Origin: Paracoccus sp. (in: a-proteobacteria)
GTDB taxonomy: Bacteria > Pseudomonadota > Alphaproteobacteria > Rhodobacterales > Rhodobacteraceae
Length of the DNA: 63,110 bases
NCBI RefSeq assembly: GCF_030538655.1
Contig: NZ_JAUNTO010000017.1
Span: 1 to 63,110, forward strand
Direction of reading: 5' to 3'
This document shows, piece by piece, positions 1 through 63,110 of this stretch. Both the position numbers and the translations under genes were made by a program. The notes under the pieces were generated by a model that saw nothing but the letters and a program-made list of their open reading frames with translations, was not told the origin of the DNA and did not search any database. Numbering within the stretch: position 1 is the stretch's first letter; each line of letters starts with the position of its first letter.

Positions 1-78
1 CGTCCCGAGCCGTATAAAGGCAAGGGCATCCGCTACAAGGGCGAGTATGTCTTCCGCAAGGAAGGCAAGAAGAAGTAA
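1..78 (+). CDS. rplF: 50S ribosomal protein L6, C-terminal end (partial)
   Basis: The frame is open from the first base to a TAA at 76-78 and encodes 25 residues ending in a basic stretch (EPYKGKGIRYKGEYVFRKEG then KKK). This is the conserved C-terminus of L6, which binds 23S rRNA near the sarcin-ricin loop. The position directly before rplR is the standard spc operon order. The 5' part lies outside the window. Confidence 0.93.
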   Translation, partial: RPEPYKGKGIRYKGEYVFRKEGKKK

Positions 79-90
79 GGGGCGCATGAT

Positions 91-450
91 ATGGCACTGA
101 AAAAGCAAGAGCTGTTCCAGAAGCGCCGCCTGCGCGTTCGGAACAAACTGCGGAAAACGGCCGATGGCCGCCCGCGTCTGTCGGTTCACCGTTCGTCCAA
201 GAACATCTCGGTGCAGGTCATCGACGATGCCAAGGGCGTGACGCTGGCTTCGGCCAGCTCGCTGGAAAAGGATCTGGGCGTTGTTGGCAAGAACAACGTC
301 GAAGCTGCCGCCAAAATAGGCGCAGCCATCGCCGAGCGCGCCAAGCAGGCGGGCGTCGAGAACGTTGTGTTCGACCGCGGTGGTTTCCTGTTCCACGGGA
401 AAATCAAGGCTTTGGCCGACGCAGCGCGTGAAGGCGGGCTGAAGTTCTGA
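91..450 (+). CDS. rplR: 50S ribosomal protein L18
   Basis: A 119-residue protein of the usual L18 length. It has the basic N-terminal arm ([11 protein letters not shown]), the SVHRSSKNI segment and the C-terminal [20 protein letters not shown] block typical of L18. L18 binds 5S rRNA together with L5 in the central protuberance of the large subunit. It starts 12 bases after rplF and is followed by an unusually long gap (118 bases) before rpsE. That gap contains a possible C/G hairpin around 474-491. Confidence 0.97.
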
Positions 451-568
451 TTTCTGCGGGTGGCGTTCGCGCCCCCCCGATGATCCGGGGGATGTCTGCT
501 TTGTCGGGCATTCCACCATGGATCGGCTAAAACGGCGCCGCGCGCGCCACTTTTGAAAAGGATGCCTT

Positions 569-1138
569 ATGGCAGAACGTGAAAACCGCCGGGATCGCCG
601 CGACGACCGTCGCGAGCGCGAGGAAACCCCGGAATTCGCCGATCGTCTGGTCGCGATCAACCGTGTGTCGAAAACCGTCAAGGGTGGTAAGCGCTTTGGC
701 TTTGCTGCCTTGGTTGTGGTTGGCGATCAGCGCGGCCGCGTCGGCTTTGGTAAAGGTAAAGCCAAAGAAGTGCCGGAAGCAATCCGCAAGGCCACCGAAC
801 AGGCGAAACGCAGCCTGGTTCGCGTGCCGCTGCGCGATGGCCGCACCCTGCACCACGACATGGAAGGCCGTCATGGCGCTGGTAAGGTCGTGATGCGCAC
901 CGCCGTTCCGGGGACCGGGATCATTGCCGGTGGTCCGATGCGCGCCGTGTTCGAAATGCTGGGTGTTCAGGACGTTGTGGCGAAATCGCTGGGGTCGCAG
1001 AACCCCTACAACATGATCCGCGCCACCATCGACGGTCTGACCAAGGAAGCCAGCCCCCGTTCGGTCGCGCAGCGTCGCGGCAAGAAGGTGGCCGACATCC
1101 TGCCCTCGGACAAGCCCGCCGAAGCGGTCGAAGCGTAA
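569..1138 (+). CDS. rpsE: 30S ribosomal protein S5
   Basis: A 189-residue protein with a charged alphaproteobacterial N-terminal extension. The double-stranded RNA-binding S5 domain follows ([20 protein letters not shown] and [15 protein letters not shown]), then the C-terminal S5 domain ([25 protein letters not shown]). S5 shapes the decoding region and the mRNA entry site of the small subunit. An AAAAGGA element precedes the ATG. rpmD follows after 12 bases. Confidence 0.97.
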
Positions 1139-1150
1139 GGAGAGGCAAGA

Positions 1151-1339
1151 ATGGCTAAAACCATCGTCGTCAAGCAGATCGGCTCGCCGATCCGCCGCCC
1201 CGCCATCCAGCGCGCTACGCTGAAAGGTCTGGGCCTGAACAAGATGCACCGCACGCGCGAGCTGGAAGATACCCCTGCGATCCGCGGCATGGTGAACTCG
1301 ATCCCGCATCTGGCGGTCATCATCGAAGAAAAAGAATAA
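1151..1339 (+). CDS. rpmD: 50S ribosomal protein L30
   Basis: A 62-residue protein of typical L30 length, containing [20 protein letters not shown] and the [19 protein letters not shown] core. L30 is a small, non-essential large-subunit protein. An AAGGAGAGG Shine-Dalgarno precedes the ATG. It is the last ribosomal gene of this run. The rplO gene usually found next is not here, and two terminator hairpins follow. Confidence 0.96.
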
Positions 1340-1345
1340 GAAACC

Positions 1346-1367
1346 GGCCGGGTAAACCCGGCCTTTT
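1346..1367 (+). terminator. Rho-independent terminator after rpmD
   Basis: A perfect GC-rich stem GGCCGGG / CCCGGCC with a four-base loop TAAA is followed directly by TTTT. It lies 6 bases after the rpmD stop. Confidence 0.85.
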
Positions 1368-1380
1368 CTATAACGACGAA

Positions 1381-1412
1381 AGGCTGCCCACAGATCGTGG
1401 GTGGCCTTTTTT
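1381..1412 (+). terminator. Second terminator after the ribosomal operon
   Basis: An 11-bp stem (AGGCTGCCCAC with GTGGGTGGCCT, including two G-T pairs) and a five-base loop are followed by a run of six T. Together with the preceding hairpin it separates the ribosomal operon from the convergent ABC transporter genes. Confidence 0.8.
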
Positions 1413-1490
1413 CTGTTCTGCGTTGGATGCCGACCGGGGGCAGTGCAGTGGGCGGCGCGGAATGTCCCTGCTGGGCGGTGGCCCGCGCCT

Positions 1491-2486
1491 TTAGCGCCCC
1501 CTGATCCGTGGGTCCATCGCATCGCGCAGACCGTCACCGATATAGTTCACGCACAGTACGGTCATGGAGATCAGAATACCCGGCAGGATCACGCGTGCGG
1601 GATACATCTGCATCTGATCCACTGCGTCGTTCAGCAGCCGTCCCCATGTCGGGAAATCCGGCGGAAACCCGAGGCCAAGGAAGGACAGCGCCGATTCCGT
1701 GATGATCGCCGTGGCGATTCCCAGCGTCGCGGCGACCATGATCGGCGACAGCACGTTGGGCAGGATATGGCGGCGGATCATCGCGACGGGCGAGGTGCCG
1801 ATGGATCGGGCGGCCAGAATGAACTCGCGCTCTTTCAGGGCCAGCACCTCACCGCGCACGATGCGGGCTGATTGCATCCAGCTTGTCGCGCCGATGGCCG
1901 CAACGATCAGCAGGAAAATCCCCATGGCGGAACCGAAACTCTTGGACAGCGGTTCGCGGAACAGCGTCACCATCAGCAGCAGCAAGGGCAGCAGCGGCAG
2001 GGCAAGGAACAGTTCGGTCGTCCGCATCAGCGGCGCGTCAAGGCGGCGGAAATAGCCCGACAGCACCCCGATCAGCGACCCCAGCGTGATCGCCAGAACC
2101 ATCGCCGTCAGCCCGACGGCGATGGACACCCGCCCGCCGAACATCAGCCGCGCCAGCATGTCGCGGCCCAGCTGGTCTGTCCCCAGCGGATGCGCCGCCG
2201 AAAAGCCGGAATTGCGGGCGCGGATGTCCACATAGGTGGGGTCGATGGTCCAGATATACGGCCCGATCGACACGAACAGCAGAATGCCGATGAACAGCGC
2301 CAGCGCGATCATCGCGCCCCGGCTGCGACGGAACTGCCGCCAGACGTCGCGCCACTGGCTGCGGGTTTCCGACGCGGCGGCCACCGGCGCATCCGGCGGC
2401 AGGGCGCTGGTCGCGGCGGCATTGGTGGCGCTGGCCAGCGCGGTTTCCTGCGCCTCGGTCGGCGCGCTGCGAGGGGCGTCAGTCAT
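1491..2486 (-). CDS. Peptide ABC transporter permease (OppC/DppC type)
   Basis: A 331-residue inner-membrane permease of the BPD transport family. After a cytoplasmic Ala-rich N-terminus it has the first membrane segment (MIALALFIGILLFVSIG), several further hydrophobic helices and the EAA loop (AARSIGTSPVAMIRRHILPN) that contacts the ATPase. The start was placed at the ATG at 2486 because it gives an 8-base overlap (ATGACTGA) with the end of the upstream permease gene, the normal arrangement in these operons. A longer frame to 2513 exists but is less likely. It is expected to pair with the OppB-type permease to form the import channel. The cargo is not determined by sequence. Confidence 0.93.
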   Translation of the reverse strand: MTDAPRSAPTEAQETALASATNAAATSALPPDAPVAAASETRSQWRDVWRQFRRSRGAMIALALFIGILLFVSIGPYIWTIDPTYVDIRARNSGFSAAHPLGTDQLGRDMLARLMFGGRVSIAVGLTAMVLAITLGSLIGVLSGYFRRLDAPLMRTTELFLALPLLPLLLLMVTLFREPLSKSFGSAMGIFLLIVAAIGATSWMQSARIVRGEVLALKEREFILAARSIGTSPVAMIRRHILPNVLSPIMVAATLGIATAIITESALSFLGLGFPPDFPTWGRLLNDAVDQMQMYPARVILPGILISMTVLCVNYIGDGLRDAMDPRIRGR

Positions 2487-3486
2487 AGCGGATCCGCGGG
2501 TCAAGCACGCCATACAGAATATCGGCGATCAGGGTAAAGGTCACGATCAGGATCGCAAAGATGAAGGTCAGCGTCATTACCATCGGAATGTCGTTGGCGT
2601 GAATCGACATAATCAGCAACTGGCCCAGCCCGTTCACCTTGAACACCTGCTCGGTGATGATGGCGCCGCCGAACACGGCGGGCAGGCCAAGCGCGATCAC
2701 CGTCACCACCGGGATCAGGCTGTTGCGCAGCACATGTTTCAGCACCACCCGCCATTCCGACAGACCCTTGGCGCGGGCGGTGCGGACGTAATCCTGGCTG
2801 AGATTGTTCAGCATCGAGGCGCGCATATAGCGGCTGATCTGCGCCGCGTTATACAGCGCCAGCACCGTCACCGGCATCACCATCTGCCGCACCTGCACGA
2901 CGAAACTGTTCCAGTCGGTGACGCGATGGGTGGTGTCATAGATCATCGGGAACCATTGCAGGTTCACCGCGAACACCACGATCAGCACCACCCCGGTGAA
3001 AAAGGTCGGCATCGAAAAGCCGACCATCGACACGAATGTGCCGATCTGGTCGAACCACGAATATTGCCGATAGGCCGAGATGATCCCGATGGGAATCGCG
3101 ATCAGCACCCCGATCAGATAGGACATGCCCACCACGGTCAGCGTTTGCGGCAGGCGTTGCGCGATTACGTCGAACACCGGGCTGCGCGATTGAAAGCTGA
3201 TGATCCGCTGTTCACCCGCTGCAAATGCGGTGCCGGTCAGCTGGTCGATCCAGTGCAGCGGCTCGACCCAGAAAAACTGCCGCAGCCACAGCAGGTAACG
3301 CACATACCACGGATCGTTCAGCCCCAGTGCCGCGATCATCCGGGCGCGCACCTCGGGCGGGACGGTCAGGGGGATGTCGCCCAGGGGGCTGCCCGGCGAC
3401 GCCTCCAGCAGCAGAAAGATCACCAGCGAGATGAACAGCAAGGTCGGAATCGCCAGCAAGGCGCGACGGATAGCAAAGTTTAGCAT
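2479..3486 (-). CDS. Peptide ABC transporter permease (OppB/DppB type)
   Basis: A 335-residue permease starting MLNFAIRRALLAIPTLLFIS, the typical OppB/DppB first membrane helix. A large periplasmic loop and an EAA motif (RTARAKGLSEWRVVLKHVLR) follow. It lies 15 bases downstream of a binding-protein gene and overlaps the OppC-type gene by 8 bases, so the four genes read as one operon from 6967 leftwards. The long periplasmic insert around residues 35-95 is common in the oligopeptide subgroup. Confidence 0.94.
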   Translation of the reverse strand: MLNFAIRRALLAIPTLLFISLVIFLLLEASPGSPLGDIPLTVPPEVRARMIAALGLNDPWYVRYLLWLRQFFWVEPLHWIDQLTGTAFAAGEQRIISFQSRSPVFDVIAQRLPQTLTVVGMSYLIGVLIAIPIGIISAYRQYSWFDQIGTFVSMVGFSMPTFFTGVVLIVVFAVNLQWFPMIYDTTHRVTDWNSFVVQVRQMVMPVTVLALYNAAQISRYMRASMLNNLSQDYVRTARAKGLSEWRVVLKHVLRNSLIPVVTVIALGLPAVFGGAIITEQVFKVNGLGQLLIMSIHANDIPMVMTLTFIFAILIVTFTLIADILYGVLDPRIRYD

Positions 3487-3501
3487 GTCACGTGCCCCGC
3501 A

Positions 3502-5196
3502 TCATTCGCTGCGGTTCCAGTCCTGAATATTCCACAGATCGCTTTCCCATGCGTTTGGCTGCACCCCGGTCAGGCTGTTGACATGACCCGAGACCATGCC
3601 GCGATAGACCAGCGGGATCAGGATGTTGCTGTCTTTCGTCGGCATATCGTTCAGCATTTTCACCAGCGCCGCGCGTTCGCCCGCATTGGCGGTCTGACGC
3701 AGCTTGGCCACGCCCTCGTCATAGGCGGCTTCGCAAAAGCGGGCGAAATTGTTGCCCTGCCACTGATTGTCCGGGCTGGGGATGCGGGCGCAGGTCAGGT
3801 TGCCCATGAACGCCTCGGGGTCGGGGTTGTCAAAGCTGTTGGTATACATCTGCACATCGGCGAACAGTTTCTGGATCGTGTCCGGGCTGGCCGGATCGCC
3901 GCCAAAGAACACGCTGCCATCGACCACCTTCAGATCGGTTTCCACGCCGATCTCGCGCCACCATTGCTTGACCAGCGCCTGAATATCCTGCCGCACCTGA
4001 CTGGCCGAGGATTGGAACAGCAGATGCAGCCGAACGCCGTCCTTTTGCCGGATACCATCGGCGCCCGGCGTCCACCCGGCCTGATCCAGCAACGCATTGG
4101 CGCCCGCGATGTCCTGCGCCAGACAGGCCGTGTTATCAGACACATAGGCCGCAGGGGCCGGCACGATATTGCAGGTTGCCCGGCCCGCCAGGCCATAGCC
4201 GATTTCCACCAGCAATTCCCGGTCAATCGCCATCGACAGTGCGGCGCGCACCGCCGGATCGGTCAGGAATGGATGCGGATGCGCCAAGGTCGAGCGTTCC
4301 GCCCCCAGATCAGCCGAAGGGTCGGTCTGGTTCAGTTCAATCCGTTCAACCATGGTGCCAAAGCTGGCAAAGGTCTGGCCGCGCCCGGCCTGTTCCATCT
4401 GCGCCAGCACTTCGGGGGCCAGCATCAGGTTCCAGCCGAAATCATATTCGCCGGTTTCCAGCACGGCGCGCGCCGCGCCTGCCGGATCGCCGCCGCCCTT
4501 GACGATGACGCGGCCAAAGCGGGGCAGGGCGGTGTCGCGGTAATGCGGGTTCACCTCGAAGGTGGCCACGTCATTGGGGCGGAAATCCGTCACCACAAAG
4601 GGACCAGTGCCGATGGGGGCAAAGTTCTGCGCCGTGCAGGCCGCGCCCGCCGGGCCAAGGCAACTGGCGAACTGCGCCGCCTGCAACACCGGCACGCGCG
4701 ATCCGACAAAGGCCTGATAGGGCGCGAATTTCGGGCTGTCGAAATGGATGGTCACGGTCAGATCATCCACCACCTCAACGCGGTTAATGCCCTGAAACCG
4801 CGCGGCGACGGCACAGCCGAACCCTTCGGCCATGCAATAATCGGCAGTGAATTTCACATCCTGGGCCGTGACCGGGCTGCCGTCGGACCAGACCAGCCCC
4901 GGCTTCAGCCGCCAGGTGATCGCGCTGTGATCGGGCGCGATACCGCCATTGTCCAGTGTCGGCACTTCGGCGGCAAGGCGGGGGAACAGATTGCCCTCGC
5001 CGTCGATACCGGCCAGCGGCTCCAGCGCAAGCGAGGCCGGGTCCACATCCTTGCCCGAGGTGGACAGGTAAGGGTTCAGTGTCGATGCGGCCTGCCAATA
5101 GATGATCCGCAGATCCCCGGCATCGCCACGATCCGCAAGGGCAGGGACGGCGGGGATCAGGCACAGCGTGGACAAAAGGACGGACAGGCGACGCAT
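3502..5196 (-). CDS. Peptide ABC transporter substrate-binding protein (first of two)
   Basis: A 564-residue protein of the extracellular solute-binding family 5. It begins with a Sec signal peptide (MRRLSVLLSTLCLIPAVPALA, 21 residues, AXA cleavage site) followed by RGDAGDLRIIYWQAASTLNP, the usual beginning of the mature domain. Internal family hallmarks include WSDGSPVTAQDVKFT. It is predicted to act in the periplasm, delivering ligand to the adjacent permeases. It is closely related along its full length to the next upstream gene, so the two are tandem paralogues. The Shine-Dalgarno is weaker (AAAGGTTT) than that of the paralogue, which suggests lower output. The ligand is unknown; peptides or related compounds are the family default. 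Confidence 0.92.
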   Translation of the reverse strand: MRRLSVLLSTLCLIPAVPALADRGDAGDLRIIYWQAASTLNPYLSTSGKDVDPASLALEPLAGIDGEGNLFPRLAAEVPTLDNGGIAPDHSAITWRLKPGLVWSDGSPVTAQDVKFTADYCMAEGFGCAVAARFQGINRVEVVDDLTVTIHFDSPKFAPYQAFVGSRVPVLQAAQFASCLGPAGAACTAQNFAPIGTGPFVVTDFRPNDVATFEVNPHYRDTALPRFGRVIVKGGGDPAGAARAVLETGEYDFGWNLMLAPEVLAQMEQAGRGQTFASFGTMVERIELNQTDPSADLGAERSTLAHPHPFLTDPAVRAALSMAIDRELLVEIGYGLAGRATCNIVPAPAAYVSDNTACLAQDIAGANALLDQAGWTPGADGIRQKDGVRLHLLFQSSASQVRQDIQALVKQWWREIGVETDLKVVDGSVFFGGDPASPDTIQKLFADVQMYTNSFDNPDPEAFMGNLTCARIPSPDNQWQGNNFARFCEAAYDEGVAKLRQTANAGERAALVKMLNDMPTKDSNILIPLVYRGMVSGHVNSLTGVQPNAWESDLWNIQDWNRSE

Positions 5197-5221
5197 GTGG
5201 AAACCTTTCTGAAATCGGGGT

Positions 5222-5245
5222 GAACCGGCCCCGCAGGGCCGGTTC
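5222..5245 (-). promoter_or_regulatory. Intergenic stem-loop between the tandem binding-protein genes
   Basis: A perfect 10-bp inverted repeat (GAACCGGCCC / GGGCCGGTTC) with a four-base loop lies between the two binding-protein genes and has no T tract. Such hairpins in ABC operons often protect the upstream message from 3' decay or cause partial termination. Here that would favour the first-transcribed binding protein over the downstream genes. The hairpin is seen directly; its role is inferred. Confidence 0.6.
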
Positions 5246-5263
5246 GCTGTCAGCAGGGGCGGA

Positions 5264-6967
5264 TCATTCCTTGATCCGATACCAGTCGGCGATGTTCCAC
5301 AGCTCGGTATCCCAGGCGTTCAGCTCCACGCCGCCCAAGGTGTTCAGATAGGCCGAGGCCGTGCCGCGATAGACCAGCGGGATAACGGTAAAGCTGTCTT
5401 TCGTCAGCATGTCGTTCATCTGCCGGCCCAGGGCGGCGCGTTCGTCTGCGTCGGTGATCTGGGTCATCTGCGCGACCATTGCATCATAGGCCGGATCGCA
5501 GAAGCGGTTGATGTTTTCGCCCTGCCACTGGTTCGCGGGGCTGGGGGCCTGATCGCAGGTGTATTTCGCCAGATAGGGTTCCGGGTTGCCGCCCTCGAAG
5601 TTGTTGGCATACATCTGCACGTCGGCGTAGAATTTCTGGAACGTGTCCGGGCTGCCCGGATCGCTGCCAAAGAAGACCGAGGCATCGACGACCTTCAGTT
5701 CGGTATCAACACCGATTTCCGACCACCACTGTTTAATCAGCGCCTGAAAATCCTGCCGCACGGCGTTGACCGAGGTCTGGAACAGCAGGTGCAGCTTGAC
5801 CCCATCCTTTTCGCGGATGCCGTCGCTGCCGACCGTCCAGCCCGCTTCGTCCAGCAGCGCCTTGGCGCCCTCGATGTCCTGCGCGACGCAGCCGGTGTTG
5901 TCGGATGCCCATGCCTCGGGGGCGGGGACCAGGTTGCAGGTGATCTGACCAGCGGGACCATAGCCGATTTCCACCAGCATTTCCCGGTCGATCGCCTTGG
6001 ACAGCGCCTCGCGCACGCGCTGATCCGACAGGATCGGGTGCGGATGCGCGCGGGTCGAGCGTTCGCCCTCGGGCAGCGAGGATGACGGGTCGGTCAGGTT
6101 GATTTCCAGCCGCTCCAGCAGGCTGCCAAAGGCCGCATCGACCTTGCCCCGGCCCGCGCCCTCCATGCTGGCCAGCACATCGGGGGCCAGCATCGTGTTC
6201 CACGCATAGTCAAACTCGCCCGATTCCAGAACCGCGCGCGCCGCCGAAGCCGCATCATTGCCGCCTTTCATTACCAGCGTGGCAAAGGCAGGCTTGGCTG
6301 GGTCGCGGTATTCGGGGTTCGCCTCGAACGAGATCACGTCATTGGTACGGAAATCGGTGACGCGAAACGGGCCGGTGCCGGTGGGCTTGAAGTTCTGGTC
6401 GGTGCAGGTGGGGGCCGCCGCGCCGATGCAGTTTTCGAACTGCGCCTTCTGGATGATCGGCGACTGACCGGCGACAAAGGCGGAAAACGGATCGGGGCGC
6501 GGCGCGGTGAATGTGACCTTGACGGTCAGCGGGTCCACCGCCTCGACGTTGGCGATGCCTTCGAATTTCGACAGCTGCGCGCAGCCGCCCGCCGGGTCCA
6601 TGCAATATTGCGCGGTAAAGACCACATCATCGGCGGTAAAGTCGGAGCCGTCCGACCATTTGATCCCCTCTTTCAGCTTCCATGTGACGGTGGTCAGGTC
6701 TTCCGAGATGCCGCCGTTGTCCAGCGTCGGAATTTCGGCGGCCAGACGCGGCACCAGTTCGCCCGCAGGGGTAAAGCTGGCCAGCGGTTCCAGCGTCATG
6801 CTGGCGGCGATGATTTCCTTGGTGCCGCCCGACAGATAGGGGTTCATCGTCGAGGGCGCCTGCCACATGATGATGTTCACCTGACCATCGCTGCCGCGTT
6901 CGGCCATGGCCGCAGGTGCCAGCACCAGCGTGGCCGCCGCGCCCATCAGGGCTGTTTTCAGTGTCAT
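5264..6967 (-). CDS. Peptide ABC transporter substrate-binding protein (second of two, operon-leading)
   Basis: A 567-residue family 5 solute-binding protein with a clear signal peptide (MTLKTALMGAAATLVLAPAAMA, 22 residues). The mature protein begins ERGSDGQVNIIMWQAPSTMN and carries the WSDGSDFTADDVVFTAQYC segment typical of the family. It aligns over its full length with the downstream paralogue, with identical or near-identical blocks such as KQWW.EIGVDTELKVVD. A strong AGGAGGT Shine-Dalgarno precedes the ATG and it is the first gene of the operon, so it is probably the most abundant component. Two diverged binding proteins for one permease pair would widen ligand range; this is an inference. 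Confidence 0.93.
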   Translation of the reverse strand: MTLKTALMGAAATLVLAPAAMAERGSDGQVNIIMWQAPSTMNPYLSGGTKEIIAASMTLEPLASFTPAGELVPRLAAEIPTLDNGGISEDLTTVTWKLKEGIKWSDGSDFTADDVVFTAQYCMDPAGGCAQLSKFEGIANVEAVDPLTVKVTFTAPRPDPFSAFVAGQSPIIQKAQFENCIGAAAPTCTDQNFKPTGTGPFRVTDFRTNDVISFEANPEYRDPAKPAFATLVMKGGNDAASAARAVLESGEFDYAWNTMLAPDVLASMEGAGRGKVDAAFGSLLERLEINLTDPSSSLPEGERSTRAHPHPILSDQRVREALSKAIDREMLVEIGYGPAGQITCNLVPAPEAWASDNTGCVAQDIEGAKALLDEAGWTVGSDGIREKDGVKLHLLFQTSVNAVRQDFQALIKQWWSEIGVDTELKVVDASVFFGSDPGSPDTFQKFYADVQMYANNFEGGNPEPYLAKYTCDQAPSPANQWQGENINRFCDPAYDAMVAQMTQITDADERAALGRQMNDMLTKDSFTVIPLVYRGTASAYLNTLGGVELNAWDTELWNIADWYRIKE

Positions 6968-7157
6968 GAGAGCCTTACCTCCTGTTGGATGACCGGAAAC
7001 GGGCAGGGAACAGGCGCGGGGGCCGAAGGCACTGTCGCAGCATGATCTTGGTGGTTCCCCGTCCGTTTGTTCGCGCCGCCTCTTTGATCGGGCGGAATGG
7101 GGACAGTTTCCGGTCCATCGCCCCCCTTGGCAAGAGGATTATTGCGTCCCGCGAATG

Positions 7158-7206
7158 CCGGGGGCGCTTCGCCCCCCGGACCCCCAGAGGATATTTAAGG
7201 ACAGAA
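7158..7206 (+). repeat. Dispersed hairpin plus GAGGATATTT repeat, copy A
   Basis: A GC hairpin (CCGGGGGCG ... CGCCCCCCGG) is followed by ACCCCCAGAGGATATTTAAG and then GACAGA. The same arrangement occurs at 29311-29359 and 33999-34050 on the other strand. Copy A is the most diverged of the three. It sits just past the 3' end of the tannase-like gene, in the 254-base gap to the binding-protein gene. The rest of that gap holds no recognisable gene. Confidence 0.7.
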
Positions 7207-7221
7207 GATGCGGGTTTGAGG

Positions 7222-8931
7222 CTATGGCCGGTGCGGGCGGCAGAGAAAATTCAGCCCTTCGAAACCGCAATCCTGCTGAAAGCCAGAGCGGAAATAATCA
7301 GCACCTGCCCAGTTTTGCCACAGTGTCGGGGCGACCTGCATGGCTGTGCCGGGCTGCCAGTCGGCGGGCGTGTCGGCGGTGCCGCCATCTTGTAGCGTGG
7401 CGGTGGCGGGGAAGGGGAACAGGGTGCGGCCTTTGCCCTGCTGCGCCGCCGCATCATCGGCGGATGCGATCAGGCTGTCTGGGGCGGTGCCGTTTTCCAC
7501 CCAATCCATCAGCGGCGACATCACGTCGATGCTGGTCAGGTCTTGCCCGCCGCTGCAATGGCCCATGCCGGGGATCAGGAACAGGCGCAGCGTCCCGTCG
7601 GCCTTGTCGCCCAGCACGGCTTGTGCCGCCTGCACCCAGGCGACCGAATTGGCGGCCGAGATATGTGGATCGGCCAGCCCGTGCCAGACGATCAGCTTGC
7701 CGCCCCGGTCGGCAAAGGCGGAAATATCGGGATTCGTCGCGTCATAGATGCCATGCATCGGGCGCATTTTTTCCAGCTGATCGGTGGTGAAGGTGAAATC
7801 CGCCAGCGTCCAGTCGGGGTCAAACGGCGTCACATAGGCCATGCCGGGGATCATGTCTGATGCGGCCTGCGGCGACATGGCAAAGCGCCCGGACGTGGGG
7901 GCCGAGGTCACGATCTGGTCCATTGCCGGGGCGTCACCCTGCGCCTGTTGCAGCCCGCCCGGCGGCGGGCCGGCCACGGCCACCCCGGCCCAGTTCAGTT
8001 CCGACCCCGGTAGCAATGCGCCCACGACCAGCCGCTGATCGCCATCATAGGGGCCGCGATACAGATCTGCCGCCGCCCGTGCGGCCGTTTCCGACAGCCC
8101 GTTCCCGGCCAGTGTCAGCGGGTCGAAATCGCAGCCGAACGGGTCAGAGATCAGCCCGTCCGCCGTGCCGTCACGCGCATCGCAGGCATCCAGCGCGGCC
8201 TGATGCAGCACCGGCAGATCATCCGTCGTCAGCCGCGCGTCATCGGACAAAGGCTGCACCACATGCGCGTTCCAGCCATGCGCCATGCTGTTCTGCACCA
8301 GAAAGTTCAGGGCCGCCGCCCCTGCCGCGATTCCGTCGAAATCGTCGGGATAGCGTTGCGCCTCCATCAGCGCCTCGCGCCCGCCGTCGGAACAGCCGCT
8401 GAAATAGGAAAACTGCGGCGCCTGCCCATAATAGGCGGTGATGATCCGCTTGGCGATCACGCTGGTCACATGCACGCCGCGATAGCCGAAATCGACGCGC
8501 AGCTGCATATCGCTGGCCGCCCACAGCCCGCCCGAGGTATCATGCCCCATATCGGTCGAGGCCATCGCGAATTCGCCATTCACAATCGCCGGACAGTCGC
8601 GCTGTGGCGATTCGATACCAAGCCGCCCACACAGCCCCCCGCAGCCGGTTTGCAAATAACGCTGCGTCCAGCCGCTGACCGGCATCTGCACCCGAAAGGT
8701 GACACGCGGCGAGATCACGCCCTCGACCACGCACATCGTATGACCATCGACCTGCGTTTCAGTGGCGCTGGTGATGGTCGTCGGCGCTTTGAGCGTGCTG
8801 AAATTCTGCTGCGCCAGTGCCGCGCAATCCATCGCTGGCGCGATGACGGGCAGGTCTGCCCCCGCCGCCAGCAGCGGCCCCGGCAGTGCCAGCATCGCAA
8901 TCATCGCAAGAATCCGCATCATCCGCCCCAT
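7222..8931 (-). CDS. Tannase/feruloyl esterase family protein
   Basis: A secreted protein of about 569 residues. It has an N-terminal signal peptide (MRILAMIAMLALPGPLLAAG) and the tannase-family alpha/beta-hydrolase layout. The nucleophile motif GCSDGGREALMEAQRYP, the acid region VWHGLADPHIS and the GMGHCSGG histidine motif are present. Cysteines sit next to both the catalytic Ser and the catalytic His, the CS-D-HC arrangement known for this family, in which a disulfide holds the triad. It would hydrolyse ester bonds of phenolic acids or related substrates in the periplasm or outside the cell. It separates the transporter operon from its likely ATPase, which could hint at import of released products. 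The start is uncertain between ATG 8931, ATG 8922 and a TTG at 8934. Confidence 0.85.
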   Translation of the reverse strand: MGRMMRILAMIAMLALPGPLLAAGADLPVIAPAMDCAALAQQNFSTLKAPTTITSATETQVDGHTMCVVEGVISPRVTFRVQMPVSGWTQRYLQTGCGGLCGRLGIESPQRDCPAIVNGEFAMASTDMGHDTSGGLWAASDMQLRVDFGYRGVHVTSVIAKRIITAYYGQAPQFSYFSGCSDGGREALMEAQRYPDDFDGIAAGAAALNFLVQNSMAHGWNAHVVQPLSDDARLTTDDLPVLHQAALDACDARDGTADGLISDPFGCDFDPLTLAGNGLSETAARAAADLYRGPYDGDQRLVVGALLPGSELNWAGVAVAGPPPGGLQQAQGDAPAMDQIVTSAPTSGRFAMSPQAASDMIPGMAYVTPFDPDWTLADFTFTTDQLEKMRPMHGIYDATNPDISAFADRGGKLIVWHGLADPHISAANSVAWVQAAQAVLGDKADGTLRLFLIPGMGHCSGGQDLTSIDVMSPLMDWVENGTAPDSLIASADDAAAQQGKGRTLFPFPATATLQDGGTADTPADWQPGTAMQVAPTLWQNWAGADYFRSGFQQDCGFEGLNFLCRPHRP

Positions 8932-8940
8932 CAAGCCGCT

Positions 8941-8968
8941 TTGACATCCGCGCCAACCTCATTACCCT
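8941..8968 (+). promoter_or_regulatory. Probable sigma-70 promoter for the fused ATPase gene
   Basis: A perfect -35 TTGACA at 8941-8946 is spaced 16 bases from TACCCT at 8963-8968, which matches the -10 consensus only partly. It lies 41 bases before the ATG of the ATPase gene, in the short divergent gap with the tannase-like gene. Confidence 0.45.
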
Positions 8969-9009
8969 GCCGCATAACACGGCTTCGGTAAATAAAAAGG
9001 AAACCGCAG

Positions 9010-10842
9010 ATGCTGGACGGTAAACCCCTCGTTTCCATCAACAATCTGCGGGTCGAGTTTCAGACCAACGATGGTGTCGTTGTCGGCGTCAACGACATTT
9101 CCTTCGACATCAAGCCGGGCGAATGCGTCTGTGTCGTGGGCGAATCGGGGTCGGGCAAGTCGGTGTCCTCGCTGGCGCTGATGCGGCTGGTCGAGTTCGG
9201 CGGGGGCGAGATTGCGGGCGGCAAGCTGATGTTCGACCGGGGCGACGGTGCGCCCATCGACATCGCCAAACAGGGCAGCGCCACCATGCGCGACATTCGC
9301 GGCAACCAGATCGGCATGATCTTTCAGGAACCGATGACCGCGCTGAACCCCGTTTTCACCGTCGGCGACCAACTGGCCGAGGGGTTGATCGTCCATCGCG
9401 GCCTGTCGCGCGCACAGGCCCGCGCCCGCGCGCTGGACATTCTGCGCGAGGTCCGTATCCCCGAACCCGAGCGTCGCCTTGACCAATACCCGCATGAGCT
9501 GTCGGGCGGGATGCGGCAGCGTGTTGTCATCGCCATGGCCATGGCCTGCGAGCCGCGTCTCTTGATCTGCGACGAGCCGACCACTGCGCTGGATGTGACG
9601 ATTCAGGCCGAAATCCTTGCCCTGATCGACCGCCTGAAACGCGACAACAACATGGCGGTGCTGTTCATCACCCATGACATGGCGGTGGTGGCGCAGATGG
9701 CCGACCGCGTGGTGGTGATGTTCCGCGGCAACAAGGTCGAGGAAGGCCCCGTCGCGCAAATCTTTGAAAATCCACGCCAGGATTACACGAAAATGCTGCT
9801 GGCCGCTGTCCCCCGTCTGGGCGAGATGACCGGCAAACCCGCGCCCGAGCGGATGCGACTGATGCGCGACGGCACGGCGGCCACGCCCGCGCCGATCATC
9901 GTCGCCGACCCCAGACCCTTGCTGACGGTCGAAAACCTGACCACCCGTTTCGCGGTCAAGGGCGGTATTTTGCGCCGCACCGTCGCCTATGTTCACGCGG
10001 TCGAGGACGTGTCCTTTACCATCAACGGCGGCGAAACCCTGTCTCTGGTCGGTGAATCGGGGTCGGGCAAATCGACGGCGGGGCGGTCGATCCTGCGGCT
10101 GGTCGAGCCGGAATCGGGCCGCATCGACCTGAACGGCACCGACGTCCGCGCCCTTGGCAGCGGGGCGTTGCGCCGCGCCCGCCGCGACATGCAGATGATC
10201 TTTCAAGACCCCTTCGCCAGCCTCGATCCGCATATGAAGCTGTTCGATCAAGTCGCTGAACCCATGCGCAATTTCGGCATCGGCACGCGCAGCGAACGCG
10301 AGGATCGCATCGCCGCCCTGTTCGACCGCGTGGAACTGCCCCGCCACTTCATGCGCCGCTATCCGCACGAGATGTCCGGCGGCCAGCGCCAACGCATCGC
10401 CATCGCCCGCGCCCTCGCCCTGAACCCGAAACTCATTATCGCCGACGAGGCCGTGTCGGCGCTGGACGTGTCGGTGCAGGCCCAAGTGCTGAACCTGCTG
10501 ATGGAACTGCAACAAGACCTCGGCATCTCGATGCTGTTCATTAGCCACGACATGGCCGTAGTCGAACGCGTCAGCCATCACGTCGCCGTGATGTATCTGG
10601 GCCGCATCGTCGAAATCGGCACCCGCCAGCAGGTCTTTGAAAACCCGCAGCACAGCTACACCCGCCAATTGATGAGCGCCGTCCCCGTCGCCGACCCGCG
10701 CCAGAAAAAGATCAGCGAAGACCTGAATTTCCGCCCGATCCCGTCTCCGATTCACCCGGTGGATTATGTCGCGCCAAAGTCGGTGTATCGCGAGGCGGCA
10801 CCGGGCCATAAGGTGCTGGTGGAGCCGGTGACGCATGGGTGA
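9010..10842 (+). CDS. Peptide ABC transporter, fused double ATP-binding protein (DppD-DppF type)
   Basis: A 610-residue protein with two complete ABC nucleotide-binding domains. The first has Walker A GESGSGKS (about residues 45-52), signature LSGGM and Walker [14 protein letters not shown]. The second, from about residue 305, has [17 protein letters not shown] and [14 protein letters not shown]. Each is followed by an oligopeptide-transporter C-terminal extension. An AAGGAA Shine-Dalgarno precedes the ATG. It would energise a peptide-type importer, most simply the one at 1.5-7 kb, which lacks its own ATPase. That pairing is inferred from proximity, since the tannase-like gene lies between them on the other strand. 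Confidence 0.93.
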   Translation: MLDGKPLVSINNLRVEFQTNDGVVVGVNDISFDIKPGECVCVVGESGSGKSVSSLALMRLVEFGGGEIAGGKLMFDRGDGAPIDIAKQGSATMRDIRGNQIGMIFQEPMTALNPVFTVGDQLAEGLIVHRGLSRAQARARALDILREVRIPEPERRLDQYPHELSGGMRQRVVIAMAMACEPRLLICDEPTTALDVTIQAEILALIDRLKRDNNMAVLFITHDMAVVAQMADRVVVMFRGNKVEEGPVAQIFENPRQDYTKMLLAAVPRLGEMTGKPAPERMRLMRDGTAATPAPIIVADPRPLLTVENLTTRFAVKGGILRRTVAYVHAVEDVSFTINGGETLSLVGESGSGKSTAGRSILRLVEPESGRIDLNGTDVRALGSGALRRARRDMQMIFQDPFASLDPHMKLFDQVAEPMRNFGIGTRSEREDRIAALFDRVELPRHFMRRYPHEMSGGQRQRIAIARALALNPKLIIADEAVSALDVSVQAQVLNLLMELQQDLGISMLFISHDMAVVERVSHHVAVMYLGRIVEIGTRQQVFENPQHSYTRQLMSAVPVADPRQKKISEDLNFRPIPSPIHPVDYVAPKSVYREAAPGHKVLVEPVTHG

Positions 10843-10847
10843 TCGCG

Positions 10848-11906
10848 CTACGGGTTCAGAGTATCGGGATTGTCGAGAGTTTCTTCTTGCTCTGAGGTTT
10901 CCTCGTGTGTCGCGCCTGTTTCCTGACTAGCTGCTCGCGCTTTCTCGCCTTCGAAATGGGCTAAAATTTTTTCTTTATGGTTCAGATAACTTTCAGGCGG
11001 CTCAGGTTTTTCGCAATTGTCATCAAGGGGTAGTGCGATGTCATCTGTGCCAACTAGACTACAATAGTCGTTCAGGTAGTCTAAGAGCGACTGATGGTCG
11101 GTGTTGTTCGCATTGCCATTCAGTAGCTGACGTTCCCGCCGTCTGACCTCTTTAGCGGGTAAATGATCCATCGTGTCAATAAACAGCTTTGGATACGGTT
11201 CGCCATGATTGACACCTTTTAGCTCTTCTGGCTTTTCGAATCTTATATCATGAGCAAAGCCAAGTCGTCCCCTGTTATTCAAAATCAGCCGTGCCGCTTG
11301 CACGCTAAGTAAAAATTTTTCAGGCGTCGCTTTGGATGCGACTCGAAACCCGGTGTCAATAGCTTTGCCAAGAAAGTCGTAATTGAAAGGTTCCATGTCT
11401 GCCGCGCATTCTAGTTCCTCTGTTGCAGAGGTGAATGCTTCCTGATTACCACGCCTTAGATGAACGGCCCTGTTTGGTTCCGGGAAGGCTGCAAGCCAAG
11501 CTGCCCCTTTGAGATTCAGGCTTAGCCCCTGATCGGAGAGTTCCTTTCGATATGCGTGCAAAGTCTCTATAAAAGATGAAAGCGCCGTCGCAGCCGATTT
11601 CTGACTGGTTACTCGGCCACAAAACACGAGTTCATCTCCGACAGCTTTCCAAAGCTCTGGGCAAGAATCATTTTCTGTTGCGGCTGTTCTGCATTGCAGG
11701 TAGCAGCTATTGAACCTTTCGGGAAAGCTGTCGTAAAACTTTTGAAACACCCTAACCCACTTTGGGGTTGGGTCGTCCTTTGTGTCTTGGCCAGTATCGG
11801 AATTTTTGAAAGCAGTTGAACCGCTCAGGTCAACGGATAGAAATATCCGAACTCTATATTCCGCCGGTGTGCCTCGTAATTCTTCTTTTTCGATTTTAGA
11901 GACCAA
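10848..11906 (-). CDS. Class III nucleotide cyclase-like protein, partner of the ImmA/IrrE peptidase
   Basis: A 352-residue soluble protein whose first 200 residues fit a class III (adenylate/guanylate) cyclase homology domain. The metal-binding pair is D26 in SVDLSGST and D91 in WKAVGDELVF. K87 occupies the purine-selecting Lys position. In YDFLGKAIDTGFR, D177, G180 and R188 keep the exact spacing of the base-selecting Asp, conserved Gly and transition-state Arg. The usual transition-state Asn is replaced by D184. Residues 210-352 are unassigned and end in an acidic, low-complexity tail. No membrane segment or signal peptide is seen. It overlaps the upstream metallopeptidase gene by 11 bases and ends 5 bases from the stop of the convergent ATPase gene. 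Base composition is clearly lower in GC than its neighbours (a sample line of 60 bases has 26 G+C, against 40 in the ATPase gene), which suggests transfer. The cyclase fold call is fairly firm; the product and role are open. Confidence 0.75.
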   Translation of the reverse strand: MVSKIEKEELRGTPAEYRVRIFLSVDLSGSTAFKNSDTGQDTKDDPTPKWVRVFQKFYDSFPERFNSCYLQCRTAATENDSCPELWKAVGDELVFCGRVTSQKSAATALSSFIETLHAYRKELSDQGLSLNLKGAAWLAAFPEPNRAVHLRRGNQEAFTSATEELECAADMEPFNYDFLGKAIDTGFRVASKATPEKFLLSVQAARLILNNRGRLGFAHDIRFEKPEELKGVNHGEPYPKLFIDTMDHLPAKEVRRRERQLLNGNANNTDHQSLLDYLNDYCSLVGTDDIALPLDDNCEKPEPPESYLNHKEKILAHFEGEKARAASQETGATHEETSEQEETLDNPDTLNP

Positions 11907-12429
11907 GGCTCTCTGCTCGTATCTTTGCCGCGGCTTCCGTTACGCCAAAAAATTGCCCTACTGTGCTGCGGTCGCTTTTGTAGAATTCGCTGAATTCTTT
12001 TTTTGGCATAAGAAGTGCTGCGGCGAACCAATTTGCTTCCCATTCGCAGCGGACCAAATCTTTATTATCTTTGTCAACCCATCTGGTTGCTCTCATGCCT
12101 TTGCCCGGATTTGCTTTTTTAACTTTCGGCCAATGCAGCAGCCTGTGCCCCAGTTCATGGGCTATGGTGAAATTATCACGCAGCGCGCCGGTATACGACG
12201 ATAGCCTTATCTTAAAAGAACCATCAGGCTCAACGATAATGGCATCAGTCTGGTCATCGTCTAAAAAGTCGATGTACTCGATTGTCCCTCGGTTTTTTCT
12301 GACGACATCGGCCAGTTGGAAGCCATTTTTCAGTCCTACTCTCTGGCGCTGCTCTTCTGCAAACTGCCAAATTGCAGACTTACTGGCCCGTGACGGGATT
12401 GGAAGACTGTAATCTGGACGATTGGACAT
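11896..12429 (-). CDS. ImmA/IrrE family metallo-endopeptidase
   Basis: A 177-residue protein with the zinc-protease motif HELGH at residues 91-95 inside FTIAHELGHRLLH. The downstream glutamate ligand sits in CEWEANWFAAALLMP (E131), both standard for ImmA/IrrE (Peptidase M78) proteins. The family cleaves repressors or regulates stress responses: ImmA cleaves ImmR in ICEBs1, and IrrE cleaves DdrO in Deinococcus. There is no repressor-type HTH domain in this protein and none encoded next to it, so the substrate is not evident. It is the first gene of an overlapping pair with the cyclase-like gene, and both share the lower GC content. It may regulate, activate or be controlled by the cyclase; this is inference. 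Confidence 0.88.
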   Translation of the reverse strand: MSNRPDYSLPIPSRASKSAIWQFAEEQRQRVGLKNGFQLADVVRKNRGTIEYIDFLDDDQTDAIIVEPDGSFKIRLSSYTGALRDNFTIAHELGHRLLHWPKVKKANPGKGMRATRWVDKDNKDLVRCEWEANWFAAALLMPKKEFSEFYKSDRSTVGQFFGVTEAAAKIRAESLGL

Positions 12430-12573
12430 GATTGTAACTCTGGCATCCTGCGTGGCGAACGAAATCGAGATGCTTGAACATTATTGCACGAGACTCCGGT
12501 GCGGTATTTTACTGTCGCCCGATTGGTGGTTGCCGTCAAGTCAGATCGCTAAATGTAGTTACCAGCCCAAAAA

Positions 12574-13101
12574 TCACCCCCGCTCCACCCTCCCCCTCGC
12601 CATCCGCACCCGCCCCTCAGCCTTGAACCGCCCCATCTCACTGCTCTCATCCCCCAGCGGGACGCCCGCACCGCTGCCGCTCCACGCCATATCCTCGCGC
12701 ATACCGGCCTCGACCATCTCGCGCGGCCCATCGGCCCACCATGGGCGCTGGCCGTCGTAATCCATCGGGTCGTCCTCGGTCCGGCGCAGATAGTCCATCG
12801 TCTCGGCGCCGTCGATCAGCCCGGCCAGCCGCGCGTGCATCCAGACCGACAGCACCCGGTTGACCCGAGGTTGCCAGTTCGTGCCCATTGACTGAAAGAA
12901 TTTCACGATGTCCTCGTCCAGCCGGATGGTCACGCGGCGGGTTTTGCCGGTGCCCTTGTCGCGCGCGATCTCGTGCCATCCGGCGGGGATGCGCATCTGC
13001 GACAGCAGGGTGTTGTGCAGATCCCATTCCAGCATCCGCATCGCATCGGCCATATAGTGATAGTTCTGCCGCCGCGCGGCCTCGGCCCTGGTGATCGCCA
13101 T
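12574..13101 (-). CDS. Orphan BrnA-type antitoxin (ribbon-helix-helix protein)
   Basis: A 175-residue protein. Its central part (RRVTIRLDEDIVKFFQSMG followed by WQPRVNRVLSVWMHARLAG) is the BrnA antitoxin/ribbon-helix-helix signature, in which the TIRLDED strand contacts DNA. The N-terminal 70 residues and the charged C-terminus are longer than in classical BrnA (about 90-100 residues). The ATG at 13101 was chosen because GGGGCAGATC precedes it; a longer open frame to 13359 covers the repeat array and is unlikely to be coding. No BrnT toxin gene is adjacent, so it may be a stand-alone DNA-binding regulator. Confidence 0.7.
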   Translation of the reverse strand: MAITRAEAARRQNYHYMADAMRMLEWDLHNTLLSQMRIPAGWHEIARDKGTGKTRRVTIRLDEDIVKFFQSMGTNWQPRVNRVLSVWMHARLAGLIDGAETMDYLRRTEDDPMDYDGQRPWWADGPREMVEAGMREDMAWSGSGAGVPLGDESSEMGRFKAEGRVRMARGRVERG

Positions 13102-13140
13102 GATCTGCCCCCTTGATCTGATGGCGGCATCCTGACCGGG

Positions 13141-13166
13141 CGCGGTTAACGCCCTGTTAACCACGC
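13141..13166. promoter_or_regulatory. GGTTAAC inverted repeat upstream of the BrnA-type gene
   Basis: A perfect 7-bp inverted repeat GGTTAAC / GTTAACC is separated by five bases (GCCCT) and flanked by a further CGC / GCG match. It is centred about 50 bases upstream of the ATG at 13101. It looks like an operator, perhaps for the ribbon-helix-helix protein itself. Confidence 0.5.
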
Positions 13167-13180
13167 GGGCGATACGGGCG

Positions 13181-13230
13181 GTGCACAGCCTGTGTACAGG
13201 TTGTGCACAACTGGTGCACCGGCTGTGCAG
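13181..13230. repeat. Five GTGCAC-type sites at an exact 11-bp period
   Basis: GTGCAC or one-mismatch variants start at 13181 (GTGCAC), 13192 (GTGTAC), 13203 (GTGCAC), 13214 (GTGCAC) and 13225 (GTGCAG), each 11 bases after the last. The central one lies in the perfect palindrome TTGTGCACAA at 13201-13210. The array lies in the 251-base divergent gap between the BrnA-type gene and the M20 amidohydrolase gene. The spacing of about one helical turn suggests cooperative binding of a regulator along one DNA face. Confidence 0.75.
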
Positions 13231-13352
13231 CGAAAAACCCGGCAATTGCTGGTCTTTACAGCACCTCCGTTGCGCTGCCCGGCCAAAGCAACGCGCGCCC
13301 CGTTGCGCAACACCCGCCCGCTGCCCTAATCTCGCCTCAAAGGAGTCCCACC

Positions 13353-14519
13353 ATGCCACCCAAAAACCGCTTCGCCGAATTGCTGCCCGAGATCACCGCC
13401 TGGCGCCGCGACTTTCACGAACACCCGGAACTGCTCTATGATGTCCACCGCACCGCCGCCCGCGTGGCCGAGCTGCTGCGCGAGTTCGGCTGCGACGAGG
13501 TGACCGAGGGCATCGGCCAGACCGGCGTGGTCGGGGTGATCCGGGGCCGCACCGATACCAGAGGCCGCGTGATCGGGCTGCGCGCCGATATGGACGCGCT
13601 GCCGATCATCGAACAGACCGGCCTTGACTATGCCTCGAAAACCCCCGGCAAGATGCACGCCTGCGGCCATGACGGCCACACCGCCATGCTGCTGGGCGCG
13701 GCCAAGTATCTGGCCGAGACCAGAAATTTCGACGGCACCGCCATCGTCATCTTCCAGCCGGCCGAGGAAGGCGGGGCAGGGGGCGACGCGATGATCCAGG
13801 ATGGGCTGACCGATCGCTGGGGCATTCAGGAATATTACGGCATGCACAACATGCCCGGCATTCCGGTGGGCAGTTTTGCGATCCGCGAAGGTGGGATCAT
13901 GGCCGCCGCCGACCAGTTCGACATCGTGGTGACGGGCAAGGGCGGCCACGCCGCCAAGCCGCAAGAGGTGATCGACACCGTTCTGGTGACCGCCCATATC
14001 ATCACCGCGCTGCAATCCATCGTGTCGCGCAATATCGACCCGCTGAAAAACGGCGTGGTCTCGGCCTGCGTGGTCACGACGGATTCGACGGCGCATAACG
14101 TCATCCCGCAGGTGGTCAAGATCAAAGGCACCGCCCGCAGCCTTGACCCGGATGTGCGCGATCAGCTGGAAGAGGGCATCACCCGCGTCGCCGTCAACAC
14201 CGCCGCTGCCTTTGGCGCCACCGCCGCCGTTACCTATGAGCGCGGCTATCCGGTCACGCGCAATCACCCGTCCGAAACCGGCTATGCCATTGATGTCGCA
14301 CGCGCAATATCGCCCGATGTGAACACCGATGTGGCCCCGATGATGGGCGGCGAGGATTTCAGCTATATGCTGGAATCGCGCCCCGGCGCCTATATCTTCG
14401 TCGGCAATGGCGACACGGCGATGGTCCACCATCCGGCCTATAATTTCAGCGACGAGGCGATCCCCTTTGGCTCAAGCTGGTATGCCGGTATGGTCGAATC
14501 GCGGATGCCCGCCGCATGA
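13353..14519 (+). CDS. M20 family amidohydrolase
   Basis: A 388-residue cytosolic metallo-amidohydrolase of the hippurate hydrolase/N-acyl amino acid hydrolase group. Seen motifs are the N-terminal RRDFHEHPELLYDVHRTA, the metal-binding CGHDGHTAMLLGAAKYL and QPAEEGGAGGDAMI, and the late metal motif MMGGEDFSYML. The dimerisation domain insert lies around residues 185-300. It would cleave N-acyl or aminoacyl amide bonds; the exact substrate cannot be read. The ATG at 13353 follows an AAAGGAG Shine-Dalgarno. It is the first of three genes joined by stop-start overlaps. Confidence 0.92.
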   Translation: MPPKNRFAELLPEITAWRRDFHEHPELLYDVHRTAARVAELLREFGCDEVTEGIGQTGVVGVIRGRTDTRGRVIGLRADMDALPIIEQTGLDYASKTPGKMHACGHDGHTAMLLGAAKYLAETRNFDGTAIVIFQPAEEGGAGGDAMIQDGLTDRWGIQEYYGMHNMPGIPVGSFAIREGGIMAAADQFDIVVTGKGGHAAKPQEVIDTVLVTAHIITALQSIVSRNIDPLKNGVVSACVVTTDSTAHNVIPQVVKIKGTARSLDPDVRDQLEEGITRVAVNTAAAFGATAAVTYERGYPVTRNHPSETGYAIDVARAISPDVNTDVAPMMGGEDFSYMLESRPGAYIFVGNGDTAMVHHPAYNFSDEAIPFGSSWYAGMVESRMPAA

Positions 14520-14866
14520 TCGGTCTGGTGCTGGCGGGGCTGGTCGCGGCGCTGCATCTTTACATCATGTGGCTGGAAATGTTCCGCTGGCAGGCCCCGC
14601 GCACCCGTGCCGCATTTGGCGGGCTGGATGCGGATTTCGCAGCCAGAACGCGGGTGATGGCGGGCAATCAGGGGCTGTATAACGGCTTTCTGGCAGCAGG
14701 GCTGATCTGGGGCCTTTGGCGCGGCGATCAGGGCGTAATACTGTTCTTTCTGGCCTGTGTTGCGGTCGCTGGCCTCTATGGCGCGGCTACCGTCAGCCGC
14801 CGTATCCTGATGGTGCAGACGGTGCCCGCCGCGCTGGCTATGGCTGCGGTTCTGGCTGGGGTCTGA
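14516..14866 (+). CDS. DUF1304 family membrane protein
   Basis: A 116-residue protein with four predicted membrane segments. It carries the DUF1304 hallmark LHLYIMWLEMFRWQAPRTRA followed by MAGNQGLYNGFLAAGLIWGL. The function of the family is not established. It overlaps the amidohydrolase gene by ATGA and is linked TGATG to the next gene, so the three are probably translationally coupled. Confidence 0.9.
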   Translation: MIGLVLAGLVAALHLYIMWLEMFRWQAPRTRAAFGGLDADFAARTRVMAGNQGLYNGFLAAGLIWGLWRGDQGVILFFLACVAVAGLYGAATVSRRILMVQTVPAALAMAAVLAGV

Positions 14867-15600
14867 TGAAGCCATTCCTGATCCTGCAACTCCGCCCCGA
14901 AGACGAGGCGGCGGATGAGGAATTCGCCGCCATCCTGCGCCGGGGCCGGTTGCGCGCCGATCAGATCCGCCGTATCCGGCTGGACCGCGACAGCCTGCCC
15001 GCCGCGCTGCATCTGGCTGATTACGCAGGCATTATCGTCGGCGGCGGTCCGGGCTGTGTCTCTGACCCGCCCGATCAGAAAACCCCGACCGAGGCCCGGA
15101 TCGAGGCGGCGATCCTGTCGCTGATGCCACAGGTGATCGCGGCGGACTTTCCCTTTCTGGGTTGCTGCTACGGCATCGGCATCCTTGGCCGGGCACTGAA
15201 CGCGCCGGTTGGCAAATCGCGTTACGGCGAAGCTGTCGGCGCCGTCATCGTCCGCCAGACCGATCAGGCCGCCGCCGACCCGCTGCTGACCGGCCTGCCA
15301 CATGAATTCCCGGCCCTCGTCGGCCATAAAGAGGCGCTGGAGCAACTGCCGGCCAACACGGCGCATCTGCTGGCGGGTGATGCCTGCCCATTCCAGATGA
15401 TCCGCCATCGGCACAACATCTATGCCACGCAGTTCCACCCGGAATCCGATGGCAACAGCTTTGCGCTGCGCATCCGCATCTATCGCAACAAAGGCTATTT
15501 CCCGCCCGACGCGGCTGACGCGCTGACTGCCGCTGTTGCCGGTGTCCAGACTGAAATATCAGGGAAAATCCTTGCGAACTTTGCCGCCCGCTACGGCTGA
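14866..15600 (+). CDS. Class I glutamine amidotransferase (GATase1-like)
   Basis: A 244-residue stand-alone GATase1 domain. The nucleophile elbow FLGCCYGIGILG contains the catalytic Cys and QFHPES the catalytic His-Glu pair; an oxyanion-type GGGPGCVSDPP loop lies at about residue 55. Such proteins resemble the glutaminase half of GMP synthase, and many act as gamma-glutamyl hydrolases or unassigned amidotransferases. The ATG at 14866 is chosen from the TGATG overlap with the DUF1304 gene; a longer upstream frame overlaps that gene entirely. A 93-base gap with an imperfect GCGATAAGG / CCTTATCGC inverted pair separates it from the convergent sua5 gene. Confidence 0.88.
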   Translation: MKPFLILQLRPEDEAADEEFAAILRRGRLRADQIRRIRLDRDSLPAALHLADYAGIIVGGGPGCVSDPPDQKTPTEARIEAAILSLMPQVIAADFPFLGCCYGIGILGRALNAPVGKSRYGEAVGAVIVRQTDQAAADPLLTGLPHEFPALVGHKEALEQLPANTAHLLAGDACPFQMIRHRHNIYATQFHPESDGNSFALRIRIYRNKGYFPPDAADALTAAVAGVQTEISGKILANFAARYG

Positions 15601-15693
15601 CAGCTATCTTTGGTCTGCAAATATCCCACGCGATAAGGCGGATCAGAAAAAGGTCCAGCGGAGCTTTTTCCCGACGAATTGGGTGTGCCCCCC

Positions 15694-16638
15694 TTATCGC
15701 GGTGCCGCCGCGCGCCGCAGCCGGTCATTGATCGCCGCGCCCAAACCATGATCCGGCACCGGCGCAACCGCGATCGGCTGGCCCAGATCATCGGCGCGGC
15801 GCAGCACATCGAACAGGCGCGCCGCAGCCTCGGTCAGATCGCCAGTGGGCGACAGGCTAAGCGGGCCGTCGCTGCCAAAGCCGATGTATTGCTCGCCCGC
15901 CCGCGGCGCGTCGGCGTTCAGCCGCACAGCCGCTTGCGGGGCGTAATGGCTGGCCAGTTGTCCCGGTGCCCGCGGGCTGTCCGGGTCAGGCCCGCGCCGC
16001 AGGGGGGCGGCCAGAACCGCCTCAATCGCCTCGGTCGCGATGCCGCCGGGGCGCATCAGCACCGGCTGTGCGCCATCCCAGCCGATGATCGTCGATTCCA
16101 CGCCCACCGGGCATGGCCCGCCGTCCAGCACCGCCGCGATCCGCCCGCCCAGCCCGGCGCGGCTGTCCAGCACATGATCCGCCGTCGTCGGGCTGACCCG
16201 CCCCGAAGCATTGGCCGAAGGTGCGGCCAAAGGCCCGCCAAAGGCGCGCAGCACCGCCTGCGCCACCGGATGGGTCGGCACCCGCACCGCCGCCGTGGTC
16301 AACCCCGCTGTCACCAGGGACGCCACCCCCGCCTCGGCGCGTAGCGGTGCCACCAGCGTCAGCGCGCCGGGCCAAAAGGCCGCCGCCAACGCCTCGGCCT
16401 CATCCGGCAGATCGACCAGCGCCCGCGCCGCCGTCAGATCGGCCACATGCAGAATCAGCGGGTTGAACGCGGGTCGCCCCTTGGCCGCATAAACGGCGGC
16501 CACCGCCGCGCCATTCCGGGCATCGGCCGCCAGCCCGTAAACCGTTTCGGTCGGGATCGCCACGGGCCAGCCCGCCGCCAGCAGCCGTGCGGCGGTGGCA
16601 ATGCCCTGTGGGTCGTCTGTCAGGCGCTGTGTCTGCAT
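15694..16638 (-). CDS. tsaC: L-threonylcarbamoyladenylate synthase (Sua5/TsaC)
   Basis: A 314-residue Sua5-type enzyme. The N-terminal YrdC domain has PTETVYGLAADARN and the KGRPAFNPLILHVADL segment, then APSANASGRVSPTTADHV. A C-terminal Sua5 domain includes SPRAPGQLASHYAP. It makes threonylcarbamoyl-AMP from threonine, bicarbonate and ATP for the universal t6A37 modification of ANN-decoding tRNAs. The ATG at 16638 fits the family length; a TTG at 16680 would add 14 residues. It is divergent from the acyl-CoA dehydrogenase gene. Confidence 0.94.
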   Translation of the reverse strand: MQTQRLTDDPQGIATAARLLAAGWPVAIPTETVYGLAADARNGAAVAAVYAAKGRPAFNPLILHVADLTAARALVDLPDEAEALAAAFWPGALTLVAPLRAEAGVASLVTAGLTTAAVRVPTHPVAQAVLRAFGGPLAAPSANASGRVSPTTADHVLDSRAGLGGRIAAVLDGGPCPVGVESTIIGWDGAQPVLMRPGGIATEAIEAVLAAPLRRGPDPDSPRAPGQLASHYAPQAAVRLNADAPRAGEQYIGFGSDGPLSLSPTGDLTEAAARLFDVLRRADDLGQPIAVAPVPDHGLGAAINDRLRRAAAPR

Positions 16639-16754
16639 CGGTGACGTAGAGTTCCGGTCTGTAGGGGCTTGCGAAGTCAAGGGATATGCGAAAACGATCA
16701 GATAAGCGTGCGGGCAATCTTTGCCAAGCCGCGCCTGATATAAAGGGGGGAATC

Positions 16755-18452
16755 ATGGCCTATCGCGCTCCGGTCGAACAAATTGCGTTTATCCTGAATC
16801 ATGTGGTGCCGTTCGGGCGGCTGGCCGACACCGAGCGCTATGCCGAGGCGACGCCCGAAACTGTCAACGCCATCTTGTCCGAGGCAGGCAAGCTGACCAG
16901 CAATGTCATCGCGCCGCTGAACCGCGCGGGCGATCTGACCCCGGCACGGCTGGAAAACGGTGTGCTGCGGTCTTCGCCCGGCTATGCCGACGGGTTCCGC
17001 GCCATTGCCGAAGGCGGCTGGGTCGGGCTGTCGGCTGATCCCGAATATGGCGGCATGGGTCTGCCGCAGGCGCTGAACACGGCGGTGGCGGATATGATGT
17101 CGGGCGCCTGCCTTGCGCTGCAACTGAACCCCTTGCTGACGCAAGGCCAGATCGAGGCGCTGGAACATCATGCCAGCGACGAGATCAAGGCCCTGTATCT
17201 GCCGCGCCTGACCAGCGGCGACTGGTCGGGCAGCATGAACCTGACCGAACCACAAGCGGGCAGCGATGTCGGTGCGCTGACAACCCGCGCGGAACCGGCG
17301 GGCGACGGCACCTATCGCGTGACCGGACAAAAGATCTTTATCACCTGGGGCGACAGCGATGTGACCGCCAATGTCTGCCATCTGGTGCTGGCTCGCCTGC
17401 CCGATGCCGCGCCCGGCACTCGTGGCATCAGTCTGTTCATGGTGCCGAAATTCATCCCTGATGAAAACGGCGATCCGGGCGCCCGCAACAGCCTGCATGT
17501 CGTCTCGCTGGAACACAAGCTGGGCATCCATGGCAGCCCGACGTGCGTGATGTCCTTTGACGGCGCCAAAGGCTGGCTGGTGGGCGAGGAACACAAGGGT
17601 ATGGCCGCCATGTTCACCATGATGAACGCTGCCCGTCTGGGGGTTGGCACGCAAGGCGTCGGCGTGGCCGAGGCGGCGCTGCAACAGGCCGTCGCCTATG
17701 CGCAGGACCGCAACCAGATGGGGCCGATCATCGGCCATCCCGATGTGCGCCGGATGCTGGCCACCGCGCGGGCCGAGGTGTTTGCCGCCCGCGCCCTCTG
17801 TCTGGCCTGCGCCACGGCGATTGATATGGCCCGCGCCACCGGCGACGACGATTGGGCCGCCCGCGCCGCCTTTCTGACGCCGATTGCCAAGGCTTACGGC
17901 ACCGATGTCGGTTGCCGCGTGGCCGATGCCGGTGTGCAGGTCCACGGCGGCATGGGCTATATCGAGGAAACCGGCGCCGCCCAATATCTGCGCGATGTGC
18001 GGATCACGCCGATCTACGAAGGCACCAACGGCATTCAGGCGATGGACCTTGTGGGCCGCAAGCTGGCCGATGGCGGCGATGCAGCACTGCGCCTGCTGGA
18101 CGAGGCGGGGGATGACGCCCGCAAGGCACATGCGATCTGCCCCGAAATGGCCGATCTGGTCTGGCAGGCGACCGAGGCGCTGCGCGAGGGCACGCAGGCC
18201 ATGCTCGATTCGGGCATGTCCGACCGCTTTGCCGGGGCGGTGCCCTATCTGCACGCCTTTGCGCGGGTGCTGGGAGCGATTTACCATATCCGGGCGGCTG
18301 GAAAGGGCGGCGAGGCCGAACGCAAGCTGGCCCGCGTCTATATCACCCGCATCTTGCCCCGGATGTATGCCGATCTGGCCGAGGCGCGGGCGGGTGTCGC
18401 CGATCTGGACGCCATCCCCGACGCGGCACTGGCCGGGGCTGCCTCGGCGTGA
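16755..18452 (+). CDS. Acyl-CoA dehydrogenase with C-terminal extension domain
   Basis: A 565-residue FAD-dependent dehydrogenase. Family signatures are NLTEPQAGSDVGALTTRAEP (FAD/substrate region) and AYGTDVGCRVADAGVQVHGG with GYIEETGAAQYLRDVRITPI (C-terminal domain). The extra 120 or so C-terminal residues place it in the AcdB/FadE-like group with an acetyl-CoA dehydrogenase-like C-terminal domain. It would introduce the alpha-beta double bond in an acyl-CoA during fatty-acid breakdown. The start at 16755 follows a GGGGGG purine run. The GTGA overlap with the next gene implies an operon. Confidence 0.93.
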   Translation: MAYRAPVEQIAFILNHVVPFGRLADTERYAEATPETVNAILSEAGKLTSNVIAPLNRAGDLTPARLENGVLRSSPGYADGFRAIAEGGWVGLSADPEYGGMGLPQALNTAVADMMSGACLALQLNPLLTQGQIEALEHHASDEIKALYLPRLTSGDWSGSMNLTEPQAGSDVGALTTRAEPAGDGTYRVTGQKIFITWGDSDVTANVCHLVLARLPDAAPGTRGISLFMVPKFIPDENGDPGARNSLHVVSLEHKLGIHGSPTCVMSFDGAKGWLVGEEHKGMAAMFTMMNAARLGVGTQGVGVAEAALQQAVAYAQDRNQMGPIIGHPDVRRMLATARAEVFAARALCLACATAIDMARATGDDDWAARAAFLTPIAKAYGTDVGCRVADAGVQVHGGMGYIEETGAAQYLRDVRITPIYEGTNGIQAMDLVGRKLADGGDAALRLLDEAGDDARKAHAICPEMADLVWQATEALREGTQAMLDSGMSDRFAGAVPYLHAFARVLGAIYHIRAAGKGGEAERKLARVYITRILPRMYADLAEARAGVADLDAIPDAALAGAASA

Positions 18453-19513
18453 GCCTGCCCCAAGGTCGCGAACCGGCGGGCATCAGCCATCCGTGGCCCG
18501 ACCCGCCCGCGCCAGGGCAGGCAGTGCAAATTGCCGATGGCGTGCTGTGGTTGCGCCTGCCGCTGCCGATGGCGCTGGACCATGTCAACGTCTTTGCCTT
18601 TGCCGATGATGTGGCGGAAGGTGGCGGCTGGACGGTGATCGACACCGGCTTTGACACCCGCCGCAGCCGCGCCATCTGGGAAACGGCGCTGGCTGGTCCT
18701 CTGGCCGGACGGCCTGTCACGCGGATCATCGCCACGCATCATCACCCCGACCACATCGGCCTTGCCGGATGGTTCATGGCGCAGGGGTCTGATCTGTGGA
18801 CCAGCCGCACGGCGTGGCTGATGGCGCGGATGCTGGTGCTGGATGAACAGGGCAGCCCGCCCCCCGAAACGCTGACCTTCTGGCGACGTGCCGGGATGCC
18901 GGCTGCGCTGTTGGCCGAACGCGCCGGGCAGCGCCCGTTCAACTTTGCCGATACCGTCCATCCTCTGCCGCTTGGCTATACCCGCCTGACCGAAGGGCAG
19001 AGGGTCCGCTTTGGCGGGCGCGACTGGCGGGTGACGATGGGCGATGGCCATGCGCCCGAACATGTCACGCTATGGTCGCTGTCGGATGATCTGGTGATCG
19101 GCGGCGATCAGTTGCTGCCCGGTATCTCGCCCAACCTTGGCGTCTATCCGACCGAGCCGCAGGCCGATCCGGTCGGCGACTGGCTGGCCGCCTGCCACCG
19201 CCTGTCAGCCTTGGCGCGGCCCGGCCATCTGGTGTTGCCGGGGCACAAGCTGCCCTTTGCCGGCCTGCCGCTGCGGCTGACGCAGATGGTGCAGAACCAC
19301 GAACGCGCGCTGGATCGTCTGGCCAGCGCGCTGGCCGAACGGCCCCGCAGCGCTGCTGAATGTTTCCCGGCACTTTACCGGCGCGAGATCGGGGCGGGGG
19401 AATACGGTCTGGCCCTGGTCGAAGCCGTGGCCCATCTGAACCGGCTGGCCGTCACCGGACGGGCACAGCCCGTCGGCGAAAGGGATGGTGCCGTGCTGTG
19501 GGGCGTGACATGA
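18449..19513 (+). CDS. MBL-fold metallohydrolase
   Basis: A 354-residue protein with the metallo-beta-lactamase signature THHHPDHIGLAGW (HxHxDH), the preceding VIDTGFDTRR strand, further ligand histidines in GDGHAPEHVTLW and a late LPGHKLPF. It starts with GTG overlapping the stop of the acyl-CoA dehydrogenase gene. That placement suggests a thioesterase- or lactonase-type role in the same acyl pathway, but the reaction cannot be read from sequence. A C-terminal winged-helix-like segment of about 80 residues is typical of the LACTB2-like subgroup. Confidence 0.88.
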   Translation: MSLPQGREPAGISHPWPDPPAPGQAVQIADGVLWLRLPLPMALDHVNVFAFADDVAEGGGWTVIDTGFDTRRSRAIWETALAGPLAGRPVTRIIATHHHPDHIGLAGWFMAQGSDLWTSRTAWLMARMLVLDEQGSPPPETLTFWRRAGMPAALLAERAGQRPFNFADTVHPLPLGYTRLTEGQRVRFGGRDWRVTMGDGHAPEHVTLWSLSDDLVIGGDQLLPGISPNLGVYPTEPQADPVGDWLAACHRLSALARPGHLVLPGHKLPFAGLPLRLTQMVQNHERALDRLASALAERPRSAAECFPALYRREIGAGEYGLALVEAVAHLNRLAVTGRAQPVGERDGAVLWGVT

Positions 19514-19562
19514 GGTTGCGCATCCGCTATCCCGAAACCAGCCAACATCCGGAGGAACAGGC

Positions 19563-19712
19563 ATGGCCCAAGATGACGTGACGACTCATACGATCGGCGA
19601 AATGGACATCCGCGAACAGCAGCGCACTTTTAACGGATTTCTCCGTTTCTGCGTCTGGACGACGGTGGTGACGGCGGTCGTGCTGATCTTTCTGGCGCTG
19701 GCGAACGCCTGA
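19563..19712 (+). CDS. aa3-type cytochrome c oxidase subunit IV
   Basis: A 49-residue protein, MAQDDVTTHTIGEMDIREQQ then RTFNGFLRFCVWTT and one hydrophobic helix ending VLIFLALANA. The GEMDIxEQxxTFxGF pattern is the bacterial aa3-type oxidase subunit IV family found in Paracoccus and Rhodobacter. The protein packs against the catalytic subunits, and its loss is tolerated in Paracoccus denitrificans. A GGAGGAACAGGC Shine-Dalgarno precedes the ATG. The main oxidase genes are not in this window. Confidence 0.92.
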   Translation: MAQDDVTTHTIGEMDIREQQRTFNGFLRFCVWTTVVTAVVLIFLALANA

Positions 19713-19721
19713 TCCGGTCAG

Positions 19722-20360
19722 ATGCAGCGTCGTTTCTTTCTGGCCGCGGGCCTGCCGTTTCTTGTTGCCGCTTGTGGTGCCGAACCGATCTGGGCGCCCG
19801 ATGATCGCGTGCGGGCTGCCCGTTATACCTCGGATGAGCCGCCGTCGATTACCCTGTTCACCGTCATCGGCATTCCGCGCGGCGAAGGTGGCCATTCCGC
19901 GCTGATGATTAACGGCAGCCAGCGGGTGATCTTTGACCCGGCAGGCAGCTGGCAGCATCCGAATATCCCCGAGCGTAACGATGTGCTGTATGGGATTACG
20001 CCGAACTTCAAGAACTTCTACATAGATTACCACGCCCGCAGCACCTATTGGGTGGCCGAAGATACAGTGTTCGTCAGCCGCGAGGTGGCGGATATGGCCA
20101 TTGCGCGGGCCGAACGGCAGGGCGCGGTGAACAAGGCGTTCTGTGCCGTGGCCAGCGGGCAGGTGCTGCGCGATACACCCGGCTTTGCCGCCGCGCCGAC
20201 CGGCTTTGCTCCGCTCAAGCTGCGGGAATGGTTCCTGACGCTGCCGGGGGTGCAGTCGAAACGCCATTATGACGGCGATCCGGCGAATAACCATGATGTG
20301 CTGATTCAGCAGCGCGACGGCAATTTTACCGGCTATCGCGCGCGGTTTCAGACCCAGTAA
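19722..20360 (+). CDS. Conserved lipoprotein of unknown function
   Basis: A 212-residue protein with a lipoprotein signal (MQRRFFLAAGLPFLVAAC; lipobox VAAC, Cys18). The GGHSALMI motif, the VIFDPAGSWQHPNIPERN segment and KAFCAVASGQVLR are compatible with a papain-like NlpC/P60-related fold with Cys and His, but this is only a guess. It follows the CoxIV gene by 9 bases. Its last 13 bases overlap the 3' end of the convergent azlD gene. Confidence 0.75.
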   Translation: MQRRFFLAAGLPFLVAACGAEPIWAPDDRVRAARYTSDEPPSITLFTVIGIPRGEGGHSALMINGSQRVIFDPAGSWQHPNIPERNDVLYGITPNFKNFYIDYHARSTYWVAEDTVFVSREVADMAIARAERQGAVNKAFCAVASGQVLRDTPGFAAAPTGFAPLKLREWFLTLPGVQSKRHYDGDPANNHDVLIQQRDGNFTGYRARFQTQ

Positions 20361-20668
20361 ACCATCAGCGCCAGCGTGGCCGCGCCCGCAAGGATCGCGG
20401 CCAGCACGTTGCGCGTCAGAATGCCAACCGCCACCGTCACGATGGCGGCGGTCAGGCGCGCCGGGTCGGTCTGGCCATCGGTTGCGGCAGGCCAGACGAC
20501 CAGCGGCGCCGACAGCGCGGGCAGCACGGCAACCGGTGTGAACCGCAGCAGCCGCAGCACCATCGGCGGCATACTGCGCCGCCCCAAAGCGCCCAGAAAC
20601 GAAAACCGTAACAGAAACGTGCCCATGCCGGTGACAAGGATGACGGCCCATATGGTCAGATCGCTCAT
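20348..20668 (-). CDS. azlD: AzlD family branched-chain amino acid transport protein
   Basis: A 106-residue protein with about four membrane helices, starting MSDLTIWAVILVTGMGTFLL and containing the AzlD pattern LRFTPVAVLPALSAPLVVWP. AzlD is the small partner of AzlC in export of branched-chain amino acids and analogues. The start at 20668 was chosen because it overlaps the azlC stop as ATGA; longer frames extend into azlC. Confidence 0.9.
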   Translation of the reverse strand: MSDLTIWAVILVTGMGTFLLRFSFLGALGRRSMPPMVLRLLRFTPVAVLPALSAPLVVWPAATDGQTDPARLTAAIVTVAVGILTRNVLAAILAGAATLALMVYWV

Positions 20669-21438
20669 CCCGCGCGCCTTTCGGTTCGAATGTCCACCCA
20701 TGCGCCCGCCGCCATGCCCATCGGCGCGGCGATCAGCAGGCCAAGCCCGTTGGGCAGACCGGCGAACGCCAGCCCCGCGATCACCGCGACAGTGCAGGCG
20801 GCCAGTTGCGCAGGCGTGCGCAGCATTGGCGCGATCATCGCCAGAAAGGTGATCGGCACCGCGAAATCCAGCGGGATGCTGGCCGGGATCGCCCGCCCGA
20901 TGGTGGCGCCGATCCATGTGAACACCATCCACGGCAGGCACATGACCAGCGCGGTGCCAAAGAAATAACTCAGCCTTTGCGGCAGGCTTAGCCTTGGGTG
21001 CAGTTCGTAATGCTGGATCGACAGGGCATAGGTCTGGTCAATCAGCAGATAGGCGACCGCCATACGCTCGCGCACGGTGGCCGCGCCCAGCCAGGGCACC
21101 ATGGATGCGGAATACATCGCCATCCGCAGGTTCACCGCCAAAGCCGAGACGATCACCAGAATCGCCGGGACGTGATCCGATAACAGTTGCACGGCGGTAA
21201 ACTGCGACGCGCCCGCCAGCACCAGCACCGAAAAGCCCATGGTTTGCGCCAGATCCATTCCCGCATCGGTGGCGACAACGCCGAACAGCAGTGCAAAGGG
21301 CAGGATCACCAGCAAAAACGGCGACGATTGCACCGCCCCGTGCCAGAACGCCTGCGCAGGGCTGCGCGCAAGGGCGCGCGCGGCGGCAGGGGGCAGGGCT
21401 GGCGCGTTAGGTTCGGGCCGGGGTTCTGGGGTGGGCAT
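20665..21438 (-). CDS. azlC: AzlC family branched-chain amino acid permease
   Basis: A 257-residue membrane protein. After a Pro-rich N-terminus it has the AzlC core: PFALLFGVVATDAGMDLAQT, VLAGASQFTAVQLL and NLRMAMYSASMVPWL. AzlC with AzlD forms a branched-chain amino acid exporter. The ATG at 21438 was preferred over an upstream frame that runs into the divergent gene. The pair is divergent from the GNAT gene with 61 bases between starts. Confidence 0.92.
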   Translation of the reverse strand: MPTPEPRPEPNAPALPPAAARALARSPAQAFWHGAVQSSPFLLVILPFALLFGVVATDAGMDLAQTMGFSVLVLAGASQFTAVQLLSDHVPAILVIVSALAVNLRMAMYSASMVPWLGAATVRERMAVAYLLIDQTYALSIQHYELHPRLSLPQRLSYFFGTALVMCLPWMVFTWIGATIGRAIPASIPLDFAVPITFLAMIAPMLRTPAQLAACTVAVIAGLAFAGLPNGLGLLIAAPMGMAAGAWVDIRTERRAG

Positions 21439-21499
21439 GGTTCGGATCGCGTGTTGTTTCGTGCTTGTTTCCACGGCTTTGTCGCGCGCACAAGGGGAT

Positions 21500-22057
21500 A
21501 TGCGTGTTCTGTCCCCGATCCCTGATCCGCTTTTGCCTCGGGCCGCCCGGTTGTGGTGGGGGGCCTTTGGCCGCACGGCGCGGCCTTTGGGCGATATGGG
21601 GCAGGCGGTGGCGGCGCGCGGCGTGGTGGCGATGGATAATCGCGGGCAGGTGGTCGGCGTGATGGGGCTGCGCGATGCGTCGGGCGGGTTCTTTGATCTG
21701 CCGCCCGGATGGCTTGACTGGCTGTATCGGCCAGGGCCAGCGACGGATGATCTGGTGGTTGACGGGATCGTTGTCTGCGCAGACAGCCGCCGTGCCGGGG
21801 TTGGCCGGGCTTTGGTTGCGGCGGCTCTGGCCCATGCGCAGGCGCTCGGGCGGCCCGGCCTGCGGGCCGAGGTTCTGGCCCGAAACCGGGTGGCGGTCGG
21901 GTTCTGGTCGGCGGTCGGGTTTGAACTGGTCGGGCGCGGGCGCGCGGGCTGGATCTGGAACGGCCCGGCCCTGTATCTGCGGCGTGGTGTTCAGAATGAC
22001 GGTTGCGGCCAAAGGGGCGTATTGGGGCAAACGGGAAGCCGGGGCCTTGGGCCATGA
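21500..22057 (+). CDS. GNAT family N-acetyltransferase
   Basis: A 185-residue protein with the acetyl-CoA binding motif A region VVDGIVVCADSRRAGVGRAL (R-x-x-G-x-G/A type loop) and a following AQALGRPGLRAEVLARN. The substrate is unknown. The ATG at 21500 follows AAGGGG closely. The C-terminal 30 residues past the GNAT fold are low in recognisable features. Its stop lies in the A-tract of the opposing terminator for the DUF1127 gene. Confidence 0.8.
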   Translation: MRVLSPIPDPLLPRAARLWWGAFGRTARPLGDMGQAVAARGVVAMDNRGQVVGVMGLRDASGGFFDLPPGWLDWLYRPGPATDDLVVDGIVVCADSRRAGVGRALVAAALAHAQALGRPGLRAEVLARNRVAVGFWSAVGFELVGRGRAGWIWNGPALYLRRGVQNDGCGQRGVLGQTGSRGLGP

Positions 22058-22086
22058 AAAAACCCCCGCCGGATAGGTCGGGGGTT
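22057..22086 (-). terminator. Terminator of the DUF1127 gene
   Basis: Read on the minus strand, AACCCCCG pairs with CGGGGGTT around a ten-base loop and is followed by a T run (AAAAAA on the plus strand at 22057-22062). Confidence 0.75.
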
Positions 22087-22128
22087 GATCCATATGCCGC
22101 CCGCTGCGTAGGCCGACGGTGCCGCGCC

Positions 22129-22326
22129 TTACAGGCCGCGGGCAACCCGGTCGATATCACCGCGGCACAGCCCGATGTCATCCAGTTCGTGGTCGGACAG
22201 ACGGTTCAGGGCGTTGCGGGTAAGGCGCGCATCGTTCCAGGCCGAGAACGCCGCGACGAGACGGGTCAAGCCGAAACCAAAAGGACGCGCACCGGCCTGT
22301 GCGCGGTTCGTGTCAAACGCAGCCAT
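22129..22326 (-). CDS. DUF1127 (YjiS-like) small protein
   Basis: A 65-residue protein ending LTRNALNRLSDHELDDIGL then CRGDIDRVARGL, the DUF1127 signature. An Arg-containing amphipathic N-terminal helix precedes it. Some DUF1127 proteins bind RNA and modulate small-RNA turnover and phosphate or stress responses in alphaproteobacteria; the role here is not tested. An AGGTGA Shine-Dalgarno precedes the ATG. The upstream gap of 190 bases is AT-rich and has a TTGAC / GTCAA inverted pair at 22461-22481. Confidence 0.9.
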   Translation of the reverse strand: MAAFDTNRAQAGARPFGFGLTRLVAAFSAWNDARLTRNALNRLSDHELDDIGLCRGDIDRVARGL

Positions 22327-22518
22327 TTTTTCACCTGTTCAAAAAATGCCCGGTTATCGGGCGGTTTACATGATGCCCTGCATATAGAGCGGGCGGAGTT
22401 CAAAAGATACGCCCGCGACCGCATGACAGCTATGCGATTGTGGCATAAACGGTTAATTTGACATATTTTTTCCGTCAACCCATGCGCAAGAAAATAACCT
22501 CGGACCTTGCGTTAAAGG

Positions 22519-23238
22519 TTATTTCCAGTCGCCAACTGCGGCTTGCCACAGTGTTATCGCTGCAACTGCCGCTGTGTCGGCACGCAGAATGCGCGGGCCA
22601 AGGCTGATCCGGTTAACGAAGGGCAGGATGCGCAGGCGCTCACGTTCGGCCGGGGAAAAGCCGCCTTCGGGACCAATCAGCACCGCCCAAGGCCCCGAGG
22701 GCAGGCCCGACAGCGATTCGGCAGGCCCGGCGGCGGCCTCATCGGCCCACAGGATACGCCGCGATGTGTCCCACCCGGCCAGCAGGCGGGACAGAGGTTG
22801 CAGATCGGCCACCTGCGGCACAAAGGTGCCGCCGCATTGCTCTGCGGCCTCGATGGCATGGGCTTGCAGCCGGTCTTGCCGGATGCGTTCGGAATTGGTG
22901 AATTCGGTTTGCACCGGCAGGATGCGCGCCGCGCCCAGTTCCGCCGCCTTTTCCACGATAAAATCCGTGCGCGCCTTTTTGATTGGCGCGAACATCAGCC
23001 ACAGATCGGGCGCATCACGCTGAGGCGCGGTCTGGTGCAAGATCTCGATCATGGCGCTGCGCTTGCCTGCCTGCGTGATCCTGGCCAGCCATTCGCCATC
23101 GCGGCCATTGAACACCGCGATTTCGGCCCCCGGCCCCAGCCGCATCACGCCGCACAGATAATGGGCCTGATCCGCATTGAGATCGGCGGCTTGTCCCCCG
23201 GCTAGCGGGTGATCTATGAACAGTCTGATCTTTGCCAT
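22519..23238 (-). CDS. rsmE: 16S rRNA (uracil1498-N3)-methyltransferase
   Basis: A 239-residue SPOUT-class methyltransferase. It has an N-terminal PUA-like domain (MAKIRLFIDHPLAGGQAADL, QAHYLCGVMRL) and the knotted SAM-binding C-terminal part with VLIGPEGGFSPAERERL and SLGPRILRADTAAVAA. It methylates U1498 of 16S rRNA. The ATG at 23238 lies only 15 bases from the divergent ubiA start, so its promoter must overlap the ubiA coding region. Confidence 0.95.
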   Translation of the reverse strand: MAKIRLFIDHPLAGGQAADLNADQAHYLCGVMRLGPGAEIAVFNGRDGEWLARITQAGKRSAMIEILHQTAPQRDAPDLWLMFAPIKKARTDFIVEKAAELGAARILPVQTEFTNSERIRQDRLQAHAIEAAEQCGGTFVPQVADLQPLSRLLAGWDTSRRILWADEAAAGPAESLSGLPSGPWAVLIGPEGGFSPAERERLRILPFVNRISLGPRILRADTAAVAAITLWQAAVGDWK

Positions 23239-23253
23239 GACAGGCCGCAGGTT

Positions 23254-24189
23254 ATGCAAGCCCCGCAGAAAACGCCAGATCGCGTCGTGGACGCGCCCGA
23301 AGATAACTGGGTGGACCGGCTGGCCCCGCCCGCATGGCGGCCATGGCTGCGGCTGTCGCGCGCGGATCGGCCTATCGGGACGTGGCTGCTGTTGCTGCCC
23401 TGCTGGTGGGGTGTCGGGCTGGCAATGATTGCGGATGTGCCGATGTGGCGGGATCTGTGGATTGCGCTGGCCTGTGGCATCGGCGCGGTGGTGATGCGCG
23501 GGGCGGGCTGCACCTGGAACGACATCACCGACCGCGATTTCGATGCGCAGGTCGCGCGCACCCGGTCGCGGCCGATTCCGTCGGGGCAGGTGACGGTGCG
23601 CGGCGCGGTGATCTGGATGGCGGTGCAGGCGCTGGTCGGGTTGGCGGTGCTGCTGACGCTGGGCTGGGCGGCGATCTGGCTGGGCGTGGCCTCGCTGGCG
23701 CTGGTGGCGATCTATCCTTTTGCCAAGCGGTTTACCTGGTGGCCGCAGGTGTTTCTGGGGCTGGCGTTTAACTGGGGCGTGCTGCTGGCCTGGGCGGCGC
23801 ATATGGGCGGCGTCGGCTGGTCGCCGGTGCTGGCCTATGCGGGCGGGATCGCCTGGACGATCTTTTACGACACCATCTATGCCCATCAGGATACCGAGGA
23901 TGACGCCCTGATCGGCGTCAAATCCACCGCCCGTCTGTTTGGGGATGACAGTCCGCGCTGGATCGCGCTGTTCGGCGGGCTGGCTGTGTTGTTGCTGGCG
24001 CTGGCGATCGCGGCGGCGGGGGGCGGGCTGCTGGCCTGGGTCGGGCTGGCCGGGTTCGCGCTGCATCTGGCGTGGCAGTGGCGGGTGTTCCGCCCCGACA
24101 GCCCGGCGGTCTGCCTGCGGCTGTTTCGTGCCAACCGCGACGCCGGGCTGATCCTTGCGCTGTTTCTTGCCGTTGACGCAATCGTTTGA
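23254..24189 (+). CDS. ubiA: 4-hydroxybenzoate octaprenyltransferase
   Basis: A 311-residue integral membrane prenyltransferase. The first Asp-rich motif is NDITDRDFDAQVARTRSRP and the second DTIYAHQDTEDD, both binding Mg-prenyl diphosphate. About nine hydrophobic helices are visible. It attaches the polyprenyl tail to 4-hydroxybenzoate in ubiquinone synthesis. The ATG at 23254 follows GCAGG; an upstream alternative at 23209 would overlap rsmE. Confidence 0.95.
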   Translation: MQAPQKTPDRVVDAPEDNWVDRLAPPAWRPWLRLSRADRPIGTWLLLLPCWWGVGLAMIADVPMWRDLWIALACGIGAVVMRGAGCTWNDITDRDFDAQVARTRSRPIPSGQVTVRGAVIWMAVQALVGLAVLLTLGWAAIWLGVASLALVAIYPFAKRFTWWPQVFLGLAFNWGVLLAWAAHMGGVGWSPVLAYAGGIAWTIFYDTIYAHQDTEDDALIGVKSTARLFGDDSPRWIALFGGLAVLLLALAIAAAGGGLLAWVGLAGFALHLAWQWRVFRPDSPAVCLRLFRANRDAGLILALFLAVDAIV

Positions 24190-24251
24190 TTGCGTGCCCG
24201 CCGAGGGGGAATTAAGCGGGAACGATCCCTGAACAACTGCAAGGCACACTG

Positions 24252-26447
24252 ATGGCCAACCGCATGACAACCGCCCTTGTGACCGTCCTTGCCCTGACTG
24301 GCGCGGGCGCGGCCTGCTGGGTGGGGGCCGGGGCGGCGGCTGATTTTATCGAAAACCGTTCGCGTCAGGATGTGCGGCTGGCGCTGCGAACCGGCGGGCA
24401 TGACTGGGCGCAGGTGGAAACCGACGGCCTGCGCGTGCGGCTGACCGGCACCGCCCCGTCCGAGGTGCAGCGGTTCCGCGCCATGGCCGATGCCTCGACG
24501 GCGGTTGATACCAGCCGGATCATCGACGACATGACCGTGGCCAGCATCGCAACCCTGAACCCGCCCGATTTCGAGGTCGAGCTGTTGCGCAATGATGAGG
24601 GGATTTCACTGATCGGGCTGGTTCCGGCGGGCACCGACCGCGCGACGCTGGTGCGCAACCTGCGCAATGGCACCGGCGCGGCCAATGTGGCCGACCTGCT
24701 GGAAGGGGCGGATTACCCCGTGCCGGACGGCTGGCAGGTGGCGCTGGATTACGGGTTGCGGGTGGCGCAGATGGCCCCTCGGTCCAAGATTTCGATCAGC
24801 GCCGGGCATGTGGCGGTCACGGCGCTGACCGACAGTGCCGATGACAAGGCCCGGCTGGAAGCAGCGCTGAACCGGACGCGGCCCGCCTCGGTGACGCTGA
24901 GCACCGATATTTCCGCGCCCCGGCCCGTCATTGCGCCCTTTGTGCTGCGCTTTGTGCTGGATGATGACGGCGCGCGGTTCGATGCCTGTTCCGCCGACAG
25001 TCAGGCGGTGCGTGACCGTATCCTTGCCGCCGCCGTTCGGGCCGGTGTGGCGCAGGGGGCGGATTGCACCATCGGCCTTGGCGCGCCGTCCCCCGAATGG
25101 GATCGCGCGGCGGTGGCGGCCATCGGTGCGGTGGCGGCCATTGGCGGCGGCACCGTCACCATGTCCGATACCGATATGGCGCTGCTGGTGCCCGCCTCGG
25201 TCGGGGCCGCGCAATATGATGAAACGGTGGGGCGGCTGGAATCGGCCCTGCCGCGCGGCTTTTCCCTGACCGCCGAACACGAACGCCCCGAGGCCGCCCA
25301 GCTTGGCCCTGCCGAATTTTCCGCCAGCGTGGGTCATGACGGCACCGCCTCCCTGCGTGGGCGGATCACAGATGACCGGATGCGCGACGCTGTGGACAGC
25401 TTTGCCGGGGCGCGCTTTGCTCGGGTGGATTCCAGCCTGCGCGTCGATCCCGATGTGCCCGGCGGCTGGACCGTGCGCGTCATTGCCGGGCTAGAGGCAA
25501 TGGCCCCGCTGAAGACCGGCTCGGTCACGGTGACGCCCGATATGATCCGTATCAGCGGCGTGTCGGGCGATCAGCAGGCATCAGACCGGGCGGCGGCGGT
25601 GCTGGCCGACCGTCTGGGCGCGGGGGCGCATTACGAAATGTCGGTGCGCTATGACCGGCGACTGGATGCGTCGCTGGGGCTGCCGGACGGGTCGGAATGT
25701 GTGGCGCAGATGAATACCATCATGGCCGAATCGGCCATCGGGTTTGAGCCGAACAAATCGGTTATCGCGGGCGATCCGGCCCCGACCCTGGCCGGGCTGT
25801 CCTCGGTGATGGAAAACTGCGCCGACTTTCGTATCGAGATTGGCGGCCACACTGATTCCCAAGGCTCGGATGCGTGGAATGCCGAACTGTCGCGCAACCG
25901 GGCGCAGGCGGTGCTGGCCGCCATGGCGGGGGCGGGGATGGACACCGACAACATGACCGTGCGCGGTTATGGCGAAAGCCAGCCGATTGCGACCAATGAA
26001 ACCGACGAAGGACGCGAGGCGAATCGCCGCATCGAATTCCGTCTGCTGTCCGAACTGCCGGTGACGCAGGGCACCCTGCCTGCGCCGCATGTCACCAGCG
26101 GTGTGACCGGCGAGGCACCGCAAGTCGCCGATGCCCCGGTGGACGCGGATGCTGCCGCTGTCTTGGCCCCCGGTCTGATTGGCCCGACCTTGCCCGATGG
26201 CATGGCACCTGATGACGATGCCTCGACCCGATCGCCGCTTGCGGCGGCACTGGGCACGCCCGCGTCTGACGCTGTGGCCGCGGAAAACGACCTGCCGACC
26301 ATCCCGCCTGCGGTTGTGGGCGTGCCGGAAAGCGTTGGTCCGCTGTCGGATGGGCTGGACCTTGGGCAAGAATCCGCTACGGTTCCTGTGCAGACACCGG
26401 ACGACACAACCCCCCGGCCTCAGCCCCGCCCCGGCGGTGACGGTTGA
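24252..26447 (+). CDS. OmpA-family peptidoglycan-binding protein with BON-like repeats
   Basis: A 731-residue protein with an N-terminal membrane anchor or signal (ALVTVLALTGAGAACWVGAG). A long periplasmic part contains BON-like alternating segments. An OmpA C-terminal domain lies around residues 485-610, with IEIGGHTDSQGSDAWNAELS and VRGYGESQPIATNETDEGR then NRRIEFRL, which binds diaminopimelate in peptidoglycan. An acidic Pro/Ala-rich tail of about 115 residues follows. This layout resembles ArfA-type envelope proteins. It is followed after 22 bases by a small membrane-coil protein gene and the DUF4424 gene. Confidence 0.88.
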   Translation: MANRMTTALVTVLALTGAGAACWVGAGAAADFIENRSRQDVRLALRTGGHDWAQVETDGLRVRLTGTAPSEVQRFRAMADASTAVDTSRIIDDMTVASIATLNPPDFEVELLRNDEGISLIGLVPAGTDRATLVRNLRNGTGAANVADLLEGADYPVPDGWQVALDYGLRVAQMAPRSKISISAGHVAVTALTDSADDKARLEAALNRTRPASVTLSTDISAPRPVIAPFVLRFVLDDDGARFDACSADSQAVRDRILAAAVRAGVAQGADCTIGLGAPSPEWDRAAVAAIGAVAAIGGGTVTMSDTDMALLVPASVGAAQYDETVGRLESALPRGFSLTAEHERPEAAQLGPAEFSASVGHDGTASLRGRITDDRMRDAVDSFAGARFARVDSSLRVDPDVPGGWTVRVIAGLEAMAPLKTGSVTVTPDMIRISGVSGDQQASDRAAAVLADRLGAGAHYEMSVRYDRRLDASLGLPDGSECVAQMNTIMAESAIGFEPNKSVIAGDPAPTLAGLSSVMENCADFRIEIGGHTDSQGSDAWNAELSRNRAQAVLAAMAGAGMDTDNMTVRGYGESQPIATNETDEGREANRRIEFRLLSELPVTQGTLPAPHVTSGVTGEAPQVADAPVDADAAAVLAPGLIGPTLPDGMAPDDDASTRSPLAAALGTPASDAVAAENDLPTIPPAVVGVPESVGPLSDGLDLGQESATVPVQTPDDTTPRPQPRPGGDG

Positions 26448-26469
26448 CCGGAACAGACGGCGCAAAAGC

Positions 26470-26811
26470 ATGAACCGCAGCGAATTCATCACTGTCACCG
26501 CGATCATCCTGTTCGCCGCCTTCGTGCTGGGGTGGTTCGCAAGCTGGCTGATCCACCGGCTGACCCGCCCCACCCGTGCGGATATGTCGGAACTGGACAA
26601 GATGGCCCAACAACTGCACGACGCCGAAGAGGAACGCGCTGCCGCCGTCGCCGAACTGGAGGCGCGCGAATCCGACCTGACCCGCCGCCTGCTGGAGACC
26701 GAGGCCGAATTACGTGCCGCCATGGATGGCCTGCGCGAAAGCCGCACCGAGGTCGAGGAATTGCGCCATTATATCGAGGCCAAACTGGCCCGCCGCAGGG
26801 CTGGCGAGTGA
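26470..26811 (+). CDS. Small membrane-anchored coiled-coil protein
   Basis: A 113-residue protein with one N-terminal membrane helix (ITVTAIILFAAFVLGWFASW). A continuous charged alpha-helix follows from about residue 38 to the end (SELDKMAQQLHDAEEERAAA and onward), predicted to form a coiled coil facing the cytoplasm or periplasm. The function is unknown. It sits between the OmpA-family gene and the DUF4424 gene and overlaps the latter by GTGA, which suggests a shared envelope role. Confidence 0.8.
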   Translation: MNRSEFITVTAIILFAAFVLGWFASWLIHRLTRPTRADMSELDKMAQQLHDAEEERAAAVAELEARESDLTRRLLETEAELRAAMDGLRESRTEVEELRHYIEAKLARRRAGE

Positions 26812-27740
26812 TCGCGCGCACCGCTCTGCTGGCCGCTCTGGCCGCTGCGCCTGCCTTGGCTAATGACAGCGAGGCGGGCCTGTCGGCAGGCGGTCTGGTG
26901 TTCGAATTGCGTCAGAACGACCAGATCGAGATGGTCAGCGAGGATCTGTATATCTCGGTTGACCGGGTGCGGGTGGATTACCAGTTCGTCAATCATGGCG
27001 ATCAGGATGCCACCATCACTGTTGCTTTCCCGATGCCGGATCTGCGGTTGGATCTCGGTGTGCCGCTGGCCTATTACAATAACGATACGCCGGGTCAGGC
27101 CCCGCTGTCTTTTCATGTCACGGTCGATGGCCAGCCCGTCGCAACCGCGCATCAGGAACGTGCCACGCTGAACGGGCGCGATGTGACGGATCAGGTTCTG
27201 GCCGCTGGCCTGCCGTTGAACCCGTTTTTTGCCGCCCATAGTGATAGGGAACCCGCCACGCTGACCTCTGCCCAACAGGGGCTGATGCAGGATGGCTGGC
27301 CGGAATGGACCTATGAAAGCCTGTTTCACTGGCAACAGACATTTCCGGCTGGCAAGACCATTGCCGTCTCGCACGAATACCGCCCGATGGCGGGCGGTGC
27401 GCTGATCGCGCCGGACGAGATTGATGCCAGCCAACCCTATTGGGCGCAATTCTGCCCCGAGGCAGATTTCATTGCCGGGGCAAACCGGCTGATGCGGCGT
27501 GGCGATGCGGGTTTTGTTGTCGCGCGCATGGTCGGCTATATCCTGACGACAGGCGGCAACTGGCGCGGTCCGATCACCGATTTTCGGCTGACCGTGGAAA
27601 AGCCGGCTGCGAATACGCTGGTATCCTTTTGCGCCAGTGGCGTTACGAAAACCTCGCCCACCACATTCGAGGTGCGGCGCAAGGATTTCACCCCTGACGC
27701 CGACCTGAACATCCTGTGGATCATTCCGCCGGGCGGTTAA
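26808..27740 (+). CDS. DUF4424 family secreted protein
   Basis: A 310-residue protein with a signal peptide (ARTALLAALAAAPALAND) and the DUF4424 start of the mature region: GLSAGGLVFELRQNDQIEM then SEDLYISVDRVRVDYQFVN. It is predicted to be periplasmic with beta-rich structure; the function is not known. The GTG at 26808 overlaps the upstream stop. The 55 bases to the convergent prmA gene hold no clear terminator. Confidence 0.88.
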   Translation: MIARTALLAALAAAPALANDSEAGLSAGGLVFELRQNDQIEMVSEDLYISVDRVRVDYQFVNHGDQDATITVAFPMPDLRLDLGVPLAYYNNDTPGQAPLSFHVTVDGQPVATAHQERATLNGRDVTDQVLAAGLPLNPFFAAHSDREPATLTSAQQGLMQDGWPEWTYESLFHWQQTFPAGKTIAVSHEYRPMAGGALIAPDEIDASQPYWAQFCPEADFIAGANRLMRRGDAGFVVARMVGYILTTGGNWRGPITDFRLTVEKPAANTLVSFCASGVTKTSPTTFEVRRKDFTPDADLNILWIIPPGG

Positions 27741-27795
27741 GCACCCCGCGCCCCGCGGCAATACCCATGCGGCGCGATCACTGGCACCTTTGTTC

Positions 27796-28671
27796 TCAAA
27801 CGCGCGTCATCACCAGCGCCGACCAGTCACCCGCATCCTCGCGCCGGGGATCGCCAAAGCCTGCGGCGGTATAGGCCGCGATCACCTCATCGGCCTGCGT
27901 GGTCAGGATACCCGACAACACCACCTTGCCACCCACTGCCACGCTGGCCGCCATGTCGGGGGCCAGTTCGATCAGCGGCTGTTTCAGGATATTGGCCAGC
28001 ACCAGATCATAGGGAGCGCCATCGCGCAGGGCAGGGGCGTCAAAGCCCGCTGCCTCAAGGCAGATCACCCGACCGTCCAGCCCATTGGCGCGGACATTCG
28101 CGGCCGCCGTATCGACCGCCACCGGATCAATGTCGCTGGCCAGAACCGGCGGGGCATCGGGCCACAGCCGCGCCGCCGCCATCGCCAGAACGGCGGTGCC
28201 GCAGCCGATGTCGGCCATACGGGCGGGTGCGAACCCCGTCACCGCCAGCCGGTCCAGCGCCAGCAGACAGCCCTTGGTCGTGGCGTGATGGCCGGTGCCA
28301 AAGGCCATCGCCGCCTCGATACACAGCGCCTCGGCCTCCGGCGGCACTTTGTCGGCGTCATGCGCGCCATGAACGAAAAACCGCCCGGCCACGACAGGCG
28401 CTAACTCGCGCCGGACATGGGCGACCCAATCCACTTCGGGCAGTTCCGACACCAGAAACGGCTGCGCGCCATGGGCGGCGGCCAACAGCGCAAGGCCCAC
28501 CTCATCCGGGGTTTCGGTGAAATAGGCCCCGACCTCCCACCGATCCGAGCCGTCCTCGATCTCGAAAAAGCCGGTGCCCATCGGTTCGGGCTGCAACGCC
28601 TCGCAGGCTTCAGCCAGAGCTTCGGCATCGTCGCGATTGGTGGTCTGGGTCAGGGCGGTCCAGGTGGGCAT
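27796..28671 (-). CDS. prmA: Ribosomal protein L11 methyltransferase
   Basis: A 291-residue SAM-dependent methyltransferase. The SAM-binding loop is DIGCGTAVLAMAAARL and the catalytic motif NILKQPLIELAPDM fits the N-[IL]-L-x-x-P-L pattern of PrmA. FGTGHHATTKGCLLALDRL precedes the SAM loop as in the family. It trimethylates L11. It starts 3 bases after the msrA stop, so the two form an operon. Confidence 0.94.
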   Translation of the reverse strand: MPTWTALTQTTNRDDAEALAEACEALQPEPMGTGFFEIEDGSDRWEVGAYFTETPDEVGLALLAAAHGAQPFLVSELPEVDWVAHVRRELAPVVAGRFFVHGAHDADKVPPEAEALCIEAAMAFGTGHHATTKGCLLALDRLAVTGFAPARMADIGCGTAVLAMAAARLWPDAPPVLASDIDPVAVDTAAANVRANGLDGRVICLEAAGFDAPALRDGAPYDLVLANILKQPLIELAPDMAASVAVGGKVVLSGILTTQADEVIAAYTAAGFGDPRREDAGDWSALVMTRV

Positions 28672-28674
28672 CTC

Positions 28675-29244
28675 TTACTCCGGTTGCGGCATGGATGCGG
28701 CTATCCCGGTGCCACGCAGGCCGCAATACCCATCGGGAACCTTGTGCAGATATTGCTGATGATCCTCCTCGGGGGCCAGCCAGAAGGGGGCCTCGTCGAT
28801 GATCTGCGTGGTGATCTCGCCAAAGCCCTGCAAGGCCAGCCGGTTGCCGTAATCGGCGCGCGATGCCTCGGCCAAAGTCCGTTGCGTGGGCGAAAACACC
28901 ATGATGAGGCTGCGATACTGATCGCCGACGTCATTGCCCTGCCGGTTGCCCTGTGTCGGATTATGGTTTTCCCAGAACATCTTCAGCAGATGATCGTAGC
29001 TGATGCGGGAACTGTCAAAGATCACCCGCACCACCTCGGCATGGCCGGTGCCACCGGCGCAGACCTGCCTGTAGGTCGGGTTTTCGGTATGGCCGCCGGC
29101 AAAACCCACCTCGGTCAGCCAGACGCCTTCTTGTTGCCAGAACAATCGTTCGACACCCCAGTAACAGCCCATGCCGAAAACCGCCTGATCCAGCCCCTTG
29201 GGCACCGGCACGCCCAACGGACGCTTGAAAATCGCATGTTCCAT
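28675..29244 (-). CDS. msrA: Peptide-methionine (S)-S-oxide reductase MsrA
   Basis: A 189-residue enzyme with the catalytic GCYWGVERLFW motif (Cys nucleophile) and GGHTENPTYRQVCAGGTGHA and GDQYRS segments, all typical of MsrA. It repairs S-sulfoxides of methionine in proteins using thioredoxin. The ATG at 29244 follows GAAAGGG; a longer frame to 29292 lacks family similarity. Confidence 0.95.
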   Translation of the reverse strand: MEHAIFKRPLGVPVPKGLDQAVFGMGCYWGVERLFWQQEGVWLTEVGFAGGHTENPTYRQVCAGGTGHAEVVRVIFDSSRISYDHLLKMFWENHNPTQGNRQGNDVGDQYRSLIMVFSPTQRTLAEASRADYGNRLALQGFGEITTQIIDEAPFWLAPEEDHQQYLHKVPDGYCGLRGTGIAASMPQPE

Positions 29245-29310
29245 CGCAAACCCTTTCCTGTCGATGCAAGACAACCCGCATCCCCCCGGCAAGGGTTCCG
29301 CATCGCGGCC

Positions 29311-29359
29311 TGTCTTTCGTTTCTAAATATCCTCGGGGGTCCGGGGGTGAAACCCCCGG
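29311..29359 (-). repeat. Dispersed hairpin plus GAGGATATTT repeat, copy B
   Basis: On the minus strand it reads CCGGGGGTTTCACCCCCGG, then ACCCCCGAGGATATTTAG, then AAACGAAAGACAG. It begins right after the xerC stop codon, so the hairpin may act as a terminator. It shares the ACCCCCGGAGGATATTTA-like core and the AAACGAAAGACAG tail with copy C. Confidence 0.8.
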
Positions 29360-30295
29360 TCAGCCGCGCGGATGGGCGCTGCGATAGATTTCCAGCAGAT
29401 GCGCGTCATCCACGCCCGTATAAACCTGTGTGGTGGACAGCCGCGCATGGCCCAGCAGTTCCTGTATTGCCCGCAGATCGCCGCCATGGGCCAGCAGATG
29501 GGTGGCAAAGGAGTGGCGCAGGGCATGGGGCGTCGCACTGGCCGGCAGCCCAAGGCTGGCACGGGCCTGCGCCATGGTGCGGGCGATCAGGCCGGGGTTC
29601 AGCCGCCCGCCGCGTGCGCCGCGAAACAGCGCCTCGCCGCGCGCCATGGGCCAGGGGCACAGCCGCAGGTATTCGGCCACCGCTGCCTTGGCCGCAGGCA
29701 GCACCGGCACCTGCCGTTCGCGCCCGCCCTTACCGCGGATCAGCAGCGCATCACTCAAAGGGGCATCCTCACCGTTCAGGGCCAGAGCCTCGGAAATCCG
29801 CAACCCGCAGCCATAGAGCAGCGTCAGCACCGCAGCATCGCGGGCGGCGATCCATGGCGTGTCATGGCTGATGCCAGCCATATCCAGCACCTCGCGCGCC
29901 TGGGGTTCGGCCAGCGGGCGAGGCAGGCTGCGGGCGTATTTCGGGCTGCGCGCCGACAGGGCGGGCGACAGGTCAACCGCCTCGCGATCCGACAGCCAGC
30001 GCAAAAAGCTGCGCACCGCCGATTGCCGCCGCGCCAGCGACCGCGCCCCCAAACCGCGCGCCCGTTCGGCGGCGGCAAAGGCGCGCATATCGGTCTGCGC
30101 CAGCCCGGCCAGCGTGCCGGGCAGCGCGGCTGTGCCGTGATAACCGCCCAGAAACGCCAGAAACGCCGTCACATCCGCACGATAAGCACGCAGCGAGTGG
30201 TCCGAGCGCCCGCGCGCCGCTCCTTCTGCCAGCAGCCAGCGGTCCAGCGCATCCGACATGGCCGGGGCAAGCGCCAGCTGTGGCGCGCCGGTCAT
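29360..30295 (-). CDS. xerC: Tyrosine recombinase XerC
   Basis: A 311-residue recombinase. Catalytic motifs are YGCGLRISEALAL (Arg), HALRHSFATHLLAHGG (His-x-x-Arg), LGHARLSTTQVYTG (His and nucleophilic Tyr). The N-terminal SAM-like core-binding domain spans about residues 13-105. With XerD it resolves chromosome dimers at dif. It overlaps the DUF484 gene by ATGA, an arrangement also common in gammaproteobacteria. Confidence 0.95.
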   Translation of the reverse strand: MTGAPQLALAPAMSDALDRWLLAEGAARGRSDHSLRAYRADVTAFLAFLGGYHGTAALPGTLAGLAQTDMRAFAAAERARGLGARSLARRQSAVRSFLRWLSDREAVDLSPALSARSPKYARSLPRPLAEPQAREVLDMAGISHDTPWIAARDAAVLTLLYGCGLRISEALALNGEDAPLSDALLIRGKGGRERQVPVLPAAKAAVAEYLRLCPWPMARGEALFRGARGGRLNPGLIARTMAQARASLGLPASATPHALRHSFATHLLAHGGDLRAIQELLGHARLSTTQVYTGVDDAHLLEIYRSAHPRG

Positions 30296-30966
30296 CTGTT
30301 CAGCCAGCCGATCAAAACCAGCCGGAACACCTGTGCAAAGAACCGCAGCAGGTCAGTGCCCTGCGCGGGGGTAAAGCGCGCGGGATCGGCGCTGCCCATC
30401 ACCAGCAGGGCCGAGGGCTGGCCGGGGCCAAGATCCAGCGGGATCAGCGCCTCGGATGCGACAGCGATGCCGTTGTGCAACGGATCGGCCACCGGATCGG
30501 CGCGGCGCAGCACGATGTCATCGCCGCGTGGTGCCCGGCGGCCTGCGGTCAGCATCTGCCCGATGGCGCCGGGCGGCAGCGAGATGGCGCCGGGCAGCCC
30601 CGGCCATGTGCCTTCGACCGCCAGCCCCATGGTATCGACACGCAGAACCGGCGCGACATCGGTCTGTAACCCGGCGATGAAACCGGCGATGTCCATCGGC
30701 TCCAGCAGGGCCAGAACGGCGCGGTGCACCACGGCGGTGCCGGACTGGTTGTCCCATGCGGCGGCGATGACGGTTTCATGCGCCGCCTCCAGCCGGTCCA
30801 GCCGCGATTCCAGTGCTGCCATCGCGCGGCCGCGAATGTCGATGACATTCTCGCCAATATCAGCATCCCGCGCGGCGATCAGCGCCCGCATCACCTCGCG
30901 GTCATCCAGCAAAGCTGCCGGATCAGCCAGCAGCTTTTCGCGGGTTTCCGGGTCCAGCCCCGCCAT
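30292..30966 (-). CDS. DUF484 family protein
   Basis: A 224-residue protein with the DUF484 layout: LDPETREKLLADPAALLDDR near the N-terminus, a coiled segment (AMAALESRLDRLEAAHETVI) and a GAF-like C-terminal half with LLVMGSADPARFTPAQGTDL. The function is unknown. It is located between a transaldolase-type gene and xerC, with 1-base and 4-base overlaps, so the three genes are translationally coupled. Confidence 0.92.
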   Translation of the reverse strand: MAGLDPETREKLLADPAALLDDREVMRALIAARDADIGENVIDIRGRAMAALESRLDRLEAAHETVIAAAWDNQSGTAVVHRAVLALLEPMDIAGFIAGLQTDVAPVLRVDTMGLAVEGTWPGLPGAISLPPGAIGQMLTAGRRAPRGDDIVLRRADPVADPLHNGIAVASEALIPLDLGPGQPSALLVMGSADPARFTPAQGTDLLRFFAQVFRLVLIGWLNR

Positions 30967-31619
30967 CAGCCGATCTTTTGCCCGGTCTTGGCCCAGTCGG
31001 CGTTAAACTGCGCCAGCCCCTTGTCGGTCAGCACGTGATTGGCCATCGCCTTGATGACATTGGGCGGCGCGGTGATGACATCGGCACCGATCAACGCGCA
31101 GTCGGTGATATGGTTCACCGACCGGATCGAGGCCGCCAGCACCTGCGTATCAAAACCATAGTTGTCATAGATTTCGCGGATCGACTGGATCAGTTCCAGC
31201 CCGTCCAGATTGACGTCATCCAGCCGCCCGATGAACGGGCTGATGAATGTCGCCCCCGCCTTGGCCGCCAGAATCGCCTGCGCGGCGGAAAAACACAGCG
31301 TCACGTTCACCATATGCCCGTCATCGGACAGGGTTTTGCAGGCGCGCAACCCGTCCCATGTCAGCGGCACCTTGACGGCGATGTTGGGGGCGATCTCGGC
31401 CAGCTTCTTGCCCTCGCGGATCATGTCCTCGGCCTTTTCGGCCACGACCTCGGCGGACACCGGGCCATCGACCATCTCGCAGATTTCGCGTGTGACTTCG
31501 ATGATGTCGCGGCCCGATTTCAGGATCAGCGAGGGGTTGGTGGTGACGCCATCCACCATGCCCAGATCGTTCAGTTCGCGGATGGCATCCACATCGGCGG
31601 TATCGACAAAGAATTGCAT
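30966..31619 (-). CDS. Transaldolase / fructose-6-phosphate aldolase family enzyme
   Basis: A 217-residue enzyme of the short transaldolase subfamily. The N-terminal [20 protein letters not shown] and the following [14 protein letters not shown], the Schiff-base Lys in [12 protein letters not shown], and [11 protein letters not shown] are diagnostic. It transfers dihydroxyacetone units between sugar phosphates or cleaves fructose-6-phosphate; annotation as transaldolase is usual in alphaproteobacteria. It is divergent from priA with 156 bases between the starts. Confidence 0.93.
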
Positions 31620-31775
31620 CGCAGGCTCCCATTCTTGCGTTGGGTCTGTGATAGCGCAAGCCGCGCCCTGCCGAAAGAGCAGAACCAAGGGCGTCTTGCT
31701 GGCCCGAATACCCAAAAACCGTGCAGCCTGCACGGCGGCATTGTCGATCCGCGCCGGTCAAGCTACCACCACCGC

Positions 31776-33974
31776 ATGAGCCAGCCAGCCTTTTTCCCCC
31801 AGGGTGCCCGTATCGCGGTGCTGACCGCCGAACCCGTCGGCGTGCTGGATTACCTTGCCCCCGAAACCGGGGTGCAGGCGGGACAGTTGGTGCTGTGTCC
31901 GCTGGGGCCGCGCCGGGTGATCGGGTTGGTCTGGGGTGCGGGGCAGGGCGGGTTTGACGCGGCCAGGCTACGCCCGCTGATCCGGGTGCTGGATGTGCCG
32001 CCCTTCACCCCGGCCTTTGCCGAATTTCTGGCCCGTGCCGCCGATTACACGCTGACGCCGCTGCCGCTGATGCTGCGTATGGCGCTGCGCGTGCCGGGGC
32101 TGGATCAGCCGCCTGCCGCCCGCCGGGTGATTGTGCCTGCGGGCGACCCGCCACCCCGGATGACCGAGGCGCGGGCGCGGGTGATGCAGGTCTTTGCTGA
32201 CCACGCGGGCGCGCCGATGGCCCCGGCAGAACTGGCGCATCTGGCCGGGGTCGGCACCAGCGTCGTGCGGGGTCTGGTGGCGGCGGGCACGCTGGCCGAG
32301 ATCGCCGCGCCGCGCGATCTGCCCTTTCCATTGCTGAACCCCTCGCTGCCCGGCAAGCCGCTGGCCCCCGATCAGGCGGCGGCTGCGGATGCCCTGCGCG
32401 CGGGCATCCGCGACGGCGGCTATGGCACCACGCTGCTGCGCGGCGTCACCGGATCAGGCAAGACCGAGGTTTACCTTGAGGCCGTGGCCGAGACCCTGCG
32501 CCAAGGTCGTCAGGCGCTGGTCCTCTTGCCCGAAATCGCCCTGTCGGCCGAATTCCTGAACCGGGTCGAGGCGCGTTTCGGTGCCCGCCCCGGCGAATGG
32601 CATTCCGGCATCACCTTATCCGAGCGGCGGCGGCTGTGGCATATGGCGGCCAGCGGGCAGGTGCAGATGGTCGTCGGCGCGCGGTCGTCGCTGTTCCTGC
32701 CGTTCCGCGACCTTGGTCTGATCGTCGTCGATGAGGAACATGATTCCAGCTATAAACAGGAAGATACCGTTTATTACAGCGCCCGCGATATGGCGGTGCT
32801 GCGGGCCAGCCTGTCGGGTGCGCAGGTGGTGCTGGCCTCGGCCACGCCGTCGCTGGAAAGCTGGGTCAACGCGGCGCAGGGCAAATATGCACGACTGGAT
32901 TTGACCAACCGCTATGGCGATGCCGATCTGCCGGATATGGCCGCCATCGACCTGCGTGCGCAGGATATGACCGCCGGGCGCTGGATTTCGCCCGCGCTGG
33001 CGGCGGCGGTGGCAGAGCGGTTGGCGCGCGGCGAACAGTCGCTGCTGTTTCTGAACCGGCGCGGTTATGCGCCCGTTACCGTGTGCCGGGCCTGCGGCCA
33101 ACAGATCGGCTGCGATCACTGCGATGCGCGGATGGTGGAACATCGCTTTCAGAACCGGCTTGTCTGCCACCAATGCGGGGAAACCCGACCCATCCCCACC
33201 GCCTGCCCCTCCTGCGGGGTCGAGGGGCGGATGGCCGCGCTTGGCCCCGGCGTCGAACGTCTGGCCGAGGAAGTCACCGCCACCTTCCCCGAGGCCCGGA
33301 CCACGGTGCTGTCATCCGACCTGTTCCATTCGGCCCGCGCGCTGAAAGAAACCATCGCCCAGATCGGCAGCGGCGGCACCGACATCATCATCGGCACCCA
33401 GATCGTCGCCAAGGGGCATAACTTTCCCGACCTGACACTGGTGGGGGTGATCGACGCCGACCTTGGCCTGCAAGGGGCCGACCTGCGCGCCGCCGAACGA
33501 TCTTTCCAACTGATGCGGCAGGTGGCGGGCCGCGCAGGCCGCCAGTCGGGCGACCGCCCCGGCGTCGCGCTGCTGCAAACGCATCAGCCCGATCACCCGG
33601 TGATCCGCGCCATCTTGTCAGGCGATGACGAAGCCTTCTGGAACGCCGAGGCCGCAGGCCGCCAAGCCGCCGGAATGCCGCCGTTCGGGCGCCTTGCCGG
33701 GATCATCCTGTCGCATCCCGATCTGGAAACCGTTGCCGCCTTCGCACAAAAACTGGCAGGCGCCGCCGCCCCGATCCACGCCGCCGGGGCCGAGCTATGG
33801 GGACCGGCCCCCGCCCCCATCGCCCGTATCCGTGGCCGCCACCGGATGCGGATACTGATCCGTGCTCCGCGTCAGGCCCCGCTGCAATCCGCCATCGCGG
33901 CATGGCTGGCCCCACACAAACCACCGACAAACCTGCGCCTGTCGATAGACATCGACCCGCAAAGCTTTCTTTAA
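31776..33974 (+). CDS. priA: Primosomal replication protein N' (PriA helicase)
   Basis: A 732-residue helicase. It has the DNA-binding N-terminal domain, Walker A GVTGSGKTEVYLEAVAETL, DEEHDSSYKQEDTVYY (Walker B-like DEEH), and paired zinc-binding clusters CRACGQQIGCDHC and CHQCGETRPIPTACPSCG inside the helicase core. Late helicase motifs are IIIGTQIVAKGHNFP and RQVAGRAGRQSGDRPG. It restarts stalled replication forks by loading DnaB. The ATG at 31776 gives the family N-terminus; a much longer open frame upstream is antisense to the transaldolase gene. Confidence 0.95.
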   Translation: MSQPAFFPQGARIAVLTAEPVGVLDYLAPETGVQAGQLVLCPLGPRRVIGLVWGAGQGGFDAARLRPLIRVLDVPPFTPAFAEFLARAADYTLTPLPLMLRMALRVPGLDQPPAARRVIVPAGDPPPRMTEARARVMQVFADHAGAPMAPAELAHLAGVGTSVVRGLVAAGTLAEIAAPRDLPFPLLNPSLPGKPLAPDQAAAADALRAGIRDGGYGTTLLRGVTGSGKTEVYLEAVAETLRQGRQALVLLPEIALSAEFLNRVEARFGARPGEWHSGITLSERRRLWHMAASGQVQMVVGARSSLFLPFRDLGLIVVDEEHDSSYKQEDTVYYSARDMAVLRASLSGAQVVLASATPSLESWVNAAQGKYARLDLTNRYGDADLPDMAAIDLRAQDMTAGRWISPALAAAVAERLARGEQSLLFLNRRGYAPVTVCRACGQQIGCDHCDARMVEHRFQNRLVCHQCGETRPIPTACPSCGVEGRMAALGPGVERLAEEVTATFPEARTTVLSSDLFHSARALKETIAQIGSGGTDIIIGTQIVAKGHNFPDLTLVGVIDADLGLQGADLRAAERSFQLMRQVAGRAGRQSGDRPGVALLQTHQPDHPVIRAILSGDDEAFWNAEAAGRQAAGMPPFGRLAGIILSHPDLETVAAFAQKLAGAAAPIHAAGAELWGPAPAPIARIRGRHRMRILIRAPRQAPLQSAIAAWLAPHKPPTNLRLSIDIDPQSFL

Positions 33975-33998
33975 GCGGCGTGGCAGGCACAGCCGCTC

Positions 33999-34050
33999 TG
34001 TCTTTCGTTTATAAATATCCTCCGGGGGTCCGGGGGTGGAAAACCCCCGG
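33999..34050 (-). repeat. Dispersed hairpin plus GAGGATATTT repeat, copy C
   Basis: On the minus strand it reads CCGGGGGTTTTCCACCCCCGG, then ACCCCCGGAGGATATTTAT, then AAACGAAAGACAGA. It is nearly identical to copy B apart from the hairpin loop. It lies 15 bases past the stop of the lytic transglycosylase gene, between it and the convergent priA. Confidence 0.82.
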
Positions 34051-34065
34051 CCTTGGGGCGCGGCC

Positions 34066-35025
34066 TTAGTTGCGCAGCACTATACAGGTGCCGCCCGCCG
34101 CCTTCAGCCGGTTGCAAAACGCCCCCGCCTCGCCGCGCGACTGAAAGCCGACCTGCGCGGTGAACACTGGACGGCTGCCGCTGCGCAGCGGGCGACGGAC
34201 AAAGCCGACCTGCTGCCCTCCAAGGATCGGGCGCAGCGTCCGGTTCAGCCGCTGCACCTGCTGCTGCGCCCCCGATTGCGTCGGATGCGAGGCGACCAGA
34301 ACGCCCCACGGAAACACCCGCTGCGGCACGGTAAATTCACGCAGGCTGCGGTTTCCGGCCAGTTTCACACAGGCGTCGTGAAAAGGCAGCGTCTCGTCCA
34401 GCGCCAGCTTCAATGCGTCGTCGTCAGGCGGGTTGTCGCGCCAGGTCCAGGCGTTATGGCCGGTGATCGACTGCACGTAATCCTGCGTTTCATAGGGCAG
34501 CACGGTCATCTCATCAATGAACCGCTGCGCCCGGTTCTCGCCGCCGTTATAGGCGACGGCGGCCAGACCGACATTGCCGAACATGTCGGTCAGATAGCGC
34601 AGATACCACGCCGATTTCGCGATTGCCTGCGCCGGGTTGAAGGGATCGTCCAGCCGATACAGCCGCGCCGTGCCGGGCATGAACTGCGCGATCCCCTGCG
34701 CGCCCACGGGGCTGACGGCTGACGGCTCGAACCGGCTTTCCTTCCACAGCAGCCGGGCCAGAAAATTCGGGTCAAGCTGGTGATCGGCGGCGTTGCGCTC
34801 GATCATGGTGCAGACGTCCAGAACGTAATGCTCCAGTCGGATGCAGTCGCGACCATCGTCGGTGCAGCGGATCTTGTCGTGCAAAATCGGGGGCGGGCGG
34901 CCGTGGATCGCATCCACTGCCGGGCGGGCCTGCGCCGGGGCGGCCAGTATCAGGCAGGCGAACAACAGCGAAAGACAGCGGCGCAGCAAGACAACCCCCA
35001 AAAGGATACGTGCCGTCCATAACAT
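34066..35025 (-). CDS. Lytic transglycosylase (SLT family) with C-terminal SPOR-like region
   Basis: A protein of about 319 residues with an N-terminal hydrophobic signal region. The soluble lytic transglycosylase domain has the catalytic Glu in LLWKESRFEPSAVSPVGAQG, then IAQFMPGTARLYRLDDPF and LAAVAYNGGENRAQRFI. The last 85 residues resemble a SPOR-type peptidoglycan-binding fold (VFTAQVGFQSRGEAGAFCNR). It would cleave glycan strands to 1,6-anhydromuramoyl ends in the periplasm. The start may also be the GTG at 35031 or a later codon. Confidence 0.9.
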   Translation of the reverse strand: MLWTARILLGVVLLRRCLSLLFACLILAAPAQARPAVDAIHGRPPPILHDKIRCTDDGRDCIRLEHYVLDVCTMIERNAADHQLDPNFLARLLWKESRFEPSAVSPVGAQGIAQFMPGTARLYRLDDPFNPAQAIAKSAWYLRYLTDMFGNVGLAAVAYNGGENRAQRFIDEMTVLPYETQDYVQSITGHNAWTWRDNPPDDDALKLALDETLPFHDACVKLAGNRSLREFTVPQRVFPWGVLVASHPTQSGAQQQVQRLNRTLRPILGGQQVGFVRRPLRSGSRPVFTAQVGFQSRGEAGAFCNRLKAAGGTCIVLRN

Positions 35026-35080
35026 CCACACCGGACCTTGGAAACCGCATCAAGGCGACATGGCATGGCACGGGGCCGGT

Positions 35081-35809
35081 TCAGGCACCCTTGCCCTTTT
35101 TGCCCTTGGCCGCCTGCTTTTCGGCCTTGCGGGCGGCCTGACGTTCGGCCTTGCGCGCGGCTTTTTCGGCCTCTTTTGCGGCTTTGCGTTCAGCCTTGCG
35201 GGCGGCTTTCTCTGCCTCTTTGGCGGCCTGTTTGTCGGCCTTGCGCTGCGCCTTGATCGCAGCTTTGTCCGGTTTTGGCGCTTTGGCTGGCTTATCGACG
35301 GCTGTGGGTGTGGTGGCTGCGATTGCTGTCGGGGCAGGTGCTACCGTGGCGAGGGGCACCGGGGCTGTGGCGGCAGCTGCCTTGGCCTTGGGAATGCGGC
35401 GCGGGCCGGTGCGTTTGTCCAGCGGCTGACCGTCCTTGTTGCGGGGGCTGCCGGTGCGTTTGGCCAGGTTGCGGGCCTTGGCGGCGGTGGCGGCCGGGGC
35501 TGCGCCGGCCGCCACCGCAGGTTTGCCGCCCGGCTTTTCCTTGCTTTGTTTGCTGCCATCGGGTTTCAGACCGCGCGCCCGACGTTCGTCGTTGCAGCGG
35601 CGCAGCGCGGCGTTCAGCAGGTCATAGCGGTTACGGTTTCCGGGGCCGCCCGGCTGGCCCGCATCCTTGCGCGCCGCGTCAAGTTCGGCGATCAGTTTCA
35701 TCAGCGCGGCATCGACCATTTGCGTCAGATCCGAACCCCGGCTGCGGGTGGTCAATGCCCGATCCTTTTCCGACAAAAGCTTTTGTTCTGCCTTTGAATA
35801 GTTCGGCAT
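35081..35809 (-). CDS. Unknown protein with a histone H1-like Lys/Ala-rich tail
   Basis: A 242-residue protein in two parts. The first 95 or so residues (MPNYSKAEQKLLSEKDRALT and onward) look globular and helical. From about residue 100 it becomes rich in Ala, Pro and Lys. The last 60 residues are near-perfect repeats of KAAKEAEKAARKAER-type units ending in AKGKKGKGA, a highly basic helix like bacterial histone H1-like or AlgP-type tails. It may bind nucleic acid or another polyanion; this is inference. A terminator for the next upstream gene separates it from the L,D-transpeptidase gene. Confidence 0.75.
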   Translation of the reverse strand: MPNYSKAEQKLLSEKDRALTTRSRGSDLTQMVDAALMKLIAELDAARKDAGQPGGPGNRNRYDLLNAALRRCNDERRARGLKPDGSKQSKEKPGGKPAVAAGAAPAATAAKARNLAKRTGSPRNKDGQPLDKRTGPRRIPKAKAAAATAPVPLATVAPAPTAIAATTPTAVDKPAKAPKPDKAAIKAQRKADKQAAKEAEKAARKAERKAAKEAEKAARKAERQAARKAEKQAAKGKKGKGA

Positions 35810-35874
35810 GATGTGCCCCGCTGCACCGCTTGCGATCTGGCGCGACTGTGCGTCAGCCGCCCCGCGATTGCAAT

Positions 35875-35903
35875 GTCAAAGCCCCGGCCAGATTGACCGG
35901 GGC
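35875..35903 (-). terminator. Terminator of the L,D-transpeptidase gene
   Basis: On the minus strand GCCCCGG pairs with CCGGGGC around a nine-base loop and is followed by TTTGACATT. It lies 33 bases past the stop codon at 35937. Confidence 0.7.
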
Positions 35904-35936
35904 CAGACGTTTTGTCTTGTTGCGGCAAATGCGCTG

Positions 35937-36770
35937 TCAGAAGCGCGACGGAACCGCGCTTTCGACCGGCGAGCCGACATAGGGGTTGACCGTGGCGCTG
36001 GCCTGCACCGGCGCGGTGGCCTGAACCGGGGCCTGCGGGGCGGGAACCATATAGCCCTGCGGGGTTTCGATCATCGGCCCTTCCAGGCGCAGGCTTTCGG
36101 CCTGGCTGCGCACCTTGACCGGGGCACCCAGCGGCAGTTCGTCATACAGGTCCATGATGTCCTGCTGGAACAGGCGGATGCAGCCCGCCGAGGTGGCCTT
36201 GCCGATGGACGAGGGGTCCATGGTGCCATGGATGCGATACATGGTATCGGTGCCGCCCTGATACAGATACAGCGCGCGCGCCCCAAGCGGGTTCTGCAAG
36301 CCGCCGGGCAGGCCGTGGCGAACGTTGTAATACAGTTCGGGTTCGGTGCGGACCATGTTGGCGGTGGGCGTCCAGCTGGGCCATGCGGCCTTGCGCCGGA
36401 TCGTCGCGTCGCCCGAAAAGCCGCGACCCGCGCGGCCCACGGCGACGCCAAAGCGCATTGCCTGACCGTTGCCCAGAACGTGATACAGCACGCGTGCATA
36501 GGGGTCGACGACGATGGTATCCTTGGGTTCGGGGCCGTTATAGGGCACCTGCTGGCGCCGGTTGCGTTCGTTCAGATAGCCCTGACGCACGGCGGCGATT
36601 TCGATCGGTTCGCCTTTGGGGCCGACATCGGTGCGGGCCTGATACATCCACAATTCGGACGCGGGTGCAGCGGCGGGTTCGACCGAGCCGGTCGAGGGGT
36701 TGCGGCTTTCGGGCGTGCCGCAGGCAGCCAGACCCAGGGTCATGGCAAGGCAGAGGGGCGCGAGGCGCAT
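35937..36770 (-). CDS. L,D-transpeptidase lipoprotein (YkuD family)
   Basis: A 277-residue protein with a lipoprotein signal (MRLAPLCLAMTLGLAAC). The YkuD catalytic motif is present: RIHGTMDPSSIGKATSAGCI followed by RLFQQD, carrying the conserved His and nucleophilic Cys. It would make 3-3 peptidoglycan crosslinks or attach proteins to peptidoglycan. The C-terminal 50 residues are Pro/Ala/Val-rich. The start at 36770 follows GGAAG; the longer frame to 36917 lacks a signal peptide. Confidence 0.93.
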   Translation of the reverse strand: MRLAPLCLAMTLGLAACGTPESRNPSTGSVEPAAAPASELWMYQARTDVGPKGEPIEIAAVRQGYLNERNRRQQVPYNGPEPKDTIVVDPYARVLYHVLGNGQAMRFGVAVGRAGRGFSGDATIRRKAAWPSWTPTANMVRTEPELYYNVRHGLPGGLQNPLGARALYLYQGGTDTMYRIHGTMDPSSIGKATSAGCIRLFQQDIMDLYDELPLGAPVKVRSQAESLRLEGPMIETPQGYMVPAPQAPVQATAPVQASATVNPYVGSPVESAVPSRF

Positions 36771-36984
36771 CTTGTGTCTTCCTTGTATCGGCGGCGGACG
36801 GCGGCAGAACCGCCCGCGGCAATCATAGGTAGCGGAATATCGTGAAAACCGCATCGGCACCAGCCGCGCGGGATTCAAGCCGGTCCCCATCAGCATAATG
36901 CGGGGCATGATCGTCAACCCCTCGATTTCGTGAGGTGGTTAATTCGTTTTCAGCCTGTGGCCCGGCTGCATGTTTGTTTGCGGC

Positions 36985-37010
36985 GGAACTTTGCCGCCGG
37001 GTGGGCCGTT
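36985..37010 (+). promoter_or_regulatory. EcfG-type general stress promoter upstream of the GlsB-like gene
   Basis: GGAAC at 36985-36989 is followed 17 bases later by CGTT at 37007-37010. This fits the alphaproteobacterial EcfG consensus (GGAAC, 16-17 bases, CGTT). The ATG of the stress-associated membrane protein is 50 bases downstream. Whether this organism has EcfG cannot be seen here. Confidence 0.6.
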
Positions 37011-37060
37011 GGCCCGTTATCTGGGGCCGCGATGGGCGGCTTTTCAAAGGGGTAAGCACT

Positions 37061-37315
37061 ATGACCACTCTTATCGTTGCACTGATTATCGGTGCCATCG
37101 CCGGCTGGCTGGCCGGTCAGATCGTCAAAGGCCACGGGCAGGGCGTGCTGATGAACATCGTCGTCGGTATCATTGGCGCGGTGATCGCCGGTTTCCTGTT
37201 CCCGGCTGTCGGCATCGGCAGTGTCGCATTGGGCGGTGTTCTGGGCGCGATCATCTTTTCGACCATCGGCGCGGTTATCCTGCTGCTGATCGTGCGGCTG
37301 GTGAACCGGGCCTGA
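37061..37315 (+). CDS. GlsB/YeaQ/YmgE family stress membrane protein
   Basis: An 84-residue protein of three membrane helices rich in Gly, starting MTTLIVALIIGAIAGWLAGQ and then IVKGHGQGVLMNIVVGIIGA, the transglycosylase-associated protein (GlsB/YeaQ/YmgE) pattern. Family members are strongly induced in general stress, and their molecular function is unresolved. AAAGGGG precedes the ATG. The EcfG-like promoter upstream and the strong terminator downstream make it a single-gene unit. Confidence 0.92.
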   Translation: MTTLIVALIIGAIAGWLAGQIVKGHGQGVLMNIVVGIIGAVIAGFLFPAVGIGSVALGGVLGAIIFSTIGAVILLLIVRLVNRA

Positions 37316-37357
37316 ATGTGGGCCTTGCCTTGTCTGGTCAAAGCCAGCCGGATCATC

Positions 37358-37393
37358 GTCCCGCCCCCCGTATATATCAGGGGGCGGGACTTT
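37358..37393. terminator. Strong terminator hairpin between convergent genes
   Basis: A stem of about ten pairs (GTCCCGCCCCC / GGGGGCGGGAC) with a loop of roughly nine bases (TATATATCA) is followed by TTT. It lies between the GlsB-like gene and the end of the creatinase gene and could serve both. Confidence 0.75.
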
Positions 37394-37396
37394 CCA

Positions 37397-38602
37397 TCAG
37401 CCCACCACGTTGAAATCCGGCCCATAGGGATAGCCGGTGATATTTTCGTTGCCGTCCTCGGTGATGACCAGAATGTCATGTTCGCGGTATCCGCCCGCGC
37501 CCGGCCGGCCCGCAGCGATGGTCAGCATCGGCTCCATGCTGATGACCATGCCGGGGCGCAGCACGGTGTCGATATCTTCGCGCAGTTCCAGCCCGGCCTC
37601 GCGGCCATAGTAATGCGACAGCACGCCGAAGGAATGGCCATAGCCAAAGGTGCGGTATTGCAGCAGGTCGCGTTCGGCAAAGAAATCGTTGATCCTGGCC
37701 GTCACCTCGGCGCAGGAGGCGCCAGGTTTCAGCAGGCTCATCCCGTATTCATGTGCCGCCACATTCGCCTGCCAGATCGCCAGCGAGGCGTCATCGACGG
37801 TTTCCACGAACATGGTGCGTTCCAGCGCGGTGTAATAGCCGGAAATCATCGGGAAGGTGTTCAGCGACAGGATGTCACCGCGTTCCAGCATGCGTGAGGT
37901 GACGGGATTATGCGCGCCATCGGTGTTGATGCCGGACTGGAACCAGACCCACGTGTCGCGGTATTCGGCATCGGGGAACAGGCGCGCGATTTCCAGCTCC
38001 ATCGCGTCGCGTCCTGCCATGGCCACGTCGATTTCGCGGGCACCGGCACGCACCGCGTCGCGGATCGCATAGCCGCCGACATCAGCCACCCCGGCACCGG
38101 CGCGAATCAGTGCGATTTCGGCGGGGGATTTCAGCATCCGCTGACGCATGGTGGCGGGGGCGATGTCGGTCAGTTGCGCGGGGTTCAGGGCGGCCTGCAT
38201 CTGGGCGTGACGTTCGATGGTCAGGTGGTCGGCCTCGAACCCGATATGCTTGCCGGTGCCGGTGATCCCGGCCACCGTGCGCCAGAAATTATCGCGGCCC
38301 CAGTCGGTAAAGGTGATGTTGTCGCCGTGACAACGCCGCCATGGCTGGCCTGCGTCGATGCCTGCGCTGATGGTCACGCTGTCATCCGGCGTCACCACCA
38401 GCCCATAGGGGCGACCAAAGCTGCAATAGAGAAATCCGGAATAATAAGCGATGTTCTGCATCGAGGTCAGGACAACAGCCTGCACCCCGGCCTGATCCAT
38501 CGCCGCACGCAGCCCGGCCAGCCGCGCGTCGTATTCATCTGCTGCAAAGGGCAGCGGTGCCTTGTGGCCATTGTGGAAACGATAGTTCTGCGGACGCTCC
38601 AT
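37397..38602 (-). CDS. Creatinase (creatine amidinohydrolase), M24 family
   Basis: A 401-residue protein matching Pseudomonas creatinase (about 403 residues) along its length from memory of that sequence. Shared blocks include SGFLYCSFGRPYGLVVTPDD, AGQPWRRCHGDNITFTDWGR, FQSGINTDGAHNPVT with the catalytic His, and FGYGHSFGVLSHYYGREAGL. It keeps the pita-bread M24 fold but hydrolyses creatine to sarcosine and urea without metal. The ATG at 38602 after GGGGGGACC gives the family N-terminus. No sarcosine oxidase gene is adjacent, so the rest of the pathway must lie elsewhere; a related M24 substrate cannot be fully excluded. Confidence 0.87.
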   Translation of the reverse strand: MERPQNYRFHNGHKAPLPFAADEYDARLAGLRAAMDQAGVQAVVLTSMQNIAYYSGFLYCSFGRPYGLVVTPDDSVTISAGIDAGQPWRRCHGDNITFTDWGRDNFWRTVAGITGTGKHIGFEADHLTIERHAQMQAALNPAQLTDIAPATMRQRMLKSPAEIALIRAGAGVADVGGYAIRDAVRAGAREIDVAMAGRDAMELEIARLFPDAEYRDTWVWFQSGINTDGAHNPVTSRMLERGDILSLNTFPMISGYYTALERTMFVETVDDASLAIWQANVAAHEYGMSLLKPGASCAEVTARINDFFAERDLLQYRTFGYGHSFGVLSHYYGREAGLELREDIDTVLRPGMVISMEPMLTIAAGRPGAGGYREHDILVITEDGNENITGYPYGPDFNVVG

Positions 38603-38981
38603 CGCGGTCCCCCCGACATTCGGGGCCGCAAGGAAGCCCCGCAAGACTTCCCGGCGTGCAGGACAGATCGGCCAAGGATACGACGACGCCATCGCCGCGA
38701 CCGTGCCTGACAGGATAGCGCGGGCCTGATGATGGTCAAGCCGCAAATCATGCTGCGCCGCAGCGGAATTGAGTCGCGTCAAATATCAGTTATTAACAAC
38801 CCTCAGTTGACAAGACATATTGAACAAATACTTCAGGTTTCACGCTAACAAAATAAAAATCAAGCAAAAACAATGATGTGCTAGAAATCGCCCATAGTGG
38901 TTAACTTTCGCTTTCTGACCTCAAGTTAATTCGCTAAAATTGCGGCGCGAACGTCTTGTGTGCTATTTGAAGGAGTCTTCA
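38603..38981. other. Divergent regulatory gap between creatinase and the first VPLPA gene
   Basis: These 379 bases hold no gene. Most of the right half (38770-38940) is markedly AT-rich. On the minus strand, TTGACC (38734-38739) with TATCCT 16 bases on (38712-38717) may drive creatinase. On the plus strand, TAAAAT at 38935-38940 is a plausible -10 for the VPLPA gene, though no good -35 is visible. A TTGACA occurs at 38807-38812. Confidence 0.45.
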
Positions 38982-39560
38982 ATGTTCGATAATCTGAAAG
39001 CTGTGGCACTGGGTGCCGCCGCTGCCGTTACGCTGGCAGTGGCTGCTCCGCAGGCTCAGGCTGCTACCTATGACCTGGTTGATGGTGGTTCCTACACCGT
39101 CACCGGGTCCGACACCTATGCCGGTGTGATGGACCTGACGCTGGCTGGCCCGCTGGGCACGCTGACCGGCCCGAACAGCATCCGCGCCGACTTTACCGTC
39201 CTGACCTCGGGCAGCGCGCTCGCCGAGCTGGCGCTGACCAACTATGCTGCCAGCCTGTTCACGGGCCTGACGGCATCCTGGGTTGACACTGCCACTAACG
39301 CCCTGCTGTCCAGCACGGCGCTGACCGCGGGTAACAACGTTCTGTCCTCGACCTTCGGTCCCGGCTCGCTGGCCCAGACCCTGGTTCTGAGCTGGACCTC
39401 GCTGCGCGTTCCGACCACGGTTGCGCAGTCGGCGCTGAACCCGAACGTCACGTTTGACGTTGCCCCGGTCCCGCTGCCGGCCACTGGCCTGCTGCTGGTT
39501 GGCGCTGTCGGCGCGACCGCGATGCTGCGTCGTCGCAAAAAAGCCGAAGCTGCTGCCTGA
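38982..39560 (+). CDS. VPLPA-CTERM sorted surface protein (first of tandem pair)
   Basis: A 192-residue exported protein: signal peptide (MFDNLKAVALGAAAAVTLAVAAPQAQA), then a Thr/Gly/Leu-rich beta-type domain starting ATYDLVDGGSYTVTGSDTY. The C-terminal sorting segment is VPLPATGLLLVGAVGATAML followed by RRRKK. VPLPA-CTERM segments are variants of the PEP-CTERM system and are expected to be processed by an exosortase-type enzyme, which is not in this window. An AAGGAG Shine-Dalgarno precedes the ATG. The gene is paralogous to the next one. Confidence 0.88.
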   Translation: MFDNLKAVALGAAAAVTLAVAAPQAQAATYDLVDGGSYTVTGSDTYAGVMDLTLAGPLGTLTGPNSIRADFTVLTSGSALAELALTNYAASLFTGLTASWVDTATNALLSSTALTAGNNVLSSTFGPGSLAQTLVLSWTSLRVPTTVAQSALNPNVTFDVAPVPLPATGLLLVGAVGATAMLRRRKKAEAAA

Positions 39561-39584
39561 TTTCTGGCCGCAGTTTGGAAAAAG

Positions 39585-39617
39585 AACCCCGCAGAGCAAT
39601 CTGCGGGGTTTCGTTTT
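39585..39617 (+). terminator. Terminator of the first VPLPA gene
   Basis: A perfect 11-bp stem AACCCCGCAGA / TCTGCGGGGTT with loop GCAA is followed by TCGTTTTG. Confidence 0.88.
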
Positions 39618-39783
39618 GCAGGGATGCGTTTGGGCCGGGAAAATTCAATATAATAAAATTAAAAATATTTAATATCATATACTTGCATGAAACACCCCTT
39701 CCGTCTCACTGTTCGCTTTCCAAATGATTAATAGTTTATTAAGGTTGTATGCGGGCGCGATATGTTCGCTTAAGGAGGTTCCC

Positions 39784-40362
39784 ATGTTTGAGAAATTGAA
39801 ATTTTCTGCTTTGGCTGCTGCCACCGCCGTGACGCTGGCGGTTGCCTCGCCTGCGGCCCAGGCGGCGACCTGGACTATTGTTGATGGTGGTTCCTATACC
39901 GTCACCGAGTCGGGCGTCTATTCCGGCACTATGGATTTGTGGCTGGCTGGTGCGCCGGGCGCGTTGACTGGTCCCGGTCAGATCAGCGCCAATTTCACCG
40001 TCCTGACCTCGGGCAGCGGTGTGGGTGAACTGGCCCTGACCAATTATGGCGCTGGCCTGTTCACCGGGCTGACGGCTTCGTGGCTGGATACGGCCACCAA
40101 TGCTGTGCTGGCCTCTGTTGGTCTTGGTGCGGGGAACAACTCGCTGTCCACGACCTTTGGCGGCGGCAGCCCGCTGACGCAGACCCTGCTGCTGAGCTGG
40201 GATTCGCTACTGGTGCCCACCACTGCGGCGCAGTCGCAACTGAACCCGGATGTCACTTTCGAAGTGGCGCCTATTCCGCTGCCCGCCACTGGCCTGCTGC
40301 TGCTGGGCGCTGTTGGCGCGACCGCAATGCTGCGCCGTCGCAAGGGTGAAAAAGCCGCCTGA
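39784..40362 (+). CDS. VPLPA-CTERM-like sorted surface protein (second of tandem pair)
   Basis: A 192-residue protein, the same length as its neighbour and similar throughout. It has a signal peptide ending SPAAQA, a mature start TWTIVDGGSYTVTESGVY, shared NFTVLTSGSGVGELALTNYG, and the sorting segment IPLPATGLLLLGAVGATAML then RRRKGEKAA. It is preceded by AAGGAGG and an AT-rich 160-base leader with its own terminator behind it. Each gene thus looks like a separate transcription unit created by local duplication. Confidence 0.87.
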   Translation: MFEKLKFSALAAATAVTLAVASPAAQAATWTIVDGGSYTVTESGVYSGTMDLWLAGAPGALTGPGQISANFTVLTSGSGVGELALTNYGAGLFTGLTASWLDTATNAVLASVGLGAGNNSLSTTFGGGSPLTQTLLLSWDSLLVPTTAAQSQLNPDVTFEVAPIPLPATGLLLLGAVGATAMLRRRKGEKAA

Positions 40363-40386
40363 TTGGCGCGATTGCCGAACAAGACG

Positions 40387-40417
40387 CCCCGCAGAGAAAT
40401 CTGCGGGGTTTTGTTTT
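40387..40417 (+). terminator. Terminator of the second VPLPA gene
   Basis: Stem CCCCGCAGA / TCTGCGGGG with loop GAAA and tail TTTTGTTTT. It is nearly identical to the terminator of the first copy. Confidence 0.88.
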
Positions 40418-40506
40418 GGCTGGTCACCCCCCCAAGATGCGCATTCGGGCAAACAGCAAGCCGGTGTGCGTCCAGGGCCCCCGCAGACCGTGCTGCGGAG
40501 GGGAGA

Positions 40507-41808
40507 TCAGGCGTGCACGGGTTGCTGTGCTGGCGCAGGTGCCGTGCGGTTGCCGCGCAGATAGCGCGCATAGCCCAGATCATCGGCGCGGATGTCGGGT
40601 GCCCGGCCCGAGATCAGGTCGGCCAGAAGGCGGCCCGATCCGGCGGCCATGGTCCATCCCAAGGTGCCGTGCCCCGTGTTCAGGAACAGGTTGCCGATGG
40701 GGGTGGCGCCCACGATGGGGGTTCCATCCGGTGTCATCGGGCGCAGGCCGGTCCAGAAGGCGGCATTGCTCAGATCGCCCGCGCCGCCGAACATCTCGCC
40801 CACCGACAGTTCCAGCGTTTCGCGGCGGCGGGGGTTCAGGCTCAGGTCAAAGCCGGCGATTTCAGCCAGCCCGCCCACGCGGATGCGGTCGCCAAGGCGG
40901 GTGATCGCGACCTTGTAGGTTTCGTCCATCACAGTCGAAACCGGGGCGCGGTTTGCATCGGTAATGTCGATGGTCAGCGAATAGCCTTTCAGCGGATAGA
41001 CCGGCAGTTTGATCCCCAGATGGCGGACCATTTGCGGCGAATAGCTGCCAAGCGCCAGCACATAGCGGTCGGCCATGATCCGGCCCTCGCCGGTGCGCAC
41101 GGCGGTGATGCGCCCGCCCTCGGATTCCAGCGCCTGAATATCGACGCCCCAGCGAAAGGTCACACCCGCCGCCACGGCCATTTCTGCCAGGCGATTGGTG
41201 AATTTAAAGCAATCGCCGGTTTCATCCCCCGGCAGCCGCAGCCCGCCCGCGATCAGGTTGGCGGCGCCCGCCAGTCCCGGTTCGGCGGCAATGCAACCGG
41301 CGCGGTCCAGAACCTCGAACGGGACACCATCGGCGGCCAGCACTTCGATGTCCTTGGCGGCGGCATCGACCTGTTTCTGACTGCGGAACACTTGCAGCGT
41401 GCCTTGCGTCCGCTCGTCATAGGAAATACCGGTTTCCGCGCGCAGTTCGCCCAGACAATCGCGGCTGTATTCCGCCAGCCGGACCATACGGCTTTTGTTG
41501 ATCTGATAGGCCGAGGTGGTGCAGTTCGCCAGCATCTGCATCATCCAGCCGATCCGTTGCCGGTCCAGTTTCGGTTGCAGGACCAGCGGTGCGTGGCGCT
41601 GAAACATCCATTTCAGCGCCTTCATCGGCACACCCGGCGCGGCCCAGGGCGAGGAATAGCCCGGCGACACCTCGCCTGCGTTGGCAAAGCTGGTTTCCAG
41701 CGCCGGGCCGGTCTGGCGGTCGATGACGGTGACATCGTGGCCCGCGCGGGCCAGATACCAGGCCGAGGTGACGCCGATGACACCGGCGCCCAGAATGACG
41801 ATCTTCAT
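40507..41808 (-). CDS. dadA: D-amino acid dehydrogenase
   Basis: A 433-residue flavoprotein with an N-terminal FAD-binding GxGxxG fold ([19 protein letters not shown] then VTVIDRQ). DadA-type motifs follow: [38 protein letters not shown] and [20 protein letters not shown]. It oxidises D-amino acids, mainly D-alanine, feeding electrons to the quinone pool at the inner membrane. The ATG at 41808 follows GGGAAGG. The 241-base divergent gap with the MFS gene has an AATCCCC / GGGGATT inverted pair near 41869 and AT-rich GAATATTTC-like sites that could bind an Lrp-type regulator; this is inference. Confidence 0.94.
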
Positions 41809-42049
41809 GGCGTTACCTTCCCTGTTATTTCTGAAAGGATAGCCGGATCGTCTGAAATGAAATCCCCAAGTTGCCGGGGGATTCGCCCATTTTTCGAAGA
41901 ATATTTCCCTGTTTGACCTATGTGTCGAAAGATTCTGCGGCAGGTGACATTTGAGCAAAATATATCTATTATTCTGGGGGATCAGTTGCGCGAATCTTGT
42001 GCGGCCCAAGAGCGTTGCAGCCCGCCGCGCTGCGGCCTAACGTCGCGCC

Positions 42050-43681
42050 ATGACCGAACATGCCTCTGCCTTTGCACCGCTGCGCTATCCCGCCTTTCGC
42101 AACCTGTGGGGGGCGACGCTGATTTCCAACTTTGGCGGCATGGTGCAGGCGGTGGGGGCGGCGTGGCTGATGACGCAACTGACCGACAGCGCCACGATGA
42201 TCGCGCTGGTCCAGGCGTCGAACACCTTGCCGATCATGGCGTTGGCGTTGGTATCGGGCGCGCTGGCCGACATCTTTGACCGGCGGCGGCTGCTGTTGTT
42301 GGCGCAGGGGTTCATGGCGGTTGTGTCCGTGCTGTTGGCGGTGGTCGCGTGGCACGGCGGGGTTACGCCATGGATGCTGCTGGGCTTTACCTTTCTGATC
42401 GGGGCGGGGCAGGCGGTCTATAACCCGCCATGGCAGGCGTCGCAGGGCGATCTGGTGCCACGGCGGGATCTGCCTGCGGCGGTGTCGCTGAACTCGGTCG
42501 GGTTTAATCTGATGCGCAGCGTTGGTCCGGCGGCGGGCGGTTTTATCACCGCCGCCTTTGGTGCGCCGGTGGCCTTTGTCATCAACGCGCTCAGCTATCT
42601 GCCGCTGATCGGGGCGCTGATCCGCTGGCGTCCGCAAGCCGCGCCGCGCACCATGACGCCCGAGCCGTTCTTTGCCGCCGTGGGTGCCGGGCTGCGTTAT
42701 GTCGCGCTGTCACCAAATCTGATGCGAGTGATTGCACGCGGGGCGCTGTTCGGTTTTGCGGCCATTGCGGTGCTGGCGCTGCTGCCGCTGGTCGCCGCCC
42801 GCCACCCCGAGGGCGGCTCGCTGCTGCTGGGGGCACTGCTGGGCTGTTATGGCATGGGAGCGATTGGTGGTGCGCTGCTGAACCCGCGCATCCGGGCGCG
42901 GTTCAACAATGAAAAGATCGTCCGCACTGCCTTTGCCGGTTTTGCGCTGGCCGCCGCTACGCTGGCGCTGACCGATTCCGTCTGGGCACATGCTGCCGCG
43001 ATGCTGCCCGCCGGGGCGTCATGGGTGCTGGCGCTGTCATTGTTCAATGTCACCGTGCAGCTGTCCACGCCGCGCTGGGTCGTGGCCCGTGCGCTGGCGC
43101 TGTATCAGACGGCGGTGTTCGGCGGCATGGCGGCAGGCGCCTGGGTCTGGGGCATGACGGCGGGTGTCTATGGCATCGAAACCGCATTCCTGTCGGCGGC
43201 GGGGTTGCTGGCGCTGGGGGCGCTGATCGGGTTCTGGTTCACCGCGCCCGAATTTGGCGCTGTCGATCTGGACCCGGTGAACCGCTTTCAGGAACCGCAG
43301 CTCAGCCTTGATCTGCGGGGCCGGTCGGGGCCGATCATGGTGATGGTCGATTACCAGATCGACCAGTCCGACGTGCCGGAATTCCTGCGCCTGATGCGTC
43401 AGCGCCGCGCCATCCGCCGCCGTGACGGGGCGCGCAACTGGGCCTTGCTGCGCGATCTGGAAAACCCGGCCATGTGGTCGGAAAGCTATCACATCGCCAC
43501 ATGGGACGAATACGTCCGCCACAACCTGCGCCGCACGAAAACCGACAATCAGGTGACCGAGGCGCTGCGCGTCCTGCATCGCGGCGAGGGTGCCCCGCAT
43601 GTCCACCGCATGATCGAGCGTCACAACGTCACCCCCGCCGATGACATCCCCCTGCGTGGCAAGATAGAAATTCCGCACTGA
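42050..43681 (+). CDS. MFS transporter (EntS-like) with C-terminal cytosolic domain
   Basis: A 543-residue protein. About 400 residues form 10-12 membrane helices of the MFS_3/enterobactin exporter-like group (FRNLWGATLISNFGGMVQAV, GALADIFDRRRLLLLAQGF, SLNSVGFNLMRSVGPAAGGF). A soluble domain of about 110 residues from residue 430 resembles an antibiotic biosynthesis monooxygenase-type ferredoxin fold (MVMVDYQIDQSDVPEFLRLM). This fusion is common for predicted exporters in proteobacteria. The substrate is unknown. Confidence 0.88.
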   Translation: MTEHASAFAPLRYPAFRNLWGATLISNFGGMVQAVGAAWLMTQLTDSATMIALVQASNTLPIMALALVSGALADIFDRRRLLLLAQGFMAVVSVLLAVVAWHGGVTPWMLLGFTFLIGAGQAVYNPPWQASQGDLVPRRDLPAAVSLNSVGFNLMRSVGPAAGGFITAAFGAPVAFVINALSYLPLIGALIRWRPQAAPRTMTPEPFFAAVGAGLRYVALSPNLMRVIARGALFGFAAIAVLALLPLVAARHPEGGSLLLGALLGCYGMGAIGGALLNPRIRARFNNEKIVRTAFAGFALAAATLALTDSVWAHAAAMLPAGASWVLALSLFNVTVQLSTPRWVVARALALYQTAVFGGMAAGAWVWGMTAGVYGIETAFLSAAGLLALGALIGFWFTAPEFGAVDLDPVNRFQEPQLSLDLRGRSGPIMVMVDYQIDQSDVPEFLRLMRQRRAIRRRDGARNWALLRDLENPAMWSESYHIATWDEYVRHNLRRTKTDNQVTEALRVLHRGEGAPHVHRMIERHNVTPADDIPLRGKIEIPH

Positions 43682-43802
43682 GGATGCGTTTTGCCCGCGC
43701 GCGCGTGGGGTGTTCGTGTCTTGTGCTGCTGTTTACCGGATATTAAGTGGCACTCGGGTATGGTCCCTCTGTGCAGGGGGCTGCGACCATCCAGAGGCTG
43801 AC

Positions 43803-44894
43803 ATGGCAGAATATACCGTTTTTTATATTCCTTTATCCGAGCTGAGCATCACCAACCCGACTGGTCCCTTCGGGGGTAGTAGCGGCAAGCTGTTCCCCGA
43901 TGCCGACATTGCCAACAGTCTTGCCGCCAATGCTGTCAACCGCGGGCGGTTCGTCTGGGGCGGGCAGGGGGGCTATGCGCTTCGGGTCTCGGACGATGAC
44001 GGTAACTTCAACGATGATAGTGACAGCGGTCAACGCATCGCCACCTCGGCCGAGGGCTTTCCGGCTGGCACCCCGGTCGAGCTGCAATACGGCTATATCA
44101 TGGATGGCAGCGACGGGTCAGAACTCACGATCTATACGGTCGCTTTCAACAACCTCAACGGTGGCAACCAGACCGTTTATGGTATCGTCGCCAACAAGGA
44201 AATCGTGCCGGGTGTCACCTATACCGTGCGCCCCTCCGGCTATTACCACATCGTCAACCCGTCTTACGATTCCATCTACTGCTTTACCGCTGGTGTGATG
44301 ATCGACACGCCGCAGGGGCCGGTGCGGGTCGAAAGCCTGAATGTGGGCGATCTGGTGCTGACCCGCGATCACGGCGCGCAGCCGCTGCGCTGGATCGGGC
44401 GACGCAGGCTGGGGGGTGCCGAACTGGCGGCCGCGCCGAATCTGCGCCCGATCCGTATTGCCGCCGGGGCGATTGCGCCGGGGGTGCCGGACGCTGATCT
44501 GGTCGTTTCGCCCCAGCATCGGGTGTTGGTGCGGTCGCAAATCGCGCAGCGGATGTTCGGCACGAACGAAGTGCTGGTGGCCGCCAAACAGCTTTGTGCA
44601 CTGGATGGCATCGACTGCGCCGATGATTTGCCCGAGGTCGAGTATATCCACCTGCTGTTCGATCGGCACGAGGTGGTGATTTCCAACGGCGCGGAAACGG
44701 AATCGCTGTATACCGGGGCCGAGGCGATGCGGGCGGTTGGCCCGGCGGCGCAGGCCGAGATATTTACGCTGTTTCCCGAACTGCGTCACCGCGACGATGC
44801 GCTGCCTGCCGCGCGGGTTCTGGTTCCGGGCCGCATGGGCCGCAAGCTGGCCAGCCGTCACGCGCAGAATCGCCGACCGCTGATCTGTGCCTAG
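43803..44894 (+). CDS. Hint-domain protein
   Basis: A 363-residue protein. The first 160 residues are beta-rich with Gly/Asn/Asp-rich stretches and no signal peptide. From CFTAGVMIDTPQGPVRVESL (Cys about residue 160), with NVGDLVLTRDHGAQPLRWIG, VVSPQHRVLV and HLLFDRHEVVISNG, it is a Hint_2-type (Hedgehog/intein-like) domain. The Cys following a short hydrophobic turn is the normal first residue of a self-cleaving Hint module. No clear C-terminal extein follows, so N-terminal cleavage or ester transfer rather than splicing is possible. Relatives are often secreted by type I systems; none is encoded here. Confidence 0.85.
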   Translation: MAEYTVFYIPLSELSITNPTGPFGGSSGKLFPDADIANSLAANAVNRGRFVWGGQGGYALRVSDDDGNFNDDSDSGQRIATSAEGFPAGTPVELQYGYIMDGSDGSELTIYTVAFNNLNGGNQTVYGIVANKEIVPGVTYTVRPSGYYHIVNPSYDSIYCFTAGVMIDTPQGPVRVESLNVGDLVLTRDHGAQPLRWIGRRRLGGAELAAAPNLRPIRIAAGAIAPGVPDADLVVSPQHRVLVRSQIAQRMFGTNEVLVAAKQLCALDGIDCADDLPEVEYIHLLFDRHEVVISNGAETESLYTGAEAMRAVGPAAQAEIFTLFPELRHRDDALPAARVLVPGRMGRKLASRHAQNRRPLICA

Positions 44895-44944
44895 CATATT
44901 GGCCTGCTGATCCATGGTCGGGTGGGGCAGGGTAAAACTGCCCG

Positions 44945-44967
44945 GCCCCGCCTTGGCCGGGGCGTTT
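44945..44967 (+). terminator. Probable terminator after the Hint-domain gene
   Basis: GCCCCG and CGGGGC form a short stem around a seven-base loop followed by GTTT, 51 bases after the stop. The weak T tract lowers confidence. Confidence 0.5.
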
Positions 44968-45018
44968 GAACCGCTGTATGAATCCGCTTGGGCCACGTTG
45001 GTCTTTGCGGCTTCGCGC

Positions 45019-46461
45019 CTATCCGTGCCAAGCCGCGACGGTTTTCAGCACCGAAAAGCCATACAGCGCCTCGAACCCTTTTTCGCGGCCATGCCCCGAC
45101 AGGCCGCTGCCGCCAAAGGGCAGTTCCACTCCGCCGCCTGCGCCGTAATTGTTCAGAAACACCTGACCCGAGCGGACCGCCCGTGCCAGCCGCATCGCCC
45201 GGCCGCCGTTTTCCGTCCAGACCCCGGCGACCAGCCCGTAATCGGTGCCATTGGCGATCTGCACCGCCTCGGTTTCGTCGTCAAAGGGGATGACGACCTG
45301 CACCGGACCAAAGATTTCCTCTTGCGCCAAGGGGTGATCGGGTCTGGCTCCGATCAGCAGGGTGGGGGGCACATAGAACCCGCCTTCGGCTGCGCCATCG
45401 ACCACACGGCCCCGCGCGGCCACCGTCAGATCGCCGCCGCGTTCCAGATAGCCCGTCACCACCTTGCGCTGGCGGGCGGAAATCAGTGGGCCGACATCGT
45501 AATCATCGACGGCAGGCCCGACCCGCAATGCGCCATAGGCCTCGGCCATGCGTGCCACCACGGCGTCATAAACCCCGCGCTGCACCAGAATGCGGCTGGC
45601 GGCGGAACAGGTCTGCCCGGCATTCTGCACCCCGGCATTGACCAGAAACGGCAAGGCGCGGTCCAGATCAGCGTCATCGAACACGATCTGCGGCGACTTG
45701 CCGCCCAGTTCCAGCGTCACCGGCACGATATTCTGCGCCGCCGTCTGCTGGATCAGCCGCCCCACCCCGACCGAGCCGGTAAAGGACAGGTGCCGCACCC
45801 CCGGATGTGCCGACAGCGCCGCGCCCGCCTCTGCGCCCAGACCCGGCACAATATTCAGCGCGCCGGGCGGCAAACCCGCATCGACAGCAATGCGGCCAAA
45901 GGCCAGCGCGGTCAGGCTGGCATCCTCGGCCGGTTTCAGCACCGCCGCATTGCCCATGGCCAGGGCCGCCCCGACCGACCGGCCAATGATCTGCATCGGA
46001 TAGTTCCACGGGATGATATGGCCCGTCACCCCATGCGGCTCGCGCAGCGTGTAAACGGTATAGCCGTTCTGATAGGGGATCGTCTCGCCCATCAGCTTGT
46101 CGGCGGCACCGCCGTAAAACTCGCAGTAACGGGCCAGCGCGATGGCGTCGGCGCGCGCCTGCCGCAAGGGCTTGCCCACGTCCAGCGCCTCAAGCTGTGC
46201 CAGTTCCTCGGCCCGCTGCGCGACCAGAACGCCGATGCGAGTCAGCACGCGGCCGCGTTCCGCAGCCGTCATGGCCCCCCATTCGCCCGACAGCGCGCTT
46301 TGCGCCGCCGCCACCGCCGCATCCACCTGAAGCGCGCCGCAGTGGACGATCTGGCCCATCGTTTCGCCGGTTGAGGGGTTGACCACCGGCAGATGCGCCC
46401 CGGCGTCCAGCCATCGCCCGCCGATCAGATATTGCGCCGTGTCAAACCATGCCTTGTCCAT
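45019..46461 (-). CDS. Aldehyde dehydrogenase family protein
   Basis: A 480-residue NAD(P)-dependent dehydrogenase. It has the Glu active-site segment VTLELGGKSPQIVFDDADLD, the catalytic Cys in QNAGQTCSAASRILVQRG, and the cofactor loop FTGSVGVGRLIQQTAA. Substrates are probably amine-derived or semialdehyde compounds, but this is not resolved. It lies 42 bases downstream of the ABC ATPase gene on the same strand, suggesting that the transporter imports a compound whose aldehyde is oxidised here. The ATG at 46461 gives the family N-terminus. Confidence 0.92.
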   Translation of the reverse strand: MDKAWFDTAQYLIGGRWLDAGAHLPVVNPSTGETMGQIVHCGALQVDAAVAAAQSALSGEWGAMTAAERGRVLTRIGVLVAQRAEELAQLEALDVGKPLRQARADAIALARYCEFYGGAADKLMGETIPYQNGYTVYTLREPHGVTGHIIPWNYPMQIIGRSVGAALAMGNAAVLKPAEDASLTALAFGRIAVDAGLPPGALNIVPGLGAEAGAALSAHPGVRHLSFTGSVGVGRLIQQTAAQNIVPVTLELGGKSPQIVFDDADLDRALPFLVNAGVQNAGQTCSAASRILVQRGVYDAVVARMAEAYGALRVGPAVDDYDVGPLISARQRKVVTGYLERGGDLTVAARGRVVDGAAEGGFYVPPTLLIGARPDHPLAQEEIFGPVQVVIPFDDETEAVQIANGTDYGLVAGVWTENGGRAMRLARAVRSGQVFLNNYGAGGGVELPFGGSGLSGHGREKGFEALYGFSVLKTVAAWHG

Positions 46462-46503
46462 TGCCCGCTTCCTGTTTGTCAAAATACGCATCCAGCCATG
46501 CCG

Positions 46504-48060
46504 TCACGTGTGACCGTTCATCGGGTCATCCGCCCAGCCATCGGGAATCCGGGGCACGGCCGCCATCAGGGTCTGCGTAACCTGATGCTGTGGCGCATCC
46601 ATCACCGCCCCGGTATCGCCCGATTCCACGATACGCCCGGCGTCCATCACCAGCACGCGGTCGGTGATGCCGCGGACCACCGACAGGTCATGGCTGATGA
46701 ACAGGTAGGACAGCCCGTGATGGGCGCGCAGATCGGCCAGCAGATCCAGCACCTTGGCCCGCACCTGCACATCCAGCGCGGACACTGCCTCGTCCAGCAC
46801 GATCAGCCTTGGTCGAATAATCAGTGCGCGGGCAATCGCGATCCGCTGCCGCTGGCCGCCGCTGAATTCGTGGATGTATTTGCGCCCGTCCGAGGCCGAC
46901 AGCCCGACCGATTCCAGCGCCGCGCCCACCTGCCGCCGCCAGTCGTCGGGGCGGCCCACCAGATGAAATGGCTCGGCCACCAGCCGGTCCACCCGCCAGC
47001 GCGGGTTAAAGCTGCCGAACGGGTCCTGGAACACCACCTGCACCCGTGCCCGGACCGCTGCCGGCATCTTGGCCCGCACCTCGTCCCCGCCCAGCCAGAT
47101 GTGCCCCTCGGCCAGCGGGTCCAGCCCAAGGATCGCCCGTGTCAGCGTCGACTTCCCGCAGCCCGATCCGCCGACCAGCCCGACGCTTTCCCCCGCCGCA
47201 ATCGTCAGGCTGACCCCATCCACGGCCCGCAGCCCGCCATAGTCGCGGACCGCATCCTGAACCCGCAGCACCGGCGGGCCGTCCAGCGCCGCCACACGCA
47301 CAGGCACATGGCGCGAGGCGGCGAACAGCGCCCGCGTATAGGGGTGGCTTTGGGTGCGAAACAGCGCCTCGGTCTCGCCTTCCTCGACGATCTGCCCGGC
47401 CTGCATGACAGCGACCTGATCGGCCATACCCGCCACCACCGCCAGATCATGCGTCACCAGCAGCAGCGCCATCCCCTCATCCCGCACCAGCCCGCGCAAC
47501 AGGTCCAATATCTGCGCCTGCGTCGTCACGTCCAGCGCCGTCGTCGGCTCATCCGCGATCAGCAGGTCGGGGCGTTCCGCGATGGCGAGGGCAATCGCCA
47601 CCCGCTGCCGCTGCCCGCCGGACAGCTGATGCGGGTAAAGGTCCAGCGGAAAACGCGGCGCCGTTAAACCCACCCGATCCAGCCTTTCGCGCGCCCGCGC
47701 CATCGCCGCCGCACGGTCCAGCCCATGCAGCCGCGCCGCCTCGGCCACCTGATCGCCGATGGTCATCAGCGGGTTCAGCGCCGTCATCGGTTCCTGAAAG
47801 ATCATCCCGATGCGCCGCCCGCGCACCCGGCACATCTCGCGTTCCGGCAGGATCAGCAGATCCCGCCCGTCCAGCGCGACACGGCCCGATACCGCCGCCC
47901 CATGCGGCAACAGCCCCATGATCGCCAGCGCCGTCATCGACTTGCCCGAGCCGCTTTCGCCGACCAGCCCGGTGATCGTCCCCGGCGCAAGCGTCAGGTC
48001 CACATCGCGCAGCACATCCGCCCCGCCGATGCTGATGGCCAGATCGGAAACCTCGATCAT
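46504..48060 (-). CDS. Peptide/nickel-type ABC transporter, fused double ATP-binding protein
   Basis: A 518-residue protein with two ABC domains. The first has [22 protein letters not shown] and [14 protein letters not shown]. The second, from about residue 265, has [24 protein letters not shown] and [14 protein letters not shown]. It is shorter than the fused ATPase at 9 kb and lacks one of the long C-terminal extensions. The start at 48060 overlaps the permease gene as ATGA. It would energise the adjacent permeases. Confidence 0.93.
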
Positions 48061-48869
48061 CGCATCACCCGCAGCCTTGGGTCCAGCCAGTCGCGCAAGC
48101 CGTCGCCCAGCAAATTCAGTCCCAGAACCGTCAGCACGATGCACAATCCGGGGATCACCGCGACATGCGGGGCCAGCGTCACCATCGTCTGCGCCTCGGC
48201 CAGCATCCGGCCCCAGCTTGGGATGGGCGGCTGCGCGCCAAGGCCGACGTAAGACAGCCCGGCCTCGGCCAATATCCCCAGCGAAAACTGGATCGTCCCC
48301 TGCACGATCAACAGGTTGGCGATATTGGGCAGGATATGTTCGACGCTGATGCGCACCCCGCCCTTGCCCGCGACCTCGGCGGCGCGGATGTAATCCAGCA
48401 CCCAGATCGGCAAAGCTCCGCCGCGTGTCACCCGCGCAAAGACCGGGATGTTGAATATGCCGATGGCGATGATGGCGTTTATTGCGCTTGGTCCCAGAGC
48501 GGCGGCCAGCAGGATGGCGATGACCAGCGCCGGAAAGGCAAAGATCAGGTCGTTGCCCCGCATCACCACTTCATCGACCCAGCCGCCGCGATGCGCCGCG
48601 GCGATCAGGCCCAGCGGCACACCCGCGCCCATGCCGATGCCCACCGCCACCACCGCCACCGCGATGGATGTGCGCGCGCCGACCATCACCATCGACAGGA
48701 TGTCGCGGCCCAGATGGTCGGTGCCAAAGGGATGTGCGACCGATGGCGGTTGCAGCCGCGCCGCGATGTTCAGCGTCACCACATCGCCCGGCGTCCAGAT
48801 CAGCGACACCGCCGCCGCCACCAGCGCCAGCCCGGTCAGCAGGCCGCCAAGGATCAGTCCCCATCTCAT
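48057..48869 (-). CDS. ABC transporter permease (DppC type)
   Basis: A 270-residue permease starting MRWGLILGGLLTGLALVAAA. It contains FGTDHLGRDILSMVMVGART, a DppC-family hallmark, and the EAA loop AAEVAGKGGVRISVEHILPN. It overlaps the genes on both sides by four bases. It partners the DppB-type permease. Confidence 0.93.
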   Translation of the reverse strand: MRWGLILGGLLTGLALVAAAVSLIWTPGDVVTLNIAARLQPPSVAHPFGTDHLGRDILSMVMVGARTSIAVAVVAVGIGMGAGVPLGLIAAAHRGGWVDEVVMRGNDLIFAFPALVIAILLAAALGPSAINAIIAIGIFNIPVFARVTRGGALPIWVLDYIRAAEVAGKGGVRISVEHILPNIANLLIVQGTIQFSLGILAEAGLSYVGLGAQPPIPSWGRMLAEAQTMVTLAPHVAVIPGLCIVLTVLGLNLLGDGLRDWLDPRLRVMR

Positions 48870-49807
48870 CGTGCGCGCAGCCTCGGGTCCACGGCGGCAT
48901 AGGCCAGATCGACGACGAACGTGACCAAAATCACCGCCGCCACCATCACCAGCACTGCCGATTGCACCACGATCAGATCGCGCTGTGTGATCGCCTGAAA
49001 GATCAACCGCCCAAGGCCGGGCAGGTAGAACACGTTCTCGATGATGATCGCGCCTGCCAGCAGAAAGGAAAACTGCATCCCCATGATCGTCAGCACCGGG
49101 ATCAGCGCATTGCGCAGCCCGTGGCGGCGCAGGGTCTGGCCGCGCGTCAGCCCCTTGGCCCGCGCCGTGCGGATGTAATCCTGCCCCAGCGTCTCGATCA
49201 GGGCCGACCGCAGCACGCGCGCCAGAATCGCCGCCTGTGGCAGCGCCAGTGCCACGGCGGGCAGGATCAGCGATTTCAGCGCAGCGGCGGGATTGCCCCA
49301 GCCCGGAAAGCCACCGGCGGGCAGCAGCCGCAGGTTCACCGCGAACAGCAGCACCAGCAGCATGGCGAACCAGAAATTCGGCAGCGCGATACCCAGTTGC
49401 GTCGCGCCGATGACCGCCGCATCGCCCGCCCGGCCCCGGCGGCTGGCCGCATACATCCCGGCGGGAAAGGCGATCACCACCGCCAGCAGCAGCGCCATCA
49501 GTGCCAGCGGCAGCGACACCTGCACCCGGTCGGCAATCAGCCCGGCCACCGGGGTTTTATAGGTAAAGCTCTGCCCCAGATCGCCGGTCAGCACCCCACC
49601 CAGCCAAGCGGCATAGCGCACCGGCCAGGGCTGATCCAACCCCATCTGCGCCCGCAGCGCGGCCAGCGTTTCGGGCTGCGCGCCGGTGCCCAGCATAAAG
49701 CTGGCCGGATCGCCCGGCACCAGCGCCACGACCGAAAAGATCAGGGCTGAAGCCACCAGCAGGCTCAGCCCCAACGAGATCAGACGCCGGATCAGGTATC
49801 GCAACAT
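48866..49807 (-). CDS. ABC transporter permease (DppB type)
   Basis: A 313-residue permease starting MLRYLIRRLISLGLSLLVAS. It contains SALIETLGQDYIRTARAKGL (EAA loop) and FSFLLAGAIIIENVFYLPGL, both standard for DppB. It is the first gene of the operon 49807-45019, which has permease, permease and double ATPase but no binding-protein gene. It is divergent from the ScfR-type regulator with 115 bases between starts. Confidence 0.93.
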   Translation of the reverse strand: MLRYLIRRLISLGLSLLVASALIFSVVALVPGDPASFMLGTGAQPETLAALRAQMGLDQPWPVRYAAWLGGVLTGDLGQSFTYKTPVAGLIADRVQVSLPLALMALLLAVVIAFPAGMYAASRRGRAGDAAVIGATQLGIALPNFWFAMLLVLLFAVNLRLLPAGGFPGWGNPAAALKSLILPAVALALPQAAILARVLRSALIETLGQDYIRTARAKGLTRGQTLRRHGLRNALIPVLTIMGMQFSFLLAGAIIIENVFYLPGLGRLIFQAITQRDLIVVQSAVLVMVAAVILVTFVVDLAYAAVDPRLRAR

Positions 49808-49922
49808 GGGCCGACGCTAACGCGCGACATCCCGGCGGTAAAGCGGGGCCGGGCGCAGAAATGCCGTTTCCCGGTCGGGCCGCGTGAATTGACCTGCGGC
49901 GCGTCGCGCGCTTGAATGCGGC

Positions 49923-51197
49923 ATGACCATGCGCAGCACCGCCGCCCATCCCGCCACCGGCTCTGGCCTGACGGGCACCCGTATCCGCGAACGACGGCTG
50001 TCGCTGTCGCGGCGGCAGGCGGATGTGGCGCGGGCGGCGGGGATCTCGGCGGCGTATCTGAACCTGATCGAACATAACCGCCGCCCCGTCAGCCCCGATC
50101 TGATCGCGCGGCTGGCGCAGGCGCTGGACGTGCCGCCCGAGGAATTGGCCTCGGGCCGCGAGGAAGCCCGCATCGCCGCCCTGCGTGAAGCCGCCGCCCG
50201 CCAGCCCGCCACCCCCGCTGAAGTCGATCAGGCGGCGGAATTTCTGGCGCGCTTTCCCGGTTGGGCCGCCGTGCTGACCGGCCTGTCGCAGCGCGCGGGC
50301 GTGATGGAGCGGCGATTGATCCATATGTCCGACCGCATGTCGCATGACCCCTATCTGCCCGCCGCGCTACACGAGGTGCTGTCGGCGGTGACATCGCTGC
50401 GGGCGTCGGCCTCGATTCTGGCCGAGGGGGGCGATCTGCCCGATGAGTGGGGCGCCCGTTTCCGCGCCAACCTGCAAGAGGACAGCAACCGTCTGTCGGC
50501 CACCGTGCAGGCCGTCGCCGCGCATCTGGACACCTTCGAGGCCGAAGGGGCCACGTTCACCCCCACCGAGGAGGTCGAGGCATGGATGGCCGCCGGAATG
50601 CCGCCGGTGGGCGACAGCGCCGATCTGGCATCCGATGCCGCCCGCGCCATGGCCCGCGCGCATCTGGCCGATCAGGGGCGCGACCGCGAGGCGCTGCCGG
50701 ATGCCGCAGTGATCGCGGCGCTGGACGATGGGGCCGACCTGCCCGCGCTGGCGGTGGCGCTGGATTGCCCGCCCGATCTGGTTATGCGGCGGCTGGTGGC
50801 CTTGCGTCCGCCCGGCTTTGCGCAGGCGGGGCTGCTGGTGTGCGACGGGGCGGGGGCGCTGGTGCTGCGCCGCCCGCCGCCGGGGTTTCCGCTGGCCCGG
50901 CTGGGCGATCATTGCGCGGTGCTGCCGATCTATCAGGCGCTGGCGCAGCCGCATGTCATCCTCCGCGTTATCGTTGACACGCCCGAAGGGCAGCGGTTCG
51001 ATACCTATTCCTATGCCCGGCGCAGTCAGCCCCACGGGCTGGACGGCCCGGTTCTGACCCGTGCGCAGATGCTGATTCTGCCTGTGTCCGCCGCCGTGCC
51101 CGCCGGCCCTGTCATCGGCATTGGACCGACGTGTCGCATTTGCCCGCGCGGGACATGCCCGGCCCGGCGCGAACCGTCGATTCTGGCCCCGATCTGA
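49923..51197 (+). CDS. XRE-type regulator of the short-chain fatty acyl-CoA family (ScfR-like)
   Basis: A 424-residue regulator with an N-terminal XRE HTH (SLSRRQADVARAAGISAAYL then NLIEHNRRPVSPDLIARLAQ). A middle segment (residues 140-200) resembles a HisKA dimerisation helix without the catalytic His context. The C-terminal part ends in the Cys-rich CRICPRGTCPARREPSI typical of short-chain fatty acyl-CoA regulators. This group is expected to respond to acyl-CoAs such as propionyl- or acetyl-CoA. It is upstream of and co-oriented with the response regulator and the SLC5-kinase, which supports a carboxylate-sensing role. Confidence 0.82.
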   Translation: MTMRSTAAHPATGSGLTGTRIRERRLSLSRRQADVARAAGISAAYLNLIEHNRRPVSPDLIARLAQALDVPPEELASGREEARIAALREAAARQPATPAEVDQAAEFLARFPGWAAVLTGLSQRAGVMERRLIHMSDRMSHDPYLPAALHEVLSAVTSLRASASILAEGGDLPDEWGARFRANLQEDSNRLSATVQAVAAHLDTFEAEGATFTPTEEVEAWMAAGMPPVGDSADLASDAARAMARAHLADQGRDREALPDAAVIAALDDGADLPALAVALDCPPDLVMRRLVALRPPGFAQAGLLVCDGAGALVLRRPPPGFPLARLGDHCAVLPIYQALAQPHVILRVIVDTPEGQRFDTYSYARRSQPHGLDGPVLTRAQMLILPVSAAVPAGPVIGIGPTCRICPRGTCPARREPSILAPI

Positions 51198-51218
51198 CCG
51201 TGCGGCGCAACCCGCGCT

Positions 51219-51247
51219 TTGACAGGCCGCATCACCACGCGCATAGT
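51219..51247 (+). promoter_or_regulatory. Sigma-70 promoter before the response regulator
   Basis: A consensus -35 TTGACA at 51219-51224 is spaced exactly 17 bases from CATAGT at 51242-51247 (four of six -10 matches). The GTG start is 31 bases further on. This gives the two-component genes their own promoter. Confidence 0.6.
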
Positions 51248-51277
51248 AAAACGCGGAGGAAGCAGGAGGATAGCAGC

Positions 51278-51667
51278 GTGCCGCAGGCCATCGACATCCT
51301 GCTGGTCGAGGATGACACCAATATCGCCGTCGCCCTGACCTTTATCCTGTCGCGCGCGGGCTGGCGAGTGCGGCAGCATGATGACGGCGAAGGCGCGAAT
51401 GATCTGCTGCGCGCGACCCGGCCGCGGCTGGTCATTCTGGACCTGATGTTGCCCGGTCTGTCGGGGGCCGAGGTGCTGGCCCGGCTGCGCGCCGATCCTG
51501 ACCCGGATCTGGCGGCGACGCGGGTGCTGATGCTGACGGCGCGCGGCCAGCCGGAAAACAATGCGCCGGGTGCCGACGCCTATCTGGCCAAGCCCTTTGC
51601 CAATGACGAACTGCGCGATCTGGTCGGCAGCCTGCTGGGCGAACAGGGGGGGACGCGTGATGCCTGA
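51278..51667 (+). CDS. Single-domain response regulator (receiver only)
   Basis: A 129-residue receiver domain with the acidic pair VEDD near the N-terminus, the phosphoacceptor Asp in LVILDLMLPGLSG, Thr in MLTARGQ and Lys in LAKPFANDEL. No output domain is present, so it would act by protein interaction or as a phosphate sink. It starts at GTG after a strong AGGAGGA element. It overlaps the next gene by 8 bases and lies upstream of its likely kinase. Confidence 0.9.
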   Translation: MPQAIDILLVEDDTNIAVALTFILSRAGWRVRQHDDGEGANDLLRATRPRLVILDLMLPGLSGAEVLARLRADPDPDLAATRVLMLTARGQPENNAPGADAYLAKPFANDELRDLVGSLLGEQGGTRDA

Positions 51668-51941
51668 CGGCCCGTTGTTCCTTGAAAACGCCGCCTATCG
51701 CCGCCGCCGCCTGCGCGATGCCGCCCGTGTCTTGCCGGTGCTGGCCTTTCTGGCGGTGATGCTGCCGGTCTGGCTGATCCCGGACAGCGCCAGTTTCGCG
51801 GGTGGCACCATCTGGTTCTTTGTGCTGTGGGCCGGGTTGGTCGTGGCCATCGCCCTGCTGCATCGTGCGCTGATCCGGGCCGACCGCGCCGTGCAAGAGG
51901 GCGAGGCCGCGCGCGCCGGGATCAGGCCCGATGACGTGTAA
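51660..51941 (+). CDS. Small two-helix membrane protein
   Basis: A 93-residue protein with two predicted membrane helices (VLPVLAFLAVMLPVWLI and IWFFVLWAGLVVAIALL) and basic flanks. It lies between the receiver and the SLC5-kinase genes. Small two-helix proteins such as YjcH accompany SLC5 acetate transporters; a similar accessory role is possible here but unproven. Confidence 0.72.
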   Translation: MPDGPLFLENAAYRRRRLRDAARVLPVLAFLAVMLPVWLIPDSASFAGGTIWFFVLWAGLVVAIALLHRALIRADRAVQEGEAARAGIRPDDV

Positions 51942-51964
51942 GCGGCGATATATGGTGGCGCGCC

Positions 51965-54622
51965 ATGCCGTTTGAGGCGCTGGTTCTGACCTGTTTGGCC
52001 TATGCCGCGCTGATGTTCGGTGTGGCCTTTGGCGCCGACCGCGCGGCTCAAAGCGGGCGGGTGCGCTGGCTGGATCATCCGCTGGTCTATACGCTGTCGC
52101 TGTCGGTTTATTGCAGTGCGTGGACGTTTTATGGCGCGGTCGGCTATGCCACCCGCTCGGGTCTGGAATTCGCCACCATCTATCTTGGCCCGACCATTGT
52201 GTTCGCGGGGGCGTGGTGGGGGTTGCGGCGGCTGGTGCGGGTGGCGCGCACGCATCATGTCACCTCGATCGCTGACCTGATTTCGGCCCGGTTCGGCAAG
52301 TCGAACCCGCTGGCGGCGATGGTGACATTGCTGGCGGTGGTCGCCGCCACGCCCTATGTCGCGCTGCAATTGCAGTCCGTCACCCTGTCATTTGCCGCCT
52401 TTACCACCGATCAGACGACCGAACCGGGGCTGACCGCGCTGTGGCTGGCGGTCGGGCTGGCGCTGTTCACCATCCTGTTCGGCACCCGCCATCTGGACGC
52501 CGACGAACGGCATCACGGCGTTGTCACCGCCATCGCGCTGGAAGCGGTGGTCAAGCTGCTGGCCTTTCTGGCGTTGGGCGTGTTCGTCGTCTGGGGGCTG
52601 GCGGATGGTCCGGGCGACATCGTGGCCCGGCTGGCCGCCGCTCGCGATGATCCTGCCACGCTGCAGGGCTGGCTGCTGCGCCCCGACCGCTGGACCGCGC
52701 TGATTATCGTGTCGGGCGCTGCTATCGTGACCCTGCCGCGCATGTTTCAGGTCATGGTGGTCGAGGCCGCCGATGAAAACCGGATGAGCATGGCGGGCTG
52801 GGCCTTTCCGGCCTATTTGCTGGCGATGTCGCTGTTCGTCATGCCGATTGCGCTGGTCGGGCGCGACCTGCTGCCGCCGGGGTCGAACCCCGATCTGTAT
52901 GTGCTGACCCTGCCCGCGTCGCAGGGCAATGACTGGCTGGCGTTGCTGGTGTTTCTGGGCGGCTTTTCGGCGGCGACCTCGATGGTGGTGGTCTGCGTCA
53001 TCGCGCTGGCGACGATGATTTCCAACCACTGGCTGGTGCCGCTGTGGCTGGGCCTGCGGCGTCAGGGCGGGACCGGAGCGCAGGATCTGCGCGCCTTCGT
53101 GCTGAACGCCCGGCGGATCGCGATCATCGGTATGATGGTCGCGGGCTGGGCCTATCATCAGGCCTCGGGCGGGCTGGCGGCACTGGCGGCGATGGGGCTG
53201 GTGGCCTTTACCGGCATGGCGCAGGTGCTGCCTGCGATGGTTGGCGGTCTGTTGTGGCGCGGGGCCAGTCGGCTGGGGGCCTATGCGGGCATCGGGCTGG
53301 GGTCGCTGCTGTGGCTGGTTCTGGTTTTCCTGCCCTCGATCGGCCTGTTGCCGCACCCCGTTTGGCCCGAAGGGGTGGATGCGCTGGCGGGCAGCATTTT
53401 CGTGTCGATGTCGCTGAATACACTGGTATTTGTGGCCATCTCGCTGGCGGTGATCCCCGGCCCGGTGGAACGGATGCAGGCGCTGTCCTTTGTTCACGCG
53501 GTGGAACCCGCCTCGCCTTATGCCGCCGCCCGCACCGGCGGGGCCGAGCCTTTGCTGGCGCTGGCCCGCGATGTCTGGGGCGCTGACCCCGCGCTGCGCT
53601 TTTTCCAGACCGAAGCGGCGGCGCAGGGCAAATCCGGCTTTTTGCCCGATCTGACCGCGCGTTTCCTGACCCGGCTGGAACGGCGTCTGGCCGGGTCGGT
53701 CGGCGCGGCCACCGCCCATGCGATGATCGACCGCGTGGCGGGGGGCAGCGCGCTGTCGGTTGCCGATCTGATGCAGGTGGCAGGCGAAGCCCGCCGCGCG
53801 CAAGAGGAAACCCGCAGGCTGGAAATCGCCAGTGCCGAACTGGAACGCACCGCGGGCCAGCTGCGCGAGGCGAACGAAAAGCTGACTGCGCTGTCGGTGC
53901 AAAAGGATGCTTTTCTGGGCCAGATCAGCCACGAATTACGCACGCCCATGACCTCGATCCGGGCGTTTTCGGATATTCTGAAATCCGATGATCTGCCCGA
54001 CGCCGACCGCGTGCGCTTTGCGGGGATCATCCATACCGAGGCGGCGCGTCTGACCCGGCTGCTGGATGATCTGCTGGATCTGTCAGTGCTGGAGGCCGGG
54101 CGCGCCACGCTGACCGTTTCGGTCAGCAACCTGCACGACCTGATCGAACGCGCCGTCGCGGCCGCATCCGCCACCCGGCCCGAGCGCAGCTTTGCGATAG
54201 ACCGGCAGCCTTTGGCGGAACATATGGCTGTTATCACCGATGCCGACCGGCTGTTGCAGGTGGTCATCAATGTCATCTCGAACGCGCGGAAGTATTGCGA
54301 TGCCGAACGCCCTGTGCTGACGATCCGTGCCCGCAAGCCGCAGGGGCAGGGGCCAGAGATCGACATTATCGACAACGGTTCCGGTATTGAGACCGACCGG
54401 CAGGGGCTGATCTTTGAAAAATTCGCGCGGCTGAACGATCCGGCGCGGGCAGGCGGCGCGGGGCTGGGGCTGGCCATCTGCCGCGAGATCATGGAGGCTT
54501 TGGGCGGCAGTATCGACTATTTGCCGGGGCAGGGCGGGGCGGCGTTCCGCATCAGTCTGCCGGATCGCCCCCTGGTACGCCGGTCCGATCCCGATTCCGA
54601 TACAGGGAACGGGGACGGGTAA
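51965..54622 (+). CDS. Sensor histidine kinase with N-terminal sodium:solute symporter (SLC5) domain
   Basis: An 885-residue hybrid sensor. The first 490 or so residues form about 12-13 membrane helices of the PutP/SLC5 type (YTLSLSVYCSAWTFYGAVGY, FLGGFSAATSMVVVCVIALA). A coiled linker follows, then HisKA with the phosphoacceptor His656 in ISHELRTPMTSIRAF, and a HATPase domain (NARKYCDAERP, DIIDNGSGI, GAGLGLAICREIMEALGG). This is the CrbS-like layout known from Vibrio and Pseudomonas, where it controls acetate use. It is expected to pair with the receiver encoded upstream. Confidence 0.93.
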   Translation: MPFEALVLTCLAYAALMFGVAFGADRAAQSGRVRWLDHPLVYTLSLSVYCSAWTFYGAVGYATRSGLEFATIYLGPTIVFAGAWWGLRRLVRVARTHHVTSIADLISARFGKSNPLAAMVTLLAVVAATPYVALQLQSVTLSFAAFTTDQTTEPGLTALWLAVGLALFTILFGTRHLDADERHHGVVTAIALEAVVKLLAFLALGVFVVWGLADGPGDIVARLAAARDDPATLQGWLLRPDRWTALIIVSGAAIVTLPRMFQVMVVEAADENRMSMAGWAFPAYLLAMSLFVMPIALVGRDLLPPGSNPDLYVLTLPASQGNDWLALLVFLGGFSAATSMVVVCVIALATMISNHWLVPLWLGLRRQGGTGAQDLRAFVLNARRIAIIGMMVAGWAYHQASGGLAALAAMGLVAFTGMAQVLPAMVGGLLWRGASRLGAYAGIGLGSLLWLVLVFLPSIGLLPHPVWPEGVDALAGSIFVSMSLNTLVFVAISLAVIPGPVERMQALSFVHAVEPASPYAAARTGGAEPLLALARDVWGADPALRFFQTEAAAQGKSGFLPDLTARFLTRLERRLAGSVGAATAHAMIDRVAGGSALSVADLMQVAGEARRAQEETRRLEIASAELERTAGQLREANEKLTALSVQKDAFLGQISHELRTPMTSIRAFSDILKSDDLPDADRVRFAGIIHTEAARLTRLLDDLLDLSVLEAGRATLTVSVSNLHDLIERAVAAASATRPERSFAIDRQPLAEHMAVITDADRLLQVVINVISNARKYCDAERPVLTIRARKPQGQGPEIDIIDNGSGIETDRQGLIFEKFARLNDPARAGGAGLGLAICREIMEALGGSIDYLPGQGGAAFRISLPDRPLVRRSDPDSDTGNGDG

Positions 54623-54678
54623 CCAATTCTAAACCTCTTTCTGAAAGATTGCCCGCAGATGACAGATTCGGGCGGGCC

Positions 54679-55803
54679 ATGGCAGACGATTCGACAGCAG
54701 GGGATGATGTGACGCAGGGGGCAATCCTGCGGCGGCTTTTGCGGGGGCGTAACGTGTCACGCGTTGATGCCGGGCAGGCACCGGGAATGCCGCAGAACAT
54801 CCCGCAAACGCCCGCGCGTGGGGCCGCTGTGGCTTTGGGTCGCGCCGCCGAGGAATTGTATAACTTGCCCGCCCGCGCCGTTTCCGTGGTGACGGGGGCG
54901 CAAACGTTGGCCGAATTGTCCGAACTGCTGCCTGAACCGGCTCTGCTGGCTGTGGTGGCCGGGCCAGGCGATGTGGTCGGTGTCGTGGCGATGGACCCGG
55001 CCTGCTATACGGCGCTGATCGAGGTGCAGGCCCTTGGCCGCCTGACCACCCGTCCGGTCGAAACCCGCCGCCCGACCCGCAGCGATGCGCTGATCTGCGC
55101 TGATTTCGTCAATCGTCTGCTGGCCGAGTTGCAGACAGAAATCGGTGCGCTGGATGGTTACGAAAGCTATCGCGGCTTTGCCTATGCCAGCCATCTAGAT
55201 GACCCGCGCCCGCTGATGTTGATGCTTGAGGATACCGGCTATCGCACGCTTAGCATGTCCGTGACCTTTGGTGCCTCTGATGCCCGGCGTGAGGGGCGGA
55301 TTTTCGTGGCCCTGCCGCAACAGCGCCCGGCAGGTGCCTTGCCCGCGCCGCAGCCCGTCTTGCGCGCCGGAACTGCCGCGCAGACCAAGGTGGACGGGGC
55401 GGCAGTTGCGCCAGCGTCGAACGGTCCTGATCTGGGGGCTGCGGTGCAGGAGGCGCCGGTGGAACTGCTGGGCATCCTGTGTCGCCGCAAGGTGTCGCTG
55501 GGTGAATTGCGGGGGCTGCGCCCCGGCAAGCTGCTGGCCCTGCCGCGTGTCAGCCTGCTGGATGCCCGCCTGGAAACCCGACAGGGGCAGGTGCTGGCTC
55601 ATGGCAAGCTGGGCGAATCCGAGGGGTGTCACGCAATCCGTCTGCATGACCCCGCCGACGAAAACCTGTATCAGCCGCCCGAACACAGCACGCCCGAGGC
55701 CTTGGCGGCGCTGTCCCGACCGGGCGAGGGCGCGCGCCCGGCGATGGAACCGCCGATGGGCGATCTGGAACAACCCGACGGATTCCGGCGTGCTGCTGGC
55801 TGA
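54679..55803 (+). CDS. FliM/FliN C-terminal (SPOA) domain protein
   Basis: A 374-residue protein. The central part (RAAEELYNLPARAVSVVTGA, SDALICADFVNRLLAELQTE) matches the FliM middle domain. The region around 265-335 (PVELLGILCRRKVSLGELRG, LRPGKLLALPRVSLLDARLE) is the SPOA surface-presentation domain of FliM/FliN. In flagella these form the C-ring switch. No other flagellar gene is nearby. It follows the kinase after 56 bases. The ATG at 54679 is preferred to one at 54649. Confidence 0.8.
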   Translation: MADDSTAGDDVTQGAILRRLLRGRNVSRVDAGQAPGMPQNIPQTPARGAAVALGRAAEELYNLPARAVSVVTGAQTLAELSELLPEPALLAVVAGPGDVVGVVAMDPACYTALIEVQALGRLTTRPVETRRPTRSDALICADFVNRLLAELQTEIGALDGYESYRGFAYASHLDDPRPLMLMLEDTGYRTLSMSVTFGASDARREGRIFVALPQQRPAGALPAPQPVLRAGTAAQTKVDGAAVAPASNGPDLGAAVQEAPVELLGILCRRKVSLGELRGLRPGKLLALPRVSLLDARLETRQGQVLAHGKLGESEGCHAIRLHDPADENLYQPPEHSTPEALAALSRPGEGARPAMEPPMGDLEQPDGFRRAAG

Positions 55804-55933
55804 TCCGGTGCTTTTGGGCCGCAGGAATGCGGCGTCTGGCCGCTGTTGCGCGCTTTTCCCTTGAAAAAGCCGCGCTGCCGCCGCATGTAGCATCGTCCCC
55901 GCCGATGTGCGGGTTATTTTTGACGGAGTGACC

Positions 55934-56152
55934 ATGGCCAAGGAAGAAATGCTCGAATTCCCCGGCGTCGTGAAGGAACTCCTGCCGAATGCGACGTTCA
56001 AGGTCGAGCTTGAGAATGGCCATGAAATCATCGCGCATATGGCAGGAAAGATGCGGAAAAACCGCATCCGCGTTCTGGCCGGCGACAAGGTGCAGGTGGA
56101 AATGAACACCTATGACCTGACCAAGGGGCGCATCAACTATCGCTTCAAGTGA
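55934..56152 (+). CDS. infA: Translation initiation factor IF-1
   Basis: A 72-residue S1-fold protein, [20 protein letters not shown] to GRINYRFK, matching IF-1 in length and sequence. It binds the ribosomal A site during initiation. The start at 55934 follows GGAGTGACC. A 130-base gap precedes it, in which TTGAAA and a TGTAGCATC region could be its promoter. It starts the infA-maf-rng-yacG cluster. Confidence 0.97.
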
Positions 56153-56160
56153 CGGGCGCA

Positions 56161-56739
56161 ATGCCGCCCCGGCTGATTCTCGGCTCGGCCAGCCCGCGTC
56201 GGCTGGAACTGCTGGCACAGATCGGCATCCGCCCCGATGCGATCCGCCCCGCCGACATCGACGAAACGCCCCGGCGCGGCGAACCGGCGCGCGATTACGT
56301 GCGCCGCATGGCCGTTGAAAAGGCCGCTGCGGTGCCAATGTCTGACGGTGAAGCGGTGCTGTGCGCCGATACCACGGTTACCGTGGGCCGCCGCATTCTG
56401 GGCAAACCTGAAAACGAGGATGAGGCGCGGGCCTTTATGCGCCTGATGTCGGGGCGGCGTCACCGTGTGCTGACCGCTGTCGCGTTGCGCCATGCTGGTG
56501 TGACACGCGAACGGCTGGTCGAAACGCAGGTGCGGATGCGCCCGCTGGATGGCCGGGCGCTGGATCGCTATATTGCCGCCGGTGACTGGAAGGGCAAGGC
56601 GGGCGGCTATGCCATCCAAGGCGCGGCGGCTGAATTTATCCCGTGGATTCAGGGGTCTTTTACCGCCGTTGTCGGCTTGCCCCTGTCAGAAACCGCCGCC
56701 CTTCTGGGCGCTGTCGGCATCACCGGAGGACCGCAATGA
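56161..56739 (+). CDS. maf: Maf family nucleotide pyrophosphatase
   Basis: A 192-residue protein with the Maf signature [19 protein letters not shown], the acidic cluster [20 protein letters not shown] and a late [20 protein letters not shown]. It hydrolyses non-canonical nucleoside triphosphates. The ATG at 56161 is used; a GTG at 56149 overlapping the infA stop would add four residues. It overlaps rng by ATGA. Confidence 0.94.
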
Positions 56740-57791
56740 AGGGTCGTCATATCGTTCTGGGGCACCTGTTCGGTGCCGAAGCCGCGGCATTGCTGATCGA
56801 CGGGCAGTTGCACGATCTGATCGCTGACCCGACCCCGGTTGCCGCACTGGCCCCCGGCGCGATCCTGCGTGGCAAGGTCGAGCGCCTGATGAAGGGGCAG
56901 GGTGGCGTTTTCGTTCGCCTGCCCGATGGTCTGCGCGGCTGGCTGCGCGACCGCGCGGGCGTTGGCGAAGGCCAGACCGTGATCGTGCAGGTGACGGGCG
57001 TGGCCGAAGAAGGCAAGGCGATCCCGGTGTCGAACCGGCTGCTGCTGAAGGGGCGGTTTGGGATCGTGACCCCCGGCGCGCCCGGCGTGAATGTCTCGCG
57101 CCGGTTGCGCGACCCCGACCTGCGCGACCGGCTGACCGCGCTTGGTGAATCGGTGTTGGCGGGGCGATCGCATGGCCTGATTCTGCGCAGCGCCTGTGAT
57201 GATGCGGACGGTGCGGATGTTCACGACGATATCGCCCCGCTGGCCGATCTGGCCGACCAGTTGCTGGCTGACCGTGATGGTCCGCCCGAACTGTTGCTGG
57301 ACGCCTCCAGCCCTTGGGAACAGGCTTGGATGGAGTGGAACGACCCACCCCCGGATCAGTTGGACGAGGGTGATGATACGTTCGAGGTTCACGGCGTTCT
57401 GGATGCGGTGGATGCCCTGCTGCGCGCCGAAATCCTGTTGCCCGGCGGGGCCACCGCCATGATCGAGCCGACGCGCGCCCTGGTCGCGGTGGATGTCAAC
57501 ACTGGTGCCGATACGTCGCCTGCTGCCGCGCTCAAGGCGAATATCGCGCTGGCCCGCGATCTGCCGCGCCAGTTGCGGTTGCGTGGACTGGGCGGGCAGG
57601 TGGTGGTCGATTTTGCGCCCATGCCGAAACGTGATCGCGCGGTGCTGGATCAGGTGCTGCGCGCGGCCTTCAAGGGTGAATCCGCCGAAACGGTGCTGTC
57701 GGGCTGGACGGCGATGGGTCTGTTCGAGGTGAACCGCAAGCGTGACCGTCTGCCGCTGAGCCGCCTTGCCGCTGCGGCGCGGGGTGCGTGA
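56736..57791 (+). CDS. Short ribonuclease E/G family protein
   Basis: A 351-residue protein with an S1-like N-terminal domain and the catalytic DNase I-like acidic residues in [14 protein letters not shown] and [14 protein letters not shown]. These correspond to the metal-binding Asp pair of RNase E/G. It is shorter than E. coli RNase G (about 489) and lacks a CPxC zinc link, so its oligomeric form may differ. The GGAGGA Shine-Dalgarno lies within the maf end. The maf-rng-yacG order is conserved in many alphaproteobacteria. Confidence 0.9.
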
Positions 57792-57952
57792 TGGCGATCA
57801 AATGCCCGATCTGCGGCAAGCCCGCCCAAGACCGCTATCGCCCGTTTTGTTCGAAACGCTGCGCCGATGTCGATCTGGCGCACTGGCTGCGCGGCGATTA
57901 CGTCATCCCCGGGCCGCCCGCCGACCGCCCCGAGGATCAAGAGGCGGATTAA
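57791..57952 (+). CDS. yacG: DNA gyrase inhibitor YacG
   Basis: A 53-residue zinc protein with four Cys ligands in IKCPICGKPA and RPFCSKRCADVDLAHWL, the YacG signature. E. coli YacG binds GyrB and inhibits gyrase. The ATG overlaps the rng stop as TGATG. The C-terminal acidic tail ends in EDQEAD. Confidence 0.94.
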   Translation: MAIKCPICGKPAQDRYRPFCSKRCADVDLAHWLRGDYVIPGPPADRPEDQEAD

Positions 57953-58022
57953 CGCAATTTTCCGTCGAAAGGGGCTAGACAGCGCCAACCGCCACCCGTA
58001 AATACCCTTCACCGCAAAGGCG

Positions 58023-58098
58023 GCCCGGATAGCTCAGTTGGTAGAGCAGCGGATTGAAAATCCGCGTGTCGGTGGTTCGAATCCGCCTCCGGGCACCA
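58023..58098 (+). tRNA. tRNA-Phe (anticodon GAA)
   Basis: A complete cloverleaf: acceptor GCCCGGA pairs with TCCGGGC, D-arm AGCTCAGTTGGTAGAGC, anticodon stem CGGAT / ATCCG with anticodon GAA at 58056-58058, and a T-loop GGTTCGAATCC. The CCA end is encoded (58096-58098). The change in gene content just downstream suggests this tRNA 3' end may be an integration site. Confidence 0.97.
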
Positions 58099-58386
58099 TT
58101 TTTTCTTTCAGAACGGCAGCTTAGATAAGGGTAAATCGACTCTCCTTCTGCTGGTTTGGTTTGGGACTGCACCGGGACTGCGGAGCAGATCTGGCATGAT
58201 AGCAGGCTGTTTCACCGGGCGCTACGTTGGGTTAGGATCGATCGCTACCCATGTCTCTGGATGCCTCTTCGACGCTTCATAACTGGTCCGCTCATTCCAT
58301 TCTTATGGAATCGGCGCGATCGATTTTCGTTCTTCGCAGCATGAACCGATCTCGTCGTTATGCATCATAACTTCGAGAGAATACTT

Positions 58387-58584
58387 ATGCCAAATATCGC
58401 AGACATCGATATCGACACTCTGGTTGACCTCCGCGTGGTCTGTCGTGCGCTGTCACCGTCGCGCGCAAGCATTTACAGGGACATTGCCCGCGGCGAATTT
58501 CCTGCACCACTGAAGATCGGTTCATCGTCCCGCTGGCGCCTGTCGGATGTGCGCGCGGTCGTTGCCGGGACAGGTCGAGCATGA
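58387..58584 (+). CDS. AlpA-like MerR-type HTH regulator/excisionase
   Basis: A 65-residue protein with the AlpA pattern: LSPSRASIYRDIARGEFPAP followed by LKIGSSSRWRLSDVRAVV. The helix-turn-helix begins at SRASIYR and the wing at SSSRWRL. AlpA-like proteins activate or assist excision of prophage-like elements. It is the gene nearest tRNA-Phe and the only plus-strand gene of the element. The ATG at 58387 was chosen over one at 58360 because the HTH follows after the usual short lead. Confidence 0.82.
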   Translation: MPNIADIDIDTLVDLRVVCRALSPSRASIYRDIARGEFPAPLKIGSSSRWRLSDVRAVVAGTGRA

Positions 58585-58692
58585 CCGCCCCTCAGGCCGC
58601 ATCACGGCCTCCGGCAAGCGTCGACGTTATGTGCGAGGGCCCCTACGGAACGGCATTCCACCGAGGCACGAAGCATAGGCTTTATGATCCGA

Positions 58693-59094
58693 TCAGTCCT
58701 CGTCTCGAAGCATGCTGACGAGGCGCTCTGCCTGCAAAGCCGCAGAGAGGTGAGCCGACGCGCGATCCAACATTGCTGCCGCTTTTCTGGCGCGCAACCA
58801 GACCTGGGCGGCATCGGTGAGCACGATTGAGACCTCGATACAGCCCGCCTCGCCCAGATATTCCGTCTCATGCGTGCCTGCTCGAATGATCTCATCGGCA
58901 GAGTTGATCAGTATCTGCAGTTCCTGCTGCAGTGCGGGATCCATGAACATTTTCGGTTCGGCCAGTATATTCTGCAAGCGCTTCAGCGCGATGAGGCTGC
59001 CGTGCCGGGTGAGGGTCAGATCAGGAATCATTCTGACAAGTTGATCGCGATGGCGCAGCGTGTCGATTGCAACGTGTTCTATATTGTCCATCAT
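58693..59094 (-). CDS. Unknown helical protein A of an overlapping pair
   Basis: A 133-residue protein I do not recognise. It is largely alpha-helical by composition, with LVRMIPDLTLTRHGSLIALK, then KRLQNILAEPKMF, and a Cys in GEAGCIEVSIVLTDAAQVWL. A GGGAGG Shine-Dalgarno precedes the ATG at 59094. It overlaps the upstream gene by ATGA, so the two are translationally coupled. No signal peptide or membrane segment is seen. Confidence 0.62.
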   Translation of the reverse strand: MMDNIEHVAIDTLRHRDQLVRMIPDLTLTRHGSLIALKRLQNILAEPKMFMDPALQQELQILINSADEIIRAGTHETEYLGEAGCIEVSIVLTDAAQVWLRARKAAAMLDRASAHLSAALQAERLVSMLRDED

Positions 59095-59480
59095 GCAACC
59101 TCCCGCAGGGCGACCGCTGACACGCGCTCCAGCGCGGCAATTCCGCGTTCGAGGGCTTCGGCACATCGCCGCGCGTTATCCGCGCGAGGATCGTCTGGAT
59201 GCAGCATCATGAACCTGCGCGCCTCATCGCTATCGATATCATCGACATATTGAAGCGTAAGAAGTCGATGGAGCTTGCGCAGGTGCGGAAGGCTTGCATG
59301 AAGGCGTTGAACGTCTCTGGCAGCTGAAACAGTACCTTGCGCGAGAATAACCCATTTCGGCCCACCCAGGAGATCCGCCGTATCGATCAGATCATCGGAG
59401 GACGAGCAAAGCCATTCCATAAAAGCGGGAATCGTCTGTGTCGTACGAAACAGCACCGGCGCATTGGTGAAATTATGCAT
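59091..59480 (-). CDS. Unknown helical protein B of an overlapping pair
   Basis: A 129-residue protein without a recognised domain. Helical segments include IPAFMEWLCSSSDDLIDTAD and VQRLHASLPHLRKLHRLLTL, followed by RRCAEALERGIAALERVS. It shares with its partner a size of about 130 residues and repeated mentions of helical Leu/Arg patterns, so an ancestral relation or complex is possible but unproven. Confidence 0.62.
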   Translation of the reverse strand: MHNFTNAPVLFRTTQTIPAFMEWLCSSSDDLIDTADLLGGPKWVILAQGTVSAARDVQRLHASLPHLRKLHRLLTLQYVDDIDSDEARRFMMLHPDDPRADNARRCAEALERGIAALERVSAVALREVA

Positions 59481-59970
59481 CCTGTTATTCCTTCAGTGGA
59501 TGCGCAGGTCCGGGATGGACCGCGTCAAGATGCGCCGAGGTTTCATTTCTTTCGGTGAAAAGGATTTTGCCTGGAACTTCGCCATCGGCCTATATCGCTG
59601 CGTACAGCTACTCTTCTTCCCAAGACTGTCTTCTCTTCGAGCGTTCACCAAAGACGATCGAAAGAAAGACGTAAAGGGAAACCAGATGATCTTTTTTTCT
59701 TTTCAAGAATCTTGCCGGGAGTTGGTCGGCATTGACCTGGGCCTCGGTCGAATAGCAGTATCCGGGTGGGCTGGACTTGCTGTGGCGACCAACGTGGCAC
59801 AATAATTTTATGAATGACTTTGAGGTCAAACCGCACAGCTTGTCGCGATTTTTCCACATTTCGAAAATAGGTCCGCAAATATAAACCCGGTAAATGTTCG
59901 AGGGCCTTTGTGTGGCTGTCGGGACAATGCCGAATTGCGGAAATTGGGTGGGCAGATTGTGCGGACGAGG
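59481..59970. other. Gene-poor stretch within the element
   Basis: These 490 bases hold only weak open frames on both strands with no recognisable domain or good ribosome site. On the plus strand TTGCTG (about 59778) and CAATAA 17 bases later may form a promoter, but only a 24-codon frame follows it. Confidence 0.4.
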
Positions 59971-60357
59971 TCATATTATCGTCCTGTTCGTGATGCCGAA
60001 GGTCCGGTTTGTCCATTCTTCAGCATCAAAGGGCGCAATGCGGACACTGCCGAATACGTTTCTCGTCGGCAGCCCATCAGCGATCCATCGCTCAACGGTT
60101 CGCTCACTGATGCCCCATTTTGCTGCCAGCGTCTTCTTTGACATGAGGTGCCGCCGATAGAGGTCGGCTCGTTCGCCGCGCGGCATCGGACCCATCTCTG
60201 CCCGCCAAACCGCCCTCCATGAGCAGCGCCATTCCCCTTTGATGCGGACGCCACTCAGAGCACCATCTTTCAGGTGCTGGCGAACCGTCCGAGGTGATAG
60301 GTTATAATGTGCGGCAACATCGGCGACTGTGAGATTGTGATCTTGAATCTTTTCCAT
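59971..60357 (-). CDS. Double helix-turn-helix DNA-binding protein
   Basis: A 128-residue protein with two HTH/winged segments: VADVAAHYNLSPRTVRQHLK followed by DGALSGVRIKGEWR (about residues 11-44), and KTLAAKWGISERTVERWIAD followed by GLPTRNVFGSVRIA (about 75-109). Each looks like an excisionase/MerR-type reader. It may regulate the recombinases or act as a recombination directionality factor; this is inference. The ATG at 60357 is used; a TTG at 60390 is an alternative. Confidence 0.72.
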   Translation of the reverse strand: MEKIQDHNLTVADVAAHYNLSPRTVRQHLKDGALSGVRIKGEWRCSWRAVWRAEMGPMPRGERADLYRRHLMSKKTLAAKWGISERTVERWIADGLPTRNVFGSVRIAPFDAEEWTNRTFGITNRTII

Positions 60358-60540
60358 GCGGAGAAGATTGTGTCGAATTGCAGGGAGCAAAAATCCGGCG
60401 CGGAAATATTTTTAGTTCTTACCTGACGGGCGTTCACGCTTATGGTTAAAACTGCCAGAGCTTTTATTCCAGATTCAGGTAAATAATTAAACCCGACCAG
60501 AGATGTTCAAGTCACATCATTGCTTGCCTGCGCCGTTGTT

Positions 60541-61053
60541 CTATTTTGGCCAGTCCAGCAGCGCCTTCATCAGCATTTCGGCATCTGCTCCAGCCCGATG
60601 TGGAATTTCTGTTGTGTCCAGATGCGCTTGAAAACGCGTTAGTTGCTCGAGATCCTGGTCTAGCCAATTGCAGACCCAAACGCCGTAATCCACCAACTGA
60701 ATCTCCCGCTTGATACCCGCAGCGCGCAGCAGTTGCCGCAGCCAGAAACCGTCATAGCTCGGCGCATCGCTCATCAGGATGCGTCCTTCTGCGTGATGCA
60801 GCAGTGCCTCAGCGACCTCGGCCGCTTCGGGCGCCCAGTCCAGTTCGGTGGCTGCGATGCCGTGAACCTCCTCTGCCGCAGGATCCCATGCCGATTCTGG
60901 CCAGTCGGGTGCTGGACGGATCAGCGATGACCACGTCTGCGGGCCTCTCGGATACACCCATGATAATCCCATCTCGATCGGCCAGCTGTCAGAACTAAGC
61001 CCCGAAGCTTCGATATCGAGAATACAGATGTTGTTCAGATCATATGCGTTCAT
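60541..61053 (-). CDS. DEDDh-type 3'-5' exonuclease-like protein
   Basis: A 170-residue protein with the four DEDDh exonuclease elements: D13 and E15 in ILDIEASGL (ExoI), D101 in SYDGFWLRQLL (ExoII), H152 and D157 in PHRAGADAEML (ExoIII), plus the EEVHGIAATEL segment common in DnaQ-like enzymes. It would degrade or trim single strands of DNA or RNA. It is located between the double-HTH and recombinase genes on the same strand. The ATG at 61053 is used in place of a TTG three bases upstream. Confidence 0.78.
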   Translation of the reverse strand: MNAYDLNNICILDIEASGLSSDSWPIEMGLSWVYPRGPQTWSSLIRPAPDWPESAWDPAAEEVHGIAATELDWAPEAAEVAEALLHHAEGRILMSDAPSYDGFWLRQLLRAAGIKREIQLVDYGVWVCNWLDQDLEQLTRFQAHLDTTEIPHRAGADAEMLMKALLDWPK

Positions 61054-61168
61054 CAATGATATTCTGCGATCTTATGGTTTTGCATGAATGCCTGAAATCT
61101 AGCGCCCGGTCTGATATTCGATCAGCTTCCGGGCGCCCTGTTCGTAATCGGCCAGGCCGCTTCCGGCA

Positions 61169-62521
61169 TCAGGCTTTTACATGATCTGCGCGAATTGTGC
61201 GCCATTCCTGCTGGGCTGCCGTCTCAACACATAGTGCCCGATATTCCGTCCCCGCCTCCATGGACCTGTGACCGAGCAGTACCGAAACGATCCTCGGCGC
61301 ATCTGCTGGATGGTGCAGTCGCAGATAATCGGCGGCGAGGGTGCGCAGATCGTGCAGCGGAATCCCGACAGCGTCTTTCACCTGCTGACTGGGCCAATTA
61401 CTGGCATAGACATGATCGCTGAGGCTAAGCCAATTACGCCCCCGCAGTTCATCATAGCGCCGCTGGACATGACGGGCGGGCCGACCGCCGAGAATATGCT
61501 CATCAATGACGCGACCGATCTCTGGCCAGAGCGTACCTGCCACTTTCCAGTGATTGGTCTTTTCCTGCCGCCAGCGGAGTTGCCAACTGCCGGTCGGCTG
61601 CCTCACCAATTCTTCGCCCAATATCCAACCTGAGACATCCCCTGTGCGGGCGGGATCGTTCGTGGTTACTGCTAGTATAGCGGCAGTCGCGCGGGCGGTC
61701 TCGGCTGCGGCCGTCCAATCCGGCAGCATGTCGGCTTCTTCGAGTTTCTCCAGCAGGATGCGCATGATCTCGTCATAGCCGCGCCGTTCATAGAGCACCT
61801 CGATGCGCCCCTCCTTTGCCTTCGGCAGCCTGCGTCCCTGGCGCTGCAGGTGCGCTTGCACGGCCCGCATGCCATCCAGTGCATCGCTGTGCAGGCCACC
61901 GTGCAGTCCGAGGCCGATCAATGCGCCAAGATAGCTGGCCGCTGTTCTGGCATTTACGCCGGGCTTGCCCGTCGCGGAATTGGGCGCCTGCACGGCGACC
62001 GAGAACTGCCATGCGAGTAGCCATCCCAACCGAGGCGGACAGCTGAGTGAGCCTAAGACATCGGCGCAGCGGTTAATCGCATTGATATAGCAGCTGATCG
62101 AACTCTGCTTGATAGGCGCGTGCCGCAAGCCCGGCAGCAAAGCCAGCCAATCTGCTGGCCAGTTCCGTGGGAAGACTGTGGCTTTGGTCTTCCGTGCCGA
62201 CCCGCATGGAGCTTTCGATCCATTCGGGCGCTTGCGGTAGTATTCTTTCCGAAGCTCTCGCGCTTCGGAAAGACAGACATCGGGCGCATCGACACTCAAG
62301 GTCTTAACCAGTTTCGCAAGAGTTGACTCACTTCCGCACGCCGCATCGAAGGTCGCTCGAGAGGGCGCGGATGGGTCTTCCCCACGCTCAGCTAAGCAGG
62401 CAAAAAAGCGCGCAACCCCCGAAATCGCACCAGCGGGCAGATTAGCGCGGCGCAACATCAGGCTGTCGCGGACGCTGGCTGGCACTCCCTCCAAACGGGC
62501 GAGGGCAATATCATCTTTCAT
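61169..62521 (-). CDS. Tyrosine recombinase (downstream member of an overlapping pair)
   Basis: A 450-residue recombinase. The catalytic set is visible: R292 in NDPARTGDVSGW, K321 in RQEKTNHW, H390 and R393 in HDLRTLAADYL, H418 in VLLGHRSMEAG and the nucleophile Y427 in GTEYRALC. A long N-terminal region (about 240 residues) covers arm- and core-binding parts. It overlaps the upstream recombinase by 11 bases. Tandem overlapping recombinases are a feature of multi-recombinase elements such as RIT modules. Confidence 0.88.
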   Translation of the reverse strand: MKDDIALARLEGVPASVRDSLMLRRANLPAGAISGVARFFACLAERGEDPSAPSRATFDAACGSESTLAKLVKTLSVDAPDVCLSEARELRKEYYRKRPNGSKAPCGSARKTKATVFPRNWPADWLALLPGLRHAPIKQSSISCYINAINRCADVLGSLSCPPRLGWLLAWQFSVAVQAPNSATGKPGVNARTAASYLGALIGLGLHGGLHSDALDGMRAVQAHLQRQGRRLPKAKEGRIEVLYERRGYDEIMRILLEKLEEADMLPDWTAAAETARATAAILAVTTNDPARTGDVSGWILGEELVRQPTGSWQLRWRQEKTNHWKVAGTLWPEIGRVIDEHILGGRPARHVQRRYDELRGRNWLSLSDHVYASNWPSQQVKDAVGIPLHDLRTLAADYLRLHHPADAPRIVSVLLGHRSMEAGTEYRALCVETAAQQEWRTIRADHVKA

Positions 62522-63110
62522 GGACGTGTCTCCTGTTCAGTTGCTGGAATAAGGCCGGATGTTCGGCCAACATCGCGGCGCGTGCCACGCGTGCTGCGGC
62601 TTGACCATCATCCCGACCATAGTGATGGCGAGCGGTTGCTTCGGTGTTTCCGAGAACGGCGGAAACGAATGCGTAATCGCCGGGGCGCGCCGCCAAGATC
62701 AACAGCGCCACGACATGGCGCATCCGATGCGGTGTGACATGAACGCCCAAAACCGACGAAGCATCAGCCCAGAGGTCGAGAAATGCGCTCGGCGAATAGC
62801 AGCCGCGTGGCAGCGTGATGGGATCACCTTCGTCCACCGCAGGCACGGCGCTACCAGGAAACAGATAGATATTATCACCATCGAGATCCTGCAGTGCGAT
62901 CATCCGCGGACGCCAGATATCGATCCATTCGCGCAGGATTTCGGCGTCCTGACCCACGACATCTACGGTAATGGGACGATCGTTCTTGATCTCAAAAGGG
63001 GCAAATTTGAATGTGTAGATGTTTTTGTCGGGCGAGCTGTGCAGCAGATTTGCCTGCGCCTCGCCGTGCGATGCGACACGCCCGACGATGCGTTTCGTGC
63101 CGGTGAAGTC
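62511..63110 (-). CDS. Tyrosine recombinase, C-terminal 199 residues (5' end outside the window)
   Basis: The frame stays open from the stop at 62511 to the window end. The visible part contains VTPHRMRHVVALLIL (His-x-x-Arg region) and VLGNTEATARHHYGRDDG (nucleophilic Tyr context), characteristic of tyrosine recombinases. The end overlaps the start of the next recombinase gene, implying coupled expression. A GTG at 62957 could be taken for a start, but the frame continues upstream without a stop. Confidence 0.82.
   Translation of the reverse strand, partial: DFTGTKRIVGRVASHGEAQANLLHSSPDKNIYTFKFAPFEIKNDRPITVDVVGQDAEILREWIDIWRPRMIALQDLDGDNIYLFPGSAVPAVDEGDPITLPRGCYSPSAFLDLWADASSVLGVHVTPHRMRHVVALLILAARPGDYAFVSAVLGNTEATARHHYGRDDGQAAARVARAAMLAEHPALFQQLNRRHVHER

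Follow-up and report, generated by a model that had tools for sequence, protein, structure and literature searches.

A conserved gene pair of an M78 metallopeptidase and a class III cyclase-like protein as a candidate cyclic-nucleotide defence module

Introduction

CapP is activated by single-stranded DNA, and CapH with CapP is counted among regulators that accompany BREX, Pycsar, CBASS or DISARM and control such operons (excerpts of PMC13373217). ImmA cleaves ImmR, and the phages LE1 and phiC2 are among the elements reported to carry COG2856-Xre operons (excerpts of PMC2701414). In phiC2, a tcdB-like gene has been described as adjoining a DUF955 protease gene (review, excerpts of PMC4009436). 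As for cyclases, the transition-state Asn is not strictly defining for class III, such that Rv1900c carries His at this site (excerpts of PMC4886424).

Here, we analyzed a stretch of 63,110 nucleotides from Paracoccus sp. (contig NZ_JAUNTO010000017.1), hereafter the window, in which a protease gene is followed by a gene for a cyclase-like protein. This two-gene unit is conserved in bacteria, plasmids and phages. Judged from sequence and predicted structure, the pair is probably an undescribed anti-phage alarm system. No description of the protease-cyclase pair was found in the one open-access library searched, which is not proof of absence.

Results

The pair occupies a variable slot

The pair comprises two genes, 1.6 kb in total, and is the sole content of an extra segment.

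11896 to 12429, minus strand: protease gene, 177 aa, ATG start, first gene of the pair
10848 to 11906, minus strand: cyclase-like gene, 352 aa, TTG start, second gene of the pair
10843 to 12570, no strand: extra segment, in a slot that varies among congeners

The earlier note had described two AT-richer overlapping genes inserted 5 bases from the stop of an ABC ATPase gene, and this description was confirmed. The two frames in the ORF list overlapped by 11 nt, and the GC content over the pair was 0.47-0.50 (500-base windows), compared with about 0.62-0.67 in the near flanks. The stop of the convergent peptide-ABC ATPase gene (9010-10842) was located 5 nt from the cyclase stop. In the nearest relative by flank (G100, 87%), homology ended at 10823 and resumed at 12571. 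Besides the protease and cyclase genes, the neighbours in the window were the ABC ATPase gene and an ORF with a BrnA domain. This adjoining ORF (12574-13359) matched a BrnA-type antitoxin domain (Pfam, 1.1e-12), and a similar gene was present in G100.

Across the genus, the interval separating the ABC ATPase gene from the M20 peptidase gene (window 10843-13352; L144-L172 and L196-L225) behaves as a variable slot. Among 31 congeners, picked from the 125-genome genus set by flank similarity, the slot measured 59-168 bp in 15, and the others carried differing cargo. In ten congeners it measured 1.4-1.7 kb, where the scanned genes included one GGDEF and one PRC-barrel protein. The slot of G100 held two genes (L196:1705-3139) matching the PADLOC candidates PDC-M15A (1e-48) and PDC-M15B (7e-31), itself merely a candidate system. 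An MT-A70 type II methylase (PADLOC, 1e-104) occupied the slot of G094 (86%, next by flank), together with a BglII-family endonuclease (Pfam, 5e-22). The cargo of G086, third-nearest by flank and judged by eye, and that of G115 were unlike defence.

The neighbours of 46 non-viral paired loci comprised 161 proteins, of which 150 were scanned. At 1e-10, 47 PADLOC families were matched among these 150, compared with 3 among 112 neighbours of 26 unpaired loci; these figures are not protein counts, as several models can match one protein, and the unpaired loci used as control lie among core genes, not in a matched accessory context. The 25 families listed of the 47 include mad2, mad3, mad8, DruA, SspE, SspH, HEC-06, Aga_REase, PycTM and capP. 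Many paired loci adjoined ordinary housekeeping genes. By position and neighbours, the setting of the pair shows signs of being defence-like.

The first gene encodes a CapP-like M78 protease

The protease matched Pfam Peptidase_M78 (PF06114) with an E-value of 1.4e-15 and 57.6 bits against a cut-off of 22, and it contained the HExxH motif with a conserved Glu, in agreement with the zinc metallopeptidase proposed earlier.

12145 to 12159, minus strand: HELGH zinc/catalytic motif of the protease, residues 91-95, an intact HExxH

Among 69 paired relatives, H91 and E92 were each kept in 68, and H95 and E129 in all 69; we take E129 to be the third ligand. The best PADLOC model was capP (E 4.9e-17), and a profile of eight relatives matched CapP in the PDB (7t5t, E 3e-14), whose chain has 291 residues compared with 177 in the protease. 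The Pfam scan found no domain other than M78 and none that is nucleotide-binding.

The second gene encodes a protein with a predicted class III cyclase fold

In Pfam, NCBIfam and PADLOC, the cyclase-like protein had no match with an E-value of 1 or below; its match to phrog_18024 (function not known) had an E-value of 9e-36. Its AlphaFold model (pLDDT 91.7, pTM 0.89) gave the fold of a class III cyclase homology domain in fold searches, and absence of a cyclase fold was thereby ruled out. The cyclase hallmarks noted earlier were upheld by this predicted fold, although the domain spans residues of about 15-247 and not 1-200.

11166 to 11864, minus strand: cyclase homology domain, predicted fold, residues about 15-247
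11814 to 11843, minus strand: metal site 1, FLSVDLSGST, residues 22-31 including D26 (kept in 97/97 ungapped rows of 100)
11631 to 11639, minus strand: metal site 2, GDE, residues 90-92, with K87 before it (alignment of 100)
11343 to 11357, minus strand: DTGFR, residues 184-188, with Arg at the catalytic position (D184, G186, F187 and R188 each 100/100)
10848 to 11165, minus strand: C-terminal extension, from residue 248 onward, its last about 20 residues acidic and of low confidence

In metal site 2, G90 was kept in 99 of the 100 relatives and both D91 and E92 in all; position 87 was Lys in 96 and Arg in three. The protein thus carries the two metal-binding Asp (D26 and D91) and the catalytic Arg (R188) of class III, whereas Asp (D184) replaces the transition-state Asn in 100/100 relatives. 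We took the residue roles from the mammalian cyclase, with Lys and Asp presumably at the purine-specifying positions. Searches of PDB sequences gave no significant match; the best, Rv1900c (E 0.16), is merely suggestive, and this weak profile alignment placed D184 opposite its His and R188 opposite its Arg. Therefore, the class III assignment rests on the predicted fold. Because the metal Asp and the Arg are invariant even in clades without the protease, conservation argues for a catalytic protein.

The pLDDT fell to about 46-63 over the last 22 residues. The tail beyond the PYP motif had a median of 119 aa in the 69 paired cyclases compared with 84 aa in the 31 unpaired ones, and the median charge of the last 30 residues was -4 compared with 0. 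These longer and more acidic tails would fit a tail read by the protease, a comparison that is confounded by phylogeny.

Among 60 family members scanned, 18 Pfam families were matched at E<=1, with DUF2652 and nucleotide cyclase models absent from them; NUDIX was matched by two members. PADLOC PDC-S07 was matched over a C-terminal domain by three members (L112, L142 and L120). The phiCD27 member L120, the counterpart of phiC2 p41, had this PDC-S07-like domain with an E-value of 1.4e-5 and no Pfam family at 0.1.

The protease and the cyclase form a conserved two-gene unit

A single-sequence scan of genome contigs gave 42 pattern matches, none of which was confirmed, and no relative. An alignment scan of the genomes gave 172 relatives, of which the best 80 were used, and viral contigs gave 53. 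Searches of plasmids and phages each returned seven matching records. The protease gene was directly upstream in six of the seven plasmid and phage records opened, namely the Leptospira plasmids p5 and pLiSL40, the phages LE1 and phiC2, Tistrella pTM3 and Mycolicibacterium pMYCCH.02. The pTM3 record was without annotation, and its genes were called from ORFs and a profile. The Sphingomonas paeninsulae record held a cyclase relative without an upstream protease. If p41 of phiC2 (L009:3839-5425) is the tcdB-like gene of the review, it is a member of the cyclase family; given this membership and the PDC-S07-like domain of its phiCD27 counterpart L120, the tcdB-like label is then probably misleading.

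Altogether, the protease was located upstream on the same strand in 107 of 142 loci, and in 69 of 100 once these were collapsed at 85% identity. The collapsing removed four unpaired loci (L021, L051, L060 and L073), L021 being merged into a paired cluster. In the fetched stretches of the other 31 of the 100, no M78 match was found; L015, L016 and L093 end at contig ends. A quick tree placed 26 of these 31 in two clades, one mostly of Caulobacteraceae and the other of Sphingomonadales and Caulobacteraceae. The unpaired clades (e.g., L027-L043, L055-L057, L062-L068 and L072-L087) lie in syntenic chromosomal neighbourhoods, where by eye some neighbours resemble pyrE, pdxJ, acpS and spoT. These two protease-free clades may be housekeeping cyclases.

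The two genes of the pairs were tightly spaced. In 63 of the 69 pairs, and independently of the choice of start, the cyclase frame was open from no more than 5 nt past the protease stop; the median distance from this stop to the first conserved cyclase residue was 45 nt. The gap was at most 30 nt in 64 of the 69 (median -1), a figure biased by choosing the starts nearest the protease stop. Protease and cyclase distances across the 69 pairs showed a Spearman correlation of 0.46, compared with a maximum of 0.17 in 1000 permutations; shared host ancestry contributes to this value. No natural fusion ORF of the two proteins was found among the pairs. A one-chain model, joined by a short linker and built on seven joined rows, gave a pTM of 0.67 compared with 0.89 for the cyclase alone. 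As modelled, the two proteins did not dock confidently; this result lends no support to a stable complex and does not argue against transient cleavage.

The distribution was broad and patchy. Pairs were found in Pseudomonadota, Actinomycetota, Spirochaetota, Verrucomicrobiota and Planctomycetota, and in C. difficile phages. Because the identical gene order turns up in other phyla, the pairing exceeds chance, and chance co-occurrence was ruled out by this conserved order. An even draw of 385 genomes from the host's class contained 15 (own included) with members of the family, 17 genes altogether; the upstream protease was present for 12 of these genes, and of the remaining five, one lay at a contig end. 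In the genus, the family occurred in 2 of 125 genomes, own included. A pair unique to this genome, which would have spoken against the earlier proposal, is thus contradicted by the 69 paired loci among the 100 non-redundant relatives, as is a protein without the cyclase fold by the AlphaFold model. One genome (G463, 83% complete) carried three separate pairs (L180, L188 and L192).

A viral scan with the protease used the best 80 of at least 319 relatives, and the cyclase was present in 45 of the 79 new loci examined, mostly those closest to the window protease. Most of the 45 largest neighbour clusters came from the syntenic unpaired clades. Within these clusters, the paired loci shared the protease alone, with two exceptions: an ABC-ATPase family, at varying distances in five paired loci and one unpaired locus, and an antisense frame over the pair, in five. 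An HTH gene as a common neighbour of paired loci was found in none of these 45 clusters, and no CapH-type HTH repressor lay beside the window protease. Since no HTH partner is common to the paired loci, the cyclase is the obvious partner of the protease.

Some pairs adjoin a Pycsar effector gene

The pair had earlier been described as lacking a repressor gene and a Pycsar effector. This stood for the window pair, beside which no PycTM or PycTIR was recognised, as in most pairs; however, PycTM (PDLC02364) lay beside the pair in four records (L044, L052, L092 and L142; E 6e-20 to 1e-29), in each as the single match of the PADLOC model. Any match to this model occurred in 26 of 349 genomes of the phylum. 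In two Methylococcaceae loci (L044 and L052), the PycTM gene precedes the protease. In two viral contigs it lies beyond the cyclase: in L092 with a 4-nt overlap, and in L142 on the opposite strand at a distance of 28 nt. The PycTM proteins of L044, L052 and L092 were 19-23% identical to that of L142, which, with the differing arrangements, suggests separate acquisitions. The L092 PycTM had no match in plasmids, and the four PycTM proteins, used against viral contigs, recovered just two of the records already known.

Two cyclases that adjoin PycTM elsewhere (L246 and L247), taken as PycC-like, read VD(I/V)AAKL at the Asn/Arg site by eye. The cyclase family showed no profile similarity to them (hhalign probability 1.3%, with a thin two-row profile). 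None of the 60 family members matched a PADLOC cyclase model, PycC models being possibly absent from PADLOC. PDLC02360 and PDLC02361 were rejected as PycC models, being PrrC and PifA, and PDLC02362 is a short PycTM model matched in 0 of 289 genomes. The 50 fold-search matches listed contained no PycC structure, which excludes nothing.

The own genome contains a PycTM-like stretch (G000, contig C12:155952-156467, L260; E 2.8e-13) inside a 562-aa ORF. It was rejected as the partner of the pair, as a similar match occurs in the congener G058, which has no match to the cyclase family.

Discussion

We consider it likely that the pair is a cyclic-nucleotide defence or stress module, whatever its wiring. 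The earlier proposal of a signalling or defence module was strengthened as to defence by position, neighbours and the four PycTM loci, while its protease-as-effector version was weakened by the PycTM loci keeping the protease.

The pair may be a compact, horizontally spread module for stress or phage defence built on a cyclic nucleotide. The protease would be a CapP-like sensor, triggered by infection or DNA damage, and would then act by limited proteolysis of the partner cyclase, for which the C-terminal tail, extended in paired cyclases, is the simplest target. Cleavage of the tail would switch on nucleotide synthesis, and the messenger would drive an effector, which may be PycTM where it adjoins and elsewhere a protein encoded elsewhere in the cell. 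We infer those steps that go beyond the conserved unit, the predicted fold and the kept residues, and we hold the full chain from protease sensor through cyclase cleavage and messenger to effector only tentatively, at somewhat less than an even chance. Because the PycTM loci still keep the protease, a role as sensor or activator is favoured over that of a swappable effector. Against the favoured wiring stand the lack of confident docking, the change from Asn to Asp in all 100 relatives, the housekeeping genes beside many pairs, the recognition of an effector in only a minority of pairs and the cargo in G086 and G115 that does not resemble defence. Furthermore, the unpaired cyclases, if active, imply that the protease is unneeded for catalysis, which also counts against it.

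The foremost rival is a Pycsar-like arrangement, in which the cyclase senses infection and its cyclic nucleotide switches on the M78 protease as the effector, cleaving host or phage proteins. The layout of a cyclase and an enzyme with no third gene common to most pairs speaks for it, as do the kept catalytic residues of both proteins. However, the 177-aa window protease has no Pfam nucleotide-binding domain, and the protease is retained where PycTM is present, which an interchangeable effector would not need. We regard this arrangement as unlikely.

The protease could alternatively cleave a distant Xre-type repressor while the cyclase sets its activity, the pair controlling lysogeny, transfer or stress genes and not defence. 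Such regulation of mobile elements would suit the occurrence of pairs in Leptospira plasmids and in LE1 and phiC2, which are temperate phages, and ImmA-ImmR offers a precedent, with both phages listed for COG2856-Xre operons (excerpts of PMC2701414). The neighbours of the paired loci tell against it: the 45 largest clusters contain no common HTH neighbour, and an integrase was matched by just 2 of the 150 scanned neighbours of bacterial pairs. This explanation appears improbable. A toxin-antitoxin-like pair, in which a non-catalytic cyclase-fold protein binds and restrains a toxic protease, would suit the overlapping genes, the patchy distribution (2/125 genus genomes) and the three pairs of G463, but we consider it very unlikely given that the invariant metal Asp and Arg, kept also in the protease-free clades, argue for catalysis and that the one-chain model gives no confident complex.

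It is possible, though less likely than not, that protease-cyclase pairs make up a separate ancient class of cyclic-nucleotide immunity, spread across five or more phyla as well as C. difficile phages and defined by a metalloprotease with an Asp-for-Asn class III cyclase. Its messenger would possibly be unusual, either the protease would switch the cyclase or the messenger the protease, and PycTM would be an occasional add-on.

If the favoured reading is true, cyclic-nucleotide immunity would gain a protease-linked branch, and the pair would tie a CapP-type damage-sensing protease directly to a messenger-making enzyme. It would also give a function to a family that has no Pfam model match and is called hypothetical or unnamed in the annotated plasmid and phage records examined. 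With two genes in 1.6 kb, the pair is small, which eases its laboratory testing.

Compared with CapP/CapH, the window M78 protease matches CapP best in both PADLOC and the PDB and likewise adjoins a nucleotide-signalling gene, but it has no HTH partner, forms a single transcription unit with the cyclase and is shorter (177 compared with 291 aa). ImmA/ImmR and IrrE/DdrO share the M78 metallopeptidase family, whereas the window protease has no adjoining Xre repressor. IrrE carries a GAF-like domain, and the window protease has none.

Ma1120, Rv1900c, CyaB and CyaC share with the cyclase the fold, the two metal Asp, the Lys and Asp positions and the Arg, while the family has Asp for Asn (100/100) and its own C-terminal extension. 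It is also too distant in sequence from bacterial class III adenylate cyclases for a Pfam match. DUF2652 proteins are likewise uncharacterised bacterial class III-like cyclases without the Asn, but the mycobacterial ones carry Ile at this site (excerpts of PMC4886424) and the family has Asp. CBASS is characterised by a CD-NTase (cGAS-like), whereas the window cyclase is class III by predicted fold. As for Pycsar, the usual partner of the cyclase here is instead an M78 protease, and most pairs have no recognised effector. Nevertheless, both have a cyclase of class III fold within a small mobile operon, with PycTM beside the pair in four records, and the L246 and L247 cyclases also read VD(I/V)AAKL where canonical enzymes have VNxAaR.
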